Shown here piece by piece: positions 1 through 64,000 of a DNA stretch of 64,000 nucleotides. The translations under genes were made by a program, and so were the position numbers. Within the stretch, counting starts at the first letter, position 1, and every line of letters begins with the position of its first letter. This DNA is from Pandoraea pneumonica (lineage in GTDB: Bacteria; Pseudomonadota; Gammaproteobacteria; Burkholderiales; Burkholderiaceae), in contig NZ_CABPSK010000001.1 in the NCBI RefSeq assembly GCF_902459645.1, positions 620,001 to 684,000 on the forward strand. The letters are read 5' to 3'. Below the pieces are notes generated by a model, which did not search any database, was not told the origin of the DNA, and saw nothing but the letters and a program-made list of their open reading frames with translations.

Positions 1-523
1 TGTAGGCAGCACTGTGTTCGTCGAGCGTTCCCACCACCTGTCCGGCCCGGAGCGAAAGCGATATCGTCACATCTCGAGCCGGGCCGCCGCTGCCCCACCA
101 CCCCGGCGCACCCGGACAAGCGGCAGCGTGCCATTGCCCGTCCAAGCCATTGGTTCGCGCGGGTACCGGCTGGGCTGCGGGGGCGCTACGGGGAGTCGTC
201 GAGGCGCAAACGTGGCAACTGATCGACGAGACGTTTTCCCGTGAAATCGGCTTTTGTCCAAAGACGCGGTCTTCACCTGTGTTTCCTTGATTCAGGATGG
301 TGAAGTAGGGCGTTCCATCGACAAAATAATCGACCTTGGAACAAGTTGGCGCAGTCGATGTAATCAAGAGGTCCGCGCCATAACTTCCCTTTTTCGCGTC
401 AGTCGGTACGACCCGGACGGACGCGGCACATGCGCCGACAATTTGCTGGCAGTCGCAATTGCTGCTTTGTGCCATTGCCGGACCGGCAAGCAGCAGCACC
501 AAACACACGAATGTTGCTCGCAT
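1..523 (-). CDS. Exported Cys-rich hypothetical protein (partial, runs off left edge)
   Basis: An open frame reads leftward from an ATG at 523 and stays open to base 1, so the C-terminus lies outside the window (at least 174 residues). The start has a purine-rich GGGGGG stretch about 5 bases upstream. Residues 1-18 form a clear signal peptide (MRAT, then a Leu/Val core, then GPAMA) with cleavage before QSSNCDC. The mature part has a CDC motif and further cysteines (CAA, TCS, SCHVC), which suggests disulfides in the periplasm or outside the cell. A Tyr/Phe-containing segment (KVDYFVDGTPYFTIL) looks like a small beta domain. I do not recognise a named family. It follows the immunity gene on the same strand with a 98-base gap, so the two may be co-transcribed. 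Confidence 0.7.
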   Translation of the reverse strand, partial: MRATFVCLVLLLAGPAMAQSSNCDCQQIVGACAASVRVVPTDAKKGSYGADLLITSTAPTCSKVDYFVDGTPYFTILNQGNTGEDRVFGQKPISRENVSSISCHVCASTTPRSAPAAQPVPARTNGLDGQWHAAACPGAPGWWGSGGPARDVTISLSLRAGQVVGTLDEHSAAY

Positions 524-621
524 CGACACCCCCCAGGTTTCGTGCACGCAATAGAACTGCCTAAGCGACTACCGAGCATTCCCGTGATGTAACGAGAATG
601 CGCCTGTCACGGCAGGAAGAA

Positions 622-1071
622 TCAATCCTTTATCGCATTGGGTGCCGACAGCACTTGAGCGCAAATCGAGTTCCAAACGACTGCGTCGAGCGGCATGACG
701 GTCGACCACTCGATGCTTCCCACCAAGGCAGGATGTGGGGCAAATCCATAGAATTGCCCGACACCCCGGGTGACCCCTTTTTCCTTCAGCAGGGCGATTC
801 CCACAGTGAGCAGATTTTGCTCTTGCCATTGTTGGGAATTCATCAGACCCGCAAATTCGCTAAAGCTATTCGCTACGCGATGGAGGCCGCCTTCGAGGAC
901 ATCGATCTTCTCGACTTCCCCAGATCGTCTCTCCAGGAATAGGTTGCCAAATACAGATGCGCCTATCGGCCGAACCTGACCGGTGACAAGTCCGGGCCAC
1001 TGTTCCAACAAGGTGGCGAAATCCAAGAGTGCGGCATCGATAAAAATATCAGCCCAAGTCAGTGAGTTCAT
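622..1071 (-). CDS. Tdi1/DUF1851-type T6SS immunity-like protein
   Basis: This 149-residue cytoplasmic protein resembles the Tdi1 (DUF1851, often with a GAD-like domain) family, whose members neutralise DNase effectors of type VI secretion. Visible family features are an N-terminal TWADIF/LLEQWPGLV segment, the central VFGNLFLERRSGEVEKIDVLEGG strand pair, and the C-terminal GQFYGFAPHPALVGSIEW motif. I start at the ATG at 1071 because MNSLTWADIF fits the family N-terminus; the frame stays open further upstream, but that part overlaps a gene on the other strand. No effector, VgrG, PAAR or Rhs gene is visible next to it, so it looks like an orphan immunity gene. Family assignment is from recalled motifs. 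Confidence 0.7.
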   Translation of the reverse strand: MNSLTWADIFIDAALLDFATLLEQWPGLVTGQVRPIGASVFGNLFLERRSGEVEKIDVLEGGLHRVANSFSEFAGLMNSQQWQEQNLLTVGIALLKEKGVTRGVGQFYGFAPHPALVGSIEWSTVMPLDAVVWNSICAQVLSAPNAIKD

Positions 1072-1378
1072 TGGCGTTGGAATAGCGTTGAAATAGTGAT
1101 TTTTGCTATGTGAATACTTCTGATTCGACCTAAACCGCGACTGATTGCGCCAAATTCTAGCAGGCCCCGTTGCGCAATACTCTTTACTGGCAATGAATTT
1201 GTATCGCCACGTATCTCCAACCTCATCTGCTACGCACGCATACACCCGCCCCCACCTCAGACAAACCCCAGATACCTCCGGACGGTGTAATGGCTTCAAC
1301 GGCGGATCGATGCAGACGCATCGGAAATCAACCCAATATCCGCGCGTTGTGAATCCTGAAACCTTTTGGAGAATCACC
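1072..1378. other. Intergenic region, 307 bp, divergent promoters
   Basis: This stretch separates the leftward immunity gene from the rightward DUF4148 gene. It must hold both promoters. The minus-strand frame is open throughout and in phase with the immunity gene, but I see no start or family signal there. No repeat or operator stood out. Confidence 0.4.
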
Positions 1379-1612
1379 ATGAAAGCATTGATGATTGCAG
1401 TTTCGCTCGCCGCGCTTGGCACCGCTGGTGCAGCTTATGCCGCTGGCACTGACGCAGTTTTGACGAGCGCGGGCAATGCCGTTCACGCTTCGCACTGGAC
1501 GCCGGAAAGTGGCCCGGCGCTTAGCGCCTCGCAGGTACATAACCAACTCGTGACGGCCGAAACGTCGGGGCAGATCGACCATCTGAACATGACGTTGTAC
1601 AAAGGCGCGTGA
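1379..1612 (+). CDS. DUF4148-like small exported protein
   Basis: This encodes a 77-residue secreted peptide. The ATG at 1379 is preceded by GGAGA about 6 bases upstream. Residues 1-22 are a signal peptide (MKALMIAVSLAALGTAGAAYA) with an AYA cleavage site. The mature part contains an ALSASQVHNQLVTAE segment, which matches the (L)T-x-x-Q-V-x-x-E-L pattern of DUF4148 peptides that are abundant and paralogous in Burkholderiales. Their function is unknown; periplasmic. A strong hairpin terminator follows 65 bases downstream, so it is monocistronic. It is not related in function to its neighbours as far as I can see. Confidence 0.75.
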   Translation: MKALMIAVSLAALGTAGAAYAAGTDAVLTSAGNAVHASHWTPESGPALSASQVHNQLVTAETSGQIDHLNMTLYKGA

Positions 1613-1677
1613 GCGGTCGCAAGGAAGGCAGGTGGTTGCGGCAAACGCGGCAATCACCCGCAACCACCAAGAACGCG

Positions 1678-1721
1678 AAAGGGCGGGGCGACATGAAAAC
1701 AATGTCGTCCCGCCCTTTTTT
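1678..1721 (+). terminator. Rho-independent terminator
   Basis: A 17-base stem at 1678-1694 pairs with 1702-1718 (arms AAAGGGCGGGGCGACAT and its complement, with one G-U pair). The loop is 7 bases and a run of T follows. It ends the DUF4148 transcript and could also stop leftward transcription from ohr, since the opposite strand also ends in TTT. Confidence 0.85.
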
Positions 1722-1799
1722 CGCAATCGCGCCGTAAAGAAATTGTCCGGTGCCGCCAATCCCTTTGCGCACACCAGACAACCCTACATCGCCCCTACA

Positions 1800-2219
1800 T
1801 CAGGCCAGCGTAATCGTCACGTCAATATTGCCGCGGGTGGCCTTCGAGTACGGGCAGGTGTTATGTGCGGCGTCGATCAACGCCTGCGCCGTATCACGCG
1901 GCACGCCCGGCAGATTCACCAACAAGCGAGCTTGCAATGCATACCCGTCACCGATGCGCCCGAGATCAACCTCAGCGTCGACCGACAGATCCTCCGGCAA
2001 CGTCACCTTCGCGGCCTGCGCAGCCAGCCCAATCGCACCAATGAAGCACGCCGACCAACCCGCTGCGAACAACTGCTCCGGATTGGTACCCGCGCCCTTA
2101 GTGCCGGGGGAGGAAAGCGCAATGTCGAGTCGACCATCGTCGCTGCGTGCCGAGCCGTCGCGGCCACCGGAAGTCGTGTGAGTCCGGCCGGTATAAAGAA
2201 CTTTATCGAGTTGGGTCAT
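1800..2219 (-). CDS. ohr: Organic hydroperoxide resistance protein (Ohr)
   Basis: Ohr is a thiol peroxidase of the OsmC/Ohr family that reduces organic hydroperoxides in the cytoplasm using lipoyl or dihydrolipoamide electron donors. The 139-residue length is normal for the family. The two catalytic cysteines are visible: C58 in GWSACF and C122 in HNTCPYSKATRGN. The conserved active-site arginine is R20 in GGRDG. The start at 2219 (MTQLDKVLYTG) has an AGAGG site about 6 bases upstream; the longer open frame to 2312 has no family match. The usual MarR-type regulator OhrR is not next to it, so regulation here is unclear. Confidence 0.95.
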   Translation of the reverse strand: MTQLDKVLYTGRTHTTSGGRDGSARSDDGRLDIALSSPGTKGAGTNPEQLFAAGWSACFIGAIGLAAQAAKVTLPEDLSVDAEVDLGRIGDGYALQARLLVNLPGVPRDTAQALIDAAHNTCPYSKATRGNIDVTITLA

Positions 2220-2427
2220 GCGTTGCCTCTGCTGGGTAATGCGCCGTGTGCCGACGCGGGAAACGATGTCGATGCCGGAGCGTCCGGCGTGTGCAACATC
2301 GACTTCCCGCATTGAACTAAGCGGCTGTATCGCAGATGTGTCGGCTTAGCGCTCGCAGGCAACGCTTTGTGTCCGCGCCAGCGTTAGATACATAGCGATA
2401 CAAACCCAACCCTGAACCCAATCGCAC

Positions 2428-2715
2428 TCACAACAAATTAGTCACCTGCGGATGCGATTTCACCGGCGAAAACTCGATCACCCGGTAATCGGCCAATCCA
2501 TGAATATGGAACGGATCAAGCGCAATGCGCGCGTCCAATTCCGCACGAGAGACTTTCCCGGACACAACAATCACACCCCCATCCCGTGGGTTTTTGGGGC
2601 CCGATGCAATAAACAGACCGCGCTCATATTGCGTCGCAAGAAAAGCGCGATGTGCCTCAAGTTGGGCGTCGATCGCGCTCATGGGTTGCAGATAAGTCAG
2701 TTCGACGATGTACAT
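2428..2715 (-). CDS. YciI-like (YCII-related) protein
   Basis: This 95-residue cytoplasmic protein belongs to the YCII-related family, a ferredoxin-like fold found alone or fused to dehydratase or regulator domains. The family signature is visible as LEAHRAFLATQYERGLFIASGPKNPRDGG, with the conserved His at residue 22 and the later DPFHIHGLADYRVIEF strand. The start is supported by AGGA 8 bases upstream of the ATG. A metabolic proofreading or lyase role is known for only a few members, so no substrate can be given. It faces away from the TonB receptor operon, and its upstream region is shared with that operon. Confidence 0.85.
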   Translation of the reverse strand: MYIVELTYLQPMSAIDAQLEAHRAFLATQYERGLFIASGPKNPRDGGVIVVSGKVSRAELDARIALDPFHIHGLADYRVIEFSPVKSHPQVTNLL

Positions 2716-2985
2716 CCTTTAAATCCTGTCAAAGATTGGGGGACACGACGAGGGGGATTGATTCGTACGCCTGACGAGTGTCCCGAAAACCAGTATCACG
2801 GCGAACGAATGATCATCATAGACCGTCATTTGCTTGCCAAGATTTTTACTTTCCCCTACGCTCCCTCCGCCGTCATTGGTTTCATACGGCGCAACCGCGT
2901 TCGCGCGACCCGCTCCCGATTTGCCCATACCGGACCCCCTTAAAGGCTCCGTTGCGTCGCTTCGCGTCCGGCATTTCGCGCGACC

Positions 2986-3013
2986 ATCGTTATATAAGTC
3001 GCTATATAGCGAC
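2986..3013 (+). promoter_or_regulatory. ModE-box-like operator
   Basis: The sequence reads ATCGTTATATA-N6-TATATAGCGAC. The published ModE consensus, as I recall it, is ATCGcTATATA-N6-TATATAaCGAT, so ten of eleven positions agree in each half. It contains a perfect 16-base palindrome at 2998-3013. It ends 30 bases before the GTG start at 3044, the right place for repression of the TonB receptor operon by molybdate-loaded ModE. The same 9-base left arm and 6-base spacing recur at 51061. No modE gene lies in the window. The whole 328-base gap 2716-3043 holds nothing else I recognise. Confidence 0.75.
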
Positions 3014-3043
3014 GAACAACAAGACGAAGAAGGGGACATAGCA

Positions 3044-5062
3044 GTGCGTTTTACGATGAAGAAGTTGTCCAAGCGTAAGCTCCCGCTGGTAGTCGCGGCA
3101 GCGATGTCGTCCACCGTCGGCTATGCCGCAGAAGAGCCGGTCTTCGAGCTAGGCCGCGTGGATGTGACCGCCAAGGCCGACCGCATCCCGGTCGGCACCC
3201 AAACGCTCGATGCCGAGCAGATCGAGCAGGCCAACCGCGTGACGGTCGGCGCCGCCCTGGACATGCTCCCGGGCGTGAACATCTCCAAAGTCGGCCCGCG
3301 TAACGAAGAAATGGTCTACGTGCGCGGCTTCGACATGCGACAAGTGCCGCTGCTCATCGACGGCATCCCTGTCTACGTGTCGTACGACGGCTACGTCGAC
3401 CTCGCGCGATTCACCACGTTCGACATCGGCACCATCGAAGTCCAGAAGGGCTACAGCTCCGTGCTGGCAGGCCCGAACACACTGGGCGGTGTGATCAATC
3501 TGGTGAGCCGCCGCCCGCAGAGCAAGTTCGAAGGCAACATCGGCGGTGGCCTCGTGTTCGACCGCCAGTTCGCCAACAACGGCTATCAGGGCAACTTCAA
3601 CATCGGCAGCAATCAAGGCCTGTGGTACTTCCAGATCAGCGGCTCGTATCTGGAACGCGATTTCTACACGTTGTCCGACGCCTTCAAGGGCACCTCCGCT
3701 CAAGCCCCGGGGCGGCGCAACAACTCGGACAATCGTGACAAGAAGATCAACGTCAAGATCGGTTTCACGCCGAACGCGACCGACGAATACTCGCTGAACT
3801 ACATCAATCAGGTCGGCGATAAGGGCAACCCGCCGTACGCCGGCACCGACCCGACGCAAAACATCCGCTACTGGCGCTGGCCGTACTGGGACAAGGAAAG
3901 CCTGTACTACATCTCGCGCACGCAACTGGGCAGCGACAGCTATTTGAAAGTGCGTGCCTATTACGACCGTTACAAAAACGGTCTGAGCATGTACGACGAC
4001 GCCACTTACTCGACGCAACTCAAGAAGTCCTCGTCCAACTCGTCTTACGACGATCACACGTGGGGTGCAAGCGCCGAAGTGGGCACGAAGCTCTTCACGG
4101 CCAACACGCTGAAGTTTGCGGCGCACATCAAGAACGACTATCACCACGAAATCAATCCGGGCAAACCGGATCAGCATTTCGAAGACGCCACGCTGTCGTT
4201 CGGTCTGGAAGACACGCACGAGTTCACCGACAAATTCTCGGTGCAAGGTGGCGTGAGCTACGACAAGCGCATCACGCGCCGTGCTGAAGACGTGAACGCC
4301 GCAAACCAGATTGTCGGCTTCCCGAAGGACAACGTCGACGCATGGAATCCGCAACTCGGCATGGTCTATAAAACCTCGCCGAGCGGCAAGTTGCATCTGG
4401 GTGTGGCTGAGAAGAGCCGCTTCCCCACGATCAAAGATCGCTACTCGTACCGCATGGGCACGGCGATTCCGAATGCGGGTCTGCGCCCGGAACACGCCAC
4501 CAACGTGGAAATCGGCTACAGCGAGCGTATTGCCCCGGGCACCATGGGCACGTTGAACCTGTTTTACAGCGACATCCGCGACTTGATTCAGGCCGCATCG
4601 ATCCCGGCCAGCGCTTGCAGCAGCCCGCCTTGCACGCAGATGCAAAACGTTGGGCACGTGGTGGCGCAGGGCATCGAGGCATCGGTCAATACCCAGATCG
4701 GCGACGACATCGAAATCGGCGGCAACTACACGTACATCAATCGTCAGAACCGCAGCGATCCGTCGATCGTGCTCACGGACGTGCCGCGCCACAAGCTGTT
4801 CCTGTACGGGAAGTGGAACATCACGTCGAAGGTCGCCGTGAGCGGCGACACGGAATTCACCTCGTCGCGCTTTAGCTCCAGCGACGGGCGACGCGTGGCA
4901 GCCGGATTCGGTATCGCCAACGCGAAGCTCGCGTGGAAGGTGGTGCACAACGTGACGGCCGAATTTGGCGTGCGCAATATCTTCGATCGCAACTACGCCT
5001 ATACCGAGGGGTACCCGGAACCGGGCCGTAACTACTACGTGAATCTGAATTACGCATTCTGA
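3044..5062 (+). CDS. TonB-dependent outer-membrane receptor (candidate oxyanion/metal uptake)
   Basis: This is an outer-membrane beta-barrel transporter energised by TonB. I start at GTG 3044 because GAAGAAGGGG sits 8 bases upstream; an ATG at 3056 is the alternative. A signal peptide covers about residues 1-27 (KKLSKRKLPLVVAAAMSSTVGYA). The plug domain follows (VTVGAALDMLPGVNISK, VYVRGFDMRQVPLLIDGIPV, VLAGPNTLGGVINLVSRRP), then a 22-strand barrel ending in the canonical terminal aromatic (NLNYAF). The 672-residue length fits siderophore-type receptors. The ligand cannot be read from the sequence. Because a ModE-like box precedes it and it shares a transcript with a periplasmic binding protein and a di-heme cytochrome, a molybdenum- or tungsten-related ligand is inferred. 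Confidence 0.9.
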   Translation: MRFTMKKLSKRKLPLVVAAAMSSTVGYAAEEPVFELGRVDVTAKADRIPVGTQTLDAEQIEQANRVTVGAALDMLPGVNISKVGPRNEEMVYVRGFDMRQVPLLIDGIPVYVSYDGYVDLARFTTFDIGTIEVQKGYSSVLAGPNTLGGVINLVSRRPQSKFEGNIGGGLVFDRQFANNGYQGNFNIGSNQGLWYFQISGSYLERDFYTLSDAFKGTSAQAPGRRNNSDNRDKKINVKIGFTPNATDEYSLNYINQVGDKGNPPYAGTDPTQNIRYWRWPYWDKESLYYISRTQLGSDSYLKVRAYYDRYKNGLSMYDDATYSTQLKKSSSNSSYDDHTWGASAEVGTKLFTANTLKFAAHIKNDYHHEINPGKPDQHFEDATLSFGLEDTHEFTDKFSVQGGVSYDKRITRRAEDVNAANQIVGFPKDNVDAWNPQLGMVYKTSPSGKLHLGVAEKSRFPTIKDRYSYRMGTAIPNAGLRPEHATNVEIGYSERIAPGTMGTLNLFYSDIRDLIQAASIPASACSSPPCTQMQNVGHVVAQGIEASVNTQIGDDIEIGGNYTYINRQNRSDPSIVLTDVPRHKLFLYGKWNITSKVAVSGDTEFTSSRFSSSDGRRVAAGFGIANAKLAWKVVHNVTAEFGVRNIFDRNYAYTEGYPEPGRNYYVNLNYAF

Positions 5063-5087
5063 ATCAGGTAACGAGAAGGAGCAGGGC

Positions 5088-6518
5088 ATGCAGGCAGTAG
5101 CAGGCAAGACGATTCGGGCGCTCACGTCGGCGGTATGGGTGGCACTGGCGGCACAGGTAGCGCTATCGGGCGGGGTAGCGCCCGCTATCGCGGCAGACGC
5201 GCCAACCACGGCCGCCGCGGCGAAACCGGCGAGTGCAACGCAACGCGAGACGCTCACGGTGCTCACGAGCTATCCGGAAGAAGTGGTCGCCACCTTCGAG
5301 CGTGCGTTCGAGAAACAGCATCCGGAGATCGCGCTGCAAATTCTGTGGCGTCAACATCGCGATGCCTACGACTACCTGCAAGGCCCGAAGCAGGGCGGGG
5401 TCGATGTTTATTGGTCTCCGGCTGTGCGCAACTTCGCCGATCTCGGGCAAGAAGGCTCCTTACGCAAGCTCGACGTCGACCTTACCGGCCTGCCGTCTCA
5501 TGTCGGCAAGTTCCGCATTTCCGATCCGGACGGACGTTTTGTCGCCTCGGAAATCGCGGGCTTCGGCTTCATGCTCGATCCGGCGGCGCTCGCTCGTCAG
5601 GGGCTGCCTGCGCCTAAGACGTGGCAGGACCTCACGCAGCCCAGGTATCGGGGACACATCATGTTCCCGGTGCCGAGCCGCGTGGGGTTCTCGCCCACGC
5701 TGCTCGACGTGGTGCTGCAAGCCGACGGCTGGGACAAAGGCTGGGCGCTACTCTCCGAGGCCGGCGCGAACTTTGTGTTTGCCGAGACGGGCGGTGCGTT
5801 CGCTAGCTTGTCGCATGGCATGCGCTCACCGATCTCGATTGCCGTCACCATCGATTTCTTTGCGAGTTCAGCGATTGCCAACGGTGCGCCGCTGACGTTC
5901 GTGTATCCGCCCAACACCGGATATTCCCCCGCGCATATCGGCATCTTGCGCGATACGCAGCATCTCGCCGCCGCCCGCACGTTCGTCACGTTCGTGCTGT
6001 CCGATGCCGGGCAGAAGCTGTTGTTTGCGCCGGACGTGCGCAAGCTGCCGGTGCGCCCGAGTGTGTATCGCGATGCGCCGAAGGGCACCTACGACCCGTT
6101 CGCGGCGAATGCTGCAACGGCTGGCGTGACGTATGAAGAGACGCTGGGGCTCGCACGCTACTCGCTCGATAACGCGTTGTTCGACGTATTCATCACGCGT
6201 CGCAAAGCAGAGCTCACGGAGGTATGGACGCGCTGGCATCAACTGGCCGGAACGGAAGGCAACGGCACCCCACGCCCGGCCGTGAATGTTGACACCGCGT
6301 GTCTTGAGAAAGCCCGCGCCCTGCTGACACAAGCCCCGATCGACGCCAACACCGCAGCCGACCCGGCATTACGCGCCACGTTCGACCGTCGGCGCCAAGA
6401 CCCGAAAGCGCAGACGCAAGCCACGGCGCTCGAGGCCACGTGGTCGCAGACATTGAACGGCCGCACGGCACAAGTGCGTGAATGGCTGGCCGATGGGGTG
6501 GTATGTTCGGGCAAATAA
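5088..6518 (+). CDS. Orphan periplasmic substrate-binding protein (FbpA/PgtC-like)
   Basis: This 476-residue protein starts 25 bases after the receptor with AGAAGGAG just before the ATG. A signal peptide ends near residue 36 (GVAPAIAADA). From about residue 53 it has the two-lobed fold of family-1 solute-binding proteins for Fe(III), phosphoglycerate or related ligands (LTVLTSYPEEVVATFERAF, VDVYWSP, GFGFMLDP, GHIMFPVPSRVGFSP, AAARTFVTFVLSDAGQKLLF). It is about 130 residues longer than ordinary members because of a helical C-terminal tail (residues about 350-476) with two cysteines. There is no permease or ATPase beside it, so it either shares a transporter encoded elsewhere or works only as a receptor partner. 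Its ligand is unknown. Confidence 0.85.
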   Translation: MQAVAGKTIRALTSAVWVALAAQVALSGGVAPAIAADAPTTAAAAKPASATQRETLTVLTSYPEEVVATFERAFEKQHPEIALQILWRQHRDAYDYLQGPKQGGVDVYWSPAVRNFADLGQEGSLRKLDVDLTGLPSHVGKFRISDPDGRFVASEIAGFGFMLDPAALARQGLPAPKTWQDLTQPRYRGHIMFPVPSRVGFSPTLLDVVLQADGWDKGWALLSEAGANFVFAETGGAFASLSHGMRSPISIAVTIDFFASSAIANGAPLTFVYPPNTGYSPAHIGILRDTQHLAAARTFVTFVLSDAGQKLLFAPDVRKLPVRPSVYRDAPKGTYDPFAANAATAGVTYEETLGLARYSLDNALFDVFITRRKAELTEVWTRWHQLAGTEGNGTPRPAVNVDTACLEKARALLTQAPIDANTAADPALRATFDRRRQDPKAQTQATALEATWSQTLNGRTAQVREWLADGVVCSGK

Positions 6519-7927
6519 AGCGGGAGAGCGCACCGAAGCGGACGGTACGGCTGGCCGCATTCACGATGAGCGTGGCTGCCAGCTTGCTTTCGCCTGTCGC
6601 AATGTCGCAGTCGATGACAGCGCCCGTCACTCCGCCTGTCACACCGCCTATCAAACCGCTCGTCACGCGTGACGCCTTTGGCATGCCGATGGCGTTCGTG
6701 GCAGACGATGACGCGGCGCTTGCGCAGTTCGCAGAGGGTCGATCGCTGTTTCGGCAGAGTTGGGTGGTCTATCCGTCTGCGGACCGGCGTATCGCTGGCC
6801 TCGGTCCGGTCTACAACCAGATTTCGTGTATCGCCTGTCACGTGAAGTTCGGACGTGGCAACGCACCGCTCGGACCCGACGAAGCACCACGCGGTCTGCT
6901 CGTACGGCTAAGCGTGCCGGGCAGCACGCCAACGGGGGCGCCGCGCGAGCATCCGAACTACGGCGACCAACTCGGCGACAAGGCCATTCCCGGGGTGCCC
7001 GCGGAAGGGCAGGTGCGCGTGCATTACACCGAGCGTGTCGAGCGGATGGCGGGCGGCGAGACGGTTCACTTGCGCGCACCGCAATTGGTGTTCAGCGATC
7101 TGGCATTTGGTCCGCTAGGGCACGGCACGATGACGTCGGCCCGCGTCGGCTCGCCGGTCTATGGTCTTGGCTGGCTTGAGGCCATTGACGATGCCACGCT
7201 GCACGCATTGGCTGCGCGTCGTTTGCCGGACGGCGTGCGTGGGCGCGTCAATCGCGTTTGGGATGTGGCGACGAAACGCCAAGTTGTCGGGCGCTTCGGC
7301 TGGAAAGCGAATCAGCCGTCGATACGGCAGCAGATTGCGAGTGCCTTCGTGGGCGATCTCGGCATCACGTCGCCGCTGTTTCCACACAAGACTTGCCCGG
7401 CAGCGCAGACCGCCTGCCGCGCTGCGCCCACCGATGGGCAACCCGATCTGACAAGCCCCCAACTCGACGCCATCGAGTATTTCCAGCGCACGCTGGAGGT
7501 GCCACCACGCCGCGACGTCGAGGACGTGCAAGTTAAACGTGGCGAGCGGCTGTTCGCGCAAACCGGCTGCGCGGCCTGTCACACGCCAAGCCTGCGCACT
7601 GGGGCGTTCCCGCCGCTGGCAGCGATGGCCAATCGCGATATCGCGCCATACACGGACCTATTGCTGCATGACATGGGGCAAGGGCTCGCGGATGGTCGCC
7701 CCGACTTTCTCGCGGGGCCACGCGACTGGCGAACGCCGCCGTTGTGGGGGCTGGGGTTGGCGGCGCTGGTGAATCCCGACGCGACGTATCTTCACGACGG
7801 CCGCGCACGCACGGTGCAGGAAGCGATTCTTTGGCACGGCGGCGAAGGACACGTCGCACGCGAGCGTTATCGCGCAATGTCGCCGCAGGCCCGCGCAGAC
7901 CTGCTGCGATTCTTAATGTCGCTTTGA
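6503..7927 (+). CDS. Di-heme c-type cytochrome, COG3488/di-heme oxidoreductase family
   Basis: This is a periplasmic two-heme cytochrome c. In the 474-residue product, CXXCH sites are at about residues 109-113 (CIACH) and 356-360 (CAACH), the spacing typical of the so-called thiol oxidoreductase or di-heme oxidoreductase family related to MauG/CcpA. A Lys/Arg-rich n-region and hydrophobic core form the signal peptide. The gene overlaps the end of the binding-protein gene by about 16 bases (or 37 with the ATG at 6482), so the two are translationally coupled. Relatives elsewhere occur in iron-uptake operons with imelysins. A role in oxidising or reducing the bound ligand or metal is inference. 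Confidence 0.88.
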   Translation: MFGQIKRESAPKRTVRLAAFTMSVAASLLSPVAMSQSMTAPVTPPVTPPIKPLVTRDAFGMPMAFVADDDAALAQFAEGRSLFRQSWVVYPSADRRIAGLGPVYNQISCIACHVKFGRGNAPLGPDEAPRGLLVRLSVPGSTPTGAPREHPNYGDQLGDKAIPGVPAEGQVRVHYTERVERMAGGETVHLRAPQLVFSDLAFGPLGHGTMTSARVGSPVYGLGWLEAIDDATLHALAARRLPDGVRGRVNRVWDVATKRQVVGRFGWKANQPSIRQQIASAFVGDLGITSPLFPHKTCPAAQTACRAAPTDGQPDLTSPQLDAIEYFQRTLEVPPRRDVEDVQVKRGERLFAQTGCAACHTPSLRTGAFPPLAAMANRDIAPYTDLLLHDMGQGLADGRPDFLAGPRDWRTPPLWGLGLAALVNPDATYLHDGRARTVQEAILWHGGEGHVARERYRAMSPQARADLLRFLMSL

Positions 7928-7984
7928 CAGCTGGGCGACTGAAGTAGCCAATGCGTCAAATACGCTGGGTGCACGTTGTGGGCG

Positions 7985-8920
7985 TTATGCGCCAGCAGCG
8001 GGCGCCCGGTTCGCCTGTGCCATTTCCATCGACACGCTTTTCGCGACGTCGATGAATGCGCGCAGTGCGGCGGGCATGCGCACGCGGCTCGGGTGGTAGA
8101 GATAAAAGCCGGGCGTGAGCGGCGACCAGGCTTCGAGCAGCGGCACCAGACGCCCTGACTGCAAGTGGGGCTTCATCCAGTCTTCCGTCCAGACGGTCAC
8201 GCCCAGTCCATCAAGCGCGGCTTGCAACGCGACGGCACAGTCGTTGACGATCAGCGTGCCGGTGACGTTGATGTCGAACCACTGCCCATCCTTGGCAAAT
8301 TCCCAGCTATATACGCCGGTCTGCCCGGCGCGACGCCAGTTGATGCACTTGTGGCGATGCAGGTCGTGTGGCGTTTCCGGACGGCCGTATTTGCTCAGGT
8401 ACTCGGGCGAGGCGACGGCAATCTGCCGCAGGTCGGGGCCGACGCGCACGGCGACCATATCCTGATCGACGTGTCGGCCCAGCCGAATTCCGGCGTCGAA
8501 TCCGCGCGCGACGATATCCCCAAGGCTTTCGTCGCTCGTGAGATCGAGCACCACGTCGGGGTATTGCTCCTGAAACACACCGAGCATCGGCTGGAGCAAA
8601 TGGATGATCGCCATTTGCGGCGCGCACACCTTCAGCGTGCCCGCTGGCCGGTCGCGATAGTGATTCACCTCATCGAGCGCCGCACTGAATTCCACAAGCA
8701 ACGGCTGCATGCGTGCGAAAAGCGCGTTACCGGCGTCAGTCAGGCTGATGCTGCGGGTGGTCCGGTTGAACAACCGCACCCCCAGACGTTCTTCCAACGA
8801 TCGAATCGTCTGACTCAGTGCTGAGGGCGAGACGGCCAGTGCATTCGCCGCGCGCGCGAACGCGCCTTGCTCGGCGACCGTCACGAACGCCCGGATATCT
8901 GCAAATTCGCTGCCTCGCAT
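7985..8920 (-). CDS. LysR-family transcriptional regulator
   Basis: This 311-residue regulator has the N-terminal winged helix-turn-helix (ADIRAFVTVAEQGAFARAANALAVSPSALSQTIRSLEERLGVRLFNRTTRSISLT, about residues 7-66) and a C-terminal periplasmic-binding-like effector domain. It belongs to the large DsdC/GcvA-like group with the SPLTPGFYLYHPSRVRMPAALRAFID C-terminal motif. It is convergent with the cytochrome gene and divergent from the amidohydrolase, which starts 230 bases away and is its most likely target. The effector is unknown. Confidence 0.93.
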   Translation of the reverse strand: MRGSEFADIRAFVTVAEQGAFARAANALAVSPSALSQTIRSLEERLGVRLFNRTTRSISLTDAGNALFARMQPLLVEFSAALDEVNHYRDRPAGTLKVCAPQMAIIHLLQPMLGVFQEQYPDVVLDLTSDESLGDIVARGFDAGIRLGRHVDQDMVAVRVGPDLRQIAVASPEYLSKYGRPETPHDLHRHKCINWRRAGQTGVYSWEFAKDGQWFDINVTGTLIVNDCAVALQAALDGLGVTVWTEDWMKPHLQSGRLVPLLEAWSPLTPGFYLYHPSRVRMPAALRAFIDVAKSVSMEMAQANRAPAAGA

Positions 8921-9149
8921 TATGTATCCCCAGCTTCACAAAGTATGAGGAGTATAGGAGATTGTTGGCGAACACGCCGGTCTTTACAGTGAACCCTGTC
9001 GCCAATGCGGGCACCGAATGACAGTCGGTAATGCCCGCCGTTAAAGGCAGAAAGGCGTTTCACGACCGGCAGCACGCCATACCGCACCGATGGCGCAGCA
9101 GCCTGACGATGACATCGCTGTCCCGCCGATTATTCGATCAGGAAGCATA

Positions 9150-10580
9150 ATGTCAGCCAATTTGTACCCTTCGACGTCGTGGGACAGCCTGCGTCAAATC
9201 GTGGCACCGCTTGCGCCGGTGCCTAGCCATCAACGCTTGCTTATCAAGGGCGCCGCCGTCGTCAGCATGGACCCCACGGTGGGCGATCTGGCGCGCGGCG
9301 ATCTGTTGATCGAAGGCAGCCGTATTGCCGCCATCGGGCCCGATTTGAGTGCTGACTTGGTGGACGGTGCCGAAGTCATCGACGCGTCGAACATGATCGC
9401 GATGCCGGGCTTCGTCGATTCCCATCGCCACGCTTGGGAAGGCCAACTGCGCCGCCTCGATCCGAACTCCCCGACGCTGCTCGACTATCTACGCTCGACC
9501 CATTTTTCCGTGGCGACGCACTACCGCCCGGAAGACATGTACGTCGGCAACTTGCTGACAGCGCTCGGTGCGCTCGACGCGGGCGTCACGACGCTGGTCG
9601 ACAACTCGCATAACGCGCGCAGTCCGGCGCACTCGGATGCGTCCATCGACGCGCTGCAAGACGCAGGACTTCGCGCGGTCTATGCGCCCGGCAAACCGCT
9701 GGCGGGTGAATGGGCGCAGCACTGGCCGCAGGATCTGGCGCGGCTCAAGCAAGAGCGGTTCGAGGAGAACGACGACGCGCTGGTGACGATGGCGATGATG
9801 TCGCAATGGGATCGCGAGACGTGGGCGGAGGCGCGCCGCCTGGGCTTGCGCATCGTCACGGAGTTTCTCGGTGCGGACATGGGTAAGTTGTTGCCTGAAC
9901 TGAAAGCCGACGGCCTGCTCGGGCCGGACAACATCTTCAATCACTGCACGGGCCTGACCGACGCGCAGTGGGAGATTCTGAGAGACACCGGCGTGAGCGT
10001 AAACGTTTGCCCGCGCTCCGATGCGCAGTACGGCCTGGAGGAAGGGTTGACGGTCTTCCAGCGCGCCGTCGATCACGGCATCGCGCCTGCCATTAGCATC
10101 GATGTCGAAGCGTCTTACGGCGGCGATATGTTCGCTGAAATGCGCGCGGCGTACGTCATGCAACGCGGCTTCGCGCAGCATCGCCGGTACCACGGCGATG
10201 TGGCGGCACCGGCCCCCGTGTCGGTGCGCAGCATTCTCGCGTCGGCCACCATCGATGGTGCCCGCGTCGCCGGACTGTCTAACGTGACCGGTTCGCTCAG
10301 CCCCGGCAAACAAGCCGATATCGTGCTGATTCGCGCCGACGACATCAATCTCTATCCGTCGAACAACGCCATCGGCACCATCGTCCACGCGGCGGAGCGT
10401 AGCAATGTCGACACGGTCATCGTCGGCGGGCGGATTCGGAAGTCTGGTGGCAAGTTGCTCGGCCTAGACATGGGCGCACTTAAGCAGGCAACGGAAGCCT
10501 CGCGCACACACTTGTTCGCGCGCGTGGGCTACGCGCCGGACCTCTTCGCCGATGCGCCGCCCCAACTGGCGCAAGCGTGA
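9150..10580 (+). CDS. Metal-dependent amidohydrolase (AtzB/TrzN-SsnA-like)
   Basis: This cytosolic TIM-barrel deaminase or chlorohydrolase-type amidohydrolase has 476 residues from the ATG at 9150, which has AGGAAG just upstream. Metal-ligand motifs are visible: PGFVDSHRHAWEGQ (family HxH), FLGADMG and IFNHCTGLTDAQW (His), and ISIDVEASYGGDMFAEMR (Asp region). The C-terminal strand returns to the N-terminal beta-sandwich (GSLSPGKQADIVLIRADD). The family acts on cytosine, guanine, S-adenosylhomocysteine, triazines and related compounds. The substrate cannot be set from sequence. It is followed 25 bases later by a small transporter and is divergent from a LysR, which suggests a LysR-controlled N-heterocycle or amide catabolic unit. 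Confidence 0.88.
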   Translation: MSANLYPSTSWDSLRQIVAPLAPVPSHQRLLIKGAAVVSMDPTVGDLARGDLLIEGSRIAAIGPDLSADLVDGAEVIDASNMIAMPGFVDSHRHAWEGQLRRLDPNSPTLLDYLRSTHFSVATHYRPEDMYVGNLLTALGALDAGVTTLVDNSHNARSPAHSDASIDALQDAGLRAVYAPGKPLAGEWAQHWPQDLARLKQERFEENDDALVTMAMMSQWDRETWAEARRLGLRIVTEFLGADMGKLLPELKADGLLGPDNIFNHCTGLTDAQWEILRDTGVSVNVCPRSDAQYGLEEGLTVFQRAVDHGIAPAISIDVEASYGGDMFAEMRAAYVMQRGFAQHRRYHGDVAAPAPVSVRSILASATIDGARVAGLSNVTGSLSPGKQADIVLIRADDINLYPSNNAIGTIVHAAERSNVDTVIVGGRIRKSGGKLLGLDMGALKQATEASRTHLFARVGYAPDLFADAPPQLAQA

Positions 10581-10605
10581 GCGTCCGCCGAACGAGGCCA
10601 TGACC

Positions 10606-11082
10606 ATGAACTTCATTCTGTTTGCGCTGGCGTTTGCCGCCGGTTCTGCGATTTCGGTGCAGGCTGCCGTCAACAGTCAGTTGGCGGGCGGACTGGGTGG
10701 CAACGTGGTGGCGGCGGGACTTGTCTCGTTTGCCATCGGCACCGTTGCACTGGCCGCAATCGCTATCGGGAAGGGCGGCTTGGCGGCGGCCATCGCGAGT
10801 GTGCCGGCGCAGCCGGTGTGGCGTTTCGCCGGTGGGCTGTTGGGCGCGGGTGCGATCTTCTGCACGGTATTGCTCGCGCCGCGTATCGGGCTGGCGAACA
10901 TGCTGGCGCTCGTGATTGCCGGGCAACTGCTGTCGTCGCTTGCTATCGATCACTTCGGGCTGGTGGGTGTCGTCACGCGTCAGGTGTCGGCGATCAAACT
11001 CGCCGGGGCGGCGGTGATGCTGTGCGGCGTGTCGCTCACGCTCTTTGGTAACACGTTGGTGAAGGCGTTGGGTAAGTCATGA
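10606..11082 (+). CDS. YdcZ/DUF606-family inner-membrane transporter
   Basis: This 158-residue membrane protein has five hydrophobic segments (FILFALAFAAGSAISVQAAVNSQLA, VVAAGLVSFAIGTVALAAIAI, FAGGLLGAGAIFCTVLLAP, MLALVIAGQLLSSLAIDHFG, LAGAAVMLCGVSLTLFG). The motif AAVNSQLA and the length are typical of the DUF606/YdcZ branch of drug/metabolite transporters. I choose the ATG at 10606 because GAGG lies 8 bases upstream; two in-frame ATG codons are close by. It directly follows the amidohydrolase and may move its substrate or product. Confidence 0.85.
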   Translation: MNFILFALAFAAGSAISVQAAVNSQLAGGLGGNVVAAGLVSFAIGTVALAAIAIGKGGLAAAIASVPAQPVWRFAGGLLGAGAIFCTVLLAPRIGLANMLALVIAGQLLSSLAIDHFGLVGVVTRQVSAIKLAGAAVMLCGVSLTLFGNTLVKALGKS

Positions 11083-11086
11083 CAGG

Positions 11087-11127
11087 GGCGAAAGGCTGTC
11101 GTCCCTGTCTGACAACCGCCTTTCGCC
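11087..11127. terminator. Hairpin between convergent genes
   Basis: Perfect 10-base arms GGCGAAAGGC (11087-11096) and GCCTTTCGCC (11118-11127) flank a 21-base loop. A competing inverted repeat GACAGGG/CCCTGTC overlaps it. It lies between the converging transporter and oxidase genes and likely ends both. There is no long T tract. Confidence 0.5.
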
Positions 11128-11136
11128 TATGCTCGC

Positions 11137-12489
11137 TTAGCGCTCCAACCCCGCCCGGTGCTTCTGATACTGAATCGCTGAAACGATCGCCACACGCCGG
11201 ATCGGTTCAGGCGGCAGCCAGGAGGGGCGCTCGAAGCCAAGCGCGTCGGCAAGCTCCGGCGATTGATGTCCGCAAGCCATTTCACCGAGCAGCTTGCCGA
11301 ACATGCTGCCCTTGAGCACGCCCGCGCCATTGCAACCGAGCGACGTGTACAGCCCTTTGCGCACCTCGCCGAAGTACAGCGCGCCGTTGCGGGTAAGGGC
11401 CGTGACGCCCCCCCACACATGCTCGAACTTGTGCGATGCCATCTGCGGATAACGTCGGCGATAGGCATCGGTGAGCATCGCGGTGATGTCGGCCATCGGG
11501 CGCTCTTTCTCATACGAATAGGCGCTGCGCACGACGAAGCGGCCGCCGAGGGTCTTGCGCAGCGTCGTGCCCAGACGGTTCGCCGGAATCACGCCCCATT
11601 CTTGCGCCGGGCCGAGTTTGGCCAGTTCGTCGGAGGCGAGGGCGGGCGTCATCGCCGCATAGGTATAGATGGTGAAGACGCGGTCGCGCGCGAGCCCCAG
11701 TTTGCGAGCGAAACCGTTGTTGGCCACGATCACCTGCCCGGCACTCAACTCCGCCGTGGCCGTCGTCACCTTGAACGGCCCATTGCCTTCCAACGATACG
11801 ACGGGCTCGTTTTCCCAGAGGCGCACGTTCGTCGGCAGACTGTCCGCCAGACCTCGCACCAACGCCGCCGGTTGCACGAAAACGTTGTTATCCGAGTGAT
11901 ATCCGTAGCCGTAGTAGTCAGTGCCGATCTCACTTTGCAGCGCATCGCGCGACAGTTCGCGAAACGACACGCCCCACTCGCGATACTGCGCGAGCGTGTC
12001 GCGCAGACGCTGTTCGCCGTCGGGGGTAGCGGCCGCGTGGTACTTACCCACGGGGTTCCAGCCGCAATCGATACCGTGCGTGGTGACGAGCTCGTGCAGC
12101 CACTTCAACCCGATGTCATAGAGCCGGATCTGCTTGCGCGCCACCTCCACTGGGCTGCCGTGACCGCCCATGCCCGTGTTATGCGGCAGGTTGATGAGAA
12201 AGCCTGAGTTGCGCCCCGAGGAGCCATTGCCCGCCGTAGTGGCATCGATCACCAGCACGCTGGCTTCGGGGCGCAATTCGGCCACGCGCCGCGCCGCCGC
12301 CAATCCGGTGAAACCGGCACCGATCACGATGACGTCGAAACTGCGCGCAATGGGCGGCTGGGTGCGCGGCACTCGGGCAGGAAGCAGGGCGTTCCATCCT
12401 GCCCCGGCCTGATAGGCGGGATAACGGCTGCGAGCCGCGCGAGAGGCGTTGACTTGATTAGACATAACGATACGTGTGCTGACGTGCAT
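11137..12489 (-). CDS. FAD-dependent amine/amino-acid oxidase (DAO family, PuuB-like)
   Basis: This cytoplasmic flavoenzyme has about 450 residues. The Rossmann FAD-binding motif is at about residues 52-80 (FDVIVIGAGFTGLAAARRVAEL then an acidic DATTAGNGSSGRNSGF). The C-terminal half carries the DAO signature (VWGGVTALTRNGALYFGEVRKGLYTSLGCNGAGVLKG). The closest recognisable group oxidises amines or glutamylated polyamines such as gamma-glutamylputrescine. It lies 48 bases after the ATPase gene of a taurine/sulfonate-type importer on the same strand, so it may process the imported amine. A second possible start is the ATG at 12465. Confidence 0.85.
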   Translation of the reverse strand: MHVSTRIVMSNQVNASRAARSRYPAYQAGAGWNALLPARVPRTQPPIARSFDVIVIGAGFTGLAAARRVAELRPEASVLVIDATTAGNGSSGRNSGFLINLPHNTGMGGHGSPVEVARKQIRLYDIGLKWLHELVTTHGIDCGWNPVGKYHAAATPDGEQRLRDTLAQYREWGVSFRELSRDALQSEIGTDYYGYGYHSDNNVFVQPAALVRGLADSLPTNVRLWENEPVVSLEGNGPFKVTTATAELSAGQVIVANNGFARKLGLARDRVFTIYTYAAMTPALASDELAKLGPAQEWGVIPANRLGTTLRKTLGGRFVVRSAYSYEKERPMADITAMLTDAYRRRYPQMASHKFEHVWGGVTALTRNGALYFGEVRKGLYTSLGCNGAGVLKGSMFGKLLGEMACGHQSPELADALGFERPSWLPPEPIRRVAIVSAIQYQKHRAGLER

Positions 12490-12537
12490 AGGAATTCTCG
12501 CGGCAGACCGGGTTAGCCGGTAAGGAGCGTGCGCGAC

Positions 12538-13374
12538 TTACGCGGCGCGACTCTCCAGACTGCGCATGACCTCCGTTTGCACGGTGTTCCAGATTTGCGA
12601 TTTGAGTTCGTTGTAACGGGGCGATAGCTGCACTTGGGCGTTGCGCGGCATCGGCAGATCGTTCGGCAGATCGCACGCCACGCGCCCGGGGCGCGCGCTC
12701 ATGATGACCATGCGCGTCGAGAGCATCAGCGCCTCGTCGATAGAGTGCGTGATGAACACGATGGTCTTGCCGCTCTTCTGATAAATCTGCAAGAGCTCTT
12801 CCTGCAACACCTGTCGTGTCATCGCGTCGAGGGCGGCAAACGGCTCGTCGAGCAGAATGACGTCGGGGTCGTTGGCCAGCACGCGCGCAATCGATACCCG
12901 TTGACGCATACCGCCCGAGAGCGCCTTGGGGTAGCGATCTTCGAAACCCGTCAGGCCGACCATCTCGATATAGCGGCGCGCCGTCGCGTAGCGCGTGGCC
13001 TTGTCGAGGCCCTTCATCTTCAGACCGAACGCCACGTTATCGAGCACGCTGAGCCATGGGAACAAGGCGTATTGCTGGAAGACCATGCCGCAGTGCGGAT
13101 CGATCCCCTTGACCTCGCGGCCCGCGACCACGATGCGCCCGGTGGTCGGTTCGTCGAAGCCGGTAATCAGGTTGAGCAGGGTCGATTTGCCGCAGCCCGA
13201 GGCCCCGAGCAACACCACGAACTCGCCGCGTGCGATGTTCATGTCGACACGCTCCAGCGCCTGAAAGTCGCCATAGCGCTTCGAGATGCCTTCGATGGCA
13301 ATCATCGTTTCCCCTTTGCCGTTGGCGGGCGACGCGTGGGTCGCGGAAACTTGCGAATCGATGCGATCGTTCAT
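12538..13374 (-). CDS. ABC transporter ATPase, TauB/SsuB family
   Basis: This cytoplasmic nucleotide-binding subunit has 278 residues. It shows Walker A (GASGCGKST), Q-loop (VFQQYALFPW), signature (LSGGMRQR), Walker B (VILLDEPFAALD) and H-loop (ITHSIDEA). The start at 13374 overlaps the permease stop by ATGA, which indicates coupling. The open frame continues upstream to 14196, but that part is antisense noise inside the permease gene. With the permease and binding protein it forms a complete importer of the taurine/alkanesulfonate/nitrate class. Confidence 0.93.
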   Translation of the reverse strand: MNDRIDSQVSATHASPANGKGETMIAIEGISKRYGDFQALERVDMNIARGEFVVLLGASGCGKSTLLNLITGFDEPTTGRIVVAGREVKGIDPHCGMVFQQYALFPWLSVLDNVAFGLKMKGLDKATRYATARRYIEMVGLTGFEDRYPKALSGGMRQRVSIARVLANDPDVILLDEPFAALDAMTRQVLQEELLQIYQKSGKTIVFITHSIDEALMLSTRMVIMSARPGRVACDLPNDLPMPRNAQVQLSPRYNELKSQIWNTVQTEVMRSLESRAA

Positions 13375-14138
13375 GCCTGCCACCTCAACACTTTGCGCTC
13401 GATGGCGCGAAACACCACGTCCGTCACCAACACGGTGACGCTGATCATCACCATGCCCAGCACGACAACTTCCGTCTGGAAGAACTCCTTGCCGTTCATG
13501 ATGAGAAAGCCCAGACCTTCGCGCGCTGCCACCAGTTCGGCGGAGATCACACACGTCCACGACAGGCCGAGAATGATCTTCATCCCCGAGAGAATCTGCG
13601 GCAGGCTGGCGGGCAGAATCACTTCGCGCATGACTTGCCAGTTGCTCGCCCCCAGATTCTTGGCGGCGCGAATGAGCAGCGGATCGACGTTGCGTGTGGC
13701 CTCGATCACATAAACGAGCGCCGGGGCGAAGGTGCCCATGAACACGATGCTGTACTTCTGCGTCTCCGAAATACCGAACCACAGCAACGAGAGCGGAATC
13801 CAGCTCATCGACGGCAAGGGGCGCAGAAACGACAAGATGGGGTCGAACGCCGCACGGGCATAAGTCGACGTGCCCAAGATGATGCCAAGCGGAATGGCAA
13901 CAATGGTGGCCGCGATGAAGCCGGTCATCACACGGCGCGTGGAAGCCAGTACGTTGGCGACAAGCGTGCCGTCGCTGAGCATGGCCAGAATGCGCTCGCC
14001 CACGGCCGACGGGGGCGGCAGGAACAGGGGGTCGATGGCCCCGGTACGACAGGCGGCTTCCCATGCGAGCAGGAAGACGACGATGGACGCGAACCCCACG
14101 CCAAGCAACTTGGCGCGAGACGGTTGACGATGATTCAC
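13371..14138 (-). CDS. ABC transporter permease, TauC/SsuC family
   Basis: This inner-membrane subunit has 255 residues and about six transmembrane segments, with the EAA-loop region near ATRNVDPLLIRAAKNLGASNWQVMREVILPASLPQILSGMK. It follows the binding-protein gene after 83 bases and overlaps the ATPase start by 4 bases. The family imports sulfonates, taurine, nitrate, pyrimidine precursors and related small compounds. Specificity comes from the binding protein. Confidence 0.93.
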   Translation of the reverse strand: MNHRQPSRAKLLGVGFASIVVFLLAWEAACRTGAIDPLFLPPPSAVGERILAMLSDGTLVANVLASTRRVMTGFIAATIVAIPLGIILGTSTYARAAFDPILSFLRPLPSMSWIPLSLLWFGISETQKYSIVFMGTFAPALVYVIEATRNVDPLLIRAAKNLGASNWQVMREVILPASLPQILSGMKIILGLSWTCVISAELVAAREGLGFLIMNGKEFFQTEVVVLGMVMISVTVLVTDVVFRAIERKVLRWQA

Positions 14139-14221
14139 AATCAGACTCCTCGATCTTGCGCCGGTCCCATGCAGAACTTTGTGCGGCTATGGACACCGGC
14201 GCGACGGCAATGCCGCAGGGC

Positions 14222-15226
14222 TTACAGATACGACGTGTTGATCCACTGGCGAACAGCCGGGGCCTTGTCGATCTGCTTGTACGTCACGAGCATTTCGGCC
14301 AGCCGCTGAAGGCCATCGACATAGTTGCCCGGCGATTTGAGCAACTGCGTTTGCTGCGCGAGGCTGTACCACTCCGCGCCCTTGATCGTCTCGATCTGGT
14401 CGAGGGCCGACATGCCGGTCAAGCCGATGAGCGAGCGGGCGGCTTCATCGGGTTTATCGTGCAACGTCTGGCACGCGTCGAAGTAGACCTTGAGGTACTT
14501 GCGCACCACGTCGCCGTTCTTCTCGGCCCAGGCATTGCGCACGATCAGCACGTCCGGACCCGGCGTGACGTTGTAGCGCTTGTAGAGCGAGAACTGCGTG
14601 TCGTCGGCGAGCAGCTTCATGCCCGACATCGCGCGAACGCGGTTGAACTGCGGCGTCCAGGCGGCAGCCGCGTCGATTTGGCCCGACTGGATGGCGCCAG
14701 GAATTTCCGGCGCGGGCACGTTGAGCACCGTCACGTCGTTCGACAAACCGGCATTGCCCAGCAGGTCGAGCACGAGCAAGTGCGCGCTCGATGCGAACGT
14801 CACCCCCAACTTCTTGCCCTTGAGGTCTTGCAGCGAATTCACGCCCTCACGCACGAACAGCCCTTCGACCCGGCCGAAGCTCTCCGGCACCGCCACGATC
14901 GAAAAGTGCTTCGAGCCGCGCGCCATCAACGCCAGTGCCGAGACGATGCCCGTGCAAGCGATGTCGATGCCGCCGGAGAGCACTGCGCTCATGCGCGCCG
15001 ACGACGTGCCGAACGATTGCCATTGCTGGTCGATGCCAGCCGCGGCGAGCGCGCCCGACTTCATCGCGAGATAGGCGGGGTAGTGCCCCAGCCATGCCGA
15101 ACCGCCGTACTGCACGGTGGCCGCATCGGCAGCGCGGCCGATACCGGGCACGCTCAGGCCAGCGGTCGCGGCAACGGCCGACATGGCGGCGCTGGTGTGA
15201 AGGAATTTGCGTCGTGACGGGTTCAT
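14222..15226 (-). CDS. ABC substrate-binding protein, TauA/SsuA-like, Tat signal
   Basis: This 334-residue periplasmic protein starts with a twin-arginine signal (SRRKFLHTSAAM), cleaved near residue 33 (GIGRAADA). The NMT1/SsuA-like fold is visible: AWLGHYPAYLAMKSGALAAAGI, SALALMARGSKHFSIVAVP, SLQDLKGKKLGVTFASSAHLLVLDLLGNAGL, GQIDAAAAWTPQF. It is first in a binding protein-permease-ATPase-oxidase unit and is preceded by a LysR gene on the same strand 60 bases upstream. The ligand is unknown; an amine- or sulfur-containing compound is plausible because an amine oxidase follows. Confidence 0.88.
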   Translation of the reverse strand: MNPSRRKFLHTSAAMSAVAATAGLSVPGIGRAADAATVQYGGSAWLGHYPAYLAMKSGALAAAGIDQQWQSFGTSSARMSAVLSGGIDIACTGIVSALALMARGSKHFSIVAVPESFGRVEGLFVREGVNSLQDLKGKKLGVTFASSAHLLVLDLLGNAGLSNDVTVLNVPAPEIPGAIQSGQIDAAAAWTPQFNRVRAMSGMKLLADDTQFSLYKRYNVTPGPDVLIVRNAWAEKNGDVVRKYLKVYFDACQTLHDKPDEAARSLIGLTGMSALDQIETIKGAEWYSLAQQTQLLKSPGNYVDGLQRLAEMLVTYKQIDKAPAVRQWINTSYL

Positions 15227-15286
15227 GCGTGTCTCCTGTTGGATATATGTTTTTTGCGGCGGATGTCAGGCATCGAGAAGCGCGCT

Positions 15287-16249
15287 TCAGCACAAAGCGA
15301 GTCGCTCGCCCAGCCAAGGCATGAGGCGGTGCAACTCGGGAAATGCCTCTTGCGCCAGCGCAAGCCGCCCGGCGAGAAAGCACTGCGAGGCCATCTCCGA
15401 GACTTCGCCTTCGCGCGAGACCTGATAAATCGTGCGTGAGAGCGCAGGGCCGGGGAGCGGCAGGGCAGCCACTTGCGACAACGAAGCACGCCCCTGCAAC
15501 AGACAGAGCGGCGTGGCGATGGTGAAGCCCAGATCGGCCGCGACCATCGACATCACCACGTCTGAGGTGTCGATTTCCAGATGCATGCGCGGTGAATGGC
15601 CCGTGCGGCGCAGATGGCGCTCGATGACCGCGCCGAAGTGCGAGCGTCCCGAGAATCGGATGAGCGGCAAGGTGCGAATCAGGTCGGTCAGATCGGCTTG
15701 CGCGAGTTCAGCCTCGCGCGCCTTGGGCACCACGACGATGAACGGCTCCGTGAAAATCGGGCGGCGCACCAGCCGTTCCATGTCGTGCATGGGGTCGCTG
15801 GTGACGATGAGATCGAGTTGGCGGGCGAGCAGCGCTTGCGCGTGGCCATTGGCGAGCCCCGACCAAAGCAGCAGTTCGCTCGTGCTGCCCGACATCTGCC
15901 GCACGATCGACGGGCCGACCGTGGCGGCAAACGAATCGATCATCCCCACGCGCACCGCGGCACGGCTCGCGACATCGGCGTCTTGCACTTGTGCGATCAG
16001 CCGGTCCATGTCGTCGACGATCTGTCGCGCGTGACGGGAGAGTGCTAACCCGGCGGGCGTGAGCTTGAGCGGGCGGCGCGAGCGGTCGAGCACTCGCGTG
16101 CCGACGGTTTGTTCGATCTGGGCGATCGCTTGTGAGATGGCCGATTGCGTGACGCCCAGTGTGCTGGCGGCGCCCGAGAGGCTGCCCGCCGACGCGACGG
16201 CCTCAAAAATGCGCAACGATCTGACGTCGAGGTCTGCTCGCTTTTTCAT
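15287..16249 (-). CDS. LysR-family transcriptional regulator
   Basis: This 320-residue regulator has an N-terminal helix-turn-helix (VRSLRIFEAVASAGSLSGAASTLGVTQSAISQAIAQIEQTVGTRVLDRS, about residues 9-57) and a ligand-binding domain. It precedes the importer/oxidase unit on the same strand, which is less usual than divergent placement. It may be the first gene of the transcript and regulate it, or autoregulate through the AT-rich region upstream (16250-16691). The effector is unknown. Confidence 0.92.
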   Translation of the reverse strand: MKKRADLDVRSLRIFEAVASAGSLSGAASTLGVTQSAISQAIAQIEQTVGTRVLDRSRRPLKLTPAGLALSRHARQIVDDMDRLIAQVQDADVASRAAVRVGMIDSFAATVGPSIVRQMSGSTSELLLWSGLANGHAQALLARQLDLIVTSDPMHDMERLVRRPIFTEPFIVVVPKAREAELAQADLTDLIRTLPLIRFSGRSHFGAVIERHLRRTGHSPRMHLEIDTSDVVMSMVAADLGFTIATPLCLLQGRASLSQVAALPLPGPALSRTIYQVSREGEVSEMASQCFLAGRLALAQEAFPELHRLMPWLGERLALC

Positions 16250-16691
16250 CGGCCTGTCTCCGGTCGGGTGGTGCGTGCCGGAAGCGCGAGTGGGCGCTTT
16301 CCGGTGCGCAGCGATGCATCGATATAAGAATTTGTGTGGATTGTAGGGATTGGGGCGGCTAAAACGAAAACAAATTAAGTAAAACTAATACTTTGTATTA
16401 GGGCGTGAGAAACGGCGTAGGGGAAACTGCGGATCGAGCGGGGGACGATGCCGAAAGTCGGTTGCGACAGGCGTTCGGGCAAATTTCTCTCGATTGTCGA
16501 GAGATGTGTGGCGAAACGCCGACAGCGCGACGGTCCCGTGCAATGGGAGCGCCAGGCGGGTGCTGGCTCCGCGGTGCAGATGAATCTCGTGAGGGCGGGG
16601 GTTGAATCAATCTATTTTTTTCCGATTCACGCCCGTAGGAATAATTCGACCGGACTCACTCTCACCGACTTCTTTTCGCCCCGCGAACTTC
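16250..16691. other. 442-bp divergent intergenic region, AT-rich centre
   Basis: This separates the leftward LysR from the rightward AraC-type gene. The centre (about 16360-16400) is unusually AT-rich for this genome and contains an inverted repeat at 16385-16401. Open frames at 16398-16610 and 16448-16894 are not supported by family or start signals. Confidence 0.5.
16385..16401. promoter_or_regulatory. Inverted repeat, candidate regulator site
   Basis: Perfect 7-base arms CTAATAC and GTATTAG are separated by TTT in an AT-rich stretch 136 bases upstream of the LysR start. It resembles a LysR-type or dimeric repressor site. No experimental match is known to me. Confidence 0.45.
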
Positions 16692-18170
16692 ATGAACGCA
16701 CGGATCTACTTCGCATTGATCGTCAGTGCACGCACCCATCACACCCTGCCACGCTGTGCCGAAGCGCTACTCGCGGGCGACTGGCCGCGTGCCTATACGG
16801 CGGCTTGTGGCCCTGCCGATCAAAACGAAAAGCACTGGCAAGACACCCAAGGGGCGCATCTCTGCGCTTTGGCCGATGTTCAGCTACTGCGTGAACTCGA
16901 AGAGGAAGCCGAGCAGAGTTATGCACGCGCGCAACGCAGTTGCCGAGCAGGTGGCGATGCGCTTCGGCTGATGTCCGCGCGCAATGCGGGTTGGCAGGCA
17001 TTAGTGCGTGAGCGGATGGCCGTCGCACGAAACTGCTTTATCGACATCATTCGCGACCGCGCCGCCGACGCTGCCCAAGCGATCGAGGCGCGCATCGGGT
17101 TGGCGATCGTTGATCATCGGCTGGGGCGTCCCCACGCGGCGATGCAAGTGTTGTTGCAGATTGACCGCTCGGCAGCGGACGTGCCGCCGATCTGGCCTAG
17201 CATCGTCACGCTACTGCTCTCGGATATCGCGCTGCATACGCAAATTCGCCGCTCGTCGGCGTTGGCCGATCACGTGTTCTGGCAGTCCGCTTGGCTAAGT
17301 GCAGAATCCGCGCCCGGTGTGCCGAGTCAGTTGGAGGCGACCGACGGTCTCGATGTCTTCGGCAATCGACTCTCGTCTGCGGACGAGGCTCCGGCGGCCG
17401 ACGGGTTGTTGGTTCGCCGTTATCGGGCTTACATGCGGCATCTGGTGGAATTGTCGAAGGGCGCGCGGGCTAACGCGGGCGCCTTGACCGATTTGTTCGA
17501 CGCACTGCGTTCGTGCGCTAGCCCGCAGGTATTGATGCACCTACGGCTCAATGCCGTCCTCGCTGCGTTTGCTGGCGGACAAGGCGACCTCGCGGCCCGG
17601 CTGTTCGACGACATCGCGGCACGCGACGTGCATCATGCCGCGCGGCATTCCGATCTCGAGTGGCTCTATGTAAGCGCGAAGCTGGCCTTTCAACGGGGAC
17701 AGGTTCAACAAGGCCTGTCTCTCTACACACGCTATTCATTGCAGGCATTGTTCTGCCTTCGCTCGCAAATCGTCCCCACGCGCAGCGTCGATCCGCAGGC
17801 GGATGCGGCGCACATGGCACGCAGCGACGATATCGCCACACGCCTGCCTGCCAAGTATCGCAAAGCGTATCGCTACATCATCGAGCACCTTGGGCGCAGC
17901 GAACTGACCACCCGTGAGGTCGCGGCCCAAGTCAATGTGACGGAGCGCGCGTTGCAAATGGTGTTCAAGCGCTCGCTGGGGATGTCGCCGGGTGCGCTAA
18001 TTCGCAAGCTCCGTTTGGAAGGCATTCGAAGCGAGTTGATGGACGACGGCCGGGTGACCGGGTCGGTGCTCGGCACGGCGAACCGCTGGGGGGTGACCAG
18101 CCGCTCGGCATTGGTGAAAAGCTATCGCAAAGCCTTCGACGAATCGCCGTCGGAGACGATTAACGCTTGA
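16692..18170 (+). CDS. AraC-family regulator with HrpB-like N-terminal helical domain
   Basis: This encodes about 492 residues. The last 110 residues are an AraC/XylS double helix-turn-helix (YIIEHLGRSELTTREVAAQVNVTERALQMVFKRSLGMSPGALIRKLRLEGIRSELM, then TANRWGVTSRSALVKSYRKAFDESP). The long N-terminal part is Ala/Leu-rich and looks like TPR helices, the layout of HrpB-type activators of type III secretion in Burkholderiaceae. I choose ATG 16692 (MNARIYFALI) because an upstream TTG at 16602 has a badly spaced site. The gene is convergent with hutG. No type III secretion gene is in the window, so its targets are unknown. Confidence 0.8.
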   Translation: MNARIYFALIVSARTHHTLPRCAEALLAGDWPRAYTAACGPADQNEKHWQDTQGAHLCALADVQLLRELEEEAEQSYARAQRSCRAGGDALRLMSARNAGWQALVRERMAVARNCFIDIIRDRAADAAQAIEARIGLAIVDHRLGRPHAAMQVLLQIDRSAADVPPIWPSIVTLLLSDIALHTQIRRSSALADHVFWQSAWLSAESAPGVPSQLEATDGLDVFGNRLSSADEAPAADGLLVRRYRAYMRHLVELSKGARANAGALTDLFDALRSCASPQVLMHLRLNAVLAAFAGGQGDLAARLFDDIAARDVHHAARHSDLEWLYVSAKLAFQRGQVQQGLSLYTRYSLQALFCLRSQIVPTRSVDPQADAAHMARSDDIATRLPAKYRKAYRYIIEHLGRSELTTREVAAQVNVTERALQMVFKRSLGMSPGALIRKLRLEGIRSELMDDGRVTGSVLGTANRWGVTSRSALVKSYRKAFDESPSETINA

Positions 18171-18189
18171 TAAGCGCCTGATAAGCGCC
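18168..18189. repeat. Tandem 11-bp duplication at a stop codon
   Basis: TGATAAGCGCC occurs twice in immediate succession; the first copy begins with the stop codon of the AraC-type gene. It is probably a local slippage duplication with no effect on the protein. Confidence 0.7.
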
Positions 18190-18236
18190 TGAGACGTTCT
18201 GCGATGACACGGCTTGCGCCGAGATTCGGTAGGGAG

Positions 18237-18276
18237 CGCCGGGGTTGCACAACGCATGGCCACCCCGGCGTTTTGC
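18237..18276 (+). terminator. Rho-independent terminator
   Basis: Arms CGCCGGGGT (18237-18245) and ACCCCGGCG (18262-18270) form a perfect 9-base stem followed by TTTTGCTTT. It ends the AraC-type transcript just before the end of the converging hut operon. Confidence 0.8.
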
Positions 18277-18277
18277 T

Positions 18278-19249
18278 TTACAGCAGACGGTAGGCGAGCC
18301 GCGCAGCCACTCGCGCGCCCAAACCTTGTACATCAAAGTGCGGGTTGTATTCCGCAAGGTCGGCCACGCGCAGTTTGCCGGAGCGGCGCACGTGCGTGGC
18401 AATGGCCTCGATCACCGTGATGGGCACCCCATAAGCCGCCGGTGCCGACACGCCCGGCATGACCGGTGCGGGCAGCACGTCCAGATCGATGGTGAGGTAG
18501 ACGTGCGCGACGTCGGCCATCAACGCATCGATTTGGGCGAGGCGGGCATCGAGATGCCTGTCCTGCATGTCGGTGTCTTCGATGTACGTCACGCCCAACT
18601 CGCGGGCGCGCTCGAAAAGCGATGCGGTGTTGCTCAACCGGCTGACGCCGAGACACGCGTAATCGAAGCGCAACCCCGCTTGCTCGCTGGCTTGCGCAAT
18701 CTGATCGAACGGCGTGCCCGACGTGCCGGGCCGAGCAGTTCGCAAATCGAAGTGGGCGTCGAGGTTGAGAATCAACACACGCTCGCGGTCGTTTTGGGCG
18801 TCGAGGTGCGCGCGCAGGCCTTGCCACGTTCCCCACGCAATTTCATGACCGCCGCCGAGCACGACCGGGTGTGCGCCCGCATCCAATTGACGCTGGACTG
18901 CGGCGGCGAGCGCCGCTTGCGCGGCTTCGAGCGCGTCGTCTTCGCAGGTTACGTCACCGGCATCGTAGAGCGGGGCGATGTCGTGAGCGGGCAGGTTCGC
19001 AAGCGCGCGACGAATGGCCTGCGGCCCTTCGGCAGCGCCCACACGCCCCTGATTACGTTTCACACCGGCATCGCAGGCGAAGCCCAGCAGAACCGGCGCA
19101 CCGGAAGCCGCCGCGTGTGTCGGGCCGTCGAGCACTTGCACGACGTTGAAAAGCCGTCGCGTGTCGCCGCGCTCGTTCGCGTCGGTGCGGCCTTGCCAGA
19201 CGGTCGGCAGGGCCGTTGGCGCTTTTAGGGCTGTCGCTGAAGTGGACAT
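18278..19249 (-). CDS. hutG: Formimidoylglutamase (HutG)
   Basis: This catalyses the last step of the formamide-releasing histidine pathway: N-formimidoyl-L-glutamate plus water gives glutamate and formamide (EC 3.5.3.8). It is a 323-residue arginase-fold enzyme. The binuclear Mn motifs are visible: [22 protein letters not shown] and [11 protein letters not shown]. It is the last gene of the hut operon, 33 bases after hutI. Its presence, with no hutF seen, indicates the direct five-carbon route to glutamate and formamide. Confidence 0.95.
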
Positions 19250-19282
19250 GGGGAGCGGGTGCAGTGAAGGAGTTATGCGGCG

Positions 19283-20503
19283 TTATGCGACGACGGGCGC
19301 GTCGCGCCATTGCCCGTGGCGAATGGTGCGGCAAGGCAACTCGCCGCCGAGCCAGTAAGCCAGTTCGGCAGGCCGTTCAATCTCCCACGCGACGAAATCG
19401 GCGGTCTTGCCCGCTTCGATCGTGCCGTGGGTGTCGAGCATGCCGAGTGCTTTGGCGGCATTGCGTGTCACCCCTGCCAGCGCTTCTTCCGGCGTCAGAC
19501 CGAACAAGGTGCAAGCCATGTTCATCATCAACCGCAGCGACAGGGCAGGAGAAGTACCCGGGTTCAAGTCGGACGCCACGGCAATATCCACACCGTAGCG
19601 GCGCAGCAGATCCACCGGCGGGCGGCGCGACTCTTGAAGCATGTGGAATGCCCCCGGCAACAGCACCGCCACCGTGCCTGCGCGGCCCATGGCTGCGGCG
19701 TCTTCTGCCGTCATGTATTCCAGATGGTCCGCCGACAACGCGCCCAGTTCTGCGGCGAGGCTGGCACCGCCCAGTGGCGACAGTTGTTCGGCGTGCAACT
19801 TCACCGGCAGCTTGAGCTTCTGCGCCCGCAGCAGCACGCGCATGACCTGGGCGGGCGAGAACGCAATCGTCTCGCAGAACGCATCGACCGCATCGACCAG
19901 ACGCTCTTCGGCGAGCGTGGGCAAAATCTCCGAGCAGACGTAGTTCACATACTCGTCGGCTTTGCCCGCGAACTCGGAAGGCACGGCATGCGCGGCTAGA
20001 CACGTCGTCTTGACCGTCACCGGCAGCGCTTCGCCAAGACGCCGCGCCACGCGCAGCATCTTGCGCTCGCTGTTCAGATCGAGCCCGTAGCCGGATTTGA
20101 TTTCGACGGTCGTCACGCCATCGCGCATGAGCGTGAGAAGCCGCTTGCGGGCCGACTCGAAGAGGGCGTCTTCGGTGGCGTCGCGCGTGTGCCGCACGGT
20201 GTATTTGATGCCGCCGCCTGCCGCCGAGATTTCGGCGTAGCTCACGCCTTGCAGACGTTGTTCGAATTCAAGACTGCGATTGCCGCCGAAGACCAGATGC
20301 GTGTGGCAGTCGATCAGCCCGGGCGTGACCCACGCGCCTTGCAAATCGACGCACTCGTCTGCCGCTGTGACCGGCCGCTCGCTGCGCGGCCCGACCCATT
20401 CGATGTGCTTGCCGAGCGTGACGATCTCGGCGTCTTCGATCGCGTGGTAGCGGCCGTCGCGCATGGTGGCGACATGGCAGTGCTTCCAGTGGATACGTTT
20501 CAT
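19283..20503 (-). CDS. hutI: Imidazolonepropionase (HutI)
   Basis: This cytoplasmic amidohydrolase opens the imidazolone ring to N-formimidoyl-L-glutamate (EC 3.5.2.7). The product has 406 residues, normal for the family. Metal and substrate motifs are visible: [65 protein letters not shown] and [10 protein letters not shown]. The ATG at 20503 overlaps the permease stop in an ATGA, and the open frame upstream of it is antisense noise inside the permease gene. Confidence 0.96.
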
Positions 20504-21891
20504 GAGAGGCTCGTTTGGCTTGCGTCGTCGCGCATTTCGCGCAACGCCTTGGGTTTGACGCCGAAGCAATACGCCGCCGACATCAGCGCGATCCAGCCCG
20601 CGCCGACATACAGGGCGACACGCGTGTCTTCCATATAGCCGAGTACGCCGATCACGAACAACATGAACGCGATGGCGAGTGCCGGACCCACCGGCCACAA
20701 CGGCACTTTGAACTTGAGCGCTGCGACTTCGTCAGCCGACAAGCGACGGCGCATGGCGACCTGCGAGAGCAGAATCATCAGCCAGACCCAAACCGTGGCG
20801 AACGTGGCGATCGACGCAATGATCAGGAACACGCCTTCGGGAATCAGGTAGTTGAGCACCACGCCGCCGAGCAGGGCGGCCGTCATCACCAGCACCGTCA
20901 CCCAAGGCACGCCGTGACGCGACGTTGCGGAAAAGGCGGCGGGTGCCTGACCGTGTTCCGCCATACCGAACATCATCCGGCCAGCGCCGAAGATGTTGCT
21001 GTTGATCGCCGAGATGGCTGCCGAAATCACGATGACGTTGAGGATGGCTGCCGCCGACTTGATGCCGAGGCCCGAGAAAATCTGCACGAACGGACTGCCT
21101 TGGCTGCCGATGCCGGTCCACGGGAAGATGGCCATCAGCACACACATCGTCAGCACGTAGAACAGCAAGATTCGCAGCGGCACGGCGTTGATCGCACGCG
21201 GAATCACCTTCTCCGGGTTCTTCGCTTCGCCACCGGTAATGCCGATGATTTCAATGCCGCCATAAGCGAACATCACCACCGCCAGCGACGCCATCAAACC
21301 GCCCCAGCCATTCGGCAGGAAACCGCCATGCGACCAGAGGTTGCTCACAGCCGGTGCATGCTCGCTATGTAACTGCATGCCCGTGAAGAGGATCACGCCG
21401 CCGCCGACGATCATGGCCACGATGGCAACGATCTTCACGAGTGCCAGCCAGAACTCCATCTCGCCGTAGACCTTCACGTTGCACAGATTCAGGCCGGCGA
21501 TCAGCATGACGATGCCGAGCACCCAGATCCACTGCGGAACATCGGGAAACCAGAAACCCATATAGATGCCGAAGGCGGTCACGTCGGCCAGACAGACGAT
21601 GACCATCTCGAGGATGTACGTCCAGCCGGTGAGAAAGCCGGCGAGCGGGCCGAGGTTGTCGCGGGCGTAGCGGCCGAACGAGCCCGACACGGGTTGGCGC
21701 ACCACCATTTCACCGAGCGCGCGCATGACCATGTAAACAGCGGCGCCACCGATGATGTAAGCGAGGATGACGGCCGGACCGGCCAGTTGAATGGCCGACG
21801 CCGAACCATAGAAGAGACCGGTGCCAATGGCCGAGCCGAGCGCCAGAAAGCGGATGTGCCGCGCGCTCAGATTGCGTTGCAGGTTTTTCAA
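20500..21891 (-). CDS. hutT: Histidine/amino-acid permease (HutT-like, APC family)
   Basis: This inner-membrane transporter has 463 residues and 12 predicted transmembrane segments. The amino-acid permease signature is at the N-terminus ([39 protein letters not shown]) and [35 protein letters not shown] in the middle. It resembles proline/histidine permeases of the GABA permease group. Its place between hutH and hutI, with 4-base overlap to hutI, supports histidine (or urocanate) uptake. The name hutT is by context. Confidence 0.88.
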
Positions 21892-22057
21892 GCTGTCTCC
21901 TGAATGCGGAATATGCGTAACTCGATGCGCGAACTACCGCGCAAATTGCGTAATGAAATGGCCTGCCCAAGCGGACAGGCGGTCTCACGATCAGCCGGGT
22001 TGCCGGTGCGCGAATCGGCGTTCGCTTCGCACCGGCAGGGCACGAATCAAACGCGAA

Positions 22058-23614
22058 TCAAACGCTCGGCAGGGTGCCGGACGGCACGAGGGCGCTCAGT
22101 TGGCGCTGCGCGATCAATGCGCTGGCGCCTTCGATGTCCGGTGCGAAATAGCGGTCCTTATCGTAGAACGGGACGGCGCTGCGCAACAGGGCACGGGCGC
22201 GCTCCAGCACCGGGGTGCTCTTCACGCCTTCGCGGAAGTCCAGGCCCTGACAGGCGCTGAGCCATTCGATCGCGACGATACCCTTGACGTTATCGGCCAT
22301 CTCCCAGAGCCGCTTCCCGGCGTTGGGGGCCATCGAGACGTGATCTTCCTGATTTGCCGAGGTCGGGAGACTATCAACGCTGGCCGGATGTGCCAAGGCC
22401 TTGTTGTCGGAGGCGAGGGCGGCGGCCGTGACCTGCGCGATCATGAAACCGGAGTTGACGCCGCCGTTGGCGACGAGAAATGCCGGCAATTGTGACATAT
22501 GTTTGTCCATCATCAGCGAAATGCGGCGTTCGCTCAACGCGCCGATTTCCGCCAATGCCAACGCCAGATTGTCGGCGGCCATCGCCACCGGTTCGGCGTG
22601 GAAATTGCCGCCGGAGATGACGTCGCCCTGTTCCCAGAACACCAGCGGGTTGTCCGACACCGCGTTGGCTTCGACACCCAGCACCTCGGCGGCTTGACGA
22701 ATCTGCGTCAGGCAAGCGCCCATGACCTGCGGCTGGCAGCGCAGCGAATACGGATCTTGCACCTTCTCGCAGTTGGCGTGCGACTGGCCGACTTCGCTGG
22801 TCTCACCAAGCAGATGGCGATACGTCGCGGCGGCGTCGATCTGGCCGCGCTGGCCGCGCGCGGCGTGAATGCGCGGATCGAACGGCGCACGCGAGCCGAG
22901 CATGGCTTCGACGGTCAGCGCGCCGCAAACGCTGGCGGCGGCGTACAGGTCTTCGGCTTCGAACAGACCGCGAAGTGCGTAGGCCGTCGAGACTTGCGTG
23001 CCGTTAAGCAGTGCCAGCCCTTCCTTGGCGGCGAGCGTGAGCGGTTCGAGCCCGGCGACGGCAAGCGCTTCGCGAGCGTCGAGCCACTGACCGCGATAAC
23101 GGGCGTGACCTTCACCCAGCAGCAACAGCGACATATGCGCGAGCGGCGCCAGATCGCCCGATGCGCCGACCGAGCCCTTGAGCGGGATGCGCGGATAAAC
23201 CTCAGCGTTGACCAGCGTGACCAGCGCGTCGATCACCTTGCGGCGAATGCCCGACAGGCCGCGCGCCAGGCTGTTGATCTTGAGCACCATGATCAGGCGC
23301 ACCAGCGCGTCGTCGATCGGTTGGCCCACACCGGCGGCGTGCGAGAGCACCAGCGAGCGTTGCAGGTTTTCCAGATCGTCGTGAGCGATACGCGTTGAAG
23401 CGAGCAGCCCGAAGCCCGTGTTGATGCCGTAAGCCGTGCGGCCTTCGGCAACGATGGCTTCGACGCAAGCGACGCTTTGATCGATGTCGGCATAGGCCGC
23501 TTCGTCGAGTTTGACCTTCGTCGGTTGTTCATAAACCGCGCGCAACTGGGCCAGCGTGAGCGTGCCGGGCGTGACGAACAGGGAATTCATGGGGGCGTTG
23601 TGTTGATTCGTCAT
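22058..23614 (-). CDS. hutH: Histidine ammonia-lyase (HutH)
   Basis: This enzyme deaminates L-histidine to trans-urocanate (EC 4.3.1.3). The Ala-Ser-Gly triad that forms the MIO cofactor is visible in [24 protein letters not shown] at about residues 151-153. Other conserved parts are [25 protein letters not shown] and [27 protein letters not shown] take the ATG at 23614; an in-frame GTG at 23626 overlaps the hutU stop as GTGA, and an ATG at 23590 is also possible. The 518-residue length is normal. Confidence 0.96.
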
Positions 23615-23622
23615 GGTGAGAT

Positions 23623-25302
23623 TCACTTCGAGGTGTTCAGCATCGGCAGGTTCAGGCCGTGTTCACGGGCGCAGTCGATGGCGATGTCGTAGCCGGCGTC
23701 GGCGTGGCGCATCACGCCGGTCGCCGGATCGTTGTTCAGTACGCGGGCGATACGGGCAGCGGCGGCATCGGTGCCGTCGCAGACGATCACGACGCCCGAG
23801 TGTTGCGAGAAGCCCATGCCGACACCGCCGCCGTGGTGCAGCGACACCCATGTCGCGCCGCTGGCGGTATTGAGCAGGGCGTTGAGCAGCGGCCAGTCGG
23901 ACACAGCGTCCGAGCCGTCGCGCATGGCTTCCGTCTCGCGGTTGGGGCTGGCGACCGAACCGGAATCGAGGTGATCGCGGCCGATCACGACCGGTGCCGA
24001 GAGCTCGCCCGAGCGCACCATTTCGTTGAACGCGAGGCCGAGCTTGGCGCGAAGGCCGAGGCCGACCCAGCAGATACGGGCGGGCAGCCCTTGGAAGCTG
24101 ATGCGCTCGCGGGCCATGTCGAGCCAGCGATGCAGATGCGCGTCGTCGGGGATCAGTTCCTTGACCTTCGCGTCGGTCTTGTAGATATCTTCCGGGTCGC
24201 CGGAGAGCGCTGCCCAGCGGAACGGGCCAACGCCACGGCAGAAGAGCGGGCGGATGTAAGCGGGCACGAAGCCGGGGAAGTCGAACGCGTTCTCGACACC
24301 TTCTTCCATCGCCATTTGGCGGATGTTGTTGCCGTAGTCGAACGTCGGCACGCCCATCGCCTTGAAATCCAGCATGGCTTTGACGTGAACGGCCATCGAT
24401 TGCTTGGCGGCCTTCACGACTTCGGCGGGTTTGCTGCGGGCGCGCTCGCGGTACTCGTCCCACGTCCAGCCGATAGGCAGATAGCCGTTGAGCGGATCGT
24501 GCGCGCTCGTCTGGTCGGTGACCATGTCCGGGCGCACGCCGCGCCGTACCAGTTCCGGCAGAATCTCGGCCGCGTTGCCGCACAGCGCGATGGACACGGC
24601 CTGACCCGCCGCCGTGTACTTGGCGATGCGGGCCAGCGCATCGTCGAGATCTGTCGCTTGCTCGTCGACATAGCGCGTGCGCAGACGGAAATCGATGCTG
24701 GCTTGCTGGCACTCGATGTTCAGCGAGCAGGCACCGGCGAGCGTGGCGGCCAGCGGCTGTGCGCCGCCCATGCCGCCGAGCCCGGCGGTCAGCACCCAAC
24801 GGCCCGCGAGCTTGCCGCCGTAGTGCTGGCGACCGGCTTCCACGAACGTCTCGTAGGTGCCTTGCACGATGCCTTGGCTGCCAATGTAGATCCACGAGCC
24901 AGCGGTCATCTGGCCGTACATGGCGAGACCCTTGGCGTCGAGTTCGTTGAAGTGTTCCCACGTGGCCCAGTGCGGCACGAGGTTGGAGTTGGCGATCAGC
25001 ACGCGCGGCGCGTCGGCGTGAGTCTTGAACACACCAACGGGCTTGCCGGATTGCACCAGCAGCGTTTCGTCGTCGGCGAGGGTCTTGAGCGTTTCGACGA
25101 TCTTGTCGAAGCATTCCCAGTTGCGTGCAGCGCGGCCAATGCCACCGTAGACCACGAGCGCATTGGGGTTCTCGGCCACGTCCGGGTCGAGGTTGTTCAT
25201 GAGCATGCGCAGCGGCGCTTCGGTCAGCCAGCTGCGGGCATTGAGTTGGGTGCCGCGCGGTGCGCGGATCGTCACATCGCGGTATCGGGTGGGGTGGCTC
25301 AC
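23623..25302 (-). CDS. hutU: Urocanate hydratase (HutU)
   Basis: This NAD-dependent enzyme converts urocanate to imidazolonepropionate (EC 4.2.1.49). It has 559 residues from a GTG at 25302 with AAGGAA just upstream; no ATG is available at the right place. The NAD-binding region is [24 protein letters not shown], and the catalytic cysteine lies in [23 protein letters not shown]. It is the first gene of the hut operon. A palindromic site lies 30-50 bases upstream. Confidence 0.96.
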
Positions 25303-25333
25303 AGCATTCCTTTCTTTCAGACCAAGTAATGGC

Positions 25334-25355
25334 CTGTACAGTATTGTATAGACAG
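25334..25355 (-). promoter_or_regulatory. Candidate hut operator
   Basis: Read on the minus strand: CTGTCTATACAA followed by TACTGTACAG. The right half contains a perfect palindrome CTGTACAG, and TGTATAGACA resembles the TGTA-N2-TACA half-sites bound by the GntR-type repressor HutC in other proteobacteria. It overlaps a likely -10 (TATACAAT on the minus strand) about 40 bases before hutU. No hutC is in the window. Apart from this and the terminator at 25429-25474, the 319-base gap 25303-25621 holds nothing I recognise. Confidence 0.5.
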
Positions 25356-25428
25356 GTAAAGCTGTATTAGGGTTTGTACGAATCTGAGCGCTTCTGCGGC
25401 GTGAGCGGGACGGCGGGAAGGTCAAACG

Positions 25429-25474
25429 AAAAAAGGCACGCCATCGCACGAAACAGCGTTGTGCGGGGCGTGCC
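25429..25474 (-). terminator. Rho-independent terminator of the porin gene
   Basis: Arms GGCACGCC (25435-25442) and GGCGTGCC (25467-25474), with inner CGCAC/GTGCG pairing, form a hairpin. On the minus strand it is followed by a run of six T, so it ends leftward transcription from the porin gene before the hut promoter. Confidence 0.8.
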
Positions 25475-25621
25475 AAGGGTGAGCCGGTCCGTTGCGCGAA
25501 TTACGCAGTGCCCCGCCATGTCGAGGCAGTGCGCAAAGTCCCGGTTCTCGCGAAGTCTCCGAGATGAGACCGATGAAACGTAAGACATCCCCTCGGCGGG
25601 CGAGGGGGGGCTACCCAACCG

Positions 25622-26821
25622 TTAGAACGTCTGGCGGATACCCATGCGTACCAGCGTCTGCGTCGAGGTGGCCGACGAGATACCGTTACCTACGTCGCCG
25701 ACCGAGGCCGTCGCGGACACCACATTGCCAAACGTGTCGAGCGTGTTGCCCGATGCCTTTTGATAGCCCACGAGCGCGTACAGCGACGTGCGCTTCGACA
25801 GCGCGTAGTACGTGGCCAGGTTGATCTGGTGGTACTTCGGACCGCTGGCGCCCTTCACGTCGCTGCCTTGCGTGAAGTTGTAAGCCGCCGCCAGACGCAG
25901 CGCCGGTGTCCACTGATAGGCCACCGTGGCACCGATCGAGTTGAACGTCATGGCGCTTGCGAACGTCGAGAACGAGCCCGGCGTGTAGTGCACGTTGCCG
26001 TACGATAGGCCGACCTGCGTGTTGCCGAACGTGTACGTACCGGCGGCAGCAAGAATGCGTTGGCTGGCGGCCGAGGCGAAGCCCTCGTTGATCGACGACG
26101 CGAACGTGCCGTCGTACGCGCCGTTCCACGCACCGCCCGTATTGCCGTAAGCATTGGTTGCTTGCAGGTAAGCCACGCCGAGCGCGAGCGGGCCGCTGGC
26201 GTACTGACCGCCGAGACCCCACGCGTTTTGGTTCTTCACGCTGCCCGGCTGGCCGCCAAAGCCATAGATCGCGCCGAACTGGAAGCCGCCGTACACCGGG
26301 CTCGCCCACTTCACCGAGTTGTTCACGCGGGCTTGGTTATCGATGTTGTCGATATCGCCCGGGTGCGCGCCCATGCCCGTGACGAACGTGCCTGCACTGA
26401 TCGCCCCGACGTAATCGACGATCGGATCGTATTGGCGGCCAAAGGTGATCTTGCCGAGCGTGGCGCTTTGCAGCCCCAGCCACGACTGACGGCCGAACTG
26501 GCGGTTGCCTTGGCCCGATTGGCCATTGCCGATGTTGAACCCGTTCTCGAGCTGGAAAATGGCCGAGTTGCCGCCCCCCAGATCTTCCACGCCTTTCAGA
26601 CCCCAACGGTCGCCCGACCACGTGCCGCTGGCAAAGCCCCAGTTCGAGGCGTTGCTGTAGACAATCGGGTTGCCTACGCTGCCTTTGGTCGTGGCGGTGC
26701 GTTGACCGCTGGTGTAACCCACGCCGGCGTCGACGATGCCGTATAGCGTCACGTTGCTTTGTGCGTGTGCCGCGATGGCGAAGCCGCCGAGCCCGAGTGC
26801 CGCGAGAAAAATACGCTTCAT
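25622..26821 (-). CDS. Gram-negative trimeric porin (Burkholderia/Neisseria type)
   Basis: This outer-membrane channel has 399 residues from ATG 26821. A signal peptide ends at AHA before QSNVTLYGIVDAG, the standard mature start of Burkholderiales porins. Family motifs are RWGLKGVEDLGGGNSAIFQLENGF, NRQFGRQSWLGLQSATLGKITFGRQYDP and the C-terminal GIRQTF ending in Phe for BAM recognition. It lies upstream of the hut operon on the same strand but has its own terminator. It could be a general porin or help histidine enter the periplasm. Confidence 0.93.
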   Translation of the reverse strand: MKRIFLAALGLGGFAIAAHAQSNVTLYGIVDAGVGYTSGQRTATTKGSVGNPIVYSNASNWGFASGTWSGDRWGLKGVEDLGGGNSAIFQLENGFNIGNGQSGQGNRQFGRQSWLGLQSATLGKITFGRQYDPIVDYVGAISAGTFVTGMGAHPGDIDNIDNQARVNNSVKWASPVYGGFQFGAIYGFGGQPGSVKNQNAWGLGGQYASGPLALGVAYLQATNAYGNTGGAWNGAYDGTFASSINEGFASAASQRILAAAGTYTFGNTQVGLSYGNVHYTPGSFSTFASAMTFNSIGATVAYQWTPALRLAAAYNFTQGSDVKGASGPKYHQINLATYYALSKRTSLYALVGYQKASGNTLDTFGNVVSATASVGDVGNGISSATSTQTLVRMGIRQTF

Positions 26822-26937
26822 AATATTAGTAATCCTAAATATATGTGACATCAACGTCACGAGAACTCGCCTGCGATCCCCGCCGTTCCCTGTGTGGGGC
26901 GGGAACGGGTGGAGAAGCGGGGTGCCGCTGGCGTGGC

Positions 26938-27534
26938 TTACCGGGGGGCGTCACCTCCGGGAAGTCCGGTGACGCTCAGCCAGGTCGCAACCGCCACGAC
27001 CAGCGCGTCGATATCGTCGAAGTTCTCGGCGCCCGGCACGGCCGGTGCATCGAGTACCGTGAACACGGGCTTGCGCCATTGCAGGCCAAGCGCGATTTCC
27101 GAGAGCGTGCCCAGTCCGCCGCCGATGGCGACCAGACACACCGACGCGCGTGCGATCAGTGCATTGCGCGTGATGCCGAGACCCGTGGGCAGGGCCACGC
27201 TCAGGTGTGGGTTCGCCTCGTCGGCGTGGTCCTCTGGCAGCAGGCCGATCACGATGCCGCCTGCGGCAGCGGCACCGGCGGACGCCGCTTCCATCACGCC
27301 GCCTTTGCCGCCGCATACGAGCGCGACACCGGCGGCAGCGAGCGCTTCGCCTACGCAATGCGCCGCTTCGAGCTGCGCGGGCGACGCCTCACGCGGGCCG
27401 ATCAAGCCGACCGGAGTCACGTGCCGATGCGTGCTTTCCTGACGCGCAGCCAGTTGATCGAGGGCGTGGCGGGCCGCAGCCGACCACTCATTGAGGATGA
27501 CGCCGTACAAGACACTCTCCGAGAGCGAGCACAC
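26938..27534 (-). CDS. TIGR00725/SLOG-type protein (LOG-like fold)
   Basis: This encodes up to 198 residues. The SLOG Rossmann motifs are visible: VGLIGPREASPAQ, LVCGGKGGVMEAASAGAAAAGGIVIGLLPED and a late GGGLGTLSEIALGLQWRKPVF that resembles the PGGxGTxxE loop of lysine-decarboxylase/LOG proteins. Nucleotide or nucleoside-derivative binding is likely; no reaction is established. The called start overlaps the permease gene by 47 bases. No other Met is available, so translation may start at an internal GTG. It is the last gene of the ABC importer operon. Confidence 0.75.
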   Translation of the reverse strand: MCSLSESVLYGVILNEWSAAARHALDQLAARQESTHRHVTPVGLIGPREASPAQLEAAHCVGEALAAAGVALVCGGKGGVMEAASAGAAAAGGIVIGLLPEDHADEANPHLSVALPTGLGITRNALIARASVCLVAIGGGLGTLSEIALGLQWRKPVFTVLDAPAVPGAENFDDIDALVVAVATWLSVTGLPGGDAPR

Positions 27535-28381
27535 CGCTGCATACCGCCATTAAAACGAGCGACAGCGCGGCGGCTTGTGGGAAATCCGTTTGCCCGTCCG
27601 ACATCTTGAGGAACATGAGCAACGGCAGGATGTTGATTTGGGTACCGGCCAGCGCGAGCGCGGTGCCGTACGTGCCCATGGCAATCGCGGTGACGAGGCA
27701 CCACGCCGCGGCCAGCGTCGGCCAGAGTTCGCGCAGCGCCACGTCGACGAGCGCGCGCAGCGGATGCGCCCCGAGCGTGAGCGCAGCTTCGAGCGGACGG
27801 CGGTCGAGGTTGGCGATCGACGGGTAGACCATCAGCGCCACGCGCGGAATCAAGTAGTACGCGTACGCCGCGATAAGACCCGGTGCCGTGTAGATGAGCG
27901 CACCAACGCGTGCCGGGTCGGCCCCGAGCGACGCCAGCCCGAGCGTGACGAACCCCGCCCGGCCGAACGCCAGAATGAATCCGTAAGCGATCACGAGTCC
28001 CGAGAACGCTAGCGGCACGCCCATGGCGGCGAGCCAGAAGCGGCGCCGCCGAGGGGTTTGCCGTGCGAGGGTGACGGCCAGCAGCGCGCCGACGAGCAGC
28101 GACACCGTACCTGCGCCGACGGCGAGTGCCAGCGAGTTCACCAAGGCGTTGCGCACCAGCGGATCGATGGCGATAGCGAGGAACGCCTCGCCACGGCCCT
28201 CGAATGCGGCGATTACCAGCGCACCGAGCGGTAGCCCGAAGCCCAGCGCGAGCAACGCGGCGGCGGGCAAGCCGCCGAAGCGGCGAACCCAACCGCGCGG
28301 GGCGAGCGTCCCGCGCGGGCGGCGCGGGCTGCGCTCGATTGCCTCGATGGCGGGGACCGGGTTGGCGCGATGGGGCGTCAT
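27488..28381 (-). CDS. ABC importer permease (Fe(III)/aminoethylphosphonate class)
   Basis: This 297-residue inner-membrane protein has about six transmembrane segments. It starts at ATG 28381 (MTPHRANP), 11 bases after the binding-protein gene; the open frame upstream of that is antisense noise. The EAA-type loop is near LEAALTLGAHPLRALVDVALRELWPTL. With the permease at 30599 it makes a heterodimeric channel of the PotB/PotC or PhnU/PhnV type. Confidence 0.88.
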   Translation of the reverse strand: MTPHRANPVPAIEAIERSPRRPRGTLAPRGWVRRFGGLPAAALLALGFGLPLGALVIAAFEGRGEAFLAIAIDPLVRNALVNSLALAVGAGTVSLLVGALLAVTLARQTPRRRRFWLAAMGVPLAFSGLVIAYGFILAFGRAGFVTLGLASLGADPARVGALIYTAPGLIAAYAYYLIPRVALMVYPSIANLDRRPLEAALTLGAHPLRALVDVALRELWPTLAAAWCLVTAIAMGTYGTALALAGTQINILPLLMFLKMSDGQTDFPQAAALSLVLMAVCSGVLALGECLVRRHPQ

Positions 28382-28392
28382 GTCGTGCGATC

Positions 28393-29511
28393 TCACTTGG
28401 CGAGTGCGGCGGCGGCCCACAGGCGGTCGACTTCGGCCTTCTGCGCGGCGGCACGCGCTACATCGAGCGGATGCACTTGCGGCGCATCCGGCATGCGTGC
28501 GCGCATCTCCGGCGAGAGCGGCACGCCGGGCACGGCGGGGCGCACGTAGCCTTGCGCAAAAAGCGCCTGACCGACCGGGCTCATGATGAGGTTGAGCCAC
28601 AGCTTGGCGGCGTCCGGGTTCGGGCCGTTCTTCACGAGACTGATGGCATAGGGCGCAGAGACAGTGGCTTCCTTCGGAATGACCACCTGCGCCGCGTCGC
28701 CCATGCCGTCGGTGTACTTCGCCTTCAGACCGTCGTTTTCATAGCCGATCAAAATCGGAATCTCGCCCTTCACGAACTTCGCATAGGGGGTCGTGCCTTC
28801 CACTCGCATGACGTTGCCAGCATCGCGCAACTTGCCGAAGAACTCGGCACCGGGCTTCGGGTTGTCGACGTTGCCGCCAAAGGCATACGCGGCGGCAAAC
28901 ACGGCGACTTGACCCTGCCCCGTCGAACGCGGGTCGAGGTACACCACGGCGTTCTTGTACTCCGGCTTGAGCAGGTCGGCCCATGACTGCGGCACGTTTT
29001 TCACCAGCTTCGTGTTCACGAGAAACGCGATGTTGAGCGAATGGATGGTGAACCAGCGGCCATCGTTATCGCGAAACACCTTCGGCAACGTGTCGAAATT
29101 GATGGGCTTGAACGGGGCCACCACGTCTTTCTGCACCGCGTCGAGTGCCGAGCCAGCGAAGTAGTAAGCGGTATCGGCTTGCGGGCGGCGGCGCGACTTG
29201 TCGAGCGCGACCACCGTGGCCGCCGAGCCGATGTCGTTGTACGTGATCTCGACCTTCGGATAGCGCTTTCGGAATTCGGCAAACAGCGCCTTCCAGTTGG
29301 CCCACTCCGGCCCGGTGTCGAACGACACCACGAGACCTTCTTCTGCCGCTTTGGCGTAAAGCTCCGCTTCACCGGGGTAGAGCGGGGCACCCGCTTGGGT
29401 TTGCGCGTGTGCCGCAACGGTGGTGCCCGCGAGCAGCGCGAACGAGACGGCCAGCGTGGAAAGCGCGGGCAAGACGGCACGAGACAGCAGCGAAGGGGTA
29501 AAGCGAGTCAT
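28393..29511 (-). CDS. ABC substrate-binding protein (Fe(III)/2-aminoethylphosphonate-like)
   Basis: This periplasmic binding protein has 372 residues. The ATG at 29511 has GGAG 8 bases upstream. The signal peptide ends at AAHAQT. The fold motifs are LVVSFDTGPEWANWKALFAEFRKRYPKVEITYNDIGSAATVVALDKSR, ADLLKPEYKNAVVYLDPRSTGQGQVAVFAAAYAFGG and GEIPILIGYENDGLK. This group binds ferric iron, aminoethylphosphonate, putrescine-like or sugar-phosphate ligands. The ligand is not set by sequence alone. It sits third in the operon permease-ATPase-binding protein-permease. Confidence 0.88.
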   Translation of the reverse strand: MTRFTPSLLSRAVLPALSTLAVSFALLAGTTVAAHAQTQAGAPLYPGEAELYAKAAEEGLVVSFDTGPEWANWKALFAEFRKRYPKVEITYNDIGSAATVVALDKSRRRPQADTAYYFAGSALDAVQKDVVAPFKPINFDTLPKVFRDNDGRWFTIHSLNIAFLVNTKLVKNVPQSWADLLKPEYKNAVVYLDPRSTGQGQVAVFAAAYAFGGNVDNPKPGAEFFGKLRDAGNVMRVEGTTPYAKFVKGEIPILIGYENDGLKAKYTDGMGDAAQVVIPKEATVSAPYAISLVKNGPNPDAAKLWLNLIMSPVGQALFAQGYVRPAVPGVPLSPEMRARMPDAPQVHPLDVARAAAQKAEVDRLWAAAALAK

Positions 29512-29564
29512 CGACAGGGCTCCATCGGGGGCATGGGGTAAGGGCATTTTGGAAATCGGTTCAC

Positions 29565-30602
29565 TTATTTCGTTGACGGCGGCAGCACGCGCAGATGCGC
29601 CGGGTCGAGCGCCACGGCATGCGTCGCGGCACGCCGGTGTTCGCCCAACAGCGGGGTAGCGGCACCGTCCGGAAAGAAGTCGTAGCGGCAGGTCGCACCG
29701 AAGAAGCGCACGGCCCCGGCGCGTCCGGGCAGGCGATTGATCGCATGCATCGGCGGATCGGTATCGACGTGCTCGGGCCGCACCAGCACGTTCACGGCGT
29801 CGCCAATGCGCCATGCGCCGGTGTCGGCGAGCAGTTCCGCGAACCCGACGTCGACCGCGCCGGGGCGTACTACGCGTGCGGGCAGCACCGTCGACAGGCC
29901 CGTGAAGCTGGCGACCGTCGCACAGGCGGGGGCATCGTAAAGGCGCTGCGGCGTGTCGATTTGCAAGAGGCGTCCGCTATCGATAACCGCCACACGGTCG
30001 GCCAGACTCAGCGCTTCGTCGCGATCGTGCGTGACGATCAGCGTGGTGGCACCGCTCGCTTGCTGCAACGCGCGAATTTCGTCGCGCAATTGCTGGCGAA
30101 TACCGGCATCGAGGGCAGCGAGCGGCTCGTCGAGCAGCAACACGCGGGGCGATACGGCCAGCGCCCGCGCCAATGCGACGCGCTGCTGCTGGCCGCCCGA
30201 GAGCGATGCGGGACGCCGCCCGGCGCAATCGGCCAGCCCCACTCGGGCGAGCATGTCGAGCGCCGTGCGCTGACGCTCGGCGGCGCTCACGCGACGCATG
30301 CGCAGCCCGTAGGCCACGTTATCGAGCACGCTGAGGTGCGGGAACAACGCGTATTGCTGAAACACCATGCCGACTTGACGCCGCCAGACGGGCACACCGG
30401 CAACGTCTTCACCGCCGATGGCGATGCGTCCGCGATAGCCGTCGAGCAAGCCCGCGACCAGCCGCAACACGGTCGACTTGCCGGAGCCGCTGCGGCCCAT
30501 CACGGCAAGCAGCTCGCCCTGACGCACTTGCAGACTGACGTCGTCGAGACCCTGCGGTGCGCCTTGGTAACGGAAGCTGACGTTTTCGAGCGTAAGACTC
30601 AT
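29565..30602 (-). CDS. ABC importer ATPase (PotA/FbpC-like, with TOBE domain)
   Basis: This 345-residue ATPase has Walker A (GRSGSGKST), Q-loop (VFQQYALFPHLSVLDNVAYGL), signature (LSGGQQQR), Walker B (VLLLDEPLAALD) and H-loop (VTHDRDEAL). Residues about 240-345 form a TOBE-like regulatory domain (VNVLVRPEHVDTD). The ATG at 30602 overlaps the upstream permease stop as ATGA. It powers the two permeases of this operon. Confidence 0.93.
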   Translation of the reverse strand: MSLTLENVSFRYQGAPQGLDDVSLQVRQGELLAVMGRSGSGKSTVLRLVAGLLDGYRGRIAIGGEDVAGVPVWRRQVGMVFQQYALFPHLSVLDNVAYGLRMRRVSAAERQRTALDMLARVGLADCAGRRPASLSGGQQQRVALARALAVSPRVLLLDEPLAALDAGIRQQLRDEIRALQQASGATTLIVTHDRDEALSLADRVAVIDSGRLLQIDTPQRLYDAPACATVASFTGLSTVLPARVVRPGAVDVGFAELLADTGAWRIGDAVNVLVRPEHVDTDPPMHAINRLPGRAGAVRFFGATCRYDFFPDGAATPLLGEHRRAATHAVALDPAHLRVLPPSTK

Positions 30603-31498
30603 GAACTGACCTTCTGACGAGACGCCGCAAAGATCGATACGCCGGTCGCGACCAGCGCGAGCACAAGCAGCACGACCGTGGCAGCGCACGCAAAACCGGT
30701 GGCGCCGTAGAACGCCTGAAGCAGCACGACCGGATAGTTGCGATAGCGGAAACCCGCGATGAGATTGGAAATTTGAAATTCGCCGATCGATAGCGCGGCG
30801 ACCATCACCAGCCCCGCGACGAGGCTATGTGTGAGGTTGGGCACGGCGACGGTCAGAAACTGTTTGAGCGGCGAGGCACCGAGCGTTGCCGCGCAGTCTT
30901 CGAGCCGCGCGATGTCCAGATGACGCAGATCGGCGAGCAACGTTTGCGTGAGATAGGGCAGCGTGAGTACGGTATGGGCGAGCACCAGCAGCCAAAGCGA
31001 ACCGAGCCACGGCAGCGTGTCGCCGCTGAAGACAGCGATGTAGCCGAAGCCGAGCGTGAGCGCCGGTACGGCCACCGGCAGAAGCGTGACGAGCCGGGCG
31101 ACGGCACCCCGCGCGGTGCGCGCGCCGTGATGCAGGGCATAGGCGAGCGGCAGTCCCACGATGGCCGTCATCACGCAGCAGCTCAGTGCGACGATGAGGC
31201 TCGTGGAGAACGCGCGCCGGAACGACGGATCGCCTGCCAGTTCCGCAAACCACTGCACGGTGAAGCCGGTCGGCAAGACGGTGTTCGTCCATGCCTGCCC
31301 AAAGGCGCCCACGAGCAACAGCAGCACCGGCAGACACAGATAGATGAGGAAGAGGGCGGCGACCGCGCGCACGATCCAGAGCAATACGCCGGTGCGCGCA
31401 CGTTGCGGCGTCTGCCCCGCCTGATCTGCATCGGCAGGCGCGGGGCTGTGCCGGGATGGCACAGCTAAGGCGAGGCGCTCGGTAGGGACGTCGGACAT
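30599..31498 (-). CDS. ABC importer permease, first gene of operon
   Basis: This 299-residue inner-membrane protein has about six transmembrane segments; the EAA loop is near ARLEDCAATLGASPLKQFLTVAVPNL. The start at 31498 (MSDVPTERL) has AGG 8 bases upstream. It is divergent from a LysR gene with a 232-base shared control region, so that LysR probably regulates the importer. Confidence 0.88.
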   Translation of the reverse strand: MSDVPTERLALAVPSRHSPAPADADQAGQTPQRARTGVLLWIVRAVAALFLIYLCLPVLLLLVGAFGQAWTNTVLPTGFTVQWFAELAGDPSFRRAFSTSLIVALSCCVMTAIVGLPLAYALHHGARTARGAVARLVTLLPVAVPALTLGFGYIAVFSGDTLPWLGSLWLLVLAHTVLTLPYLTQTLLADLRHLDIARLEDCAATLGASPLKQFLTVAVPNLTHSLVAGLVMVAALSIGEFQISNLIAGFRYRNYPVVLLQAFYGATGFACAATVVLLVLALVATGVSIFAASRQKVSS

Positions 31499-31730
31499 CG
31501 GGAGAACCTGATCGGCAATCAATGACAAAGGAGGATCTGCGCCGCCGGGGCCTTGATTTTCCTGGCAGGAAAAGGCTGGCCGCAGGTTTTGCATTGGGCG
31601 CCAGTGTCGTGGTGCGGCGTGTCATCGTCATGAAGAAAACACACAAATCGGGCATCGTGCTGTGCGAAAACGGAACAGTCGATGGCCGCACACCCGTGCC
31701 CGTCGTTGCCCGAAAACCCCCGTCGTTCCT

Positions 31731-32645
31731 ATGCCTGCGCTACGCCACTGTTATCCCAATACCGCTGAATTGCTTGCCTTCGTCAGCGCCGCAAGGCACT
31801 TGAATTTTTCTCGTGCTGCCCGTGAACTGGGTCTCACGCCGAGCGCGGTGAGTCGCCAGATTGCGGCGCTCGAAGCGTTGGTCGCAACGCCGCTCTTCGT
31901 GCGCGAGGGGCGAAATTTGACGCTGACCGATGCCGGGCGCCGCTATCATGAGCGCGTGGCCGAGCCGCTGCGCGAGATCGGCAACGCATCGTTGGAATTG
32001 ATGACTTCGCGGGGGGAGAGCGACTTGCTGACGATTGCGAGCGTGCCGACATTTACGACGAAATGGCTCATCCCTCGTTTGCCGGATTTTCTCGCGCAAA
32101 CGCCGGGCGTCACGCTCAGCTTTAGCCGCCACTTGTCGCACGGTGATGCCTTTCCGTTCTCGCTGGATGCCGCCATCCGTTATGGCGACGGGGAATGGGA
32201 AGGGGTGGTGAGCGACTATCTCGATGGGCGCAGCTTCGTTCCTGTTTGCTCGCCGTCTTTCGTCGAGCGTTATCCGCTCGCGGGCGTGAGCGACATCGCA
32301 CGTGCGCCGCGTTTGGTGCACAGTCAGGCGGAAGATGTCTGGGGCACATGGGCTCGGCGCTACGACGTGGCAGAACAAGCGCAGCGCACGGGGCCCCGCT
32401 TCGAGCAGTATTCGGTGCTGCTACAGGCGGCCGAAGCGGGCATGGGCATTGGTCTAGTGCCTGCGTTTCTCGCCCGAGAGGCGATAACGGCGGGGCGGCT
32501 GGTCGAGCCGGTGGACGCCGGGGTCGATGTGCCGCACCACGGTCACTATCTTTGTTACCCGCGCGAGCGGTTGCAGCAGCGTGCAGCCTTGCGCCAGTTC
32601 CGCATGTGGATGTTGGCGCAGGCAGGGCAAGACGTGAAAGGTTAA
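31731..32645 (+). CDS. LysR-family regulator, GcvA-like
   Basis: This 304-residue regulator has a helix-turn-helix at about residues 10-60 (ELLAFVSAARHLNFSRAARELGLTPSAVSRQIAALEALVATPLFVREGRNLTLTDAG) and the GcvA-type effector domain (SVPTFTTKWLIPRLPDFLAQTPGVTLSFS, AAIRYGDGEWEGV). The start at 31731 fits the family. It is divergent from the ABC importer and its stop lies 7 bases before the alginate lyase ATG, so the two are probably co-transcribed. Confidence 0.92.
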   Translation: MPALRHCYPNTAELLAFVSAARHLNFSRAARELGLTPSAVSRQIAALEALVATPLFVREGRNLTLTDAGRRYHERVAEPLREIGNASLELMTSRGESDLLTIASVPTFTTKWLIPRLPDFLAQTPGVTLSFSRHLSHGDAFPFSLDAAIRYGDGEWEGVVSDYLDGRSFVPVCSPSFVERYPLAGVSDIARAPRLVHSQAEDVWGTWARRYDVAEQAQRTGPRFEQYSVLLQAAEAGMGIGLVPAFLAREAITAGRLVEPVDAGVDVPHHGHYLCYPRERLQQRAALRQFRMWMLAQAGQDVKG

Positions 32646-32652
32646 GCGACGC

Positions 32653-33696
32653 ATGACACACCAACGTATCAGTCAACGACGCCTGTTCATGACGGCGATC
32701 GCAGGCGTATTCACCATGACACTGCAACTTGCTGCGGCCGCGGCGCCGCACGAATGTCCCGCACCGCCTCCGGGAAACCCCGACATTCGGGCGCTGGGCT
32801 ACTACACGGACGCGGCAAAGTCGAAGATCGATCCGCAATTGCAGGCGCAGAACGCCGCAGCCGTAAAGCCGCTAAACGATTTCACCGCGCAAATCGCCAA
32901 GATGACCGACGCCTATGCCCACGCGGCAGGCAAAGGCGGCGAGGCTGACGGGCGTTGCACGCTCGCGTGGCTTGAAGCGTGGGCCAGCAGCGGGGCGATG
33001 CTTGGACAGATGATTCACGTGAACAACGATCAGTCCGACTACATGCGTCAATGGACGCATGGGGCCGCCGCCATCGCCTATCTGCGAACGCAGGCGTTGG
33101 CCACGGCGCAGCAGCGGCAAGTCATCGAGGCGTGGTTGCGTCAACTGTCGAGCGCAAATCTCGCTTACTGGGGCAACCCCAAGCACAAGCGCAACAACCA
33201 CTACTACTGGACCGGCGTGGGCATCATGGCGACGGCCGTGGCCACGCACGACAGCGCATTGCTATCGACGGCACAAGGCATCTACCGCACGGGTATCGAC
33301 GCCATTGAACCCGATGGCAGCTTGCCGATGGAGATGGCCCGCAAACGCCGCGCGCTGCATTATCACGACTACGCTACGGCCCCGTTGGTGTTCATGGCAG
33401 AACTCGCGCGATTGAATGGCGACGACTGGTATGCCTATCGGCAAGGTGCCATCGAACGACTCGCCGCACGGGTGGCCGATGGCTACCGCGATCCTGCGTG
33501 GTTCAACGCGCAGTCGGGCGTGGCGCAGGAGACTGCACAGCCGCACGGATCGAGCGGCTGGGTGGAGTTCTACCGGCTGCGTTCGCCACACCCCGAGCGG
33601 TATGACGCCATGCACGCCTTCGCGCCGTTTAAAGACCCGCGCATGGGCGGCAACCTGACATGGATGGCGGAACACGGCATCGTGCCGACGCGCTGA
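32653..33696 (+). CDS. Periplasmic alginate (poly-mannuronate) lyase, PL5/AlgL-like
   Basis: This 347-residue exported protein has a signal peptide ending near residue 31 (QLAAAAAP). The AlgL-type catalytic region is clear: HKRNNHYYWTGVGIMATAVA and DGSLPMEMARKRRALHYHDYATAPLVFMAELA, which carry the Asn/His and Arg/His/Tyr residues used for beta-elimination in PL5 enzymes. It cleaves mannuronate-rich alginate in the periplasm. No alginate biosynthesis gene is nearby, so it is either a scavenging enzyme or acts on another uronate polymer. It is coupled to a LysR gene. Confidence 0.85.
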   Translation: MTHQRISQRRLFMTAIAGVFTMTLQLAAAAAPHECPAPPPGNPDIRALGYYTDAAKSKIDPQLQAQNAAAVKPLNDFTAQIAKMTDAYAHAAGKGGEADGRCTLAWLEAWASSGAMLGQMIHVNNDQSDYMRQWTHGAAAIAYLRTQALATAQQRQVIEAWLRQLSSANLAYWGNPKHKRNNHYYWTGVGIMATAVATHDSALLSTAQGIYRTGIDAIEPDGSLPMEMARKRRALHYHDYATAPLVFMAELARLNGDDWYAYRQGAIERLAARVADGYRDPAWFNAQSGVAQETAQPHGSSGWVEFYRLRSPHPERYDAMHAFAPFKDPRMGGNLTWMAEHGIVPTR

Positions 33697-33727
33697 GCTT
33701 CCATCGCCTAGCATCCATCGCACAACA

Positions 33728-34615
33728 TCAACCACGCGTCGTGCTCGCGACGATCAAATCGTAGAGCGCCTGAGCCGCGGGCGATAGCTGCGCACCGCGC
33801 CGCGTCACCAGCACCAGCGTGCGGGCGATCACCGGTTCGACCAGATCGACGACGCGAATGTGCGGATACGCGCCTTTCTGAATCGCCAAACGTGGCACCA
33901 CGGCTGCCGCCACACCCTCTGCCACCATCCCCACAGCAGTGGAACTGCGCTGCACTTCGAAGTGCGGTTGCAGATTCACGTCCGCTAACGCGCCGTCGAG
34001 CAACGACCGGTTGGCGCTGACTTGCCCGGCAAAAATCAAAGGATAGGGCGCGAGATTGCGCCACGGCACGCGCCGGCGGCGTGCCAGCGGATGCGTCTCG
34101 TGACAGATCAGCACGAATTGATCTTGCGCGACGGGTAGCCCCACCAGATCGCCGTGGCCCGGCCCCGCGATGTGAATGCCGAACTCGGCTTCACGCCGCA
34201 GCACCGCATCGGTGACGGCCACCGACGAGTGATCGAGTACGCGCACACGGTTGTGCGGAAAGCGCTGCGCATAGGTTTGCAAAATGCTCGGCAAAAACTG
34301 CACCCCGGCCGTCGGCACACACGCAATCGACACGTCGCCGCGCGCAGCTTGTCCGCTCTCTTTGATTTCGGTGAGTGCGTCGGAGAGCTCATCGAGCAGA
34401 CGGCGTGCCTGTGGCAGAAAGTCCCGCCCGATTTGGGTGAGCGACACGGAGCGCGTGGTGCGCTCGAAGAGCATGACGCCCAAATAGTCCTCCAGTTTAC
34501 GCAACCGCTGTGTGATCGCGGTTTGCGTGACCGAGAGCGCATCGGCAGCACTCTGGAAGCCGCCACGATCGGCAATCGCGACAAACGCCTGCACGCCGAG
34601 GATGTCGATTTTCAT
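33728..34615 (-). CDS. LysR-family transcriptional regulator
   Basis: This 295-residue regulator has a helix-turn-helix at about residues 5-55 (LGVQAFVAIADRGGFQSAADALSVTQTAITQRLRKLEDYLGVMLFERTTRSVSLT) and an effector domain of the CynR/CbbR-like kind. It is divergent from the aconitase-type gene across a 129-base region and probably controls it, perhaps in response to a tricarboxylate. Confidence 0.93.
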   Translation of the reverse strand: MKIDILGVQAFVAIADRGGFQSAADALSVTQTAITQRLRKLEDYLGVMLFERTTRSVSLTQIGRDFLPQARRLLDELSDALTEIKESGQAARGDVSIACVPTAGVQFLPSILQTYAQRFPHNRVRVLDHSSVAVTDAVLRREAEFGIHIAGPGHGDLVGLPVAQDQFVLICHETHPLARRRRVPWRNLAPYPLIFAGQVSANRSLLDGALADVNLQPHFEVQRSSTAVGMVAEGVAAAVVPRLAIQKGAYPHIRVVDLVEPVIARTLVLVTRRGAQLSPAAQALYDLIVASTTRG

Positions 34616-34744
34616 AAGAAAAATTGAGTAATCGGACAGATAAATTCATTTTACCGGAGACAAAGACGGTTCCAGAATCCGTCCTGCGATCGCACCCATC
34701 CACCCCACAAATGCTTTCAGAAGAGTTTAGAAAAGGAGTGATCG

Positions 34745-37048
34745 ATGTCCCAATTCATTTCGGCGCAGGCGCTTACGCGTCTGTATGCGGCCATGGACGA
34801 CAAGCTTGCCGTCGTCCGCCAGCGGCTTGGCCATCCGCTCACGCTGGCCGAGAAAGTGCTGTTCGGCCATCTTGCCGACCCTGAGAATCAGGCGCTGGTT
34901 CCGGGGCAGAGCTATCTCGCGCTCATGGTCGACCGTGTCGTGTTTCAAGATGTGCTCGGCCAGACCGGCATGCTTCAGTTCATGCAAACGGGCCGTGACC
35001 GTGTTGCCGTTCCGGCGAGCATTCACTGCGACCACCTGATTCAAGCGCGTGTCGAGGGACGCGCCGACTTGCGCGCTTCCATCGACGAGAATCGCGAGGT
35101 CTATGCCTTTTTGCGCAGCGCGGCCGCCCGTTACGGGCTGGGCTTCTGGGAGCCGGGCGCGGGCATCATTCATCAGGTGGTGTTGGAAAACTACGCGTTC
35201 CCGGGCGCCCTCATCATCGGCACTGATTCGCATACGCCCAATGGCGGCGGGCTGGGTGCCTGCGCCGTCGGTGTGGGCGGTGCCGATGCCGTGGAGGCGC
35301 TTGCCGGGTTGCCGTGGGAAGTGCTGTATCCCAAGCGCATCGCGGTGTATCTCACCGGTGAGTTGAGCGGCTGGACGGCGCCGAAGGACGTGATTCTGCG
35401 CGTGGCCGGTGAGCTCACGGTCTCGGGCGGTACGAACGCCATCGTGGAATACATCGGCCCCGGTGCGCGCACGATCAGCGCGACGGGCAAGGCCACCATC
35501 ACCAATATGGGCGCAGAGCTCGGCGCGACCACGTCGATGTTTCCGGCGGACGAACGCATGCTCACGTATCTGCGCGCCAGCGGTCGAGCCGATCTCGTGC
35601 CGGTGATCGAGGCCAATCTCTCGTTGCTCGCACCCGACCCGCAAGTCGAGGCGAATCCGGAGCACTTCTACGACCGCGTGGTCCGTATCGATCTCTCGAC
35701 GCTGGAGCCGCATGTCGTCGGCCCGCACTCGCCGGACCGGGCCCGCACCGTCTCGCAGTTGGCGGCGCAGATGAAGCAGGCGAAGCCTGGCGACGGGCTG
35801 GCCGCGCACGACGTGGAGGCCGACACGTTATCGGCGGCGCTGATCGGCAGTTGCACGAACTCGTCGTATGAAGACATGAGCCGCGCTGCCGACGTGGCGA
35901 AGCAGGCCCATGCGCATGGCGTTAAGGCGGCGGTAGCGTTCATGGTGACGCCGGGGTCGGAGCAGGTGAGAGCGACGATCGCTCGCGATGGGCAACTCGA
36001 TGCACTGTCTGCGATGGGCGGCACCGTGCTGGCCAATGCTTGCGGGCCTTGCATCGGACAGTGGCGGCGCGAGTCGGCCGCTGTCGCGACGCCGAATACC
36101 ATCGTGACTTCGTACAACCGCAATTTCCCGCGTCGTAACGACGGTTCGCCCAACACGGTCAATCTGATTGCCAGCCCGGAAATCGTGACCGCTTGGGCGT
36201 TGGCAGGTCGCCTTTCGTTCGATCCGCAGCACGACACGCTCACGGGGGCCGATGGCAAGCCGTTCCGGCTGACGCCGCCCGCCGTGGCGCCCGAAGTGCC
36301 ACCCGACGGTTTCACCCGAGGGGCGACGCATTACATCGCGCCGCCCGACGACGGGACGCGAGTCGAAGTGAGTGTCGATCCGAAGAGCGAACGCATTCAG
36401 GTGCTCAAGCCGTGGCCAGCGTGGAACGGCAGCGATCCGACGGGCATGCCGGTGTTGATCAAGACGCGGGGCAAGACCACGACGGACCACATCTCACCGG
36501 CCGGGCCGTGGCTGAAGCTGCGCGGTCATCTGGAGCGCTTCAGCGACAACCTGCTGTCGGGCGGCACCAATGCATACACCGGCGCAACCGGGCGCACGAT
36601 CGACCTGTTGAGCGGGGCGCAAGACGTGACGCCCGCGCAGGCCGCACGCGCCTATCGGGCCGCTGGGGTGCCGTGGGTCATCGTGGGCGACTTCAACTAC
36701 GGTGAAGGCAGCAGCCGCGAACACGCCGCACTGTCGCCGCGTTTGCTCGGCGGCATGGCGGTCATCGCACGCAGCTTCGCCCGCATTCACGAGACGAATC
36801 TGAAGAAGCAGGGGCTGTTGGCGTTGACGTTTGCCAACCCGGACGACTACGAACACGTGCGGGCCGACGATCGTATCGACCTGCTGGGGTTAGCCAATTT
36901 GGCCCCGAAGCGCGATGTCGAATGCGTGCTGCACCATGCGGACGGTAGTCGTGAAACGGTGTGGTTGAAGCATAGCTACAGCGATGTGCAGCTTCAGTGG
37001 TTTAAGGCGGGGTCGGCATTGAACGTCGTGCCGAAGTCGAGCAAGTAA
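34745..37048 (+). CDS. Aconitate hydratase, mitochondrial-type (single-chain)
   Basis: This 767-residue cytoplasmic [4Fe-4S] hydro-lyase has AAAAGGAG 6 bases before the ATG. Its sequence is close in layout to eukaryotic ACO2 rather than to bacterial AcnA or AcnB: HCDHLIQARVEG, GFWEPGAGIIHQVVLENYAFPGALIIGTDSHTPNGGGLG. Cluster cysteines are C370 (IGSCTNSSYED), C433 and C436 (NACGPCIGQW). The swivel domain has the active-site loop GEGSSREHAAL at about 653-663. It could isomerise citrate or a related tricarboxylate. A divergent LysR suggests an inducible role rather than housekeeping. Confidence 0.9.
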   Translation: MSQFISAQALTRLYAAMDDKLAVVRQRLGHPLTLAEKVLFGHLADPENQALVPGQSYLALMVDRVVFQDVLGQTGMLQFMQTGRDRVAVPASIHCDHLIQARVEGRADLRASIDENREVYAFLRSAAARYGLGFWEPGAGIIHQVVLENYAFPGALIIGTDSHTPNGGGLGACAVGVGGADAVEALAGLPWEVLYPKRIAVYLTGELSGWTAPKDVILRVAGELTVSGGTNAIVEYIGPGARTISATGKATITNMGAELGATTSMFPADERMLTYLRASGRADLVPVIEANLSLLAPDPQVEANPEHFYDRVVRIDLSTLEPHVVGPHSPDRARTVSQLAAQMKQAKPGDGLAAHDVEADTLSAALIGSCTNSSYEDMSRAADVAKQAHAHGVKAAVAFMVTPGSEQVRATIARDGQLDALSAMGGTVLANACGPCIGQWRRESAAVATPNTIVTSYNRNFPRRNDGSPNTVNLIASPEIVTAWALAGRLSFDPQHDTLTGADGKPFRLTPPAVAPEVPPDGFTRGATHYIAPPDDGTRVEVSVDPKSERIQVLKPWPAWNGSDPTGMPVLIKTRGKTTTDHISPAGPWLKLRGHLERFSDNLLSGGTNAYTGATGRTIDLLSGAQDVTPAQAARAYRAAGVPWVIVGDFNYGEGSSREHAALSPRLLGGMAVIARSFARIHETNLKKQGLLALTFANPDDYEHVRADDRIDLLGLANLAPKRDVECVLHHADGSRETVWLKHSYSDVQLQWFKAGSALNVVPKSSK

Positions 37049-37073
37049 TACGGCAACGCTGTCGACAGCGATG

Positions 37074-37111
37074 CGGGGCATGCAGCTACCACGGCGGTGG
37101 TGCATGCCCCG
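37074..37111. terminator. Bidirectional hairpin between convergent genes
   Basis: Arms CGGGGCATGCA (37074-37084) and TGCATGCCCCG (37101-37111) are perfect, with a further ACCAC/GTGGT pairing inside the loop. It sits between the aconitase-type gene and the converging sulfonate-type binding protein. There is no clear T tract. Confidence 0.6.
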
Positions 37112-37152
37112 AGTCGATTCGATGCGCTCGGCAGTTGTAGACGGCTAATGTC

Positions 37153-38166
37153 TCAACGCGCAGCCGTCTGACGGGAAGGCTGGCCCTGCGCTTGCAGCAC
37201 TTGCCCAAATGACGTGTCGATGACCTTGCTGACGTCGAATCGGGTCGGCAACGCGCCCGTCTGCGTCAGAAAGTCGCTGGTGCCTTGATAGTCCGCGACG
37301 GCTTGCTTGTCGATGGCCTCCACGGTCATACCGGCTTGTCCGATCCAGTGGCGCGCGACATCGCGATCGAGTCCGGCCTTCTTCGCCCATTGATCGGCAT
37401 ACGCCTCTTTGTGCGTCTCGACCCACGCACGCGCTTTCTGCAAACGCACGAGAAAGTCGGCAATCGCCGCACGCTTTTCTGTGACCGACGGCGCATAGGC
37501 GGCCACGCTGCTCAAGCCAGGCATCAGGTTGCGCGCCGTCAGCACGGGCCGCGCGCCGTTATGCACCACTTGCTGCGAGATGTACGGCTCCCACACGGGA
37601 AACGCGTCGATCGCGCCGTTGGGCAACGCGACCGCCGCATCTACCGGCATCAGCTTCACGAATTGCACGTAGTCCGTCGGCAAACCGGCCTTTTCCAGCG
37701 CGCGCAGGGTCAACTGTTGGCTCCACGCGCCGGGCCAATAGGCCACCTTCTTGCCTTTGAGATCCTGAATCGTTTTGACCGGGGAATCTTTCGGCACGAG
37801 TAGCGCGATGGTGTCGGGGTTCTGTCGCGACACGGCAATCAGCTTGACCGGTGCGCCCTTGGCGGCGAGAAAGAGAAAACCGGAATCACCGAGAAACCCC
37901 AAATCCAGTGCCCCGGCGTTGAGCCCTTCGGCAACCGGGGCTGCCGACTGGAAGTGCTTCCACTCCACTTGGTAGTTCGCGCCTTCGAGTGCGCCTGAGG
38001 CCTCGATGGAGGCGCGCACGTTGTAGTAGTTCTGGTCGCCGATGCGCAGGGTGACCGGTGCGGCCGTCTGCGCCGTGGCGGCAGACGTGTGCACTGTGGC
38101 GAGCAGGGTGAGAGAGAGGGCGGGCAAGGTAAAGCGGGCGCGGCGAATCCAACGCAACAGCATCAT
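37153..38166 (-). CDS. ABC substrate-binding protein, SsuA-like
   Basis: This encodes about 337 residues from ATG 38166 or 38163 (AGGTG just upstream). The signal peptide ends near ATAQTAAP. The SsuA/NMT1-like fold is visible: LRIGDQNYYNVRASIEASGALEG, FLGDSGFLFLAAKGAPVKLIAVS, TIQDLKGKKVAYWPGAWSQQLTLRALEKAGL and IDAFPVWEPYISQ. It follows the SsuD-like monooxygenase by 34 bases on the same strand. No permease or ATPase accompanies it here. A sulfonate or other organosulfur ligand is inferred. Confidence 0.85.
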   Translation of the reverse strand: MMLLRWIRRARFTLPALSLTLLATVHTSAATAQTAAPVTLRIGDQNYYNVRASIEASGALEGANYQVEWKHFQSAAPVAEGLNAGALDLGFLGDSGFLFLAAKGAPVKLIAVSRQNPDTIALLVPKDSPVKTIQDLKGKKVAYWPGAWSQQLTLRALEKAGLPTDYVQFVKLMPVDAAVALPNGAIDAFPVWEPYISQQVVHNGARPVLTARNLMPGLSSVAAYAPSVTEKRAAIADFLVRLQKARAWVETHKEAYADQWAKKAGLDRDVARHWIGQAGMTVEAIDKQAVADYQGTSDFLTQTGALPTRFDVSKVIDTSFGQVLQAQGQPSRQTAAR

Positions 38167-38199
38167 GACACCTGTGTAAAACGTGAACGAAAGAGACAA

Positions 38200-39282
38200 T
38201 CAGGCCGCGCGGCGTACGCCGCCAAGACCCGCAATGTGACGGCGAATGGCGGGAATCAGCGATTCGCCGTAACGAATCGTGTCGCCCAGCGGGTCGAAAC
38301 CACGAATGAGGAAGGTGTCGACGCCCAGCGCGTAATAGCGCCCAAGGGCGTGCGCCACCTGTTCGGGCGTACCCACGAGCGCCGTGGAATTCCAGCGCGC
38401 GCCCGTGGCTTTGGCGACGCCCATCCAGAGACGTTCGTCGAGTACGTTGCCTTGTTGCGCCGCTGCCAGTAGCCGTTGTGATCCGACGTTCTCGGGGGCT
38501 TCGACTTGCAGGCCGAGGCTGGCCCGCGTGGCTTTCACTTGTCGCAACACGTCGTCGGCGCGTGCCCACGCTTGCGCTTCGGTGTCGGCGACGATCGGAC
38601 GGAACGAGATCGAGAAGCGCGGCGTGCGGCCATATCGGCGCGCAGCGCCCCGTACGCGGCCAATCAATTGCTCAACGGCATCGAGCGGTTCACCCCACAA
38701 CATATAGGTGTCGGCATGGCGTGCGGCCACGTCGATGGCGGCGTCCGACGCGCCGCTGAAGTAAATCGGAATATGCGGTTGGCGCCAAGTTTTCACGGCA
38801 GGCGACGCTTGTTCGAAGCGGTAGTGCTTGCCTTCGAAATCGACGGGCGCATCGGCGGTCCAGATGCGCTTCAACGCATCGAGATACTCGTCGGTGCGCG
38901 CGTAGCGTGCGTCGTGTTCGAGGAAGTCGCCATCGCGGCGAAGGTCGGCGTCGTTGCCGCCGGATACCACGTTGAGCGCGACGCGTCCGCGCGAGAACTG
39001 ATCGAGCGTGGCGAGTTGGCGGGCAGCAAGCGGGGCAGCGATCACGCCTGGCCGATAAGCCAGCAGAATGCCGAGGCGTTGTGTGGCTGCGGCGACATAG
39101 CTGCTCACAATCGCCCCTTCCGGGCCGTTGGAAAAATAACCGATGAGGGCGCGGTCAAAACCGGCGGTCTCGTGCGCTTGCGCCATGCGGGTGACGAAAG
39201 CCGGGTCGACGGCCGCCCCGGTGGGTTGGTCGACTTCGGAGCCCGGGGCTGCCGTGATCATGCCGATAATTTCTACGCTCAT
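38200..39282 (-). CDS. LLM-class FMNH2-dependent monooxygenase, SsuD-like
   Basis: This 360-residue cytoplasmic flavin monooxygenase has the bacterial-luciferase-like TIM barrel. Motifs typical of the alkanesulfonate monooxygenase branch are LGILLAYRPGVIAAPLAARQLATLDQFSRGRVALNVVSGGNDADLRRDGDFLEHDARYARTDEYL and VGTPEQVAHALGRYYALGVDTFLIRGFDPL near the end. It would release sulfite from a C-S compound using FMNH2 from a reductase encoded elsewhere. It is transcribed just before an SsuA-like binding protein, which supports sulfur scavenging. Confidence 0.88.
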   Translation of the reverse strand: MSVEIIGMITAAPGSEVDQPTGAAVDPAFVTRMAQAHETAGFDRALIGYFSNGPEGAIVSSYVAAATQRLGILLAYRPGVIAAPLAARQLATLDQFSRGRVALNVVSGGNDADLRRDGDFLEHDARYARTDEYLDALKRIWTADAPVDFEGKHYRFEQASPAVKTWRQPHIPIYFSGASDAAIDVAARHADTYMLWGEPLDAVEQLIGRVRGAARRYGRTPRFSISFRPIVADTEAQAWARADDVLRQVKATRASLGLQVEAPENVGSQRLLAAAQQGNVLDERLWMGVAKATGARWNSTALVGTPEQVAHALGRYYALGVDTFLIRGFDPLGDTIRYGESLIPAIRRHIAGLGGVRRAA

Positions 39283-39396
39283 AGGTGCGCTCCAATGCAA
39301 GCGCCTAGCGTAGCGGGCGTAGTACCGCGCCGTGAACGAAGCAAATCGGGATACGTTATGCCGCATCAAGGCATAAGCATCCCGATGCGCTTGGTA

Positions 39397-40563
39397 TCAC
39401 CACCCGTGCAGACGAGACCACGTGCCGGTATCGGCGTCGGGGTCGATGGCGTGATAGTCGGGGAACTGGGCGCCGGTGGCGCACGCGTGGTTCGGCAGAA
39501 TGCGCAGGAGCGTGCCGATCGGAAAGCGCGACACGATGTCGGGATCGGCCTCGCCTTCGCGCGAGAGCACGCCGTGTTCTTGATTGGCGCCGCTCAGGAC
39601 ATAACCGGGGACGACGGTGCCGTCGACGCGGCACACTTGCCCGTAGCCGAAGTCGTGCTTCTGCTTTTGCGTGCCCCGATCGCGGCTCATCGCCATCCAG
39701 CCCGCGTCGACGATCGCCCAGCCCTTGTCTGCCTGATGGCCGATGACGGTCGTGAGCACGCTGAGCGCCACTTCGTCGGTCGTGCACACGCCGATGTTGT
39801 GCATGACGAGATCGAAGAAGACGTACACGCCCGCCCGCACTTCGGTCACCCCTTCGAGGTGCGTGGCGGCCAGCGCGGTCGGTGTCGAGCCGACGCTCAC
39901 GACGGGGCAGGGCAAGCCCGCCTCACGCAGCCGGGTGGCGGCGAGCACGCACCCGGCGCGCTCCTGCTCGGCCATCGCCGCGAGCGCTTCGGGGGTATCG
40001 AGCTCGTAACTGGAGCCGGCATGCGTCATCACGCCGCCCAGCGTCGCGCCCCCGTCGTGAAGCACGCGCGCAACGTCGAGCAGGGCGGCTTCGTCCGGGC
40101 GAATGCCGGAGCGATGACCGTCAGTGTCGATCTCGATCCACACTTCAAAGGTTTCGCCATACTCCGCACCGAACGCCACGATGGCCTGCGCCGAGGCCAC
40201 GCTATCGGTGATGATTTTCAGATCGCAGCCGCGACGGCGCAACGCCAGCGCAGCGGGCAACTTGCTCGCCACCATGCCGACTGCGTAGAGGATGTCGGTG
40301 ACCCCAGCGTCGAAGAAGTGCGCCGCCTCTTTGAGCGTCGAGACGGTGATGCCCGCCGCGCCCGCTTCAATCTGCGCGCGTGCGACTTCCGTACATTTGC
40401 TGGTTTTTACATGGGGGCGAAAGCGTACGCCGAGCGCATTCATCCGATCTTGCATGCGGCGAATGTTGTGCTGCATGCGCGGGACATCGATCACGGCAGC
40501 GGGGGTTTCCAGCGTTTGCAATGTGAGCATCGTTTGGGTCGGCAGGTCTTGCATGGCGGTCAT
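39397..40563 (-). CDS. D-threonine aldolase-like PLP enzyme (DSD1 family)
   Basis: This 388-residue fold-type III PLP enzyme has GAGGAG 7 bases before its ATG. The N-terminal alanine-racemase-like barrel carries the PLP lysine in RFRPHVKTSKC (about residue 55) and the motifs IEIDTDGHRSGI and SVGSTPTALA. The C-terminal domain ends with the metal-binding pattern PNHACAT, as in D-threonine aldolase and D-serine dehydratase. The reaction is cleavage or dehydration of a D-beta-hydroxy amino acid. It follows the HAD gene by 11 bases, so they share a transcript. Confidence 0.87.
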   Translation of the reverse strand: MTAMQDLPTQTMLTLQTLETPAAVIDVPRMQHNIRRMQDRMNALGVRFRPHVKTSKCTEVARAQIEAGAAGITVSTLKEAAHFFDAGVTDILYAVGMVASKLPAALALRRRGCDLKIITDSVASAQAIVAFGAEYGETFEVWIEIDTDGHRSGIRPDEAALLDVARVLHDGGATLGGVMTHAGSSYELDTPEALAAMAEQERAGCVLAATRLREAGLPCPVVSVGSTPTALAATHLEGVTEVRAGVYVFFDLVMHNIGVCTTDEVALSVLTTVIGHQADKGWAIVDAGWMAMSRDRGTQKQKHDFGYGQVCRVDGTVVPGYVLSGANQEHGVLSREGEADPDIVSRFPIGTLLRILPNHACATGAQFPDYHAIDPDADTGTWSRLHGW

Positions 40564-40574
40564 GGCAGGTCTCC

Positions 40575-41258
40575 TCAAGCGTGATTGCCGAACGTGCGCA
40601 GCCACGGCAACGCGGTGTCCAGTGTGGGGGCTTCGCGCTCTGGCGCCGGGGCGCCTTCGGGCAACGACAGTCCGATACGGTTATGCCAGAACGTGCGCAT
40701 ACCGACTTTCGACGTGCCGAACAGGTCGTAACCGGAGCCTGCGATGAAGGCGGCCTCGTTTGCCGAGACGCCCAACTGCGTGAGGGCCAGTTGGTAGGGG
40801 CGCGGGTCAGGTTTGTAGAAACCCGCTTGCTCAGAGGTCACGACGACATCCCAGTCGATACCGAGCGATGCGGCGGCCTGCTGCCCGAGTTTTTCCGAAC
40901 AGTTGGTGACGACAGCCAGCTTGCAGTGCGGGCGAAGCGCCTGAAGCAGTTCACGAGCCCCATCCCAGGCGGGCAACGTCGCCCATTGCGCTTCCAGCGC
41001 TTCGGGGGCCGATGCGGGCAGACCGACATGTGCTGCGGCCTCGCGCACCAGTTGTTCGTAGCTCACGTACGCACCGCAACCGTAGGTGCGGCGCAGGTAC
41101 TCGGCGCGCCAAGTGCGTCCCGCCGTTTCGCTCCCGGCGGCGGTGTTCCATACGGTCCACGAATTGAGTAACGCGGTGAGCAGATCGAACAGAACGGCGC
41201 GAGGCCACGCGTCGGGCGTGGCGATAGCGGTAGGTGCGGAAACGTCATGCGTGGGCAT
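40575..41258 (-). CDS. HAD hydrolase, L-2-haloacid-dehalogenase-like
   Basis: This 227-residue protein has the HAD core: nucleophile D25 in AVLFDLLTALLNSW, the Ser/Thr motif VVTNCS, the lysine region FYKPDPRPY and the acidic loop FIAGSGYDLFGTSKVGM. Motif I reads D-L-L-T-A-L rather than D-x-Y-G-T-L, the pattern of a subgroup whose members are called type II haloacid dehalogenase-like without proven substrate. It is first in a two-gene unit with the D-threonine-aldolase-like enzyme and is divergent from a LysR. Confidence 0.85.
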   Translation of the reverse strand: MPTHDVSAPTAIATPDAWPRAVLFDLLTALLNSWTVWNTAAGSETAGRTWRAEYLRRTYGCGAYVSYEQLVREAAAHVGLPASAPEALEAQWATLPAWDGARELLQALRPHCKLAVVTNCSEKLGQQAAASLGIDWDVVVTSEQAGFYKPDPRPYQLALTQLGVSANEAAFIAGSGYDLFGTSKVGMRTFWHNRIGLSLPEGAPAPEREAPTLDTALPWLRTFGNHA

Positions 41259-41344
41259 CTTGGGGCCTTTTGTCGGTGCGGTGTCTGGGGTGAATCGTCG
41301 AGGAAAGCAGGCGTCGCCGCATCCTCACAGGCCTTCAGTGTAGA

Positions 41345-41356
41345 AACGATATCGTT
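41345..41356. promoter_or_regulatory. 12-bp perfect palindrome between divergent genes
   Basis: AACGATATCGTT lies in the 124-base region between the HAD gene and the divergent LysR. It is a candidate binding half or core for that LysR. Confidence 0.4.
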
Positions 41357-41382
41357 AGCCGTGGTTAAATCTTGGAACATCA

Positions 41383-42330
41383 ATGCTTAAGCTCAGATTA
41401 ATGATCCAGATCGAAGACCTACGGCTCGTCGAAGCGCTGGCGCAGGCCCCATCGCTCAGTGCGGCTGCGCGCTTGCTCAACGTGACGCCGCCCGCCTTGT
41501 CGGCACGGCTGCGCAAGCTCGAAGCGACGCTGGGGGTGGCGCTGGCGACGCGCACGTCGCGGCAGTTGAGTTTGACGGCGGAAGGCGAGCGCCTTGCGCG
41601 GGAGGGAGCGGCGTTGCTCGCGCAGCTCGATGCGCTGCCCGAATCGTTTCGCCGCGACGACCACCGATTGACCGGCACGCTGCGCGTGGCGGCGCCGTTC
41701 GGCTATGGCCGCCATCACGTCGCCCCGGCGCTGGCGCGCTTCGCGCAGTTGCATCCCGATCTGCATCTGCAACTCGACTTGCGCGAAACGCCGTGGCCGG
41801 ACAAACACGATTCCGATGCCGTCATCCATGTGGGCGCGGTGCGCGATTCCTCTTGGATCGCCCGGCCGTTGGTGCCGAATGAACGCTGGTTGTGCGCGAG
41901 TCCCGCGTACCTGCGCCGCTTCGGCACGCCCGCCGAACCGCACGATCTGCTGCGTCATCGTTGTATCTGTATTCGGGAGAACGACGAGGACGTGACGCTA
42001 TGGCGCTTTCGTCGTCCAGATGCCGCGAAGAAGGCACCCGCTCAACGCACGAACGCCCGCGACAGCGTGCGTGTCGTGCCCGCCTACACGAGCAACGACG
42101 GCAGCGTGGCTCGCGAATGGGCGGAGCAAGGCCTCGGGCTGGTACTGCGCTCGGAGTGGGACACACGTGATGCCGTCGCTGCGGGCAGGTTGGTGCGCGT
42201 GCTGGCGAATTGGACGTTCGACAGCGCGCCGGTGACCTTACTGGTTCCGACGCGCCGTGGCCGAACCGCGCGTTTGCAAGCGCTGATGGCTTTTCTAGGT
42301 GAGACGTTAGGCGGGCCGTTGCGGCGCTGA
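41383..42330 (+). CDS. LysR-family transcriptional regulator
   Basis: This 315-residue regulator has a helix-turn-helix at about residues 10-60 (LRLVEALAQAPSLSAAARLLNVTPPALSARLRKLEATLGVALATRTSRQLSLTAEG) and an effector domain. The ATG at 41383 has a GGA 6 bases upstream; an ATG at 41401 is the alternative. Divergence from the HAD/D-threonine-aldolase-like genes suggests it controls them. Confidence 0.92.
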   Translation: MLKLRLMIQIEDLRLVEALAQAPSLSAAARLLNVTPPALSARLRKLEATLGVALATRTSRQLSLTAEGERLAREGAALLAQLDALPESFRRDDHRLTGTLRVAAPFGYGRHHVAPALARFAQLHPDLHLQLDLRETPWPDKHDSDAVIHVGAVRDSSWIARPLVPNERWLCASPAYLRRFGTPAEPHDLLRHRCICIRENDEDVTLWRFRRPDAAKKAPAQRTNARDSVRVVPAYTSNDGSVAREWAEQGLGLVLRSEWDTRDAVAAGRLVRVLANWTFDSAPVTLLVPTRRGRTARLQALMAFLGETLGGPLRR

Positions 42331-42347
42331 TTGCCTGTCGTCGATTC

Positions 42348-43685
42348 TTACTGAAGGAGCGAAGCCGGGCCGGTGGCCTTGGTGTCGGCACCGTTTCCGG
42401 CGGCGGCGGTACGCGGGGCAACCGCGCGCTGGCCACCGGGAAGCGCGGAGAGTTCGACCATTTCGTTGATCTGCACGAAGGGACTGATGCTTTGCGCCTT
42501 CATTCTCACCACGCGGTTGATCTGCGGCGAATACCAGAGCGTCGCTTTGTAAGCGGCGCTCTGCTGCGAACGGCCCTGATGGCGCGTCGGCGTCTCGATC
42601 AGGTTGCCTTCGTATTCGATGCGTTGGACATCGAACTTGCCTGCGGCGGTGTTGATGGATTCTTCCTGCACGACGCGTGCGCTCAGGTTGAGCGTGCGGC
42701 CCGGCGTGCCGGGCGGCGAGTATCGCATGTCCCACGTCTGACCCGGCTTCATATTGGGTTTGATCCAGCCGCCAGCCGGCATGGAGGCATCCATTTCACC
42801 GAGAATCGGCTGCGACATCTCGAGCAACTTGCCGTCCGCCATCTCGACACGCCCGCCGTTGTTCATATAAAGCTTGTCGCCGTCGATGCGCTCGACAACG
42901 AGCGCCACGCGGCTCTTTACACCGGTGAACAGGTCCGTAATGGTGTATTCCCAGCGTGCGCCCACCGTGCCTGCGGCGGCTTCCCGGGTTTCAGTCGCCC
43001 GCTTTTCGGCCGCTGCACGGGACGCCGACGTCTCACGCGCCGCCAATGCCGCCTTGCTGCGGGCGGGGAGCTCGTCCAGATAGCTCGCGGGCAGGGCGTA
43101 ATTGAGGTTCTGATTCAGGTGGCGCGAATCGGCGAGCATCAGCGTGGTCAGGCCCAGCAGTCGGCCATCGACGTCGAACAACCCGCCGCCGCTCGAACCC
43201 GGTGAGATGGGCGCTGACGTCTGAATCAACTCGATGCGATCGGCACTGTCGTGGCGCAGGGACGAGATGATGCCATCGGAGAGCGTGAGTTCTTGCCCGC
43301 TCGGGCTGCCCAGCGCATAGACCTTCTGGCCCACCCGCAGCGAGTTCATGGGGGCGCGCGTCACGGGCGGCGCCGACATGTCTTCGACCTTCAACTGACA
43401 AATGTCACGCTCCGGGTCGACCAGCTCCAGTTCGGCCAGGTGCGTGGTGTTGCGCCGTTGCACAACCACCTTCACGGCACTACGAAGCACATGGCAATTG
43501 GTCGCGAGACGCTGGGGCGCCACGACGACGGCACTGCCTTGCCCGACGCGCTTACCGTCTTTGGTGAATGTGTTGACCACCCAGATGCTGGGCGAGACTT
43601 TTTCGTAGAGCTTTTCGGCATCGAGTGCCAGCGCCGGAACGCTGATCGTGGCCGCGAGTGTTGCAGCGAAGAGACGGTTGAGCAT
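42348..43685 (-). CDS. Exported trypsin-like serine protease with novel C-terminal domain
   Basis: This 445-residue protein has a signal peptide (residues 1-20, ending PALA). A chymotrypsin-like domain follows with the full triad: H65 (ATNCHVL), D94 (ERDICQL) and S165 (PGSSGGGLF). Unlike DegP it has no PDZ domain. Residues about 205-225 are an Ala/Glu/Arg helical linker, and about 230-400 form a beta-rich domain (WEYTITDLFTGVKSRVALVVERIDGDKLYMNNGG, TWDMRYSPPGTPGRTLNLSARVV) that I do not recognise. Periplasmic quality control or signalling is plausible. It faces a lipoprotein gene across a 258-base divergent region. Confidence 0.85.
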   Translation of the reverse strand: MLNRLFAATLAATISVPALALDAEKLYEKVSPSIWVVNTFTKDGKRVGQGSAVVVAPQRLATNCHVLRSAVKVVVQRRNTTHLAELELVDPERDICQLKVEDMSAPPVTRAPMNSLRVGQKVYALGSPSGQELTLSDGIISSLRHDSADRIELIQTSAPISPGSSGGGLFDVDGRLLGLTTLMLADSRHLNQNLNYALPASYLDELPARSKAALAARETSASRAAAEKRATETREAAAGTVGARWEYTITDLFTGVKSRVALVVERIDGDKLYMNNGGRVEMADGKLLEMSQPILGEMDASMPAGGWIKPNMKPGQTWDMRYSPPGTPGRTLNLSARVVQEESINTAAGKFDVQRIEYEGNLIETPTRHQGRSQQSAAYKATLWYSPQINRVVRMKAQSISPFVQINEMVELSALPGGQRAVAPRTAAAGNGADTKATGPASLLQ

Positions 43686-43943
43686 GAGCGAGAAGCGCCG
43701 TTCTGTGTCGGCTGTCAAATAATCATGGCGTTGCGCACGGTTGCGCAAACACCCGGTGGAATCGCGGCGCTCGGCTTGGAGCGTCCCCCTGTGGCCTCTG
43801 TCGTTGTGTTGCCACGCTGGCGCGGCAGCAATTCCATACGTGAGTCGCGTGCCAGCTAGCGAAGTGTACCGAAACGCGACCGTGGCGGCAAAATGCGTCA
43901 CTAAGGTATGCTATGCGGCACAAAAAATACTCATAGAACTGCG

Positions 43944-44882
43944 ATGAAAAAACCACAACACGGGGGATGGGGGCGCGTTGCGCTTATGTCGGTCGCTGCG
44001 CTCGCGCTGGGGGGCTGTGCCATTTCGCCCAATACTCAGATTTCGTCGGTGCGCTCGCCGGATTACAAGGCTCCGCACGTGCTGCGGGTTTTCGTCGTTT
44101 ATGACGAAGATATGCGCTTCGGGAAGGAGTTTGGCGACGGTTTCCGCAAGGAAATGACAGGGCGGCTGGCGTCTTGCGGTATCGAGTCGAAGTTCGGCGT
44201 GATCAAGACTTTGACGCTCGACACCCGCGACGTGCGGCGCGAGATGGAGCTTTTTCAGCCTCAGATTTCCTTGCGCGTGCAGCCCAATGGCGGCGTCGTG
44301 CAGGGCAGTTTGCCCTTGCGCGTGGACTTCGTGACCGATGCCATCGATAACGCCCGCGATGCGACGGTTTGGCGCGGCGTGTTCCAGGTGCATCACGTCG
44401 GTACGCTGTACGTGTCGTACTTCGAACGGGGCGGGGTGTTTGCCACCGAATTGGTCAACCGTCTGATTACCGACAACATCATCGACGCCTGCCCGATTCT
44501 GCCGCTGGATCCGGGCAACCGCCTGCCGAAGCGGGGCACTGTGACCGGGGCGCCTACCTCGCCTACCACGCCCGCCACGGCCAAAGCGCCTACCGTGCCT
44601 AGCGCGCCGAACGCGGCTAACAGCGCCGCTGGCGCCCCCACGCCACCGAAGGCGCAAGCGCCAAAGGTGGCTGGACCGGCGGCACCAACGACACCGCCGA
44701 CGCCATCGGCGTTGCCTGCGGTACCGGTGAAGCCTGCTAATGCAGCCACTCCGGCAGCCCCTCCGGCAACGGCGAAAACGGCGGAACCGCCGCCCCCGCC
44801 GCTCGCTGACGACACCCGATACCTGCCCAAGCGCGCCGTGTCGATCGATGACCTGAAGGGCTTGTTGCCACCAGCGCAGTAA
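43944..44882 (+). CDS. Lipoprotein with long Pro/Ala/Thr-rich C-terminal tail
   Basis: This 312-residue protein has a lipobox ending LALGGC at C25. Residues about 40-200 form a folded domain with ordered strands (LRVFVVYDEDMRFGKEFGDGFRKEMTGRLASCG, FQPQISLRVQPNGGVVQGSLPLRVDFV). Residues about 205-285 are a low-complexity Pro/Ala/Thr tract, followed by a short charged end (YLPKRAVSIDDLKGLLPP). The tail may span or bind the cell wall. I do not recognise the family. It is convergent with the TonB receptor gene. Confidence 0.75.
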   Translation: MKKPQHGGWGRVALMSVAALALGGCAISPNTQISSVRSPDYKAPHVLRVFVVYDEDMRFGKEFGDGFRKEMTGRLASCGIESKFGVIKTLTLDTRDVRREMELFQPQISLRVQPNGGVVQGSLPLRVDFVTDAIDNARDATVWRGVFQVHHVGTLYVSYFERGGVFATELVNRLITDNIIDACPILPLDPGNRLPKRGTVTGAPTSPTTPATAKAPTVPSAPNAANSAAGAPTPPKAQAPKVAGPAAPTTPPTPSALPAVPVKPANAATPAAPPATAKTAEPPPPPLADDTRYLPKRAVSIDDLKGLLPPAQ

Positions 44883-44892
44883 GCGGCGTGCG

Positions 44893-47082
44893 TCAGAACG
44901 GCTTCGACAGGGCGACGTAGAAGGTGCGCCGCGGCCCGAACTGCGGCGCGCCTACGCCAATGCCGGTGCCGTCGCGCAGTTCATACACGCGGTCGAACAG
45001 GTTGATGACGGAGAACTTCGCATCGAACCGGCCCAGACCCGGCAGATTGATCTTCTGTCCGACACCGAGGTTGACCTGAAAGTACGCGGGCAGATGCTCG
45101 CTGTTGGCAAAGCCGCTGCGCAGCCCCGAGCCGAACAGCACATCCGACGAGAGCAGGGTGGCGCCCCATTGATACGACACGCCAGCCGACGCGGTCAGTT
45201 GCTGGTCGTGATCCAGATGCACCCAGTGGCTGTTGATGTACGCCAACTCGTCAGCGTCGAAGTTGAACTGCCCGGTTTCGATGCCTTCGCCCATGGCGCG
45301 CGACACCGACACGTTCAGGTACGCGCCAAGATTGCCCTGATGGTAGTTCACCGTGCCTTCCACGCCATAGATGCGGCCCTTGTCGTAGTTAAACGTGGAA
45401 TAGATCAGCGCATTGCCGAACTGACCTTCGTCCTGAAGGTGGCGGACATGCCGGTAGTAGGCGTCGAGACCCACCGTGATTGACGAGGTCAACTGATGCG
45501 AAATACCGACGTCGAAATAATCCGAGCGCTCCGACTTCACGGCGGTATTCGCGTCCGACGGGAGCGCGTTCGTGGTGTTCAGGAATTTCGCGACCGAAGT
45601 CGTATCGATCTTCTCGGTGGCCGGCGGCGTGAAGTAGCGCGCATAGCCGGCGTGCACCCGCGTGCGGCTCGACAGGTCGTACGTCAGTCCCAGACGGGGC
45701 GATAGCTGCCCCTCGTCAGTCACCGTGTTCACGTGGTCGTAACGCGCGCCGTAGTTGATCGTGAGCCGCTCGGTGGCCTTCCATTCGTCTTGCAGATACA
45801 GCCCGTAGGTCGTGCCCCGGTCGCTCGAATTGTCCACGATGGTGAAAGGCGTACCGCTCGTCTGCTGGCCGTCGAGCGCCGGAAACACGCTCGACGTGTT
45901 GTTCACGCTGAACTGTTCCTGCTGGACGAACAAGCCGAAGCGCAGCGTGTGCCGGTCGTTGAGCTTATAGCTGCTGTCGGCTTGCACGCCGTATGCCTCG
46001 TTGCGGCGCGTAATGTCGGCGGCAACGCCGTTGTAGGCGAGATCGCCAATCGGGTCGGGCGTGTAGTCGACACGGCTCGTGCGATGGAATAGCGAAATTT
46101 GCGTATCGAGCTGTGGCGACAGATGACTTTGCCAAGACAGCACCTGAAAGTCATTACGCTCTTGCTGATTGGCGTTCAGGCTTGCCGAGTCGGGAATCGC
46201 GCCGCTATCGAGCGTGAATGCCGGGGTGACCCCGGGGAGATTCGGGATCTGGAACCGGTTGTTGGACGTACCGAACATGAACGACACGCGGTTATCGGCA
46301 TTGAGCAGATACGACATCATGCCGAACGCGTTGGTCTGGTTCGTGTGATCGTGAATGGCGTTGCGATCGCCGGTCGGGTTTTCAATGCCTAGGTCGTTGG
46401 CCGACACGCGTGCGCTGAAGTAATACGACAGCGCGCCTTTGGTGCCATACAACTGCGTGTTGACTTCGCGGTCGGCGTGGCTGCCGAACACAACACCAAC
46501 TTCGCCGCCGAACGCTTTAGGCGGCTCGGCACTGTCGTCGGCTTCGCCCGGTGAGCCTTTCGTGTGGATGTCGACAATACCGGCGGTGCGATAACCGAAC
46601 TGGGCGGGCAACGCGCCGGTAATCAGGTTGATTTGGGCGGCGATGCGCGCGTCGATCGCCTGACCGAAACCGCTGATTGCCTCGGGAATGATCACGCCGT
46701 CGATGCGGTATTGCAGATTGGCGTGATCGCCGCGCACGTGCAACTGCCCGTAGGAGTCTTGCACCACGCCGGGGGCTTGCAACAACACTTGATTGAGCGG
46801 CGTGTTCGCGCCAAGCGGCAGCGTTTCGATATCGGTGCGATCGAAGTTATAGACCGAGCTGCCGGTGTCGGGCGACAGGGCATTGCGCGCAGCGTCCAGG
46901 CGCTTGGCCGAGACAGTGGTGCTCGAAAGCGATGTGCTGGCGTCGGTTGCCGCCACTGCATTGCTGGCCGGTGCCGGGGTGCTTTGTGCGTGAACGTTGA
47001 TGGCGAATGCCGATGCTGCGGCGGCAGCAAAGGCGTGGCGGGTGAGCGCGGCGACCCGCGTATTTCTGGCGATGGCAATCAT
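44893..47082 (-). CDS. TonB-dependent outer-membrane receptor
   Basis: This 729-residue receptor has GAGGA 5 bases before the ATG at 47082. A signal peptide ends at VHAQS. The plug is visible (VYNFDRTDIETLPLGANTPLNQVLLQAPGVVQDSYGQLHVRGDHANLQYRIDGV) and the barrel ends in SKPF with terminal Phe. The plug belongs to the subgroup with the PLNQVLLQAPGV motif, not to classic siderophore receptors. It follows a small His/Cys-rich exported protein gene by 108 bases, and a strong palindrome precedes both, so a metal or metal complex is a reasonable guess for its ligand. Confidence 0.92.
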   Translation of the reverse strand: MIAIARNTRVAALTRHAFAAAAASAFAINVHAQSTPAPASNAVAATDASTSLSSTTVSAKRLDAARNALSPDTGSSVYNFDRTDIETLPLGANTPLNQVLLQAPGVVQDSYGQLHVRGDHANLQYRIDGVIIPEAISGFGQAIDARIAAQINLITGALPAQFGYRTAGIVDIHTKGSPGEADDSAEPPKAFGGEVGVVFGSHADREVNTQLYGTKGALSYYFSARVSANDLGIENPTGDRNAIHDHTNQTNAFGMMSYLLNADNRVSFMFGTSNNRFQIPNLPGVTPAFTLDSGAIPDSASLNANQQERNDFQVLSWQSHLSPQLDTQISLFHRTSRVDYTPDPIGDLAYNGVAADITRRNEAYGVQADSSYKLNDRHTLRFGLFVQQEQFSVNNTSSVFPALDGQQTSGTPFTIVDNSSDRGTTYGLYLQDEWKATERLTINYGARYDHVNTVTDEGQLSPRLGLTYDLSSRTRVHAGYARYFTPPATEKIDTTSVAKFLNTTNALPSDANTAVKSERSDYFDVGISHQLTSSITVGLDAYYRHVRHLQDEGQFGNALIYSTFNYDKGRIYGVEGTVNYHQGNLGAYLNVSVSRAMGEGIETGQFNFDADELAYINSHWVHLDHDQQLTASAGVSYQWGATLLSSDVLFGSGLRSGFANSEHLPAYFQVNLGVGQKINLPGLGRFDAKFSVINLFDRVYELRDGTGIGVGAPQFGPRRTFYVALSKPF

Positions 47083-47190
47083 GCCGGTCCTCAATGGGCT
47101 TGACGTGTGGACGCCATACGGTCGAGCGCGGGCACGGGCAGATGCCAGAGCGGCATGCCTCACGCGATCGACGACGGCGAATGTTCTGAT

Positions 47191-47535
47191 TCAGGCAAGC
47201 AACACAGAGAGGGCGGGCGGATCGCGATTACGCGTGGGCCCAGGAGATACCGAGCGCGCATACACCGGCGGCGCTGGCGGGTAATGCCAGCCGCGTACCG
47301 CTGCAATTCGCGGTACGACGGGCAGGGTCGTGAGTGCGACGTCGACGGCGACGAACGCCAGACATTCTTCACAGACGCCGTCGTCGTGCGCCTTGTCATG
47401 GGCACCGTCATCTTGACTGCCCGCAGCACTGACACCCAATGCGGCGGCGGTATGCGCTACCACATGGCGTGCGAGTGCCGCCTGCGAAACGAGCAGGCAA
47501 ACGACGAGCCATAAAGGAAGCCAGCGGCGGAGCAT
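47191..47535 (-). CDS. Small exported His/Cys-rich protein (DUF2946/CopL-like)
   Basis: This 114-residue protein has a signal peptide (MLRRWLPLWLVVCLLVSQAALA). The mature part has a cluster of possible metal ligands: RHVVAH, then HDKAHDDGVCEECLAF. The pattern resembles DUF2946 or CopL-type peptides that accompany copper or other metal systems. The C-terminal part is Pro-rich. It is the first gene of a two-gene unit with the TonB receptor. Its role may be periplasmic metal binding or sensing; this is inference. Confidence 0.7.
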   Translation of the reverse strand: MLRRWLPLWLVVCLLVSQAALARHVVAHTAAALGVSAAGSQDDGAHDKAHDDGVCEECLAFVAVDVALTTLPVVPRIAAVRGWHYPPAPPVYARSVSPGPTRNRDPPALSVLLA

Positions 47536-47607
47536 GATCCGGGGCGCGCAATCGCGAACGAAGTCGGTGACAGGACGGCGCTACCCGATAGGGCAGCACG
47601 AGAAAAT

Positions 47608-47636
47608 GCAACTCAATTGCAATGCAACTGAGTTGC
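47608..47636. promoter_or_regulatory. 29-bp near-perfect palindrome, candidate Fur-family operator
   Basis: The left arm is GCAACTCAATTGCA and the right arm TGCAACTGAGTTGC around a central A, with only one mismatched pair out of 14. It can also be read as two adjacent 6-1-6 units (GCAACT-C-AATTGC and GCAACT-G-AGTTGC), the layout of Fur/Zur-family sites although the bases differ from the classic Fur box. It lies 73 bases upstream of the His/Cys-rich protein start and 58 bases left of the end of the neighbouring gene. Confidence 0.65.
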
Positions 47637-47693
47637 GAATTCTGTCACACTCGCGCTGGCTTTGCCAAGTGGAAAGCCGCTTAACGTATGGCC

Positions 47694-48674
47694 TTACCCG
47701 AGCGCGGCAGGAAGTGTCGCATCGGCGACACGGATCGGGCGGGGGATCAGTTTGAGTTGCAGGAAGGTATCGGCAATGCGCTGTTGCGCTTGCAGTACCG
47801 GTTCCGACACGGGTTTGTAGATATGGGCGTAGTGCCGCAGTCCCTTCTCGATGATCTTGGCATCGAGCCCTTGAATCGGTGCGAGTTTGGCGGCAGCCCC
47901 CGCGTAGTCGGCACGAATCTGCTGTCCGGTCTCGCTAAGCGAGTCGAGCGTGGCTTTGATGACATCGGCACGCTTTTCCGCGAACGTACGCTGGCTCAGG
48001 AAGAACTGGTGGTGATCGGCCGCCCCTTCAGCGTTGGCAAGTAGGCGCACCGGGCTTTGCTCGAGCACGGCAGAGAAGAAGGGATCCCAGATGGCCCAGG
48101 CGTCGACCGAACCGCGTTCAAGTGCGGCGCGGGCGTCGGCCGGGGCGAGGTACACCGGCGAGATATCGCCGAAGTCCAGCCCGTGTTTGCGAAGCAGGGC
48201 GATGAGGAACCAATGCACGTCCGAGCCCTTGTTGAACGCCACCTTGCGGCCCTTGAGGTCGGCGACCGTCCTGATCGGTGACGTGTTGCCGACGACGACG
48301 CCCTCGGCCAACGGCGTGGGAATTTCGTAAGCGCTGTAGACGAAATCGGCACCGGCCGCCTGCGCGAACACCGGCGGCGCTTCGCCTACGTAGCCGAAGT
48401 CGATGGCACCGACGTTGAGCCCTTCGAGCAACTGCGGCCCGGCGGCAAACTCGGCCCAAGTGACTTGCACGCCCAGCGGGCGCAGTTTGGCTTCGAGAGA
48501 ACCGTTCGCCTTGGCGAGCACGAGCGTGCTCGCGGCTTTCTGATACCCGATGCGGAACTTGCCTGCTTCAAAGGCGGCGCGCGCCGGTAGCGCGAATGAC
48601 GCCGTGCCGGCTGCCGCGCATGCGCCGAGTAGCGTGAGAAATTGTCGACGAGTCGGATTGCCGGAGTGCGCCAT
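47694..48674 (-). CDS. ABC substrate-binding protein, SsuA-like, Tat signal (orphan)
   Basis: This 326-residue periplasmic protein has a twin-arginine signal (TRRQFLTLLGACAAAG) cleaved near ARAAF. The aliphatic-sulfonate-binding fold is clear: FRIGYQKAASTLVLAKANGSLEAKL, GAIDFGYVGEAPPVFAQAAGADFVY, ADLKGRKVAFNKGSDVHWFLIALLRKHGL and VDAWAIWDPFFSAV. There is no permease, ATPase or monooxygenase beside it, so it must use a transporter encoded elsewhere, possibly the one at 61868-64000. The open frame upstream of 48674 is antisense to, or overlaps, the next gene. Confidence 0.9.
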   Translation of the reverse strand: MAHSGNPTRRQFLTLLGACAAAGTASFALPARAAFEAGKFRIGYQKAASTLVLAKANGSLEAKLRPLGVQVTWAEFAAGPQLLEGLNVGAIDFGYVGEAPPVFAQAAGADFVYSAYEIPTPLAEGVVVGNTSPIRTVADLKGRKVAFNKGSDVHWFLIALLRKHGLDFGDISPVYLAPADARAALERGSVDAWAIWDPFFSAVLEQSPVRLLANAEGAADHHQFFLSQRTFAEKRADVIKATLDSLSETGQQIRADYAGAAAKLAPIQGLDAKIIEKGLRHYAHIYKPVSEPVLQAQQRIADTFLQLKLIPRPIRVADATLPAALG

Positions 48675-48762
48675 ATGCGTTGCCCGTATCGGAAGAGACT
48701 GTGGACGTCCGATTATCCATACCGGTCTTGCCCGGGCAACGAAGCGATTGTGCTTTAGATAT

Positions 48763-50385
48763 TCACGGCTGCGGGGCAACGTAGGCGACGCACATCGGTA
48801 CCGGATCGCCGTTGCCGTGATACGTGAACGGCACCGTCTCGTAGGCGTCGATTTGCAGGTCGGGCCATTGCACCAGCGTTTTGCCGAAGCCCGCGCGGCG
48901 GCACGGTTTGCCCGGGTGCCCGAGCAGCATGACGCCTTGTTGGCGCACGTCGGCGGCGTCGATGTCCTTCGTATAGATATTGGGCCGGTGTTCCGTTGAC
49001 CAGCGACTGAGCAGATGCGGATTACCCGGCGCATAAAACGTCATCCATGTAGCGACATTGTCGTGCCCGACATAGCGCAGCGGCGTGTGATACCGCGCTT
49101 GCCAGCGCTGTTCGAGCGAAACGCTTGCCTCTTTGAGGCCGACGAATTTCTGCCCCGCGTTACGCACGTTCGCGCTTAGAAAACCGGCGTAACCGAGCAA
49201 CACCAGCGCCCCGGCGGCAGGCAGCCATCGCGCGGCGCGCCATAGCCGCGCATGACCGCCGGGACGCACGCAGGCGACGAGGAGTGCAGGGGCGGGGATG
49301 GCGAACGGTTGCAGCCATTCGGAGATGCGTCCGCCTTCGTGCCAGGTGAAATAGACCAAGATCGGCAGCAACGGCGGCAGCAATACACAGGTAACGATGA
49401 CGACGGGGGCGCACGGCGGGGCCATCCCCTGCTGCGAGGCTGTCGGAACTTGCCACGGCCACGTCAGGCGGCCGCCGGTCACGCGCACGATCAACGCGAG
49501 CACGATCAGCGGATAAAACGCGCTAAGCGCCCCGCGAAGCGCGCGCGAATTCAGATGCGGTTTGATCTGATCGTCGACCCATCGAAACGCGGCGAAGTCG
49601 TGGTGCGCGAGCCAGACGATATTCGGCACGAGCATCGCCACGAAAATGACCAGACCCAGCAGAAACGCTGGATGCCGGTAGTGGCGACGTGCCTGCGGCG
49701 TCCAAAGCGTCACGATAAACATCATGCCGAGCAGGGCGAACGTCGAATACTTCGTCATTGCCGCGAGACCTGCGACGACGGCGAACACCGGCCACAACCG
49801 TGGCGTGTCGAACATCGCACGGATGAAGAGCCACAGCATCCATGGCCAGAGCATGACCAGCAGGAAGTTATCGTTGTACGGGAGGATATCGATGTTGATC
49901 GCGCCCGACAGATGCAGGCTCAACATGGCGACCCATGCGAGACAGCGGTCGCCCGACAAGCGGTGTGCGAGATGCCAGACACCGAGCAGGCCGCCGGCCA
50001 CGCCCGCGAAATGCGAGAGGTACCAGTAGGCCGCCAGCGCATTGCCATGCAGCCCGAGGGCAGGCCACAGGGAGAAACCGACGAGCCACGGGTTCTTGGG
50101 CGTGCCCCATTCGACGTTGCGCGCCCAGTTGTACGCCTCGACAGCATCGAACGGCACGGTTGGGTCGAGCATGGCGCTCACCAACGACCAGATCAGCGCG
50201 TATAGCGTGACGTAGGCGGCAGGCGAGCGCCGGGCGGCGGCGACAAATCGCCTGACGTGCTGCGTGAGGCGCGTCGTTGGCGGCGCATGAGACAAAAGAT
50301 CGCCTGCGCCGTTGGCAACGAGTCCGGTGGCCAGCGACGCAGGGGGGAAGACGGCGTTCGGGGCGGAAGTATCAGTTTTTCGCAT
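48763..50385 (-). CDS. ArnT-like membrane glycosyltransferase (PMT_2/GT39-GT83)
   Basis: This 540-residue inner-membrane protein has about 11-12 transmembrane segments and a periplasmic C-terminal domain. The first periplasmic loop carries the acidic catalytic region (PFDAVEAYNWARNVEWGTPKNPWLVGFSLWPAL), the layout of ArnT and related polyprenyl-phosphate sugar transferases. PNIVWLAHHDFAAFRWVDDQ is another conserved loop. It would add a sugar from a lipid carrier to lipid A or another envelope glycan. It is not in an arn operon here, so acceptor and donor are unknown. Confidence 0.85.
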   Translation of the reverse strand: MRKTDTSAPNAVFPPASLATGLVANGAGDLLSHAPPTTRLTQHVRRFVAAARRSPAAYVTLYALIWSLVSAMLDPTVPFDAVEAYNWARNVEWGTPKNPWLVGFSLWPALGLHGNALAAYWYLSHFAGVAGGLLGVWHLAHRLSGDRCLAWVAMLSLHLSGAINIDILPYNDNFLLVMLWPWMLWLFIRAMFDTPRLWPVFAVVAGLAAMTKYSTFALLGMMFIVTLWTPQARRHYRHPAFLLGLVIFVAMLVPNIVWLAHHDFAAFRWVDDQIKPHLNSRALRGALSAFYPLIVLALIVRVTGGRLTWPWQVPTASQQGMAPPCAPVVIVTCVLLPPLLPILVYFTWHEGGRISEWLQPFAIPAPALLVACVRPGGHARLWRAARWLPAAGALVLLGYAGFLSANVRNAGQKFVGLKEASVSLEQRWQARYHTPLRYVGHDNVATWMTFYAPGNPHLLSRWSTEHRPNIYTKDIDAADVRQQGVMLLGHPGKPCRRAGFGKTLVQWPDLQIDAYETVPFTYHGNGDPVPMCVAYVAPQP

Positions 50386-50622
50386 GGGCGCTTGGATTCA
50401 ACGCGCGCGAAGGTGTTCGTGCAGTTATGTTGCAGTCCGAACCAGATAAGTTGGCTTAAAAAACGGGGGGAGCGCGTTGTTCTAATTGGATTTTTAGCGC
50501 TTTAATTCGGCAGAAACTTGCGGTTTTCGCTCATGCCCGTTCACAAACGAAAACACATCAAAACGAATGAAAACCGATAGACACAATTCTGCGCCGGGCG
50601 GCGCCAATCGTCACGCAGAAAT

Positions 50623-51039
50623 TCAGCTCGCGTCTGCGGCGGCGTCGACAATCAGTGCGGGATCGAGCTTGCGAACACGCTGATCGACGAAGTATCCGCC
50701 ACCTTCCTGATATCGCAGGTAAAGGCGCCCGCAGTCGCGGCATCGGCACACATTGCAGCGGTTGTACGGGAAGTAGCGCGGCGCGATGGGCGCTTCGGCC
50801 GCCCAGTAAGAGGTGCCGTCCGGATGGTATTCGGCGAAAGTCGGTTCGTGCGTGTCGTCCGGTGCCAGGAGCGTTGCCACGGGTTCCAACTGCGCATCCG
50901 GCAGCGAGTTGGGCAAGGTCGCCCAGCCATCCAGCGGCGTACGTGTGCACGTGCACGATGTGGCGTCAGCAGTAAGGGGAGCGTTGGATTGGGCGAGTGC
51001 TAGTAATGCCGTGTGATCGAGATACGGTAGATCGCTCAT
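50623..51039 (-). CDS. Conserved Cys-rich hypothetical protein, divergent from Mo/W transporter
   Basis: This encodes 138 residues from ATG 51039. Cysteines fall in two groups: C29 and C31 (SCTCTRTPLDGW), and C95, C98, C100 and C103 (NRCNVCRCRDCGRLYLRY), the second like a zinc ribbon. The middle (EPTFAEYHPDGTSYWAAEAPIAPRYFPYNRC) is well structured. I recall similar proteins beside ABC binding proteins in Burkholderiales but know no function. Its start lies only 21 bases from the ModE-like box at 51061, so it is probably under the same control as the divergent transporter. The gap 50386-50622 on its far side holds nothing I recognise. Confidence 0.75.
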   Translation of the reverse strand: MSDLPYLDHTALLALAQSNAPLTADATSCTCTRTPLDGWATLPNSLPDAQLEPVATLLAPDDTHEPTFAEYHPDGTSYWAAEAPIAPRYFPYNRCNVCRCRDCGRLYLRYQEGGGYFVDQRVRKLDPALIVDAAADAS

Positions 51040-51060
51040 GACAGTCTGATATATGATATT

Positions 51061-51084
51061 CGTTATATAACCATCTATATAACG
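51061..51084 (+). promoter_or_regulatory. ModE-box-like operator (second copy)
   Basis: CGTTATATA-N6-TATATAACG is a perfect inverted repeat with a 6-base spacer. It matches the core of the recalled ModE consensus and repeats the left arm and spacing of the site at 2986-3013. It touches the ribosome-binding site (GGAG at 51083-51086) of the binding-protein gene, so a bound repressor would block transcription of that gene and likely of the divergent Cys-rich gene. Confidence 0.8.
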
Positions 51085-51095
51085 GAGTTCCGGCT

Positions 51096-52046
51096 GTGAA
51101 GAAGTGGATTTCTGCGCGCGTCGTCGCGACGGTGAAGCATACCCTGTGTCTCGCGGCGGCGGCGCTGGTTGTCGCACACGCCAAGGCGGACGACACGTTT
51201 CGCGTGGCCTACGCGGGGTCGATGGGCGTGGTGATGGATAAAGCCTTGGGGCCGGCTTTTGCCCAGCGCGAGCATGTCACGTATCAGGGGCAAGGCGAGG
51301 GTGCCTATGGGTTGGCCCGCCTGCTCGCCTCGGGGCGTTCCAGTGCCGACGTCTTCGTATCGATCACCCCCGGGCCGATGGCCATTCTCAAAGATGCCGG
51401 TCTGATCGACGACGCCGTGCCGGTCGCCAGCACACGTATGGTCATCGCGTACAACCCGAAGGGGCGCTTCGGCGACGCGCTGCGACTGGCCGGTAGCGAC
51501 GCATCGCATCCGGCGTGGTGGCAAGTGTTGCAAACACCGGGTTTGCGTTTCGGGCGGACCGACCCTGCGACCGATCCGCAGGGCCAGAACATCGTGTTCA
51601 CGATGTTGCTCGCGCAGAAGTATTACCACCAGCCGGGGCTCGCGCAGTCGGTGCTTGGCGATATTCGGAATCCGCAGCAGGTGTTCGGCGAAGGCGGGCT
51701 GCTCACGCGGCTGGAAGCGGGGCAGGTCGATGCGGCGTCGGGGTATGAGAGCGCCACTCGCTCGGCGAAGCTGCCGTATATCGCCTTGCCTGACGAGCTC
51801 AATCTGAGCAACCCTGCCTTCGCCAAGGCTTGGTACGACACCGTTGACTTCTCGCTGCCCGGCGCGGACGGCAAAACGAAAACCGTGCGACCGCAGCCGC
51901 TGGTGTTCTATGCGGCCAAGCTTAAAAACGCCGCCCATCCCGAAGCCGCCGATCGATTCATCGCGTTCATGACGTCGGCCCAAGGCCAGCAGTTGTTCGA
52001 TGCGAACGGCTACGGCCAGCCAAAGGGCGAGCCGCTGTATCACTGA
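51096..52046 (+). CDS. Periplasmic molybdate/tungstate-type binding protein (WtpA/ModA-like)
   Basis: This encodes 316 residues from a GTG at 51096 with GGAG 8 bases upstream. The signal peptide ends near residue 31 (VAHAKADD). The oxyanion-binding fold of the WtpA/ModA group is visible: FRVAYAGSMGVVMDKALGPAFAQ, GEGAYGLARLLASGRSSADVFVSITPGPM, RMVIAYNPKGRF, GRTDPATDPQGQNIVFTMLLAQKYY and DAASGYESA. Ligand serines or threonines occur early and in the GRTDP loop. It is followed 32 bases later by a ModB-like permease. The ModE-like box at its start supports molybdate or tungstate as ligand. Confidence 0.85.
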   Translation: MKKWISARVVATVKHTLCLAAAALVVAHAKADDTFRVAYAGSMGVVMDKALGPAFAQREHVTYQGQGEGAYGLARLLASGRSSADVFVSITPGPMAILKDAGLIDDAVPVASTRMVIAYNPKGRFGDALRLAGSDASHPAWWQVLQTPGLRFGRTDPATDPQGQNIVFTMLLAQKYYHQPGLAQSVLGDIRNPQQVFGEGGLLTRLEAGQVDAASGYESATRSAKLPYIALPDELNLSNPAFAKAWYDTVDFSLPGADGKTKTVRPQPLVFYAAKLKNAAHPEAADRFIAFMTSAQGQQLFDANGYGQPKGEPLYH

Positions 52047-52078
52047 GGGCGGTTGAGGCGTGTTGAAAGGGATGCGTG

Positions 52079-52912
52079 ATGCGTAGCGCGCACAAGGCGC
52101 TTAACTCGCGTAAGGCACCGCGCGCCGTGGCAGGAGTGGTGGCGCGCTTAGGCGAGGTCGTGACTTGGGCGCTGCTCGCGATTCCGTTTGCCGCGCTGGT
52201 GGCGGAAACCCCATGGCGTCATTTCCGGCTCGCATACGGCGATTGGGACGCCATTGCTGTGTCGCTCGGGCTGTCGTGTCTGTCGATGGCGATCATCGTC
52301 GCGTTGGGCACGCGCGTGGCCTTTTGGCTGGCGTCGACACGGTCTCGCGCGGCGCGCGTCGCAGAGGTGCTGGTGCTCGTGGCGCTGATGACCCCGCCGC
52401 TCGCCATGGGCATCCTGCTCGCCACCGCCTATGGGCCGGTCGGCCCCTTCGGCACGTTGCTCTCGCGCGCGGGCATCCTGCTGGGTAACAACGCGCCTGC
52501 CTTCGTTCTCTCTCAGGTCTACGGCGGGTTGCCGTATTTCATCCTCGCCGCGCGTGCCGCCTTCGAGGCCGTACCCCCGGTACTGCCGATGGCCGCCAGT
52601 ACGTTAGGCGCGACGCCGTGGCGCGTCTTCCGACATGTGACGTTGCCGCTCGCGCGCGGCGGCCTCACGGCGGGTCTTGTCATCGCGTGGGTGCGTGTGA
52701 TCGGCGAGTTCGGCATCGTGATGATCTTCGCGTACTTTCCGCAGGGCATTCCGGTCAAGCTGTACGTCAATTTGCAGAACGATGGGTTGGGGGCTGTCTA
52801 CGCGCTCCTTTGGTTATTGCTCGTGGTGGCGTTGCCGCTGCCGATTGTCGTGCTGATGCGAGCACGGCGCGGTGACCGGCGAACCGTCGGCGACGATGAC
52901 ACGGTGTACTGA
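52079..52912 (+). CDS. ModB/CysT-like ABC permease
   Basis: This 277-residue inner-membrane protein has about six transmembrane segments. The ATG at 52079 has AAAGGG about 7 bases upstream; a GTG at 52076 is also possible. The EAA loop reads AASTLGATPWRVFRHVTLPLARGGLTAGLVIAWVRVIGEFGIVMIFAYFPQGIPVKLYV, typical of molybdate, tungstate and sulfate permeases. No ATPase gene follows; the next gene is an esterase. The ATPase must come from elsewhere in the genome. Confidence 0.88.
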   Translation: MRSAHKALNSRKAPRAVAGVVARLGEVVTWALLAIPFAALVAETPWRHFRLAYGDWDAIAVSLGLSCLSMAIIVALGTRVAFWLASTRSRAARVAEVLVLVALMTPPLAMGILLATAYGPVGPFGTLLSRAGILLGNNAPAFVLSQVYGGLPYFILAARAAFEAVPPVLPMAASTLGATPWRVFRHVTLPLARGGLTAGLVIAWVRVIGEFGIVMIFAYFPQGIPVKLYVNLQNDGLGAVYALLWLLLVVALPLPIVVLMRARRGDRRTVGDDDTVY

Positions 52913-52960
52913 ACATCGAATCGATACCCTGAAAATCATTTCAAATGTTAATCTTTCGGG

Positions 52961-52983
52961 CGCCCGGCATTCGCTGCCGGGCG
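52961..52983 (+). terminator. GC-rich hairpin after the permease gene
   Basis: Arms CGCCCGGCA and TGCCGGGCG are perfect with a 5-base loop. A short T/A-rich stretch follows but no clean T run. It may end or attenuate the transporter transcript before the esterase gene. Confidence 0.5.
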
Positions 52984-53023
52984 TTGTGAATAACGAGACA
53001 ATGATTTTCCCCCAGGAGGGTAT

Positions 53024-53929
53024 GTGTTCAAGATGTTTGGTCAAAGCGGCGCGGCATTCGCGCGGCAAGTTGCAACGGGTGTGATCGCGGCTGCTGCACT
53101 CAGCAGTTCGTTCGCCAACGCAAGCGAAGTGCTGTCCAGCGAGGTGTACAGCAAGAATCTGGCACGCCCGCTCACGTACAACGTCTATCTGCCGACCGGC
53201 TACGAGTCATCGGGCAAGACCACCTATCCGGTGCTCTACCTGCTGCATGGCAACGACGGCGTGCGCAACGACTGGGTGGTCAAGGGACACATGCAGTCGA
53301 CGATGGATAAGTTGATCAGCCATGGCGACATCCCCCCGGCCATCGTCATCATGCCGGACGCCAACACCAACTGGTATGTCGATCTGAAAGAGCGCATGGA
53401 AACGGCGTTCTTCAGCGACCTGATTCCGCACGTCGAGAAAACCTATCGCACGATCACGACCCGCGATGGCCGTTTGATCGGTGGCCTGTCGATGGGCGGC
53501 TACGGGGCGCTGCGGTATGTGCTCAAGTATCCGGAGAAATTCAAGGCCGCGGCGCTGCTCAGCCCGGCCATTTACAACCCGGAGCCGCCTAAGGATTCGT
53601 CGGCCCGTTTTGTGAAGGTGTTTGCCGAGCCCAATACCGGCGGCGAGTACAGCGCGCGCGTTTGGCAGGCGAACAACTATCCGGTGTTCTTCGATGCGTT
53701 CCTGAAGAAGGGCATCAAGGTGCCGATGTACATCAACTCGGGCGATGACGACGACTTCAATATCGAGTCGGAAGCCACGCGTTTTTACGAGTTGCTGCGG
53801 GCGAACAAGCAGCCGGCCGAGCTTCGCATCGTGGATGGCAAGCACGAGTGGCCGGTCTGGTCGAGCACGCTCCCCGACGCGCTGAAGTACATCTTCCGCG
53901 ACGTGCAACGCCCGCAGCGCCAAGACTAA
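53024..53929 (+). CDS. Exported esterase D-like alpha/beta hydrolase
   Basis: This encodes about 301 residues from a GTG at 53024 (AGGAGG 4 bases upstream) or ATG 53033. A signal peptide ends near SSSFANAS. The esterase-D/tributyrin-esterase fold is visible: RPLTYNVYLPTGY, YPVLYLLHGNDG, the nucleophile Ser in RLIGGLSMGGYGAL, an acidic residue in YINSGDDDDF and the His in VDGKHEWPVW. It would hydrolyse an ester in the periplasm. Similar proteins act on acyl sugars, siderophores or formylglutathione. The substrate is unknown. Confidence 0.88.
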   Translation: MFKMFGQSGAAFARQVATGVIAAAALSSSFANASEVLSSEVYSKNLARPLTYNVYLPTGYESSGKTTYPVLYLLHGNDGVRNDWVVKGHMQSTMDKLISHGDIPPAIVIMPDANTNWYVDLKERMETAFFSDLIPHVEKTYRTITTRDGRLIGGLSMGGYGALRYVLKYPEKFKAAALLSPAIYNPEPPKDSSARFVKVFAEPNTGGEYSARVWQANNYPVFFDAFLKKGIKVPMYINSGDDDDFNIESEATRFYELLRANKQPAELRIVDGKHEWPVWSSTLPDALKYIFRDVQRPQRQD

Positions 53930-53941
53930 GCGGCTGGTAGG

Positions 53942-55306
<1,365 letters not shown>

Positions 55307-55354
55307 TCAATCGCTTGCAGTCTAAGCAGCGCTCTGTTTTCATAGAAGCGAATA

Positions 55355-56278
55355 ATGCTAATGAAAGATAGAAGCCGAGCTAATACCTTGAATCTCTCAC
55401 TCGATATCGATCTCCTGCGCTCGTTTGTGGCGATTGCCCAGGCGGGCTCGCTAAGCCGGGCCGCCCAGCGCATCGCCCGCACCCAATCGGCGCTGAGCCA
55501 GCAGATGAAGCGCCTTGAAGAGATCGTCGACCAGCCGCTGTTGCAGCGCACCGGACGGGGTGTGGTGCTCACGAGCGGCGGAGAACGTCTGCTCGGCCAC
55601 GCACAGCGCTTATTGCGGCTGCACGACGAGGCCATGGCGGACATGACGGGCAAGGGCCTGAGCGGGACGATCCGCTTCGGCTGTCCCGATGACTATGCCG
55701 CGGCGTTCTTACCCGACTTGTTGCGCCAATTCGCCAGCCAGCACCCGCAGGCGCTTGTCGAAGTGATTTGCGAGCCTACGCCCCGATTGCTGGAGCAATT
55801 GGCACGTCACGCACTCGATTTGGCGTTGATTTCGCTGGCGGACGCGTCTGGCGATGGAATCATTCGCCGTGAGCCGTTGGTCTGGATTGGCACGCCGGGG
55901 CTTGCCGCCGCGCTATTCGATCCCGTGGAGGCTCTGGAAGCAGCGACATCGCGCGAGCCCATTCCACTGGCGCTGTCCGACCCCGACACCCTCGACCACA
56001 TGGCCGCGTGCGAGGCATTGCAAGCGGCGGGGCGGCCCTACCGCATCGCTTATGCGAGCAGCAATCTGGCGGGGCTGACGGCGCTGGCACGTTCCGGTCA
56101 GGCGCTGGCGGTCATGACACAGACGGCGGTGCCGCCAGACCTGCACGTGCTGACCGGGGCGCTCGGGTTGCCACCGCTGCCGTCGGTCGGGATTACGGTA
56201 AAGTTCGATCGCGCCCGCCCGAATCACCTGTCGCTGGCGTTTGCCGAGCACATCCGGCACACGCTGCCGATGTTGTAA
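55355..56278 (+). CDS. dgdR: LysR-type regulator of dgdA (DgdR)
   Basis: This 307-residue regulator has a helix-turn-helix at about residues 17-65 (DLLRSFVAIAQAGSLSRAAQRIARTQSALSQQMKRLEEIVDQPLLQRTGRGVVLTSGG) and an effector domain. DgdR is the known divergent regulator of dgdA in Burkholderia, where 2-aminoisobutyrate relieves repression. The same divergent layout is seen here. The start may be the ATG at 55355 or at 55361. Confidence 0.9.
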   Translation: MLMKDRSRANTLNLSLDIDLLRSFVAIAQAGSLSRAAQRIARTQSALSQQMKRLEEIVDQPLLQRTGRGVVLTSGGERLLGHAQRLLRLHDEAMADMTGKGLSGTIRFGCPDDYAAAFLPDLLRQFASQHPQALVEVICEPTPRLLEQLARHALDLALISLADASGDGIIRREPLVWIGTPGLAAALFDPVEALEAATSREPIPLALSDPDTLDHMAACEALQAAGRPYRIAYASSNLAGLTALARSGQALAVMTQTAVPPDLHVLTGALGLPPLPSVGITVKFDRARPNHLSLAFAEHIRHTLPML

Positions 56279-56464
56279 CCGAAGGTAAAAAAAGCCGGTT
56301 CACGCCCTTGCATGGGGCAAATTCATCGCCCGGCGACTGGCATTTGATAGACAATTGCGGGTTGCTTCGGCGTGCGCTGGTGCGTCTGGCCGATGTTGAG
56401 AAGTGCGGGCGTTCGTTTTCCGGACACTCGTTCCCCATCCGTTTCTTGTATCGAAGAGGTCGAT

Positions 56465-56593
56465 ATGCTGTCGCGTTGCCTGGCGTTTTTCTTGTTGGTC
56501 GGTTCGTTGCTCGCGCTCGCGGGCTGCAATACGGTGGATGGCGTCGGCCAAGACATTTCGGGCGCTGCGCGCACGGTGAAGAAGGCGCTCTGA
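56465..56593 (+). CDS. Entericidin A/B-family lipoprotein
   Basis: This is a 42-residue lipoprotein with GAAGAGG 5 bases before its ATG. The lipobox LALAGC places the lipidated Cys at residue 21, followed by NTVDGVGQDISGAARTVKKAL, the hallmark of entericidin family peptides. In other bacteria these are stress- or stationary-phase-linked membrane lipoproteins, some forming antidote/toxin pairs. Only one copy is present here. It sits alone between dgdR and the organosulfur island. Confidence 0.9.
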   Translation: MLSRCLAFFLLVGSLLALAGCNTVDGVGQDISGAARTVKKAL

Positions 56594-56819
56594 GCCACCT
56601 TCGTTCACGCTTTACGTCGCTAGTTGTATCTGGCGAAACGGATTCGGCCAACGTGAATATGTTAATGAAAAGCCGTTGGTTCCGTTTCGCTGAACGCATG
56701 CCTATAGTCGCTGCCACGGTTGTGTAGACGAATGCGCAGGCCCGCCGGGTGCGGGTAGCGAGCGTCTTGCTGCCGGCATCGGGCCGCCCGGCCCGGTGAG
56801 CTCACCGACGGCAGACAAG

Positions 56820-58148
56820 ATGGCAAAACGCGTTCGTCTCAATCTGTTCATTCACGGTCGTGGCCACCACGAGGCCGGTTGGCGGCATGCTGGCGCAACG
56901 CGCCTTCCGCTCACTGATATCGACTACTTCGCCGGTCTGGCACGCACCGCAGAAGCGGGGCGCTTCGACTCGGTGTTTCTCGCCGATGCGCTGGCGCTGG
57001 CCGAAGCCGCCGAGCACGTCGCGACCGCGCAACTCGAACCCATCACCACGCTCGCCGCACTGGCCTTCGCCACGCGGCATATCGGATTGATTGCCACGGC
57101 GTCGACGACCTATACCGAGCCGTTCAATCTCGCGCGCCAGTTCGCTTCGCTCGACCACATCACCAAAGGCCGTATCGGCTGGAATATCGTCACGTCGTGG
57201 GTCGGTGCGGCGGCAAAGAACTTCGGCCTCGATCAACCGATCAGTCACGCCGAACGTTATGCCCGCGCGAATGAATATCTCGAAGTCGTGACCGGCCTTT
57301 GGGACAGTTGGGCCGACGACGCCATCGTCGACGATGCCGCCGCAGGGCGTTTTGTCGATCCGAGCAAGGTGCGCAGCGTCGATCATCGTGGTGACTACTA
57401 CCGCGTAGCCGGGCCTTTGAATCTCCCGCGTCCGCCGCAAGGCTGGCCCGTGTTGGTACAGGCCGGTTCTTCGCCCGACGGCCGAGCGTTCGCGGCGCGT
57501 TTCGGCGAAGCGATCTTTACCGCTCACCTGACGAAAGCGTCCGCGCGCGAGTTCTACGCCGATCTGAAGTCGGCGGCACAGGCGCGCGGACGGCGCGCCG
57601 ATCAAGTGGTTATCCTGCCGGGCTTGAGCGCGGCGATCGGGGCGACCGATGCCGAAGCGGCAGCTTTGCTCGAAGAACTAAATGGGTTGACCGACATTAG
57701 CGTCGGACTGACGCGACTGTCCGACCGTTTCGGCGGCTACGATTTTTCGCGTTTGCCACTGGATCAACCGCTCTCGGTCGACGACTTCCCGAACCCTGCC
57801 ACCGTGCAAGCCGCGAAAAGCCGGGCCGAAGTCATCGTCGGGCTCGTGGCACGTGAGCGCCCGACATTACGCCGTTTGCTGCATCAACTCGCCGGTGCGC
57901 GCGGACACTTCACGCTGGCCGGCTCGCCCGAGCGTATCGCCGATGTGATCGAAGACTGGGTCGACGACGGCGCAGCGGACGGCTTCAATCTCATGCCCCC
58001 CGTATTGCCAGCCCAACTCGACCTTTTCGTCGAGCACGTGGTGCCGATTCTGCAACGCAGAGGCCGACTGCGCACGGCGTACGACACCGACACGTTACGC
58101 GGCCACTATGGACTCGATCGTCCGGAGAACCGGCACTTCACGCGCTGA
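56820..58148 (+). CDS. LLM-class flavin monooxygenase, DszA/NtaA-SnaA family
   Basis: This encodes about 442 residues from ATG 56820 (MAKRVRLNLF); a GTG at 56796 would add eight residues. The family pattern is clear: FIHGRGHHEAGWRHAG, GRFDSVFLADALAL, LEPITTLAALAFATRHIGLIATASTTYTEPFNLARQFASLDHITKGRIGWNIVTSWVGAAAKNFG and GPLNLPRPPQGWPVLVQAGSSPDGRAFAARFGEAIFTAHL. Members use FMNH2 to oxidise sulfones, nitrilotriacetate or other compounds. Beside SsuA-like binding proteins, a sulfur-releasing reaction is likely. The flavin reductase is not in the window. Confidence 0.9.
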   Translation: MAKRVRLNLFIHGRGHHEAGWRHAGATRLPLTDIDYFAGLARTAEAGRFDSVFLADALALAEAAEHVATAQLEPITTLAALAFATRHIGLIATASTTYTEPFNLARQFASLDHITKGRIGWNIVTSWVGAAAKNFGLDQPISHAERYARANEYLEVVTGLWDSWADDAIVDDAAAGRFVDPSKVRSVDHRGDYYRVAGPLNLPRPPQGWPVLVQAGSSPDGRAFAARFGEAIFTAHLTKASAREFYADLKSAAQARGRRADQVVILPGLSAAIGATDAEAAALLEELNGLTDISVGLTRLSDRFGGYDFSRLPLDQPLSVDDFPNPATVQAAKSRAEVIVGLVARERPTLRRLLHQLAGARGHFTLAGSPERIADVIEDWVDDGAADGFNLMPPVLPAQLDLFVEHVVPILQRRGRLRTAYDTDTLRGHYGLDRPENRHFTR

Positions 58149-58205
58149 ATTGACGATTCGGCACCGCATCCCCCAACGCGCTCGACACGCACTCCTAGGT
58201 TTGAC

Positions 58206-59186
58206 ATGGCTATTTCCCGACGTACCGCGCTCTCCCGGCTGGGCGCACTTGCCGCTGCAACGCTTGCGGTATCTCACGCACCGCGTGTGCTGGCCGATGC
58301 CGCATGGCCTGCCGCCATCCGTATCGGCATTCAGAAAGGCGACCCGCTGGTGGCGCTGCGCGCGTCCGGCAAGCTCGAAGCGGCACTGCGCCCGCATGGC
58401 GTGGCGGTGAAGTGGATCGAGTTCGTTTATGGCGCACCGATGGTCGAGGCAATCAACGCGGGCGACGTCGACGTGGGGGTGGTCGGTTCACCACCGCCGA
58501 TTCTCGCGCAAGCGGGGGCGGCGCCGTCCGTCGCTTATTTGGCGGCGGGTAGCCGTTATCAGAACGGCTACGCCATCGTCGTGCCTTCCAATTCCACCGT
58601 GCGCACGCTCGCGGATCTACGCGGAAAGAAGATTGCGTTCGCGAAGGGCTCGCAAGGACATTTGTTCGTGCTGCGGGCGCTGGCCGATGCGGGCATTGCT
58701 CCCTCCGATGTGCAATTCGCCTACCTCTCGTATAGCGATGCGCGTGCGGCCATCGAGCGCGGTTTTGTCGACGCGTGGTCGGTGCCCGACCCGCGCTACG
58801 CCGATGCTGAAATCGCCAGCCACGTGCGCACGCTTGTGAAGATCGGCGACCTCTCGGTGCCGCAATACGCGTTCTACATCGGACCGCGTGCCTACGCCGA
58901 GAAATACCCGGCGGCGCTGCGCACATTGTTCGATACGTTGAGCGCAGACATCGCCGCGCGCTTGGCCAAGCCGGACGAGACGGCCGAGTTGCTCGCGCAG
59001 AACACCGGCGTGCCGTTGGACGTATGGAAACGCGCCATCCCGCGTCTGGAATGGGGCGTGCAATACCCGATCACTGCCGACGTGATCAAGGCACAACAAG
59101 CGAACGCCGATCTGGCGTTCCAGACCCGTCTGATTCCCCGCGCGGTCGACGTGCGACAGGCGGTCGTCGATATCCGTAGGGGCTGA
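58206..59186 (+). CDS. ABC substrate-binding protein, SsuA-like
   Basis: This 326-residue exported protein has an Arg-Arg-containing signal (ISRRTALSRLGALAAATLAV) cleaved near VLADAA. The sulfonate-binding fold is visible: IRIGIQKGDPLVALRASGKLEAALRPHGVAVKWIEF, DVDVGVVGSPPPILAQAGA, ADLRGKKIAFAKGSQGHLFVLRALADAGI and VDAWSVPDPRY. It follows the first DszA-like monooxygenase by 57 bases, so the two form a unit. The ligand is probably the monooxygenase substrate. Confidence 0.9.
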   Translation: MAISRRTALSRLGALAAATLAVSHAPRVLADAAWPAAIRIGIQKGDPLVALRASGKLEAALRPHGVAVKWIEFVYGAPMVEAINAGDVDVGVVGSPPPILAQAGAAPSVAYLAAGSRYQNGYAIVVPSNSTVRTLADLRGKKIAFAKGSQGHLFVLRALADAGIAPSDVQFAYLSYSDARAAIERGFVDAWSVPDPRYADAEIASHVRTLVKIGDLSVPQYAFYIGPRAYAEKYPAALRTLFDTLSADIAARLAKPDETAELLAQNTGVPLDVWKRAIPRLEWGVQYPITADVIKAQQANADLAFQTRLIPRAVDVRQAVVDIRRG

Positions 59187-59265
59187 ACGGTGCTTGCCGG
59201 TGGCCACGGTATAGCGGTGCCGACGTGGTGCTGCCTGTGTGAATTTGCTTAGCAGATATTCGAAT

Positions 59266-59293
59266 TTGTCATCAGGCAGCCGAACTCTATACT
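59266..59293 (+). promoter_or_regulatory. Sigma-70-like promoter
   Basis: TTGTCA (59266-59271), a 16-base spacer and TATACT (59288-59293) lie in the 240-base gap before the second monooxygenase gene, about 130 bases upstream of its ATG. It likely drives the second half of the organosulfur island. Confidence 0.5.
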
Positions 59294-59426
59294 GGGTTGC
59301 GATTGTGTGCGAGGCGGTGTTTGCCGCCTGCGCCGCAGTCAATGTGGTCCGGGAAGACGACTGAGCAGGCGCTGCCAACGAAGTTACCCGCGCCGGTCTT
59401 TGACTTCGTTTTCCCGAATACCTCGC

Positions 59427-60761
59427 ATGCCTACGAATGCCCCGCGTCAAATGAATCTGGCCGCCTATGTCATGGCGGGTCCGGTTTCCGGCCATCACGG
59501 CGGCTGGCGTTATCCGTCAGCCCAGCACGACATTCTCAACGTCAAGTTCTATCGCGACATCGGGCGTCTGCTCGAAGCCGGTAAGTTCGACATGATCTTC
59601 TTGCCGGACATTCAGGCACTGCCGCGCCGTCTGGGCGACAGTCTCGATTCGCAACTGCGCCACGGCGCGCTGGGTGCATTGCGCCTCGACCCGCTGGTCG
59701 TGCTCTCTGCGCTCGCGGCCAGCACCGATAAGCTCGGCTTGGCGGCCACCATCTCAACGTCCTACTTCACGCCGTTTCACGTCGCCCGTGCGCTGGCGTC
59801 GCTCGATCACCTGAGTGCCGGGCGTGTCGCGTGGAATATCGTGACCTCGTTTCAGGATGCCGAAGCGCGCAATTTCGGTCTGGCCGAACAACTCTCGCGC
59901 GAGGACCGTTACGATCGCGCCGACGAGTTCGTCGAAGTGGCGTGCAAGCTCTGGAATAGCTGGCACGACGATGCCTTGACGCTCGACCGGGCCGCACCGC
60001 AATTCGCCGATCCGTCGCGCGTGGCACCGATTGCTCACCACGGTAAGTGGTTCGACGTAGAAGGGCCGCTCAACGTGAGCCGCCCGCCGCAGGGCCGCCC
60101 GGTGTTCATTCAGGCTGGCGCATCGAGCCGCGGCAAGGACTTTGCCGCGAAGTGGGCCGATGTGATCTTCGTCACGCACTCGTCGCAAGAATCGGCGCAG
60201 GGCTTCTATCAAGACATCAAAGCGCGCGCCGTGCAGCACGGGCGCAACCCCGGCGACGTGAAGATCTTGTTGGGCATGGTGCCCGTCGTTGGCGAAACCG
60301 ACGCGATTGCACGCGACAAGCAGGCGCTGCTCGACGACTTGTGCGATCCGGAAGCGGGGCTCTCGACGCTGTCGTATCAACTGGACATCGACCTCTCGCC
60401 GTTCCCGCAAGACGGCGTGCTGCCGGATTTAGAAGTCGGCGGCGTGCAGGGCCACTACAAAGAGGTGGCCGAACTCACACGCAAGCAGGGCTTGTCGCTG
60501 CGCGAGATCGGCAAACGCTACGGCATCGGGCCGTTGCGCGACTTCAATGGGTCGGGGGCCGCCGTGGCCGACACGATGCAGCAATGGTTCGATGCCCGCG
60601 CCTGTGACGGCTTCATGGTGCAGATGCCGTATTTGCCAGGCGGTGTCGAAGATTTCGTCCGGCTCGTCGTCCCCGAACTGCAAGCGCGCGGCAGCTTCCG
60701 CGCCGAGTACGACGGCGAGACATTGCGCGACCACCTCGGTCTCGCGCGCCCGGCGCACTGA
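59427..60761 (+). CDS. LLM-class flavin monooxygenase, DszA/NtaA-SnaA family (second)
   Basis: This 444-residue paralogue of the enzyme at 56820 starts at ATG 59427. The pattern is MNLAAYVMAGPVSGHHGGWRYPSA, FLPDIQALPRRLGDSLDSQL, LDPLVVLSALAASTDKLGLAATISTSYFTPFHVARALASLDHLSAGRVAWNIVTSFQDAEARNFG and PLNVSRPPQGRPVFIQAGASSRGKDFAAKWADVIFV. It resembles dibenzothiophene-sulfone and nitrilotriacetate monooxygenases. It heads a transcript with a binding protein, ATPase and two permeases, which indicates uptake and oxidation of an organosulfur compound. Confidence 0.9.
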   Translation: MPTNAPRQMNLAAYVMAGPVSGHHGGWRYPSAQHDILNVKFYRDIGRLLEAGKFDMIFLPDIQALPRRLGDSLDSQLRHGALGALRLDPLVVLSALAASTDKLGLAATISTSYFTPFHVARALASLDHLSAGRVAWNIVTSFQDAEARNFGLAEQLSREDRYDRADEFVEVACKLWNSWHDDALTLDRAAPQFADPSRVAPIAHHGKWFDVEGPLNVSRPPQGRPVFIQAGASSRGKDFAAKWADVIFVTHSSQESAQGFYQDIKARAVQHGRNPGDVKILLGMVPVVGETDAIARDKQALLDDLCDPEAGLSTLSYQLDIDLSPFPQDGVLPDLEVGGVQGHYKEVAELTRKQGLSLREIGKRYGIGPLRDFNGSGAAVADTMQQWFDARACDGFMVQMPYLPGGVEDFVRLVVPELQARGSFRAEYDGETLRDHLGLARPAH

Positions 60762-60806
60762 GCGCGCTCCCAACACACACATAACAACGACTTCTCGCAC
60801 ACTGCC

Positions 60807-61871
60807 ATGCCTACCCATTCTTCATCGCCCAATTCGTCGAGCCAAGTGTCGACCCACAGCCGCCGCAGCTTTATCAAGCAGGGGGCGGCCGTGGCCGCTG
60901 CCTTGTCCTTCCCGATGATTGCGCGGGCGGCACCCCCCGTCATTCGCTATGCCAGTGCAGGCGTGGTCGGGCCGGGCGAGTTGGAAACCGTGATCTTCAG
61001 CGATTGGTTCAAAGCCAATGTACTCAAGCGCCACGGCAAGGACTACGTGATCGAAACGACGACCGCACGCGGCACGCCCGGCGTGGCCACGCTGCTCGCT
61101 GCGGAGCAGGCGGATCTGGGCACGCTCGCGTTCACGAGCCTCGCGACGACGATTGCACAAGAAGCCGTACCCGGCGGCGTGACGGCGATTGCCGAGATTC
61201 ATCGCGATGCCGTGCAAGGGTATGCATCGAATCCGTTCGTGGTGCTCTCGGACAGCCCGATTCGCACGATTGCCGATCTCAAGGGCAAGTCGGTGGCGGT
61301 CAACGCGTTCAACGGCAGCGTCGACATCATTCTGCGCATTGCGCTGCAAGCGCACGGACTCGACCCGCGCAAGGACGTGCGTGTAGTGGAAATGCCATTC
61401 GGCAACATCGGTCCGGCGTTGCGTCAGAAGCGCATCGACGTTGGCGTCTTGGCAATGCCCTTTCAGGTGGACGAAGCGAAGAAGGGCGGCATTCGCACGG
61501 TGTTCGATGCCGTGGGTGTCGTGCCGCCGTACCCCGTGTTGTTCCAGAGCGCCCGCACGCGGTTTCTGAAGTCGCAGCCCGCCGCCGTGCGCGCGTGGCT
61601 GGCCGATTACGTGGACGCGCAACGCTGGATCTACGATCCGGCAAACCGTAAGCAGGTCGTGGCGCTCACCGCCGATTTGGCGAAGACACCCGCGGCGTCG
61701 CTCGACGAGTATTTCCTGACGCCGAAGGACTTCTATCGCGATCCGAACGCGACGATCTCTGCCGCGAGCTTGCAGCCGCCCATCGACGCTATGGCAAAGC
61801 TGGGACTGTTGCCTAAGCCGGTGGCGATCGCGCCGTACGTCGACGCGTCTTATCTTCCGCATCGCGCATGA
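60807..61871 (+). CDS. ABC substrate-binding protein, TauA/SsuA-like, Tat signal
   Basis: This 354-residue protein has a strong twin-arginine signal (HSRRSFIKQGAAVAAALSF) cleaved near IARAAP. The NMT1-type fold is visible: VIRYASAGVVGPGELETVIFSDWFK, LAAEQADLGTLAFTSLATTIAQEA, ADLKGKSVAVNAFNGSVDIILRIALQAHGLDPRKDVRVVEM and IDVGVLAMPFQVDEAKKGG. Its stop overlaps the ATPase start by 4 bases. It gives the transporter its specificity; ligand unknown, organosulfur inferred. Confidence 0.9.
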   Translation: MPTHSSSPNSSSQVSTHSRRSFIKQGAAVAAALSFPMIARAAPPVIRYASAGVVGPGELETVIFSDWFKANVLKRHGKDYVIETTTARGTPGVATLLAAEQADLGTLAFTSLATTIAQEAVPGGVTAIAEIHRDAVQGYASNPFVVLSDSPIRTIADLKGKSVAVNAFNGSVDIILRIALQAHGLDPRKDVRVVEMPFGNIGPALRQKRIDVGVLAMPFQVDEAKKGGIRTVFDAVGVVPPYPVLFQSARTRFLKSQPAAVRAWLADYVDAQRWIYDPANRKQVVALTADLAKTPAASLDEYFLTPKDFYRDPNATISAASLQPPIDAMAKLGLLPKPVAIAPYVDASYLPHRA

Positions 61872-62692
61872 GCCACACCGCCTCTCACGACATCGCCCCG
61901 GCCATTCGCGTCGCGGGCTTGTCGAAATCGTTCGACAAGCGCGGAGCATCCAGAGAATCGGTCCTCGCGCTCGACCGCATCGATCTCGATGTGCCCGAGG
62001 GCAAGCTGGTGTCGCTCGTCGGGCCGTCGGGCTGCGGCAAGAGCACGCTGCTCTATATCCTCGGCGGGTTCGTGCAAGCGTCGCAGGGGGCATGCTCGAC
62101 GTTCGGCACACCCATCACCGGTCCGGGTGTCGACCGAGGCATCGTGTTTCAGGAATACGCCTTGTTTCCGTGGCTTACGGTGTTCGAGAACATCGCCTAC
62201 GGCTTGCGTCGCAAAGGGGCCGATGCCGACACGGTGACCCGGACGGTCGAGCGCTACATCGCGTTGATTCATCTCAAGGGCTTCGAACACCGCTTTCCGC
62301 GCGAGTTATCGGGCGGGATGCGTCAGCGTGTGGCATTAGCCCGCACGTTTGCGAGCGATCCGAAAATCCTGCTGCTCGATGAGCCGTTCGGTGCGCTCGA
62401 CGCGCAGACGCGCGAGTTCATGCAAGACGAGTTGCTGCGACTCTGGTCCGACTCAGGCAAGACGGCTGTTCTCGTGACTCACGATATCGACGAAGCCGTC
62501 TATCTATCGGACACGATTTACGTGATGTCGCGCCGCCCGGGCCGGATCGTGAAACGCATCGATGTCGATCTGGACCGCGCGCTCGGTCGCGAAGTGACGA
62601 TGCTATCGCCGCGCTTCGCGCAGTTACGCAACGACGTCTGGCTGACCGTGCGAGAACAGGTGCGCGGGGCTGAGTACGAGGCGACGATATGA
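61868..62692 (+). CDS. ABC transporter ATPase, SsuB/TauB family
   Basis: This 274-residue ATPase has Walker A (GPSGCGKST), Q-loop (VFQEYALFPWLTVFENIAYGL), signature (LSGGMRQR), Walker B (ILLLDEPFGALD) and H-loop (VTHDIDEAVYLSD). Its ATG overlaps the binding-protein stop (ATGA) and its stop overlaps the permease start by 4 bases, so the whole set is coupled. Confidence 0.95.
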   Translation: MSHTASHDIAPAIRVAGLSKSFDKRGASRESVLALDRIDLDVPEGKLVSLVGPSGCGKSTLLYILGGFVQASQGACSTFGTPITGPGVDRGIVFQEYALFPWLTVFENIAYGLRRKGADADTVTRTVERYIALIHLKGFEHRFPRELSGGMRQRVALARTFASDPKILLLDEPFGALDAQTREFMQDELLRLWSDSGKTAVLVTHDIDEAVYLSDTIYVMSRRPGRIVKRIDVDLDRALGREVTMLSPRFAQLRNDVWLTVREQVRGAEYEATI

Positions 62693-63495
62693 GCAGCCGT
62701 GCGTTGCCAGCGCTCGCCGTGCGGCAATGGCCCGGCGCGAAGGCCGCGACCGGGGCCGTGTCGGTGGGACTGTTGTTCGTGCTCTGGTATGCCGCGACGC
62801 GATGGCAATGGTTGCCGGAAGGCTTCGTGCCGCCAATGACCGACGTATGGCGTGCAACGACGCATTTGGCGCGCACCGGCGAACTGTGGAGCAACCTCGT
62901 CGCCACACTTCGTGCGAGCTTTTGGGGGTTGGCTGCCGGGCTGTTGATCGGCGTGCCGACGGGCTTGCTGATGGCAACGTCGGGCAGGTTCGAGCGCATC
63001 GTGGCGCCGGTGGTGCGCTCCACGTACGCGTTGCCGAAGACGACGCTGATCCCGCTGCTCGTGCTGTGGTTCGGCGTGGGCGGCATGACCAACATCGTGG
63101 TCATCGCCGTGACGACCACGCTGCCGCTCATTGTCTATACCCTGCGCGGCGCGCATGAGGTTCCCCACGTGCTGCTGTGGAGCGCACGCTCGCTTGGGAC
63201 TTCCCGCACGGGGCTGCTCTGGCGCGTGGTACTCCCCGGCGCAATGCCGCAGATTCTCACGGGCGTGCGCGTGGCGTTCGGTTTCACGCTGCTCGTGGCG
63301 ATTTCGTGCGAAATGATCGTGGCGAATCAGGGCATCGGCAAATTGATCTCGCAATATGGCGATCAGGGCAGCTACGACTATCTGTTCGCCGCACTGCTGG
63401 CGACGACGGTCATCGCGTATCTGGCCGACCTTACGCTGCGCAAGGTCAGTCAGTTCTGGCTGCGGTGGCACGAAACGACACAACATCATGACTAA
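62689..63495 (+). CDS. ABC transporter permease, SsuC/TauC family (first)
   Basis: This 268-residue inner-membrane protein has about six transmembrane segments; the EAA-type loop lies near RGAHEVPHVLLWSARSLGTSRTGLLWRVVLPGAMPQILTGVRVAFGF. It is coupled to the ATPase upstream and overlaps the start of a second permease by 8 bases (ATGACTAA), so the channel is probably a heterodimer. Confidence 0.95.
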   Translation: MSSRALPALAVRQWPGAKAATGAVSVGLLFVLWYAATRWQWLPEGFVPPMTDVWRATTHLARTGELWSNLVATLRASFWGLAAGLLIGVPTGLLMATSGRFERIVAPVVRSTYALPKTTLIPLLVLWFGVGGMTNIVVIAVTTTLPLIVYTLRGAHEVPHVLLWSARSLGTSRTGLLWRVVLPGAMPQILTGVRVAFGFTLLVAISCEMIVANQGIGKLISQYGDQGSYDYLFAALLATTVIAYLADLTLRKVSQFWLRWHETTQHHD

Positions 63496-64000
63496 GGCCA
63501 ATGTATTGAACGGCGCGCAGGCGCCGCGGGCCACCGATTCCGCAGTCGCAAAGCGGACATCAGATGGGCTTCGCTGGGTCGAGCGATGGGTGGCGCTCGC
63601 TGTCTTGCTGACAGTCTGGCAAGCGGCCACGTATTACGGATGGGTGAGGGCGGTCTTCCTGCCGTCGCCAGCGGTTGTGGTTCACACGTTGTGGCAGCTC
63701 GTCGGGACGGGGGAGTTGTTTGTCACGCTGGGCACGAGTCTCTGGCGTGCGTGCGCCGGTGTTGCATTGGCGGCGTTGGTAGGGATTCCCGCTGGGCTGC
63801 TGATGGCCGAGTCCCGGTTTGCGCGCTGGTGGTTGTCGCCGTACATCGCGTTTGGTTTTCCATTGCCCAAAATCGCGTTGATTCCCGTGTTCACTGCGTG
63901 GTTCGGGATGGATAGCCTGTCGAAAGTCGTACTCGTGTTCGCCACCTGCGTATTTCCGTTTATCGTCGCTGCGCACGCGGGGGCCGCACTGATCTCGCAG
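63488..64000 (+). CDS. ABC transporter permease, SsuC/TauC family (second, partial)
   Basis: An ATG at 63488 opens a frame that reaches the window end without a stop (171 residues seen). It starts MTKANVLNGAQ, then hydrophobic ERWVALAVLLTVWQAATYYG, then the family pattern VFLPSPAVVVHTLWQLVGTGELFVTLGTSLWRACAGVALAALVGIPAGLLMAESRF and PLPKIALIPVFTAWFGMDSLSKVVLVFATCVFPFIVAAHAG. The C-terminal EAA-type part lies outside the window. It pairs with the preceding permease. Confidence 0.93.
   Translation, partial: MTKANVLNGAQAPRATDSAVAKRTSDGLRWVERWVALAVLLTVWQAATYYGWVRAVFLPSPAVVVHTLWQLVGTGELFVTLGTSLWRACAGVALAALVGIPAGLLMAESRFARWWLSPYIAFGFPLPKIALIPVFTAWFGMDSLSKVVLVFATCVFPFIVAAHAGAALISQ

Follow-up and report, generated by a model that had tools for sequence, protein, structure and literature searches.

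A ModE-type box upstream of a TonB receptor, binding protein and di-haem cytochrome gene set in Pandoraea pneumonica: a probable outer-membrane route for molybdenum

Within the window, that is, the whole 64-kb stretch of Pandoraea pneumonica DNA that was analysed, a TonB-dependent receptor gene is followed on the same strand by genes for a periplasmic solute-binding protein (SBP) and for a cytochrome c of the DHOR (DUF1111) family, after which a LysR gene comes next (Table 1). The initial annotation had read the second gene as an orphan binding protein and the third as an overlapping di-heme cytochrome c, and both descriptions were borne out. The SBP belongs to the SBP_bac_6 type and has no permease or ATPase gene beside it among the window's open reading frames, which leaves the locus without a complete ABC importer. 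The DHOR protein carries two CXXCH motifs (116-120 and 363-367; invariant in 45 of 45 aligned proteins), and its gene overlaps that of the SBP by 37 nt, given a DHOR start at 6482; no other DHOR gene was found in the genome.

Table 1. Features of the operon and of the presumed sister operon (positions in the window)
Feature	Position	Strand	Description
ModE-type box ATCGTTATATA-N6-TATATAGCGAC	2986..3013	.	19/20 consensus positions
TonB-dependent outer-membrane receptor, 672 aa	3044..5062	+	plug + barrel, PF07715 + PF00593 above cut-off
Orphan periplasmic solute-binding protein, 476 aa	5088..6518	+	SBP_bac_6 / FbpA-AfuA fold, C-terminal helical extension
Di-haem cytochrome c, DHOR (DUF1111) family, 481 aa	6482..7927	+	DHOR + cytochrome c, PF06537 E 5.1e-86
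LysR gene	7985-8920	-	next after DHOR
Second ModE-type box of the window	51059..51086	.	17/20, 9 nt 5' of WtpA-like gene
WtpA-like binding protein	51096..52046	+	SBP_bac_11; under NCBIfam cut-offs
ModB/WtpB-like permease	52076..52912	+	under NCBIfam cut-offs

The sequence ATCGTTATATAAGTCGCTATATAGCGAC is the sole match in the window, at up to three mismatches, to the box pattern proposed initially, and none of 100 shuffled sequences held a match. It departs at one position from the ModE consensus ATCGNTATATA-N6-TATATANCGAT, as given in PMC545781, and from this similarity it looks like a ModE-type operator. As had been claimed, 30 nt separate its end from the receptor start, a GTG that was chosen by us, and the box spans -58 to -31 from this codon. 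In the 5.85-Mb genome it is the best ModE-type site found; a scan allowing up to three mismatches to the consensus returned three places, compared with none for a reversed-pattern control, and the box upstream of the genome's modABC scores 15/20, below that of the receptor. No sigma-70 consensus promoter was found on the plus strand between 2700 and 8100, and no riboswitch in the same interval, where Rfam matches were absent.

The genome also encodes a full-length ModE (L057:12025-12912), above the TIGR00637 cut-off and with a helix-turn-helix and two Mop domains, so that an orthologue whose absence would have spoken against the initial reading is in fact present. The second ModE-type box of the window precedes a WtpA-like gene, and together they are presumed to form a sister member of the ModE regulon; no ATPase reading frame was seen beside the permease gene that follows.

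The solved relatives of receptor and SBP count against a molybdenum role. By profile, the receptor comes closest among solved structures to the colicin I receptor and ferric-enterobactin receptors; most of its solved relatives serve iron-siderophores, B12 or haem, and a haem type, below cut-off, ranks first among its NCBIfam subfamilies. The nearest solved relatives of the SBP bind sugar phosphates, pyridoxal phosphate (PLP), ferric iron or metal-citrate, its single molybdenum-type structural match is weak (4kd5, E 1.6e-4), and its sole NCBIfam matches are to three 2-aminoethylphosphonate-type SBP models, all below cut-off, with no match to the modA or WtpA models. Adjacent tyrosines bind Fe(III) in FbpA-type ferric-binding proteins. 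On alignment with a solved ferric-binding protein this Tyr-Tyr pair falls on F257 (44 of 44 sequences) and F258 (42 of 44; Gln in two) of the SBP, and because the pair is thus replaced the SBP does not appear to be of the ferric type. For the predicted DHOR structure only weak fold matches emerged, one to hydrazine synthase and one to a di-haem peroxidase; the score gap of the DHOR proteins from three-gene loci is one in which some sequences are themselves rows of the profile used.

Conservation of the three-gene set had been suggested as a check, and the set is widely shared: receptor, SBP and DHOR occur together in 52 of 59 related loci, mostly proteobacterial, and in 45 of the 59 in the same order and on the same strand, DHOR following the SBP gene. 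Gene set and box are found again in other Pandoraea and far outside the genus; among Pandoraea, boxes of 16-20/20 stand before all seven receptor genes found. These locus counts include related genomes and are hence not independent. ModE-like boxes of at least 15/20 were present in 34 of 58 promoters, and of at least 14/20 in 41, the 58 leaving out receptors cut by contig ends and relying on estimated start codons; some boxes lie at the estimated start itself (for example in L116), where the score may be too low. The same score was reached before 8 of 364 other reading frames of these loci, and 150 permuted palindromes reached it in a mean of 0.44 promoters and at most 15. Counted anywhere in the locus, a box of at least 15 occurs in 40 of the 59. 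In Azospirillum-type loci with the receptor on the opposite strand both halves carry a box (L100, L102, L111 and L115; 15-18/20 before the TonB gene and 15-16/20 before the SBP gene), and A. brasilense-type loci have just a 13/20 palindrome. Absence of the box from orthologous operons, which would have weakened the original proposal, is not the rule, given the 34 promoters at 15/20 or more, although no clear box could be made out in 17 of 58 (below 14/20). As a control we took a clade of related SBPs (30-34% identity) at 12 loci that contain neither receptor nor DHOR, and there no box scored above 13/20.

Physical proximity to modE, modABC, modD, mop and MolB-like importers supports the molybdenum reading independently. 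A mod gene is present in 30 of the 59 loci, or 29 without L115, which was counted solely via a partial ModB-like permease, a match of the type also obtained at the control loci; modE occurs in 24 loci, where in nine it is divergent from the receptor gene, and modA, modB and modC together in 22. The chance comparison for this linkage is the set of 12 control loci, whose only mod matches are two weak ModB-like permeases that pass a loose ModB cut-off. Against this, no mod gene was seen at 29 loci, including all four of the others from Pandoraea, and at 24 loci mod, FecCD and SulP genes are all missing. Reading frames of mod genes away from the promoters of the gene set scored at least 15 in 4 of 115 cases, many being internal to operons. 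ModE-like genes were found in 50 of 50 genomes searched from among the 59 loci (best E all <=3.1e-21, 25 over cut-off), compared with 142 of 250 genomes of the order at E<=1e-18; in five Methylobacillus genomes the best ModE-like frames measure just 118-152 aa. A sample of 20 receptors drawn by TonB profile alone, four of which (G000, G037, G072, G196) are rows of that profile, placed 9 near mod genes, a further 3 near a MolB-like FecCD importer and another 5 with SBP-DHOR (running totals 9, 12 and 17), with 3 showing none of these; mod identity was checked for six proteins, each from a different one of the nine genomes, and one receptor genome (G202) had no ModE at 1e-18 and no box. At L151, genes for a binding protein, a FecCD permease, a methyltransferase, modD and the TonB receptor lie in a row with an 18/20 box upstream, and the two FecCD permeases tested both have HI1471 as their best solved relative (E 4.6e-59 and 5.1e-60).

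Taken as a whole, the locus is likely to be a molybdenum-responsive acquisition operon acting at the outer membrane. The initial annotation had proposed that a molybdenum or tungsten species is taken up here across the outer membrane, and the ModE gene, the conserved box and the linkage to molybdenum genes support that view: on sequence evidence, the operon probably provides a ModE-controlled outer-membrane route for molybdenum (or tungsten) species. What was computed comprises the box and its conservation, the presence of ModE, the gene set and the linkage; we infer the direction in which ModE acts, the nature of the ligand, the redox chemistry with the role of the haem protein, and the hand-over between components. 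Under molybdenum limitation, repression by ModE-molybdate at the receptor box would be released and the receptor would import molybdenum in some form, most probably that of an organic Mo(VI) complex of the catecholate or citrate kind. The SBP would capture this complex in the periplasm, and the DHOR protein may then free the metal, through a redox change of the metal or oxidation of the ligand. Molybdate would enter the cytoplasm via a separate inner-membrane importer, here ModABC or the WtpAB-like pair, elsewhere ModABC, a MolB-like FecCD ABC transporter or possibly SulP. More tentatively, and as a possibility rather than an expectation, the receptors could constitute a missing outer-membrane route, a ModE-controlled TonB clade for molybdenum chelates (molybdophores) spanning several proteobacterial classes, with interchangeable inner-membrane partners (ModABC, MolBC-like, SulP) and, at this locus, an SBP and a di-haem enzyme dedicated to parting metal and chelator in the periplasm.

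An iron or iron-chelate uptake operon brought under molybdenum control, for instance where nitrogenase or other molybdoenzymes need iron, would account for the mostly iron-related relatives of receptor and SBP and for the occurrence of DHOR proteins in iron-uptake operons with imelysin proteins (PMC3143127). There is also a weak excess of Fur-like sites: scores of at least 11/18 in 28 of 58 promoters against a permuted mean of 19.6 (sd 4.8), at least 12/18 in 10 against 5.2 (2.7), and at least 13 in 4 against 0.83 (1.07). However, no promoter of the 58 reaches 14/18 (permuted mean 0.09), compared with 34 at 15/20 for ModE, and with the Phe-Phe pair of the SBP and the linkage to mod, modD and mop genes this makes the iron reading distinctly unlikely. 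Fur as the main control was rejected on the same figures, the window's own Fur-like match scoring 12/18 at 239 nt upstream of the receptor start; a Zur scan, run without a permutation control, gave a best window match of 10.

The receptor might instead import the free anion, molybdate or tungstate, or a thio-form (thiomolybdate, for example), with DHOR oxidising or otherwise processing the anion. Its neighbours are molybdate importers, no chelator-synthesis genes were recognised in the shared neighbour clusters examined, most of which are unannotated, and the hosts include Gallionella, Sideroxydans and methanotrophs, which inhabit oxic-anoxic boundaries. TonB receptors, however, normally serve complexes that are bulky or very scarce, the colicin I and ferric-enterobactin receptors head the list of solved relatives, and part of the receptor family pairs with FecCD importers, a siderophore/B12 carrier class. 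A free anion thus seems somewhat unlikely, and a chelate appears the likelier substrate. That tungstate is the substrate, or that molybdenum and tungsten are taken without preference, we consider unlikely: the sister operon is WtpA-like and ModE and the Mod/Mol importers generally discriminate poorly between the two metals, but the sequences offer nothing to tell them apart and the hosts include Azospirillum, Derxia and Azoarcus, genera with nitrogen fixers, in which molybdenum is needed. It is highly improbable that the operon is unrelated to molybdenum and its box a chance palindrome. Evidence from the single genome would allow this, but conservation, linkage and controls contradict it, chance being rejected for the palindrome on the shuffles, the genome scan, promoter conservation, the other reading frames and the 12 control loci.

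Among known systems, the preferred molybdenum operon shares with ModABC, MolABC (HI1470-1472) and WtpABC the same kind of regulator site and common neighbourhoods, and HI1471 is the best solved relative of permeases near some receptors; those systems work at the inner membrane, whereas this operon adds an outer-membrane receptor, an extra SBP and a cytochrome. CirA/colicin I and ferric-enterobactin uptake share its receptor family, its nearest solved relatives and a downstream periplasmic binding protein; unlike TonB siderophore uptake, it has a ModE-type site, mod linkage, and an SBP_bac_6 rather than Peripla_BP_2 protein with no adjoining permease. Molybdate is usually held to cross the outer membrane unaided. 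In P. aeruginosa the T6SS-ModA-IcmP system likewise provides an outer-membrane step for molybdate, through secreted ModA and outer-membrane IcmP, and the available parts of these sources mention no TonB receptor (PMC8602904, PMC11734730). In EfeUOB and imelysin-DHOR iron operons, too, DHOR is encoded together with a periplasmic protein that binds metal, as part of metal uptake (PMC3143127); here, in contrast, no imelysin or Ftr1 gene was recognised, and a TonB receptor and ModE-type box are present. A limited search of papers, in which 'ModE' was matched case-blind, returned no description of a ModE-controlled TonB receptor, and an earlier prediction may exist. Azotobacter vinelandii makes compounds that bind molybdenum, and the complexes formed are available for uptake (PMC3440940); for such complexes the limited search found no receptor. 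The gene set offers a concrete, testable candidate receptor for molybdenum complexes in laboratory-tractable genera, would place a cytochrome in molybdenum acquisition, and could explain what receptors and DHOR proteins that now carry an iron-related name, or none, do in the cell.

Comparison of the genome sequence with the ModE consensus, given as ATCGNTATATA-[N6]-TATATANCGAT in PMC545781, shows that the palindrome at 2986-3013 differs from it at one position. This palindrome is the sole match in the window to the ModE-type pattern proposed in the initial annotation, and the best of three sites in the 5.85-Mb genome that have three mismatches or fewer to the consensus. The claimed spacing and gene order hold: the box, 30 bases, a TonB receptor gene, and then genes for an SBP_bac_6 binding protein (SBP) and a DUF1111 di-haem cytochrome c (DHOR). 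Together with the comparative results below, these data support the assignment of the operon to ModE-type control and its association with molybdenum acquisition.

Coordinates of the operon genes and of a second ModE-type box in the window
Feature	Position	Remark
TonB receptor	3044-5062	GTG start, 30 bases past the box
SBP_bac_6 protein	5088-6518	downstream of the TonB receptor
DHOR di-haem cytochrome	6482-7927	third gene, after the SBP
Second ModE-type box	51059-51086	17/20, followed after 9 nt by a WtpA-like gene

A ModE orthologue, on whose presence the earlier claim depended, is encoded in the same genome (L057:12025-12912, a fetched stretch) as a full protein with an HTH and two Mop domains that exceeds the TIGR00637 cut-off. 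The modABC genes lie on contig C4, where ModA and ModB each exceed two NCBIfam cut-offs and ModC exceeds TIGR02142, and the box upstream of modA is weaker (15 of 20 consensus positions). Besides the full-length ModE, a short ModE-like protein of 142 aa is encoded ~2 kb from modABC (L058:6492-6920). The second box of the window is followed by a WtpA-like gene, for a binding protein, and by the gene of a ModB-like permease (51059-52912 with the box); no ATPase ORF was seen adjoining this pair. In the genus sample nearly every genome has ModE (31/32; the one without it is 1.2 Mb in size), whereas the receptor gene, present in 7/32, is accessory; all seven receptor genes are preceded by a box of 16-20/20 with a variable spacer.

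Beyond the genus, scanning the SBP alignment against genome contigs yielded 85 candidate stretches and 59 confirmed loci, which include Pandoraea, Methylobacter, Methylobacillus, Gallionella-type iron oxidisers, Zoogloea, Azospirillum, Derxia, Azoarcus, Oceanobacter, Billgrantia and others; many of the loci come from MAGs, and one is labelled Verrucomicrobiaceae. The three-gene set, whose conservation in related genomes had been proposed as a check, is complete in 52/59 loci, and the TonB-SBP-DHOR order is kept on a single strand in 45/59. The seven loci short of the full triad are L092, L097 and L105, where the sequence stops inside or just past the SBP; L081, a 10.6-kb contig whose genome carries the receptor on a different contig; L108 (Derxia gummosa), where the receptor lies ~11 kb off and adjoins modD-modC-modB-modA and a ModE-like gene; and L071 and L106. 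Among 250 genomes of the order the clade receptor is present in 8/8 genomes with the core SBP and in 15/250 overall (hypergeometric 1.9e-11), and the DHOR proteins of those eight score 638-694 bits versus at most 599 for every other DHOR listed, a lead owed in part to the fact that the profile itself contains several of them. A Methylophilaceae MAG (L074:3467-6132 and 6883-11546) carries an extra SBP-DHOR pair, its SBP 35% identical, directly upstream of a full triad. DUF2325 genes occur near the operon at L042:10317-11648 and L081:2928-3995 (L081 being the contig of L038), and clustering placed relatives in L098 and L102.

The box was scored over 58 promoter units (46 TonB, 12 SBP) and reached at least 14 in 41, at least 15 in 34, at least 16 in 23 and at least 17 in 16 of them, while 150 permuted palindromes gave means of 1.90, 0.44, 0.07 and 0.01 units at these thresholds; the highest single permutation, which presumably resembles the real half-site, gave 15 units at 15 or above. 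The expected persistence of the box in orthologous promoters was borne out at 34/58 (at least 15) and failed at 17/58, which score under 14. Boxes of at least 15 precede 8/364 ORFs outside the triad promoters of the same loci and 4/115 mod-gene ORFs apart from triad promoters, and occur somewhere in 40/59 triad loci; no box above 13/20 was found anywhere in 12 control loci of the sister SBP clade, all of them without a receptor. In the Azospirillum-type loci with the receptor on the opposite strand (L100, L102, L111, L115) the box is kept at both promoters. Among the 17 low-scoring promoters, those of A. brasilense-type loci have a palindrome of 13/20 only, and nothing box-like was found at the L074, L082, L088 and L092 promoters.

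Linkage to molybdenum genes was evaluated over ~9 kb on each side of the triad locus, or up to the contig end. A mod gene is present in 30/59 loci (modE in 24, complete modABC in 22, modD in 5), although 29/59 is the safer count because L115 is counted through a partial ModB-like permease and such hits also occur in 2/12 control loci; the NCBIfam name check covered one modE-modA-modB-modC set, one Mop and one ModD. In nine loci (L065, L066, L067, L069, L072, L075, L077, L078, L079) modE and the receptor gene point away from each other across a gap of 201-382 nt. FecCD permeases occur in 5/59 loci and SulP permeases in 3/59, and mod, FecCD and SulP genes are all absent within this span in 24/59. 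MolB (HI1471) is the best solved relative of both FecCD permeases tested, and the binding protein adjoining one of them has 4pag as its best match and MolA (HI_1472) as its third. The SulP-family gene stands straight after DHOR in Methylobacillus (L040:3807-5450, L091:11609-13234, L119:11773-13413), and its product is a candidate inner-membrane partner.

We also drew a receptor sample without selection for molybdenum, using the TonB profile alone (250 genomes of the order at E<=1e-130, 398 of the phylum at E<=1e-180), and the receptors fall in 20 distinct genomes, four of which (G000, G037, G072, G196) are rows of that profile. Mod genes lie within ~7 kb of the receptor in 9/20 (G039, G058, G120, G159, G235, G417, G516, G703, G490), with names confirmed for ModD (G058, G490), ModE (G120, G159, G417) and ModA (G703); in G516 the protein has 128 aa, comprises the HTH alone and falls slightly under the cut-off. 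FecCD permeases accompany the receptor in three further genomes (G093, G133, G196), the first two being ~50% identical to the tested one of G196, and an SBP-DHOR pair does so in five more (G000, G025, G037, G072, G487). No mod, FecCD or SBP-DHOR neighbour is in view for G126 (a 5.2-kb contig), G142 and G202, and G202 has no ModE match at 1e-18. This outcome therefore places the receptor at the centre of the association, with SBP-DHOR as one among several partner sets. In G490 a box of 18/20 heads a same-strand gene run that lacks SBP-DHOR (L151:7125-13607) and appears to be a complete operon for uptake of a Mo chelate. The run encodes a Peripla_BP_2 protein, a FecCD permease whose best solved relative is HI1471, an ABC ATPase-like stretch, a methyltransferase, ModD and the TonB receptor.

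In the proposed mechanism, low molybdenum would derepress the operon, the receptor would take up a molybdenum complex, the SBP would capture it, DHOR would release the metal, and entry would proceed via ModABC, WtpAB-like or MolBC-like importers. We favour a molybdenum chelate as the ligand because the receptor resembles siderophore receptors (among solved structures the colicin I receptor and ferric-enterobactin receptors come closest, followed by B12, haem and pyoverdine receptors), because some members of the receptor family are paired with FecCD-class importers, and because Azotobacter is reported to make usable Mo-binding compounds (PMC3440940). By fold, the SBP model (AlphaFold, pLDDT 88) matches binding proteins for hexose phosphates (AfuA, VcA0625), PLP, ferric iron and metal citrate (MctA). 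In an alignment of 44 of 60 SBP sequences, F257 (44/44) and F258 (42/44) occupy the Tyr-Tyr positions of a solved ferric-binding protein, and the SBP should therefore not bind iron in the manner of FbpA, judging from these residues. The DHOR model (pLDDT 84) has weak fold matches, and its two CXXCH motifs, H396, H438 and H452 are invariant in 45/45 aligned sequences. Metal release is a plausible DHOR role by analogy, because DHOR-family proteins occur alongside imelysin proteins in operons for iron uptake (PMC3143127).

In a 2016 review, TonB-dependent uptake is described for Fe, Zn, Co and Ni complexes and molybdenum is assigned to ModABC (PMC4965479). P. aeruginosa ModA-IcmP is the only outer-membrane molybdenum step found in the literature searched (PMC8602904, PMC11734730), and an earlier in-silico prediction may exist. 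An outer-membrane barrel family occurs in L072 (13541-15159), L071, L078, L079 and L113, with mod genes in 4/5 of these loci, and is Alginate_exp in both members tested (L072, L079); an 18/20 box in L072 sits immediately ahead of the barrel gene, which possibly encodes a second outer-membrane channel under ModE. In three Gallionella/Sideroxydans loci the next same-strand ORF found after DHOR is a porin-type gene (L069:11663-12862, L075:11893-13017, L077:11596-12735), its Pfam assignment having been made on the L069 member.
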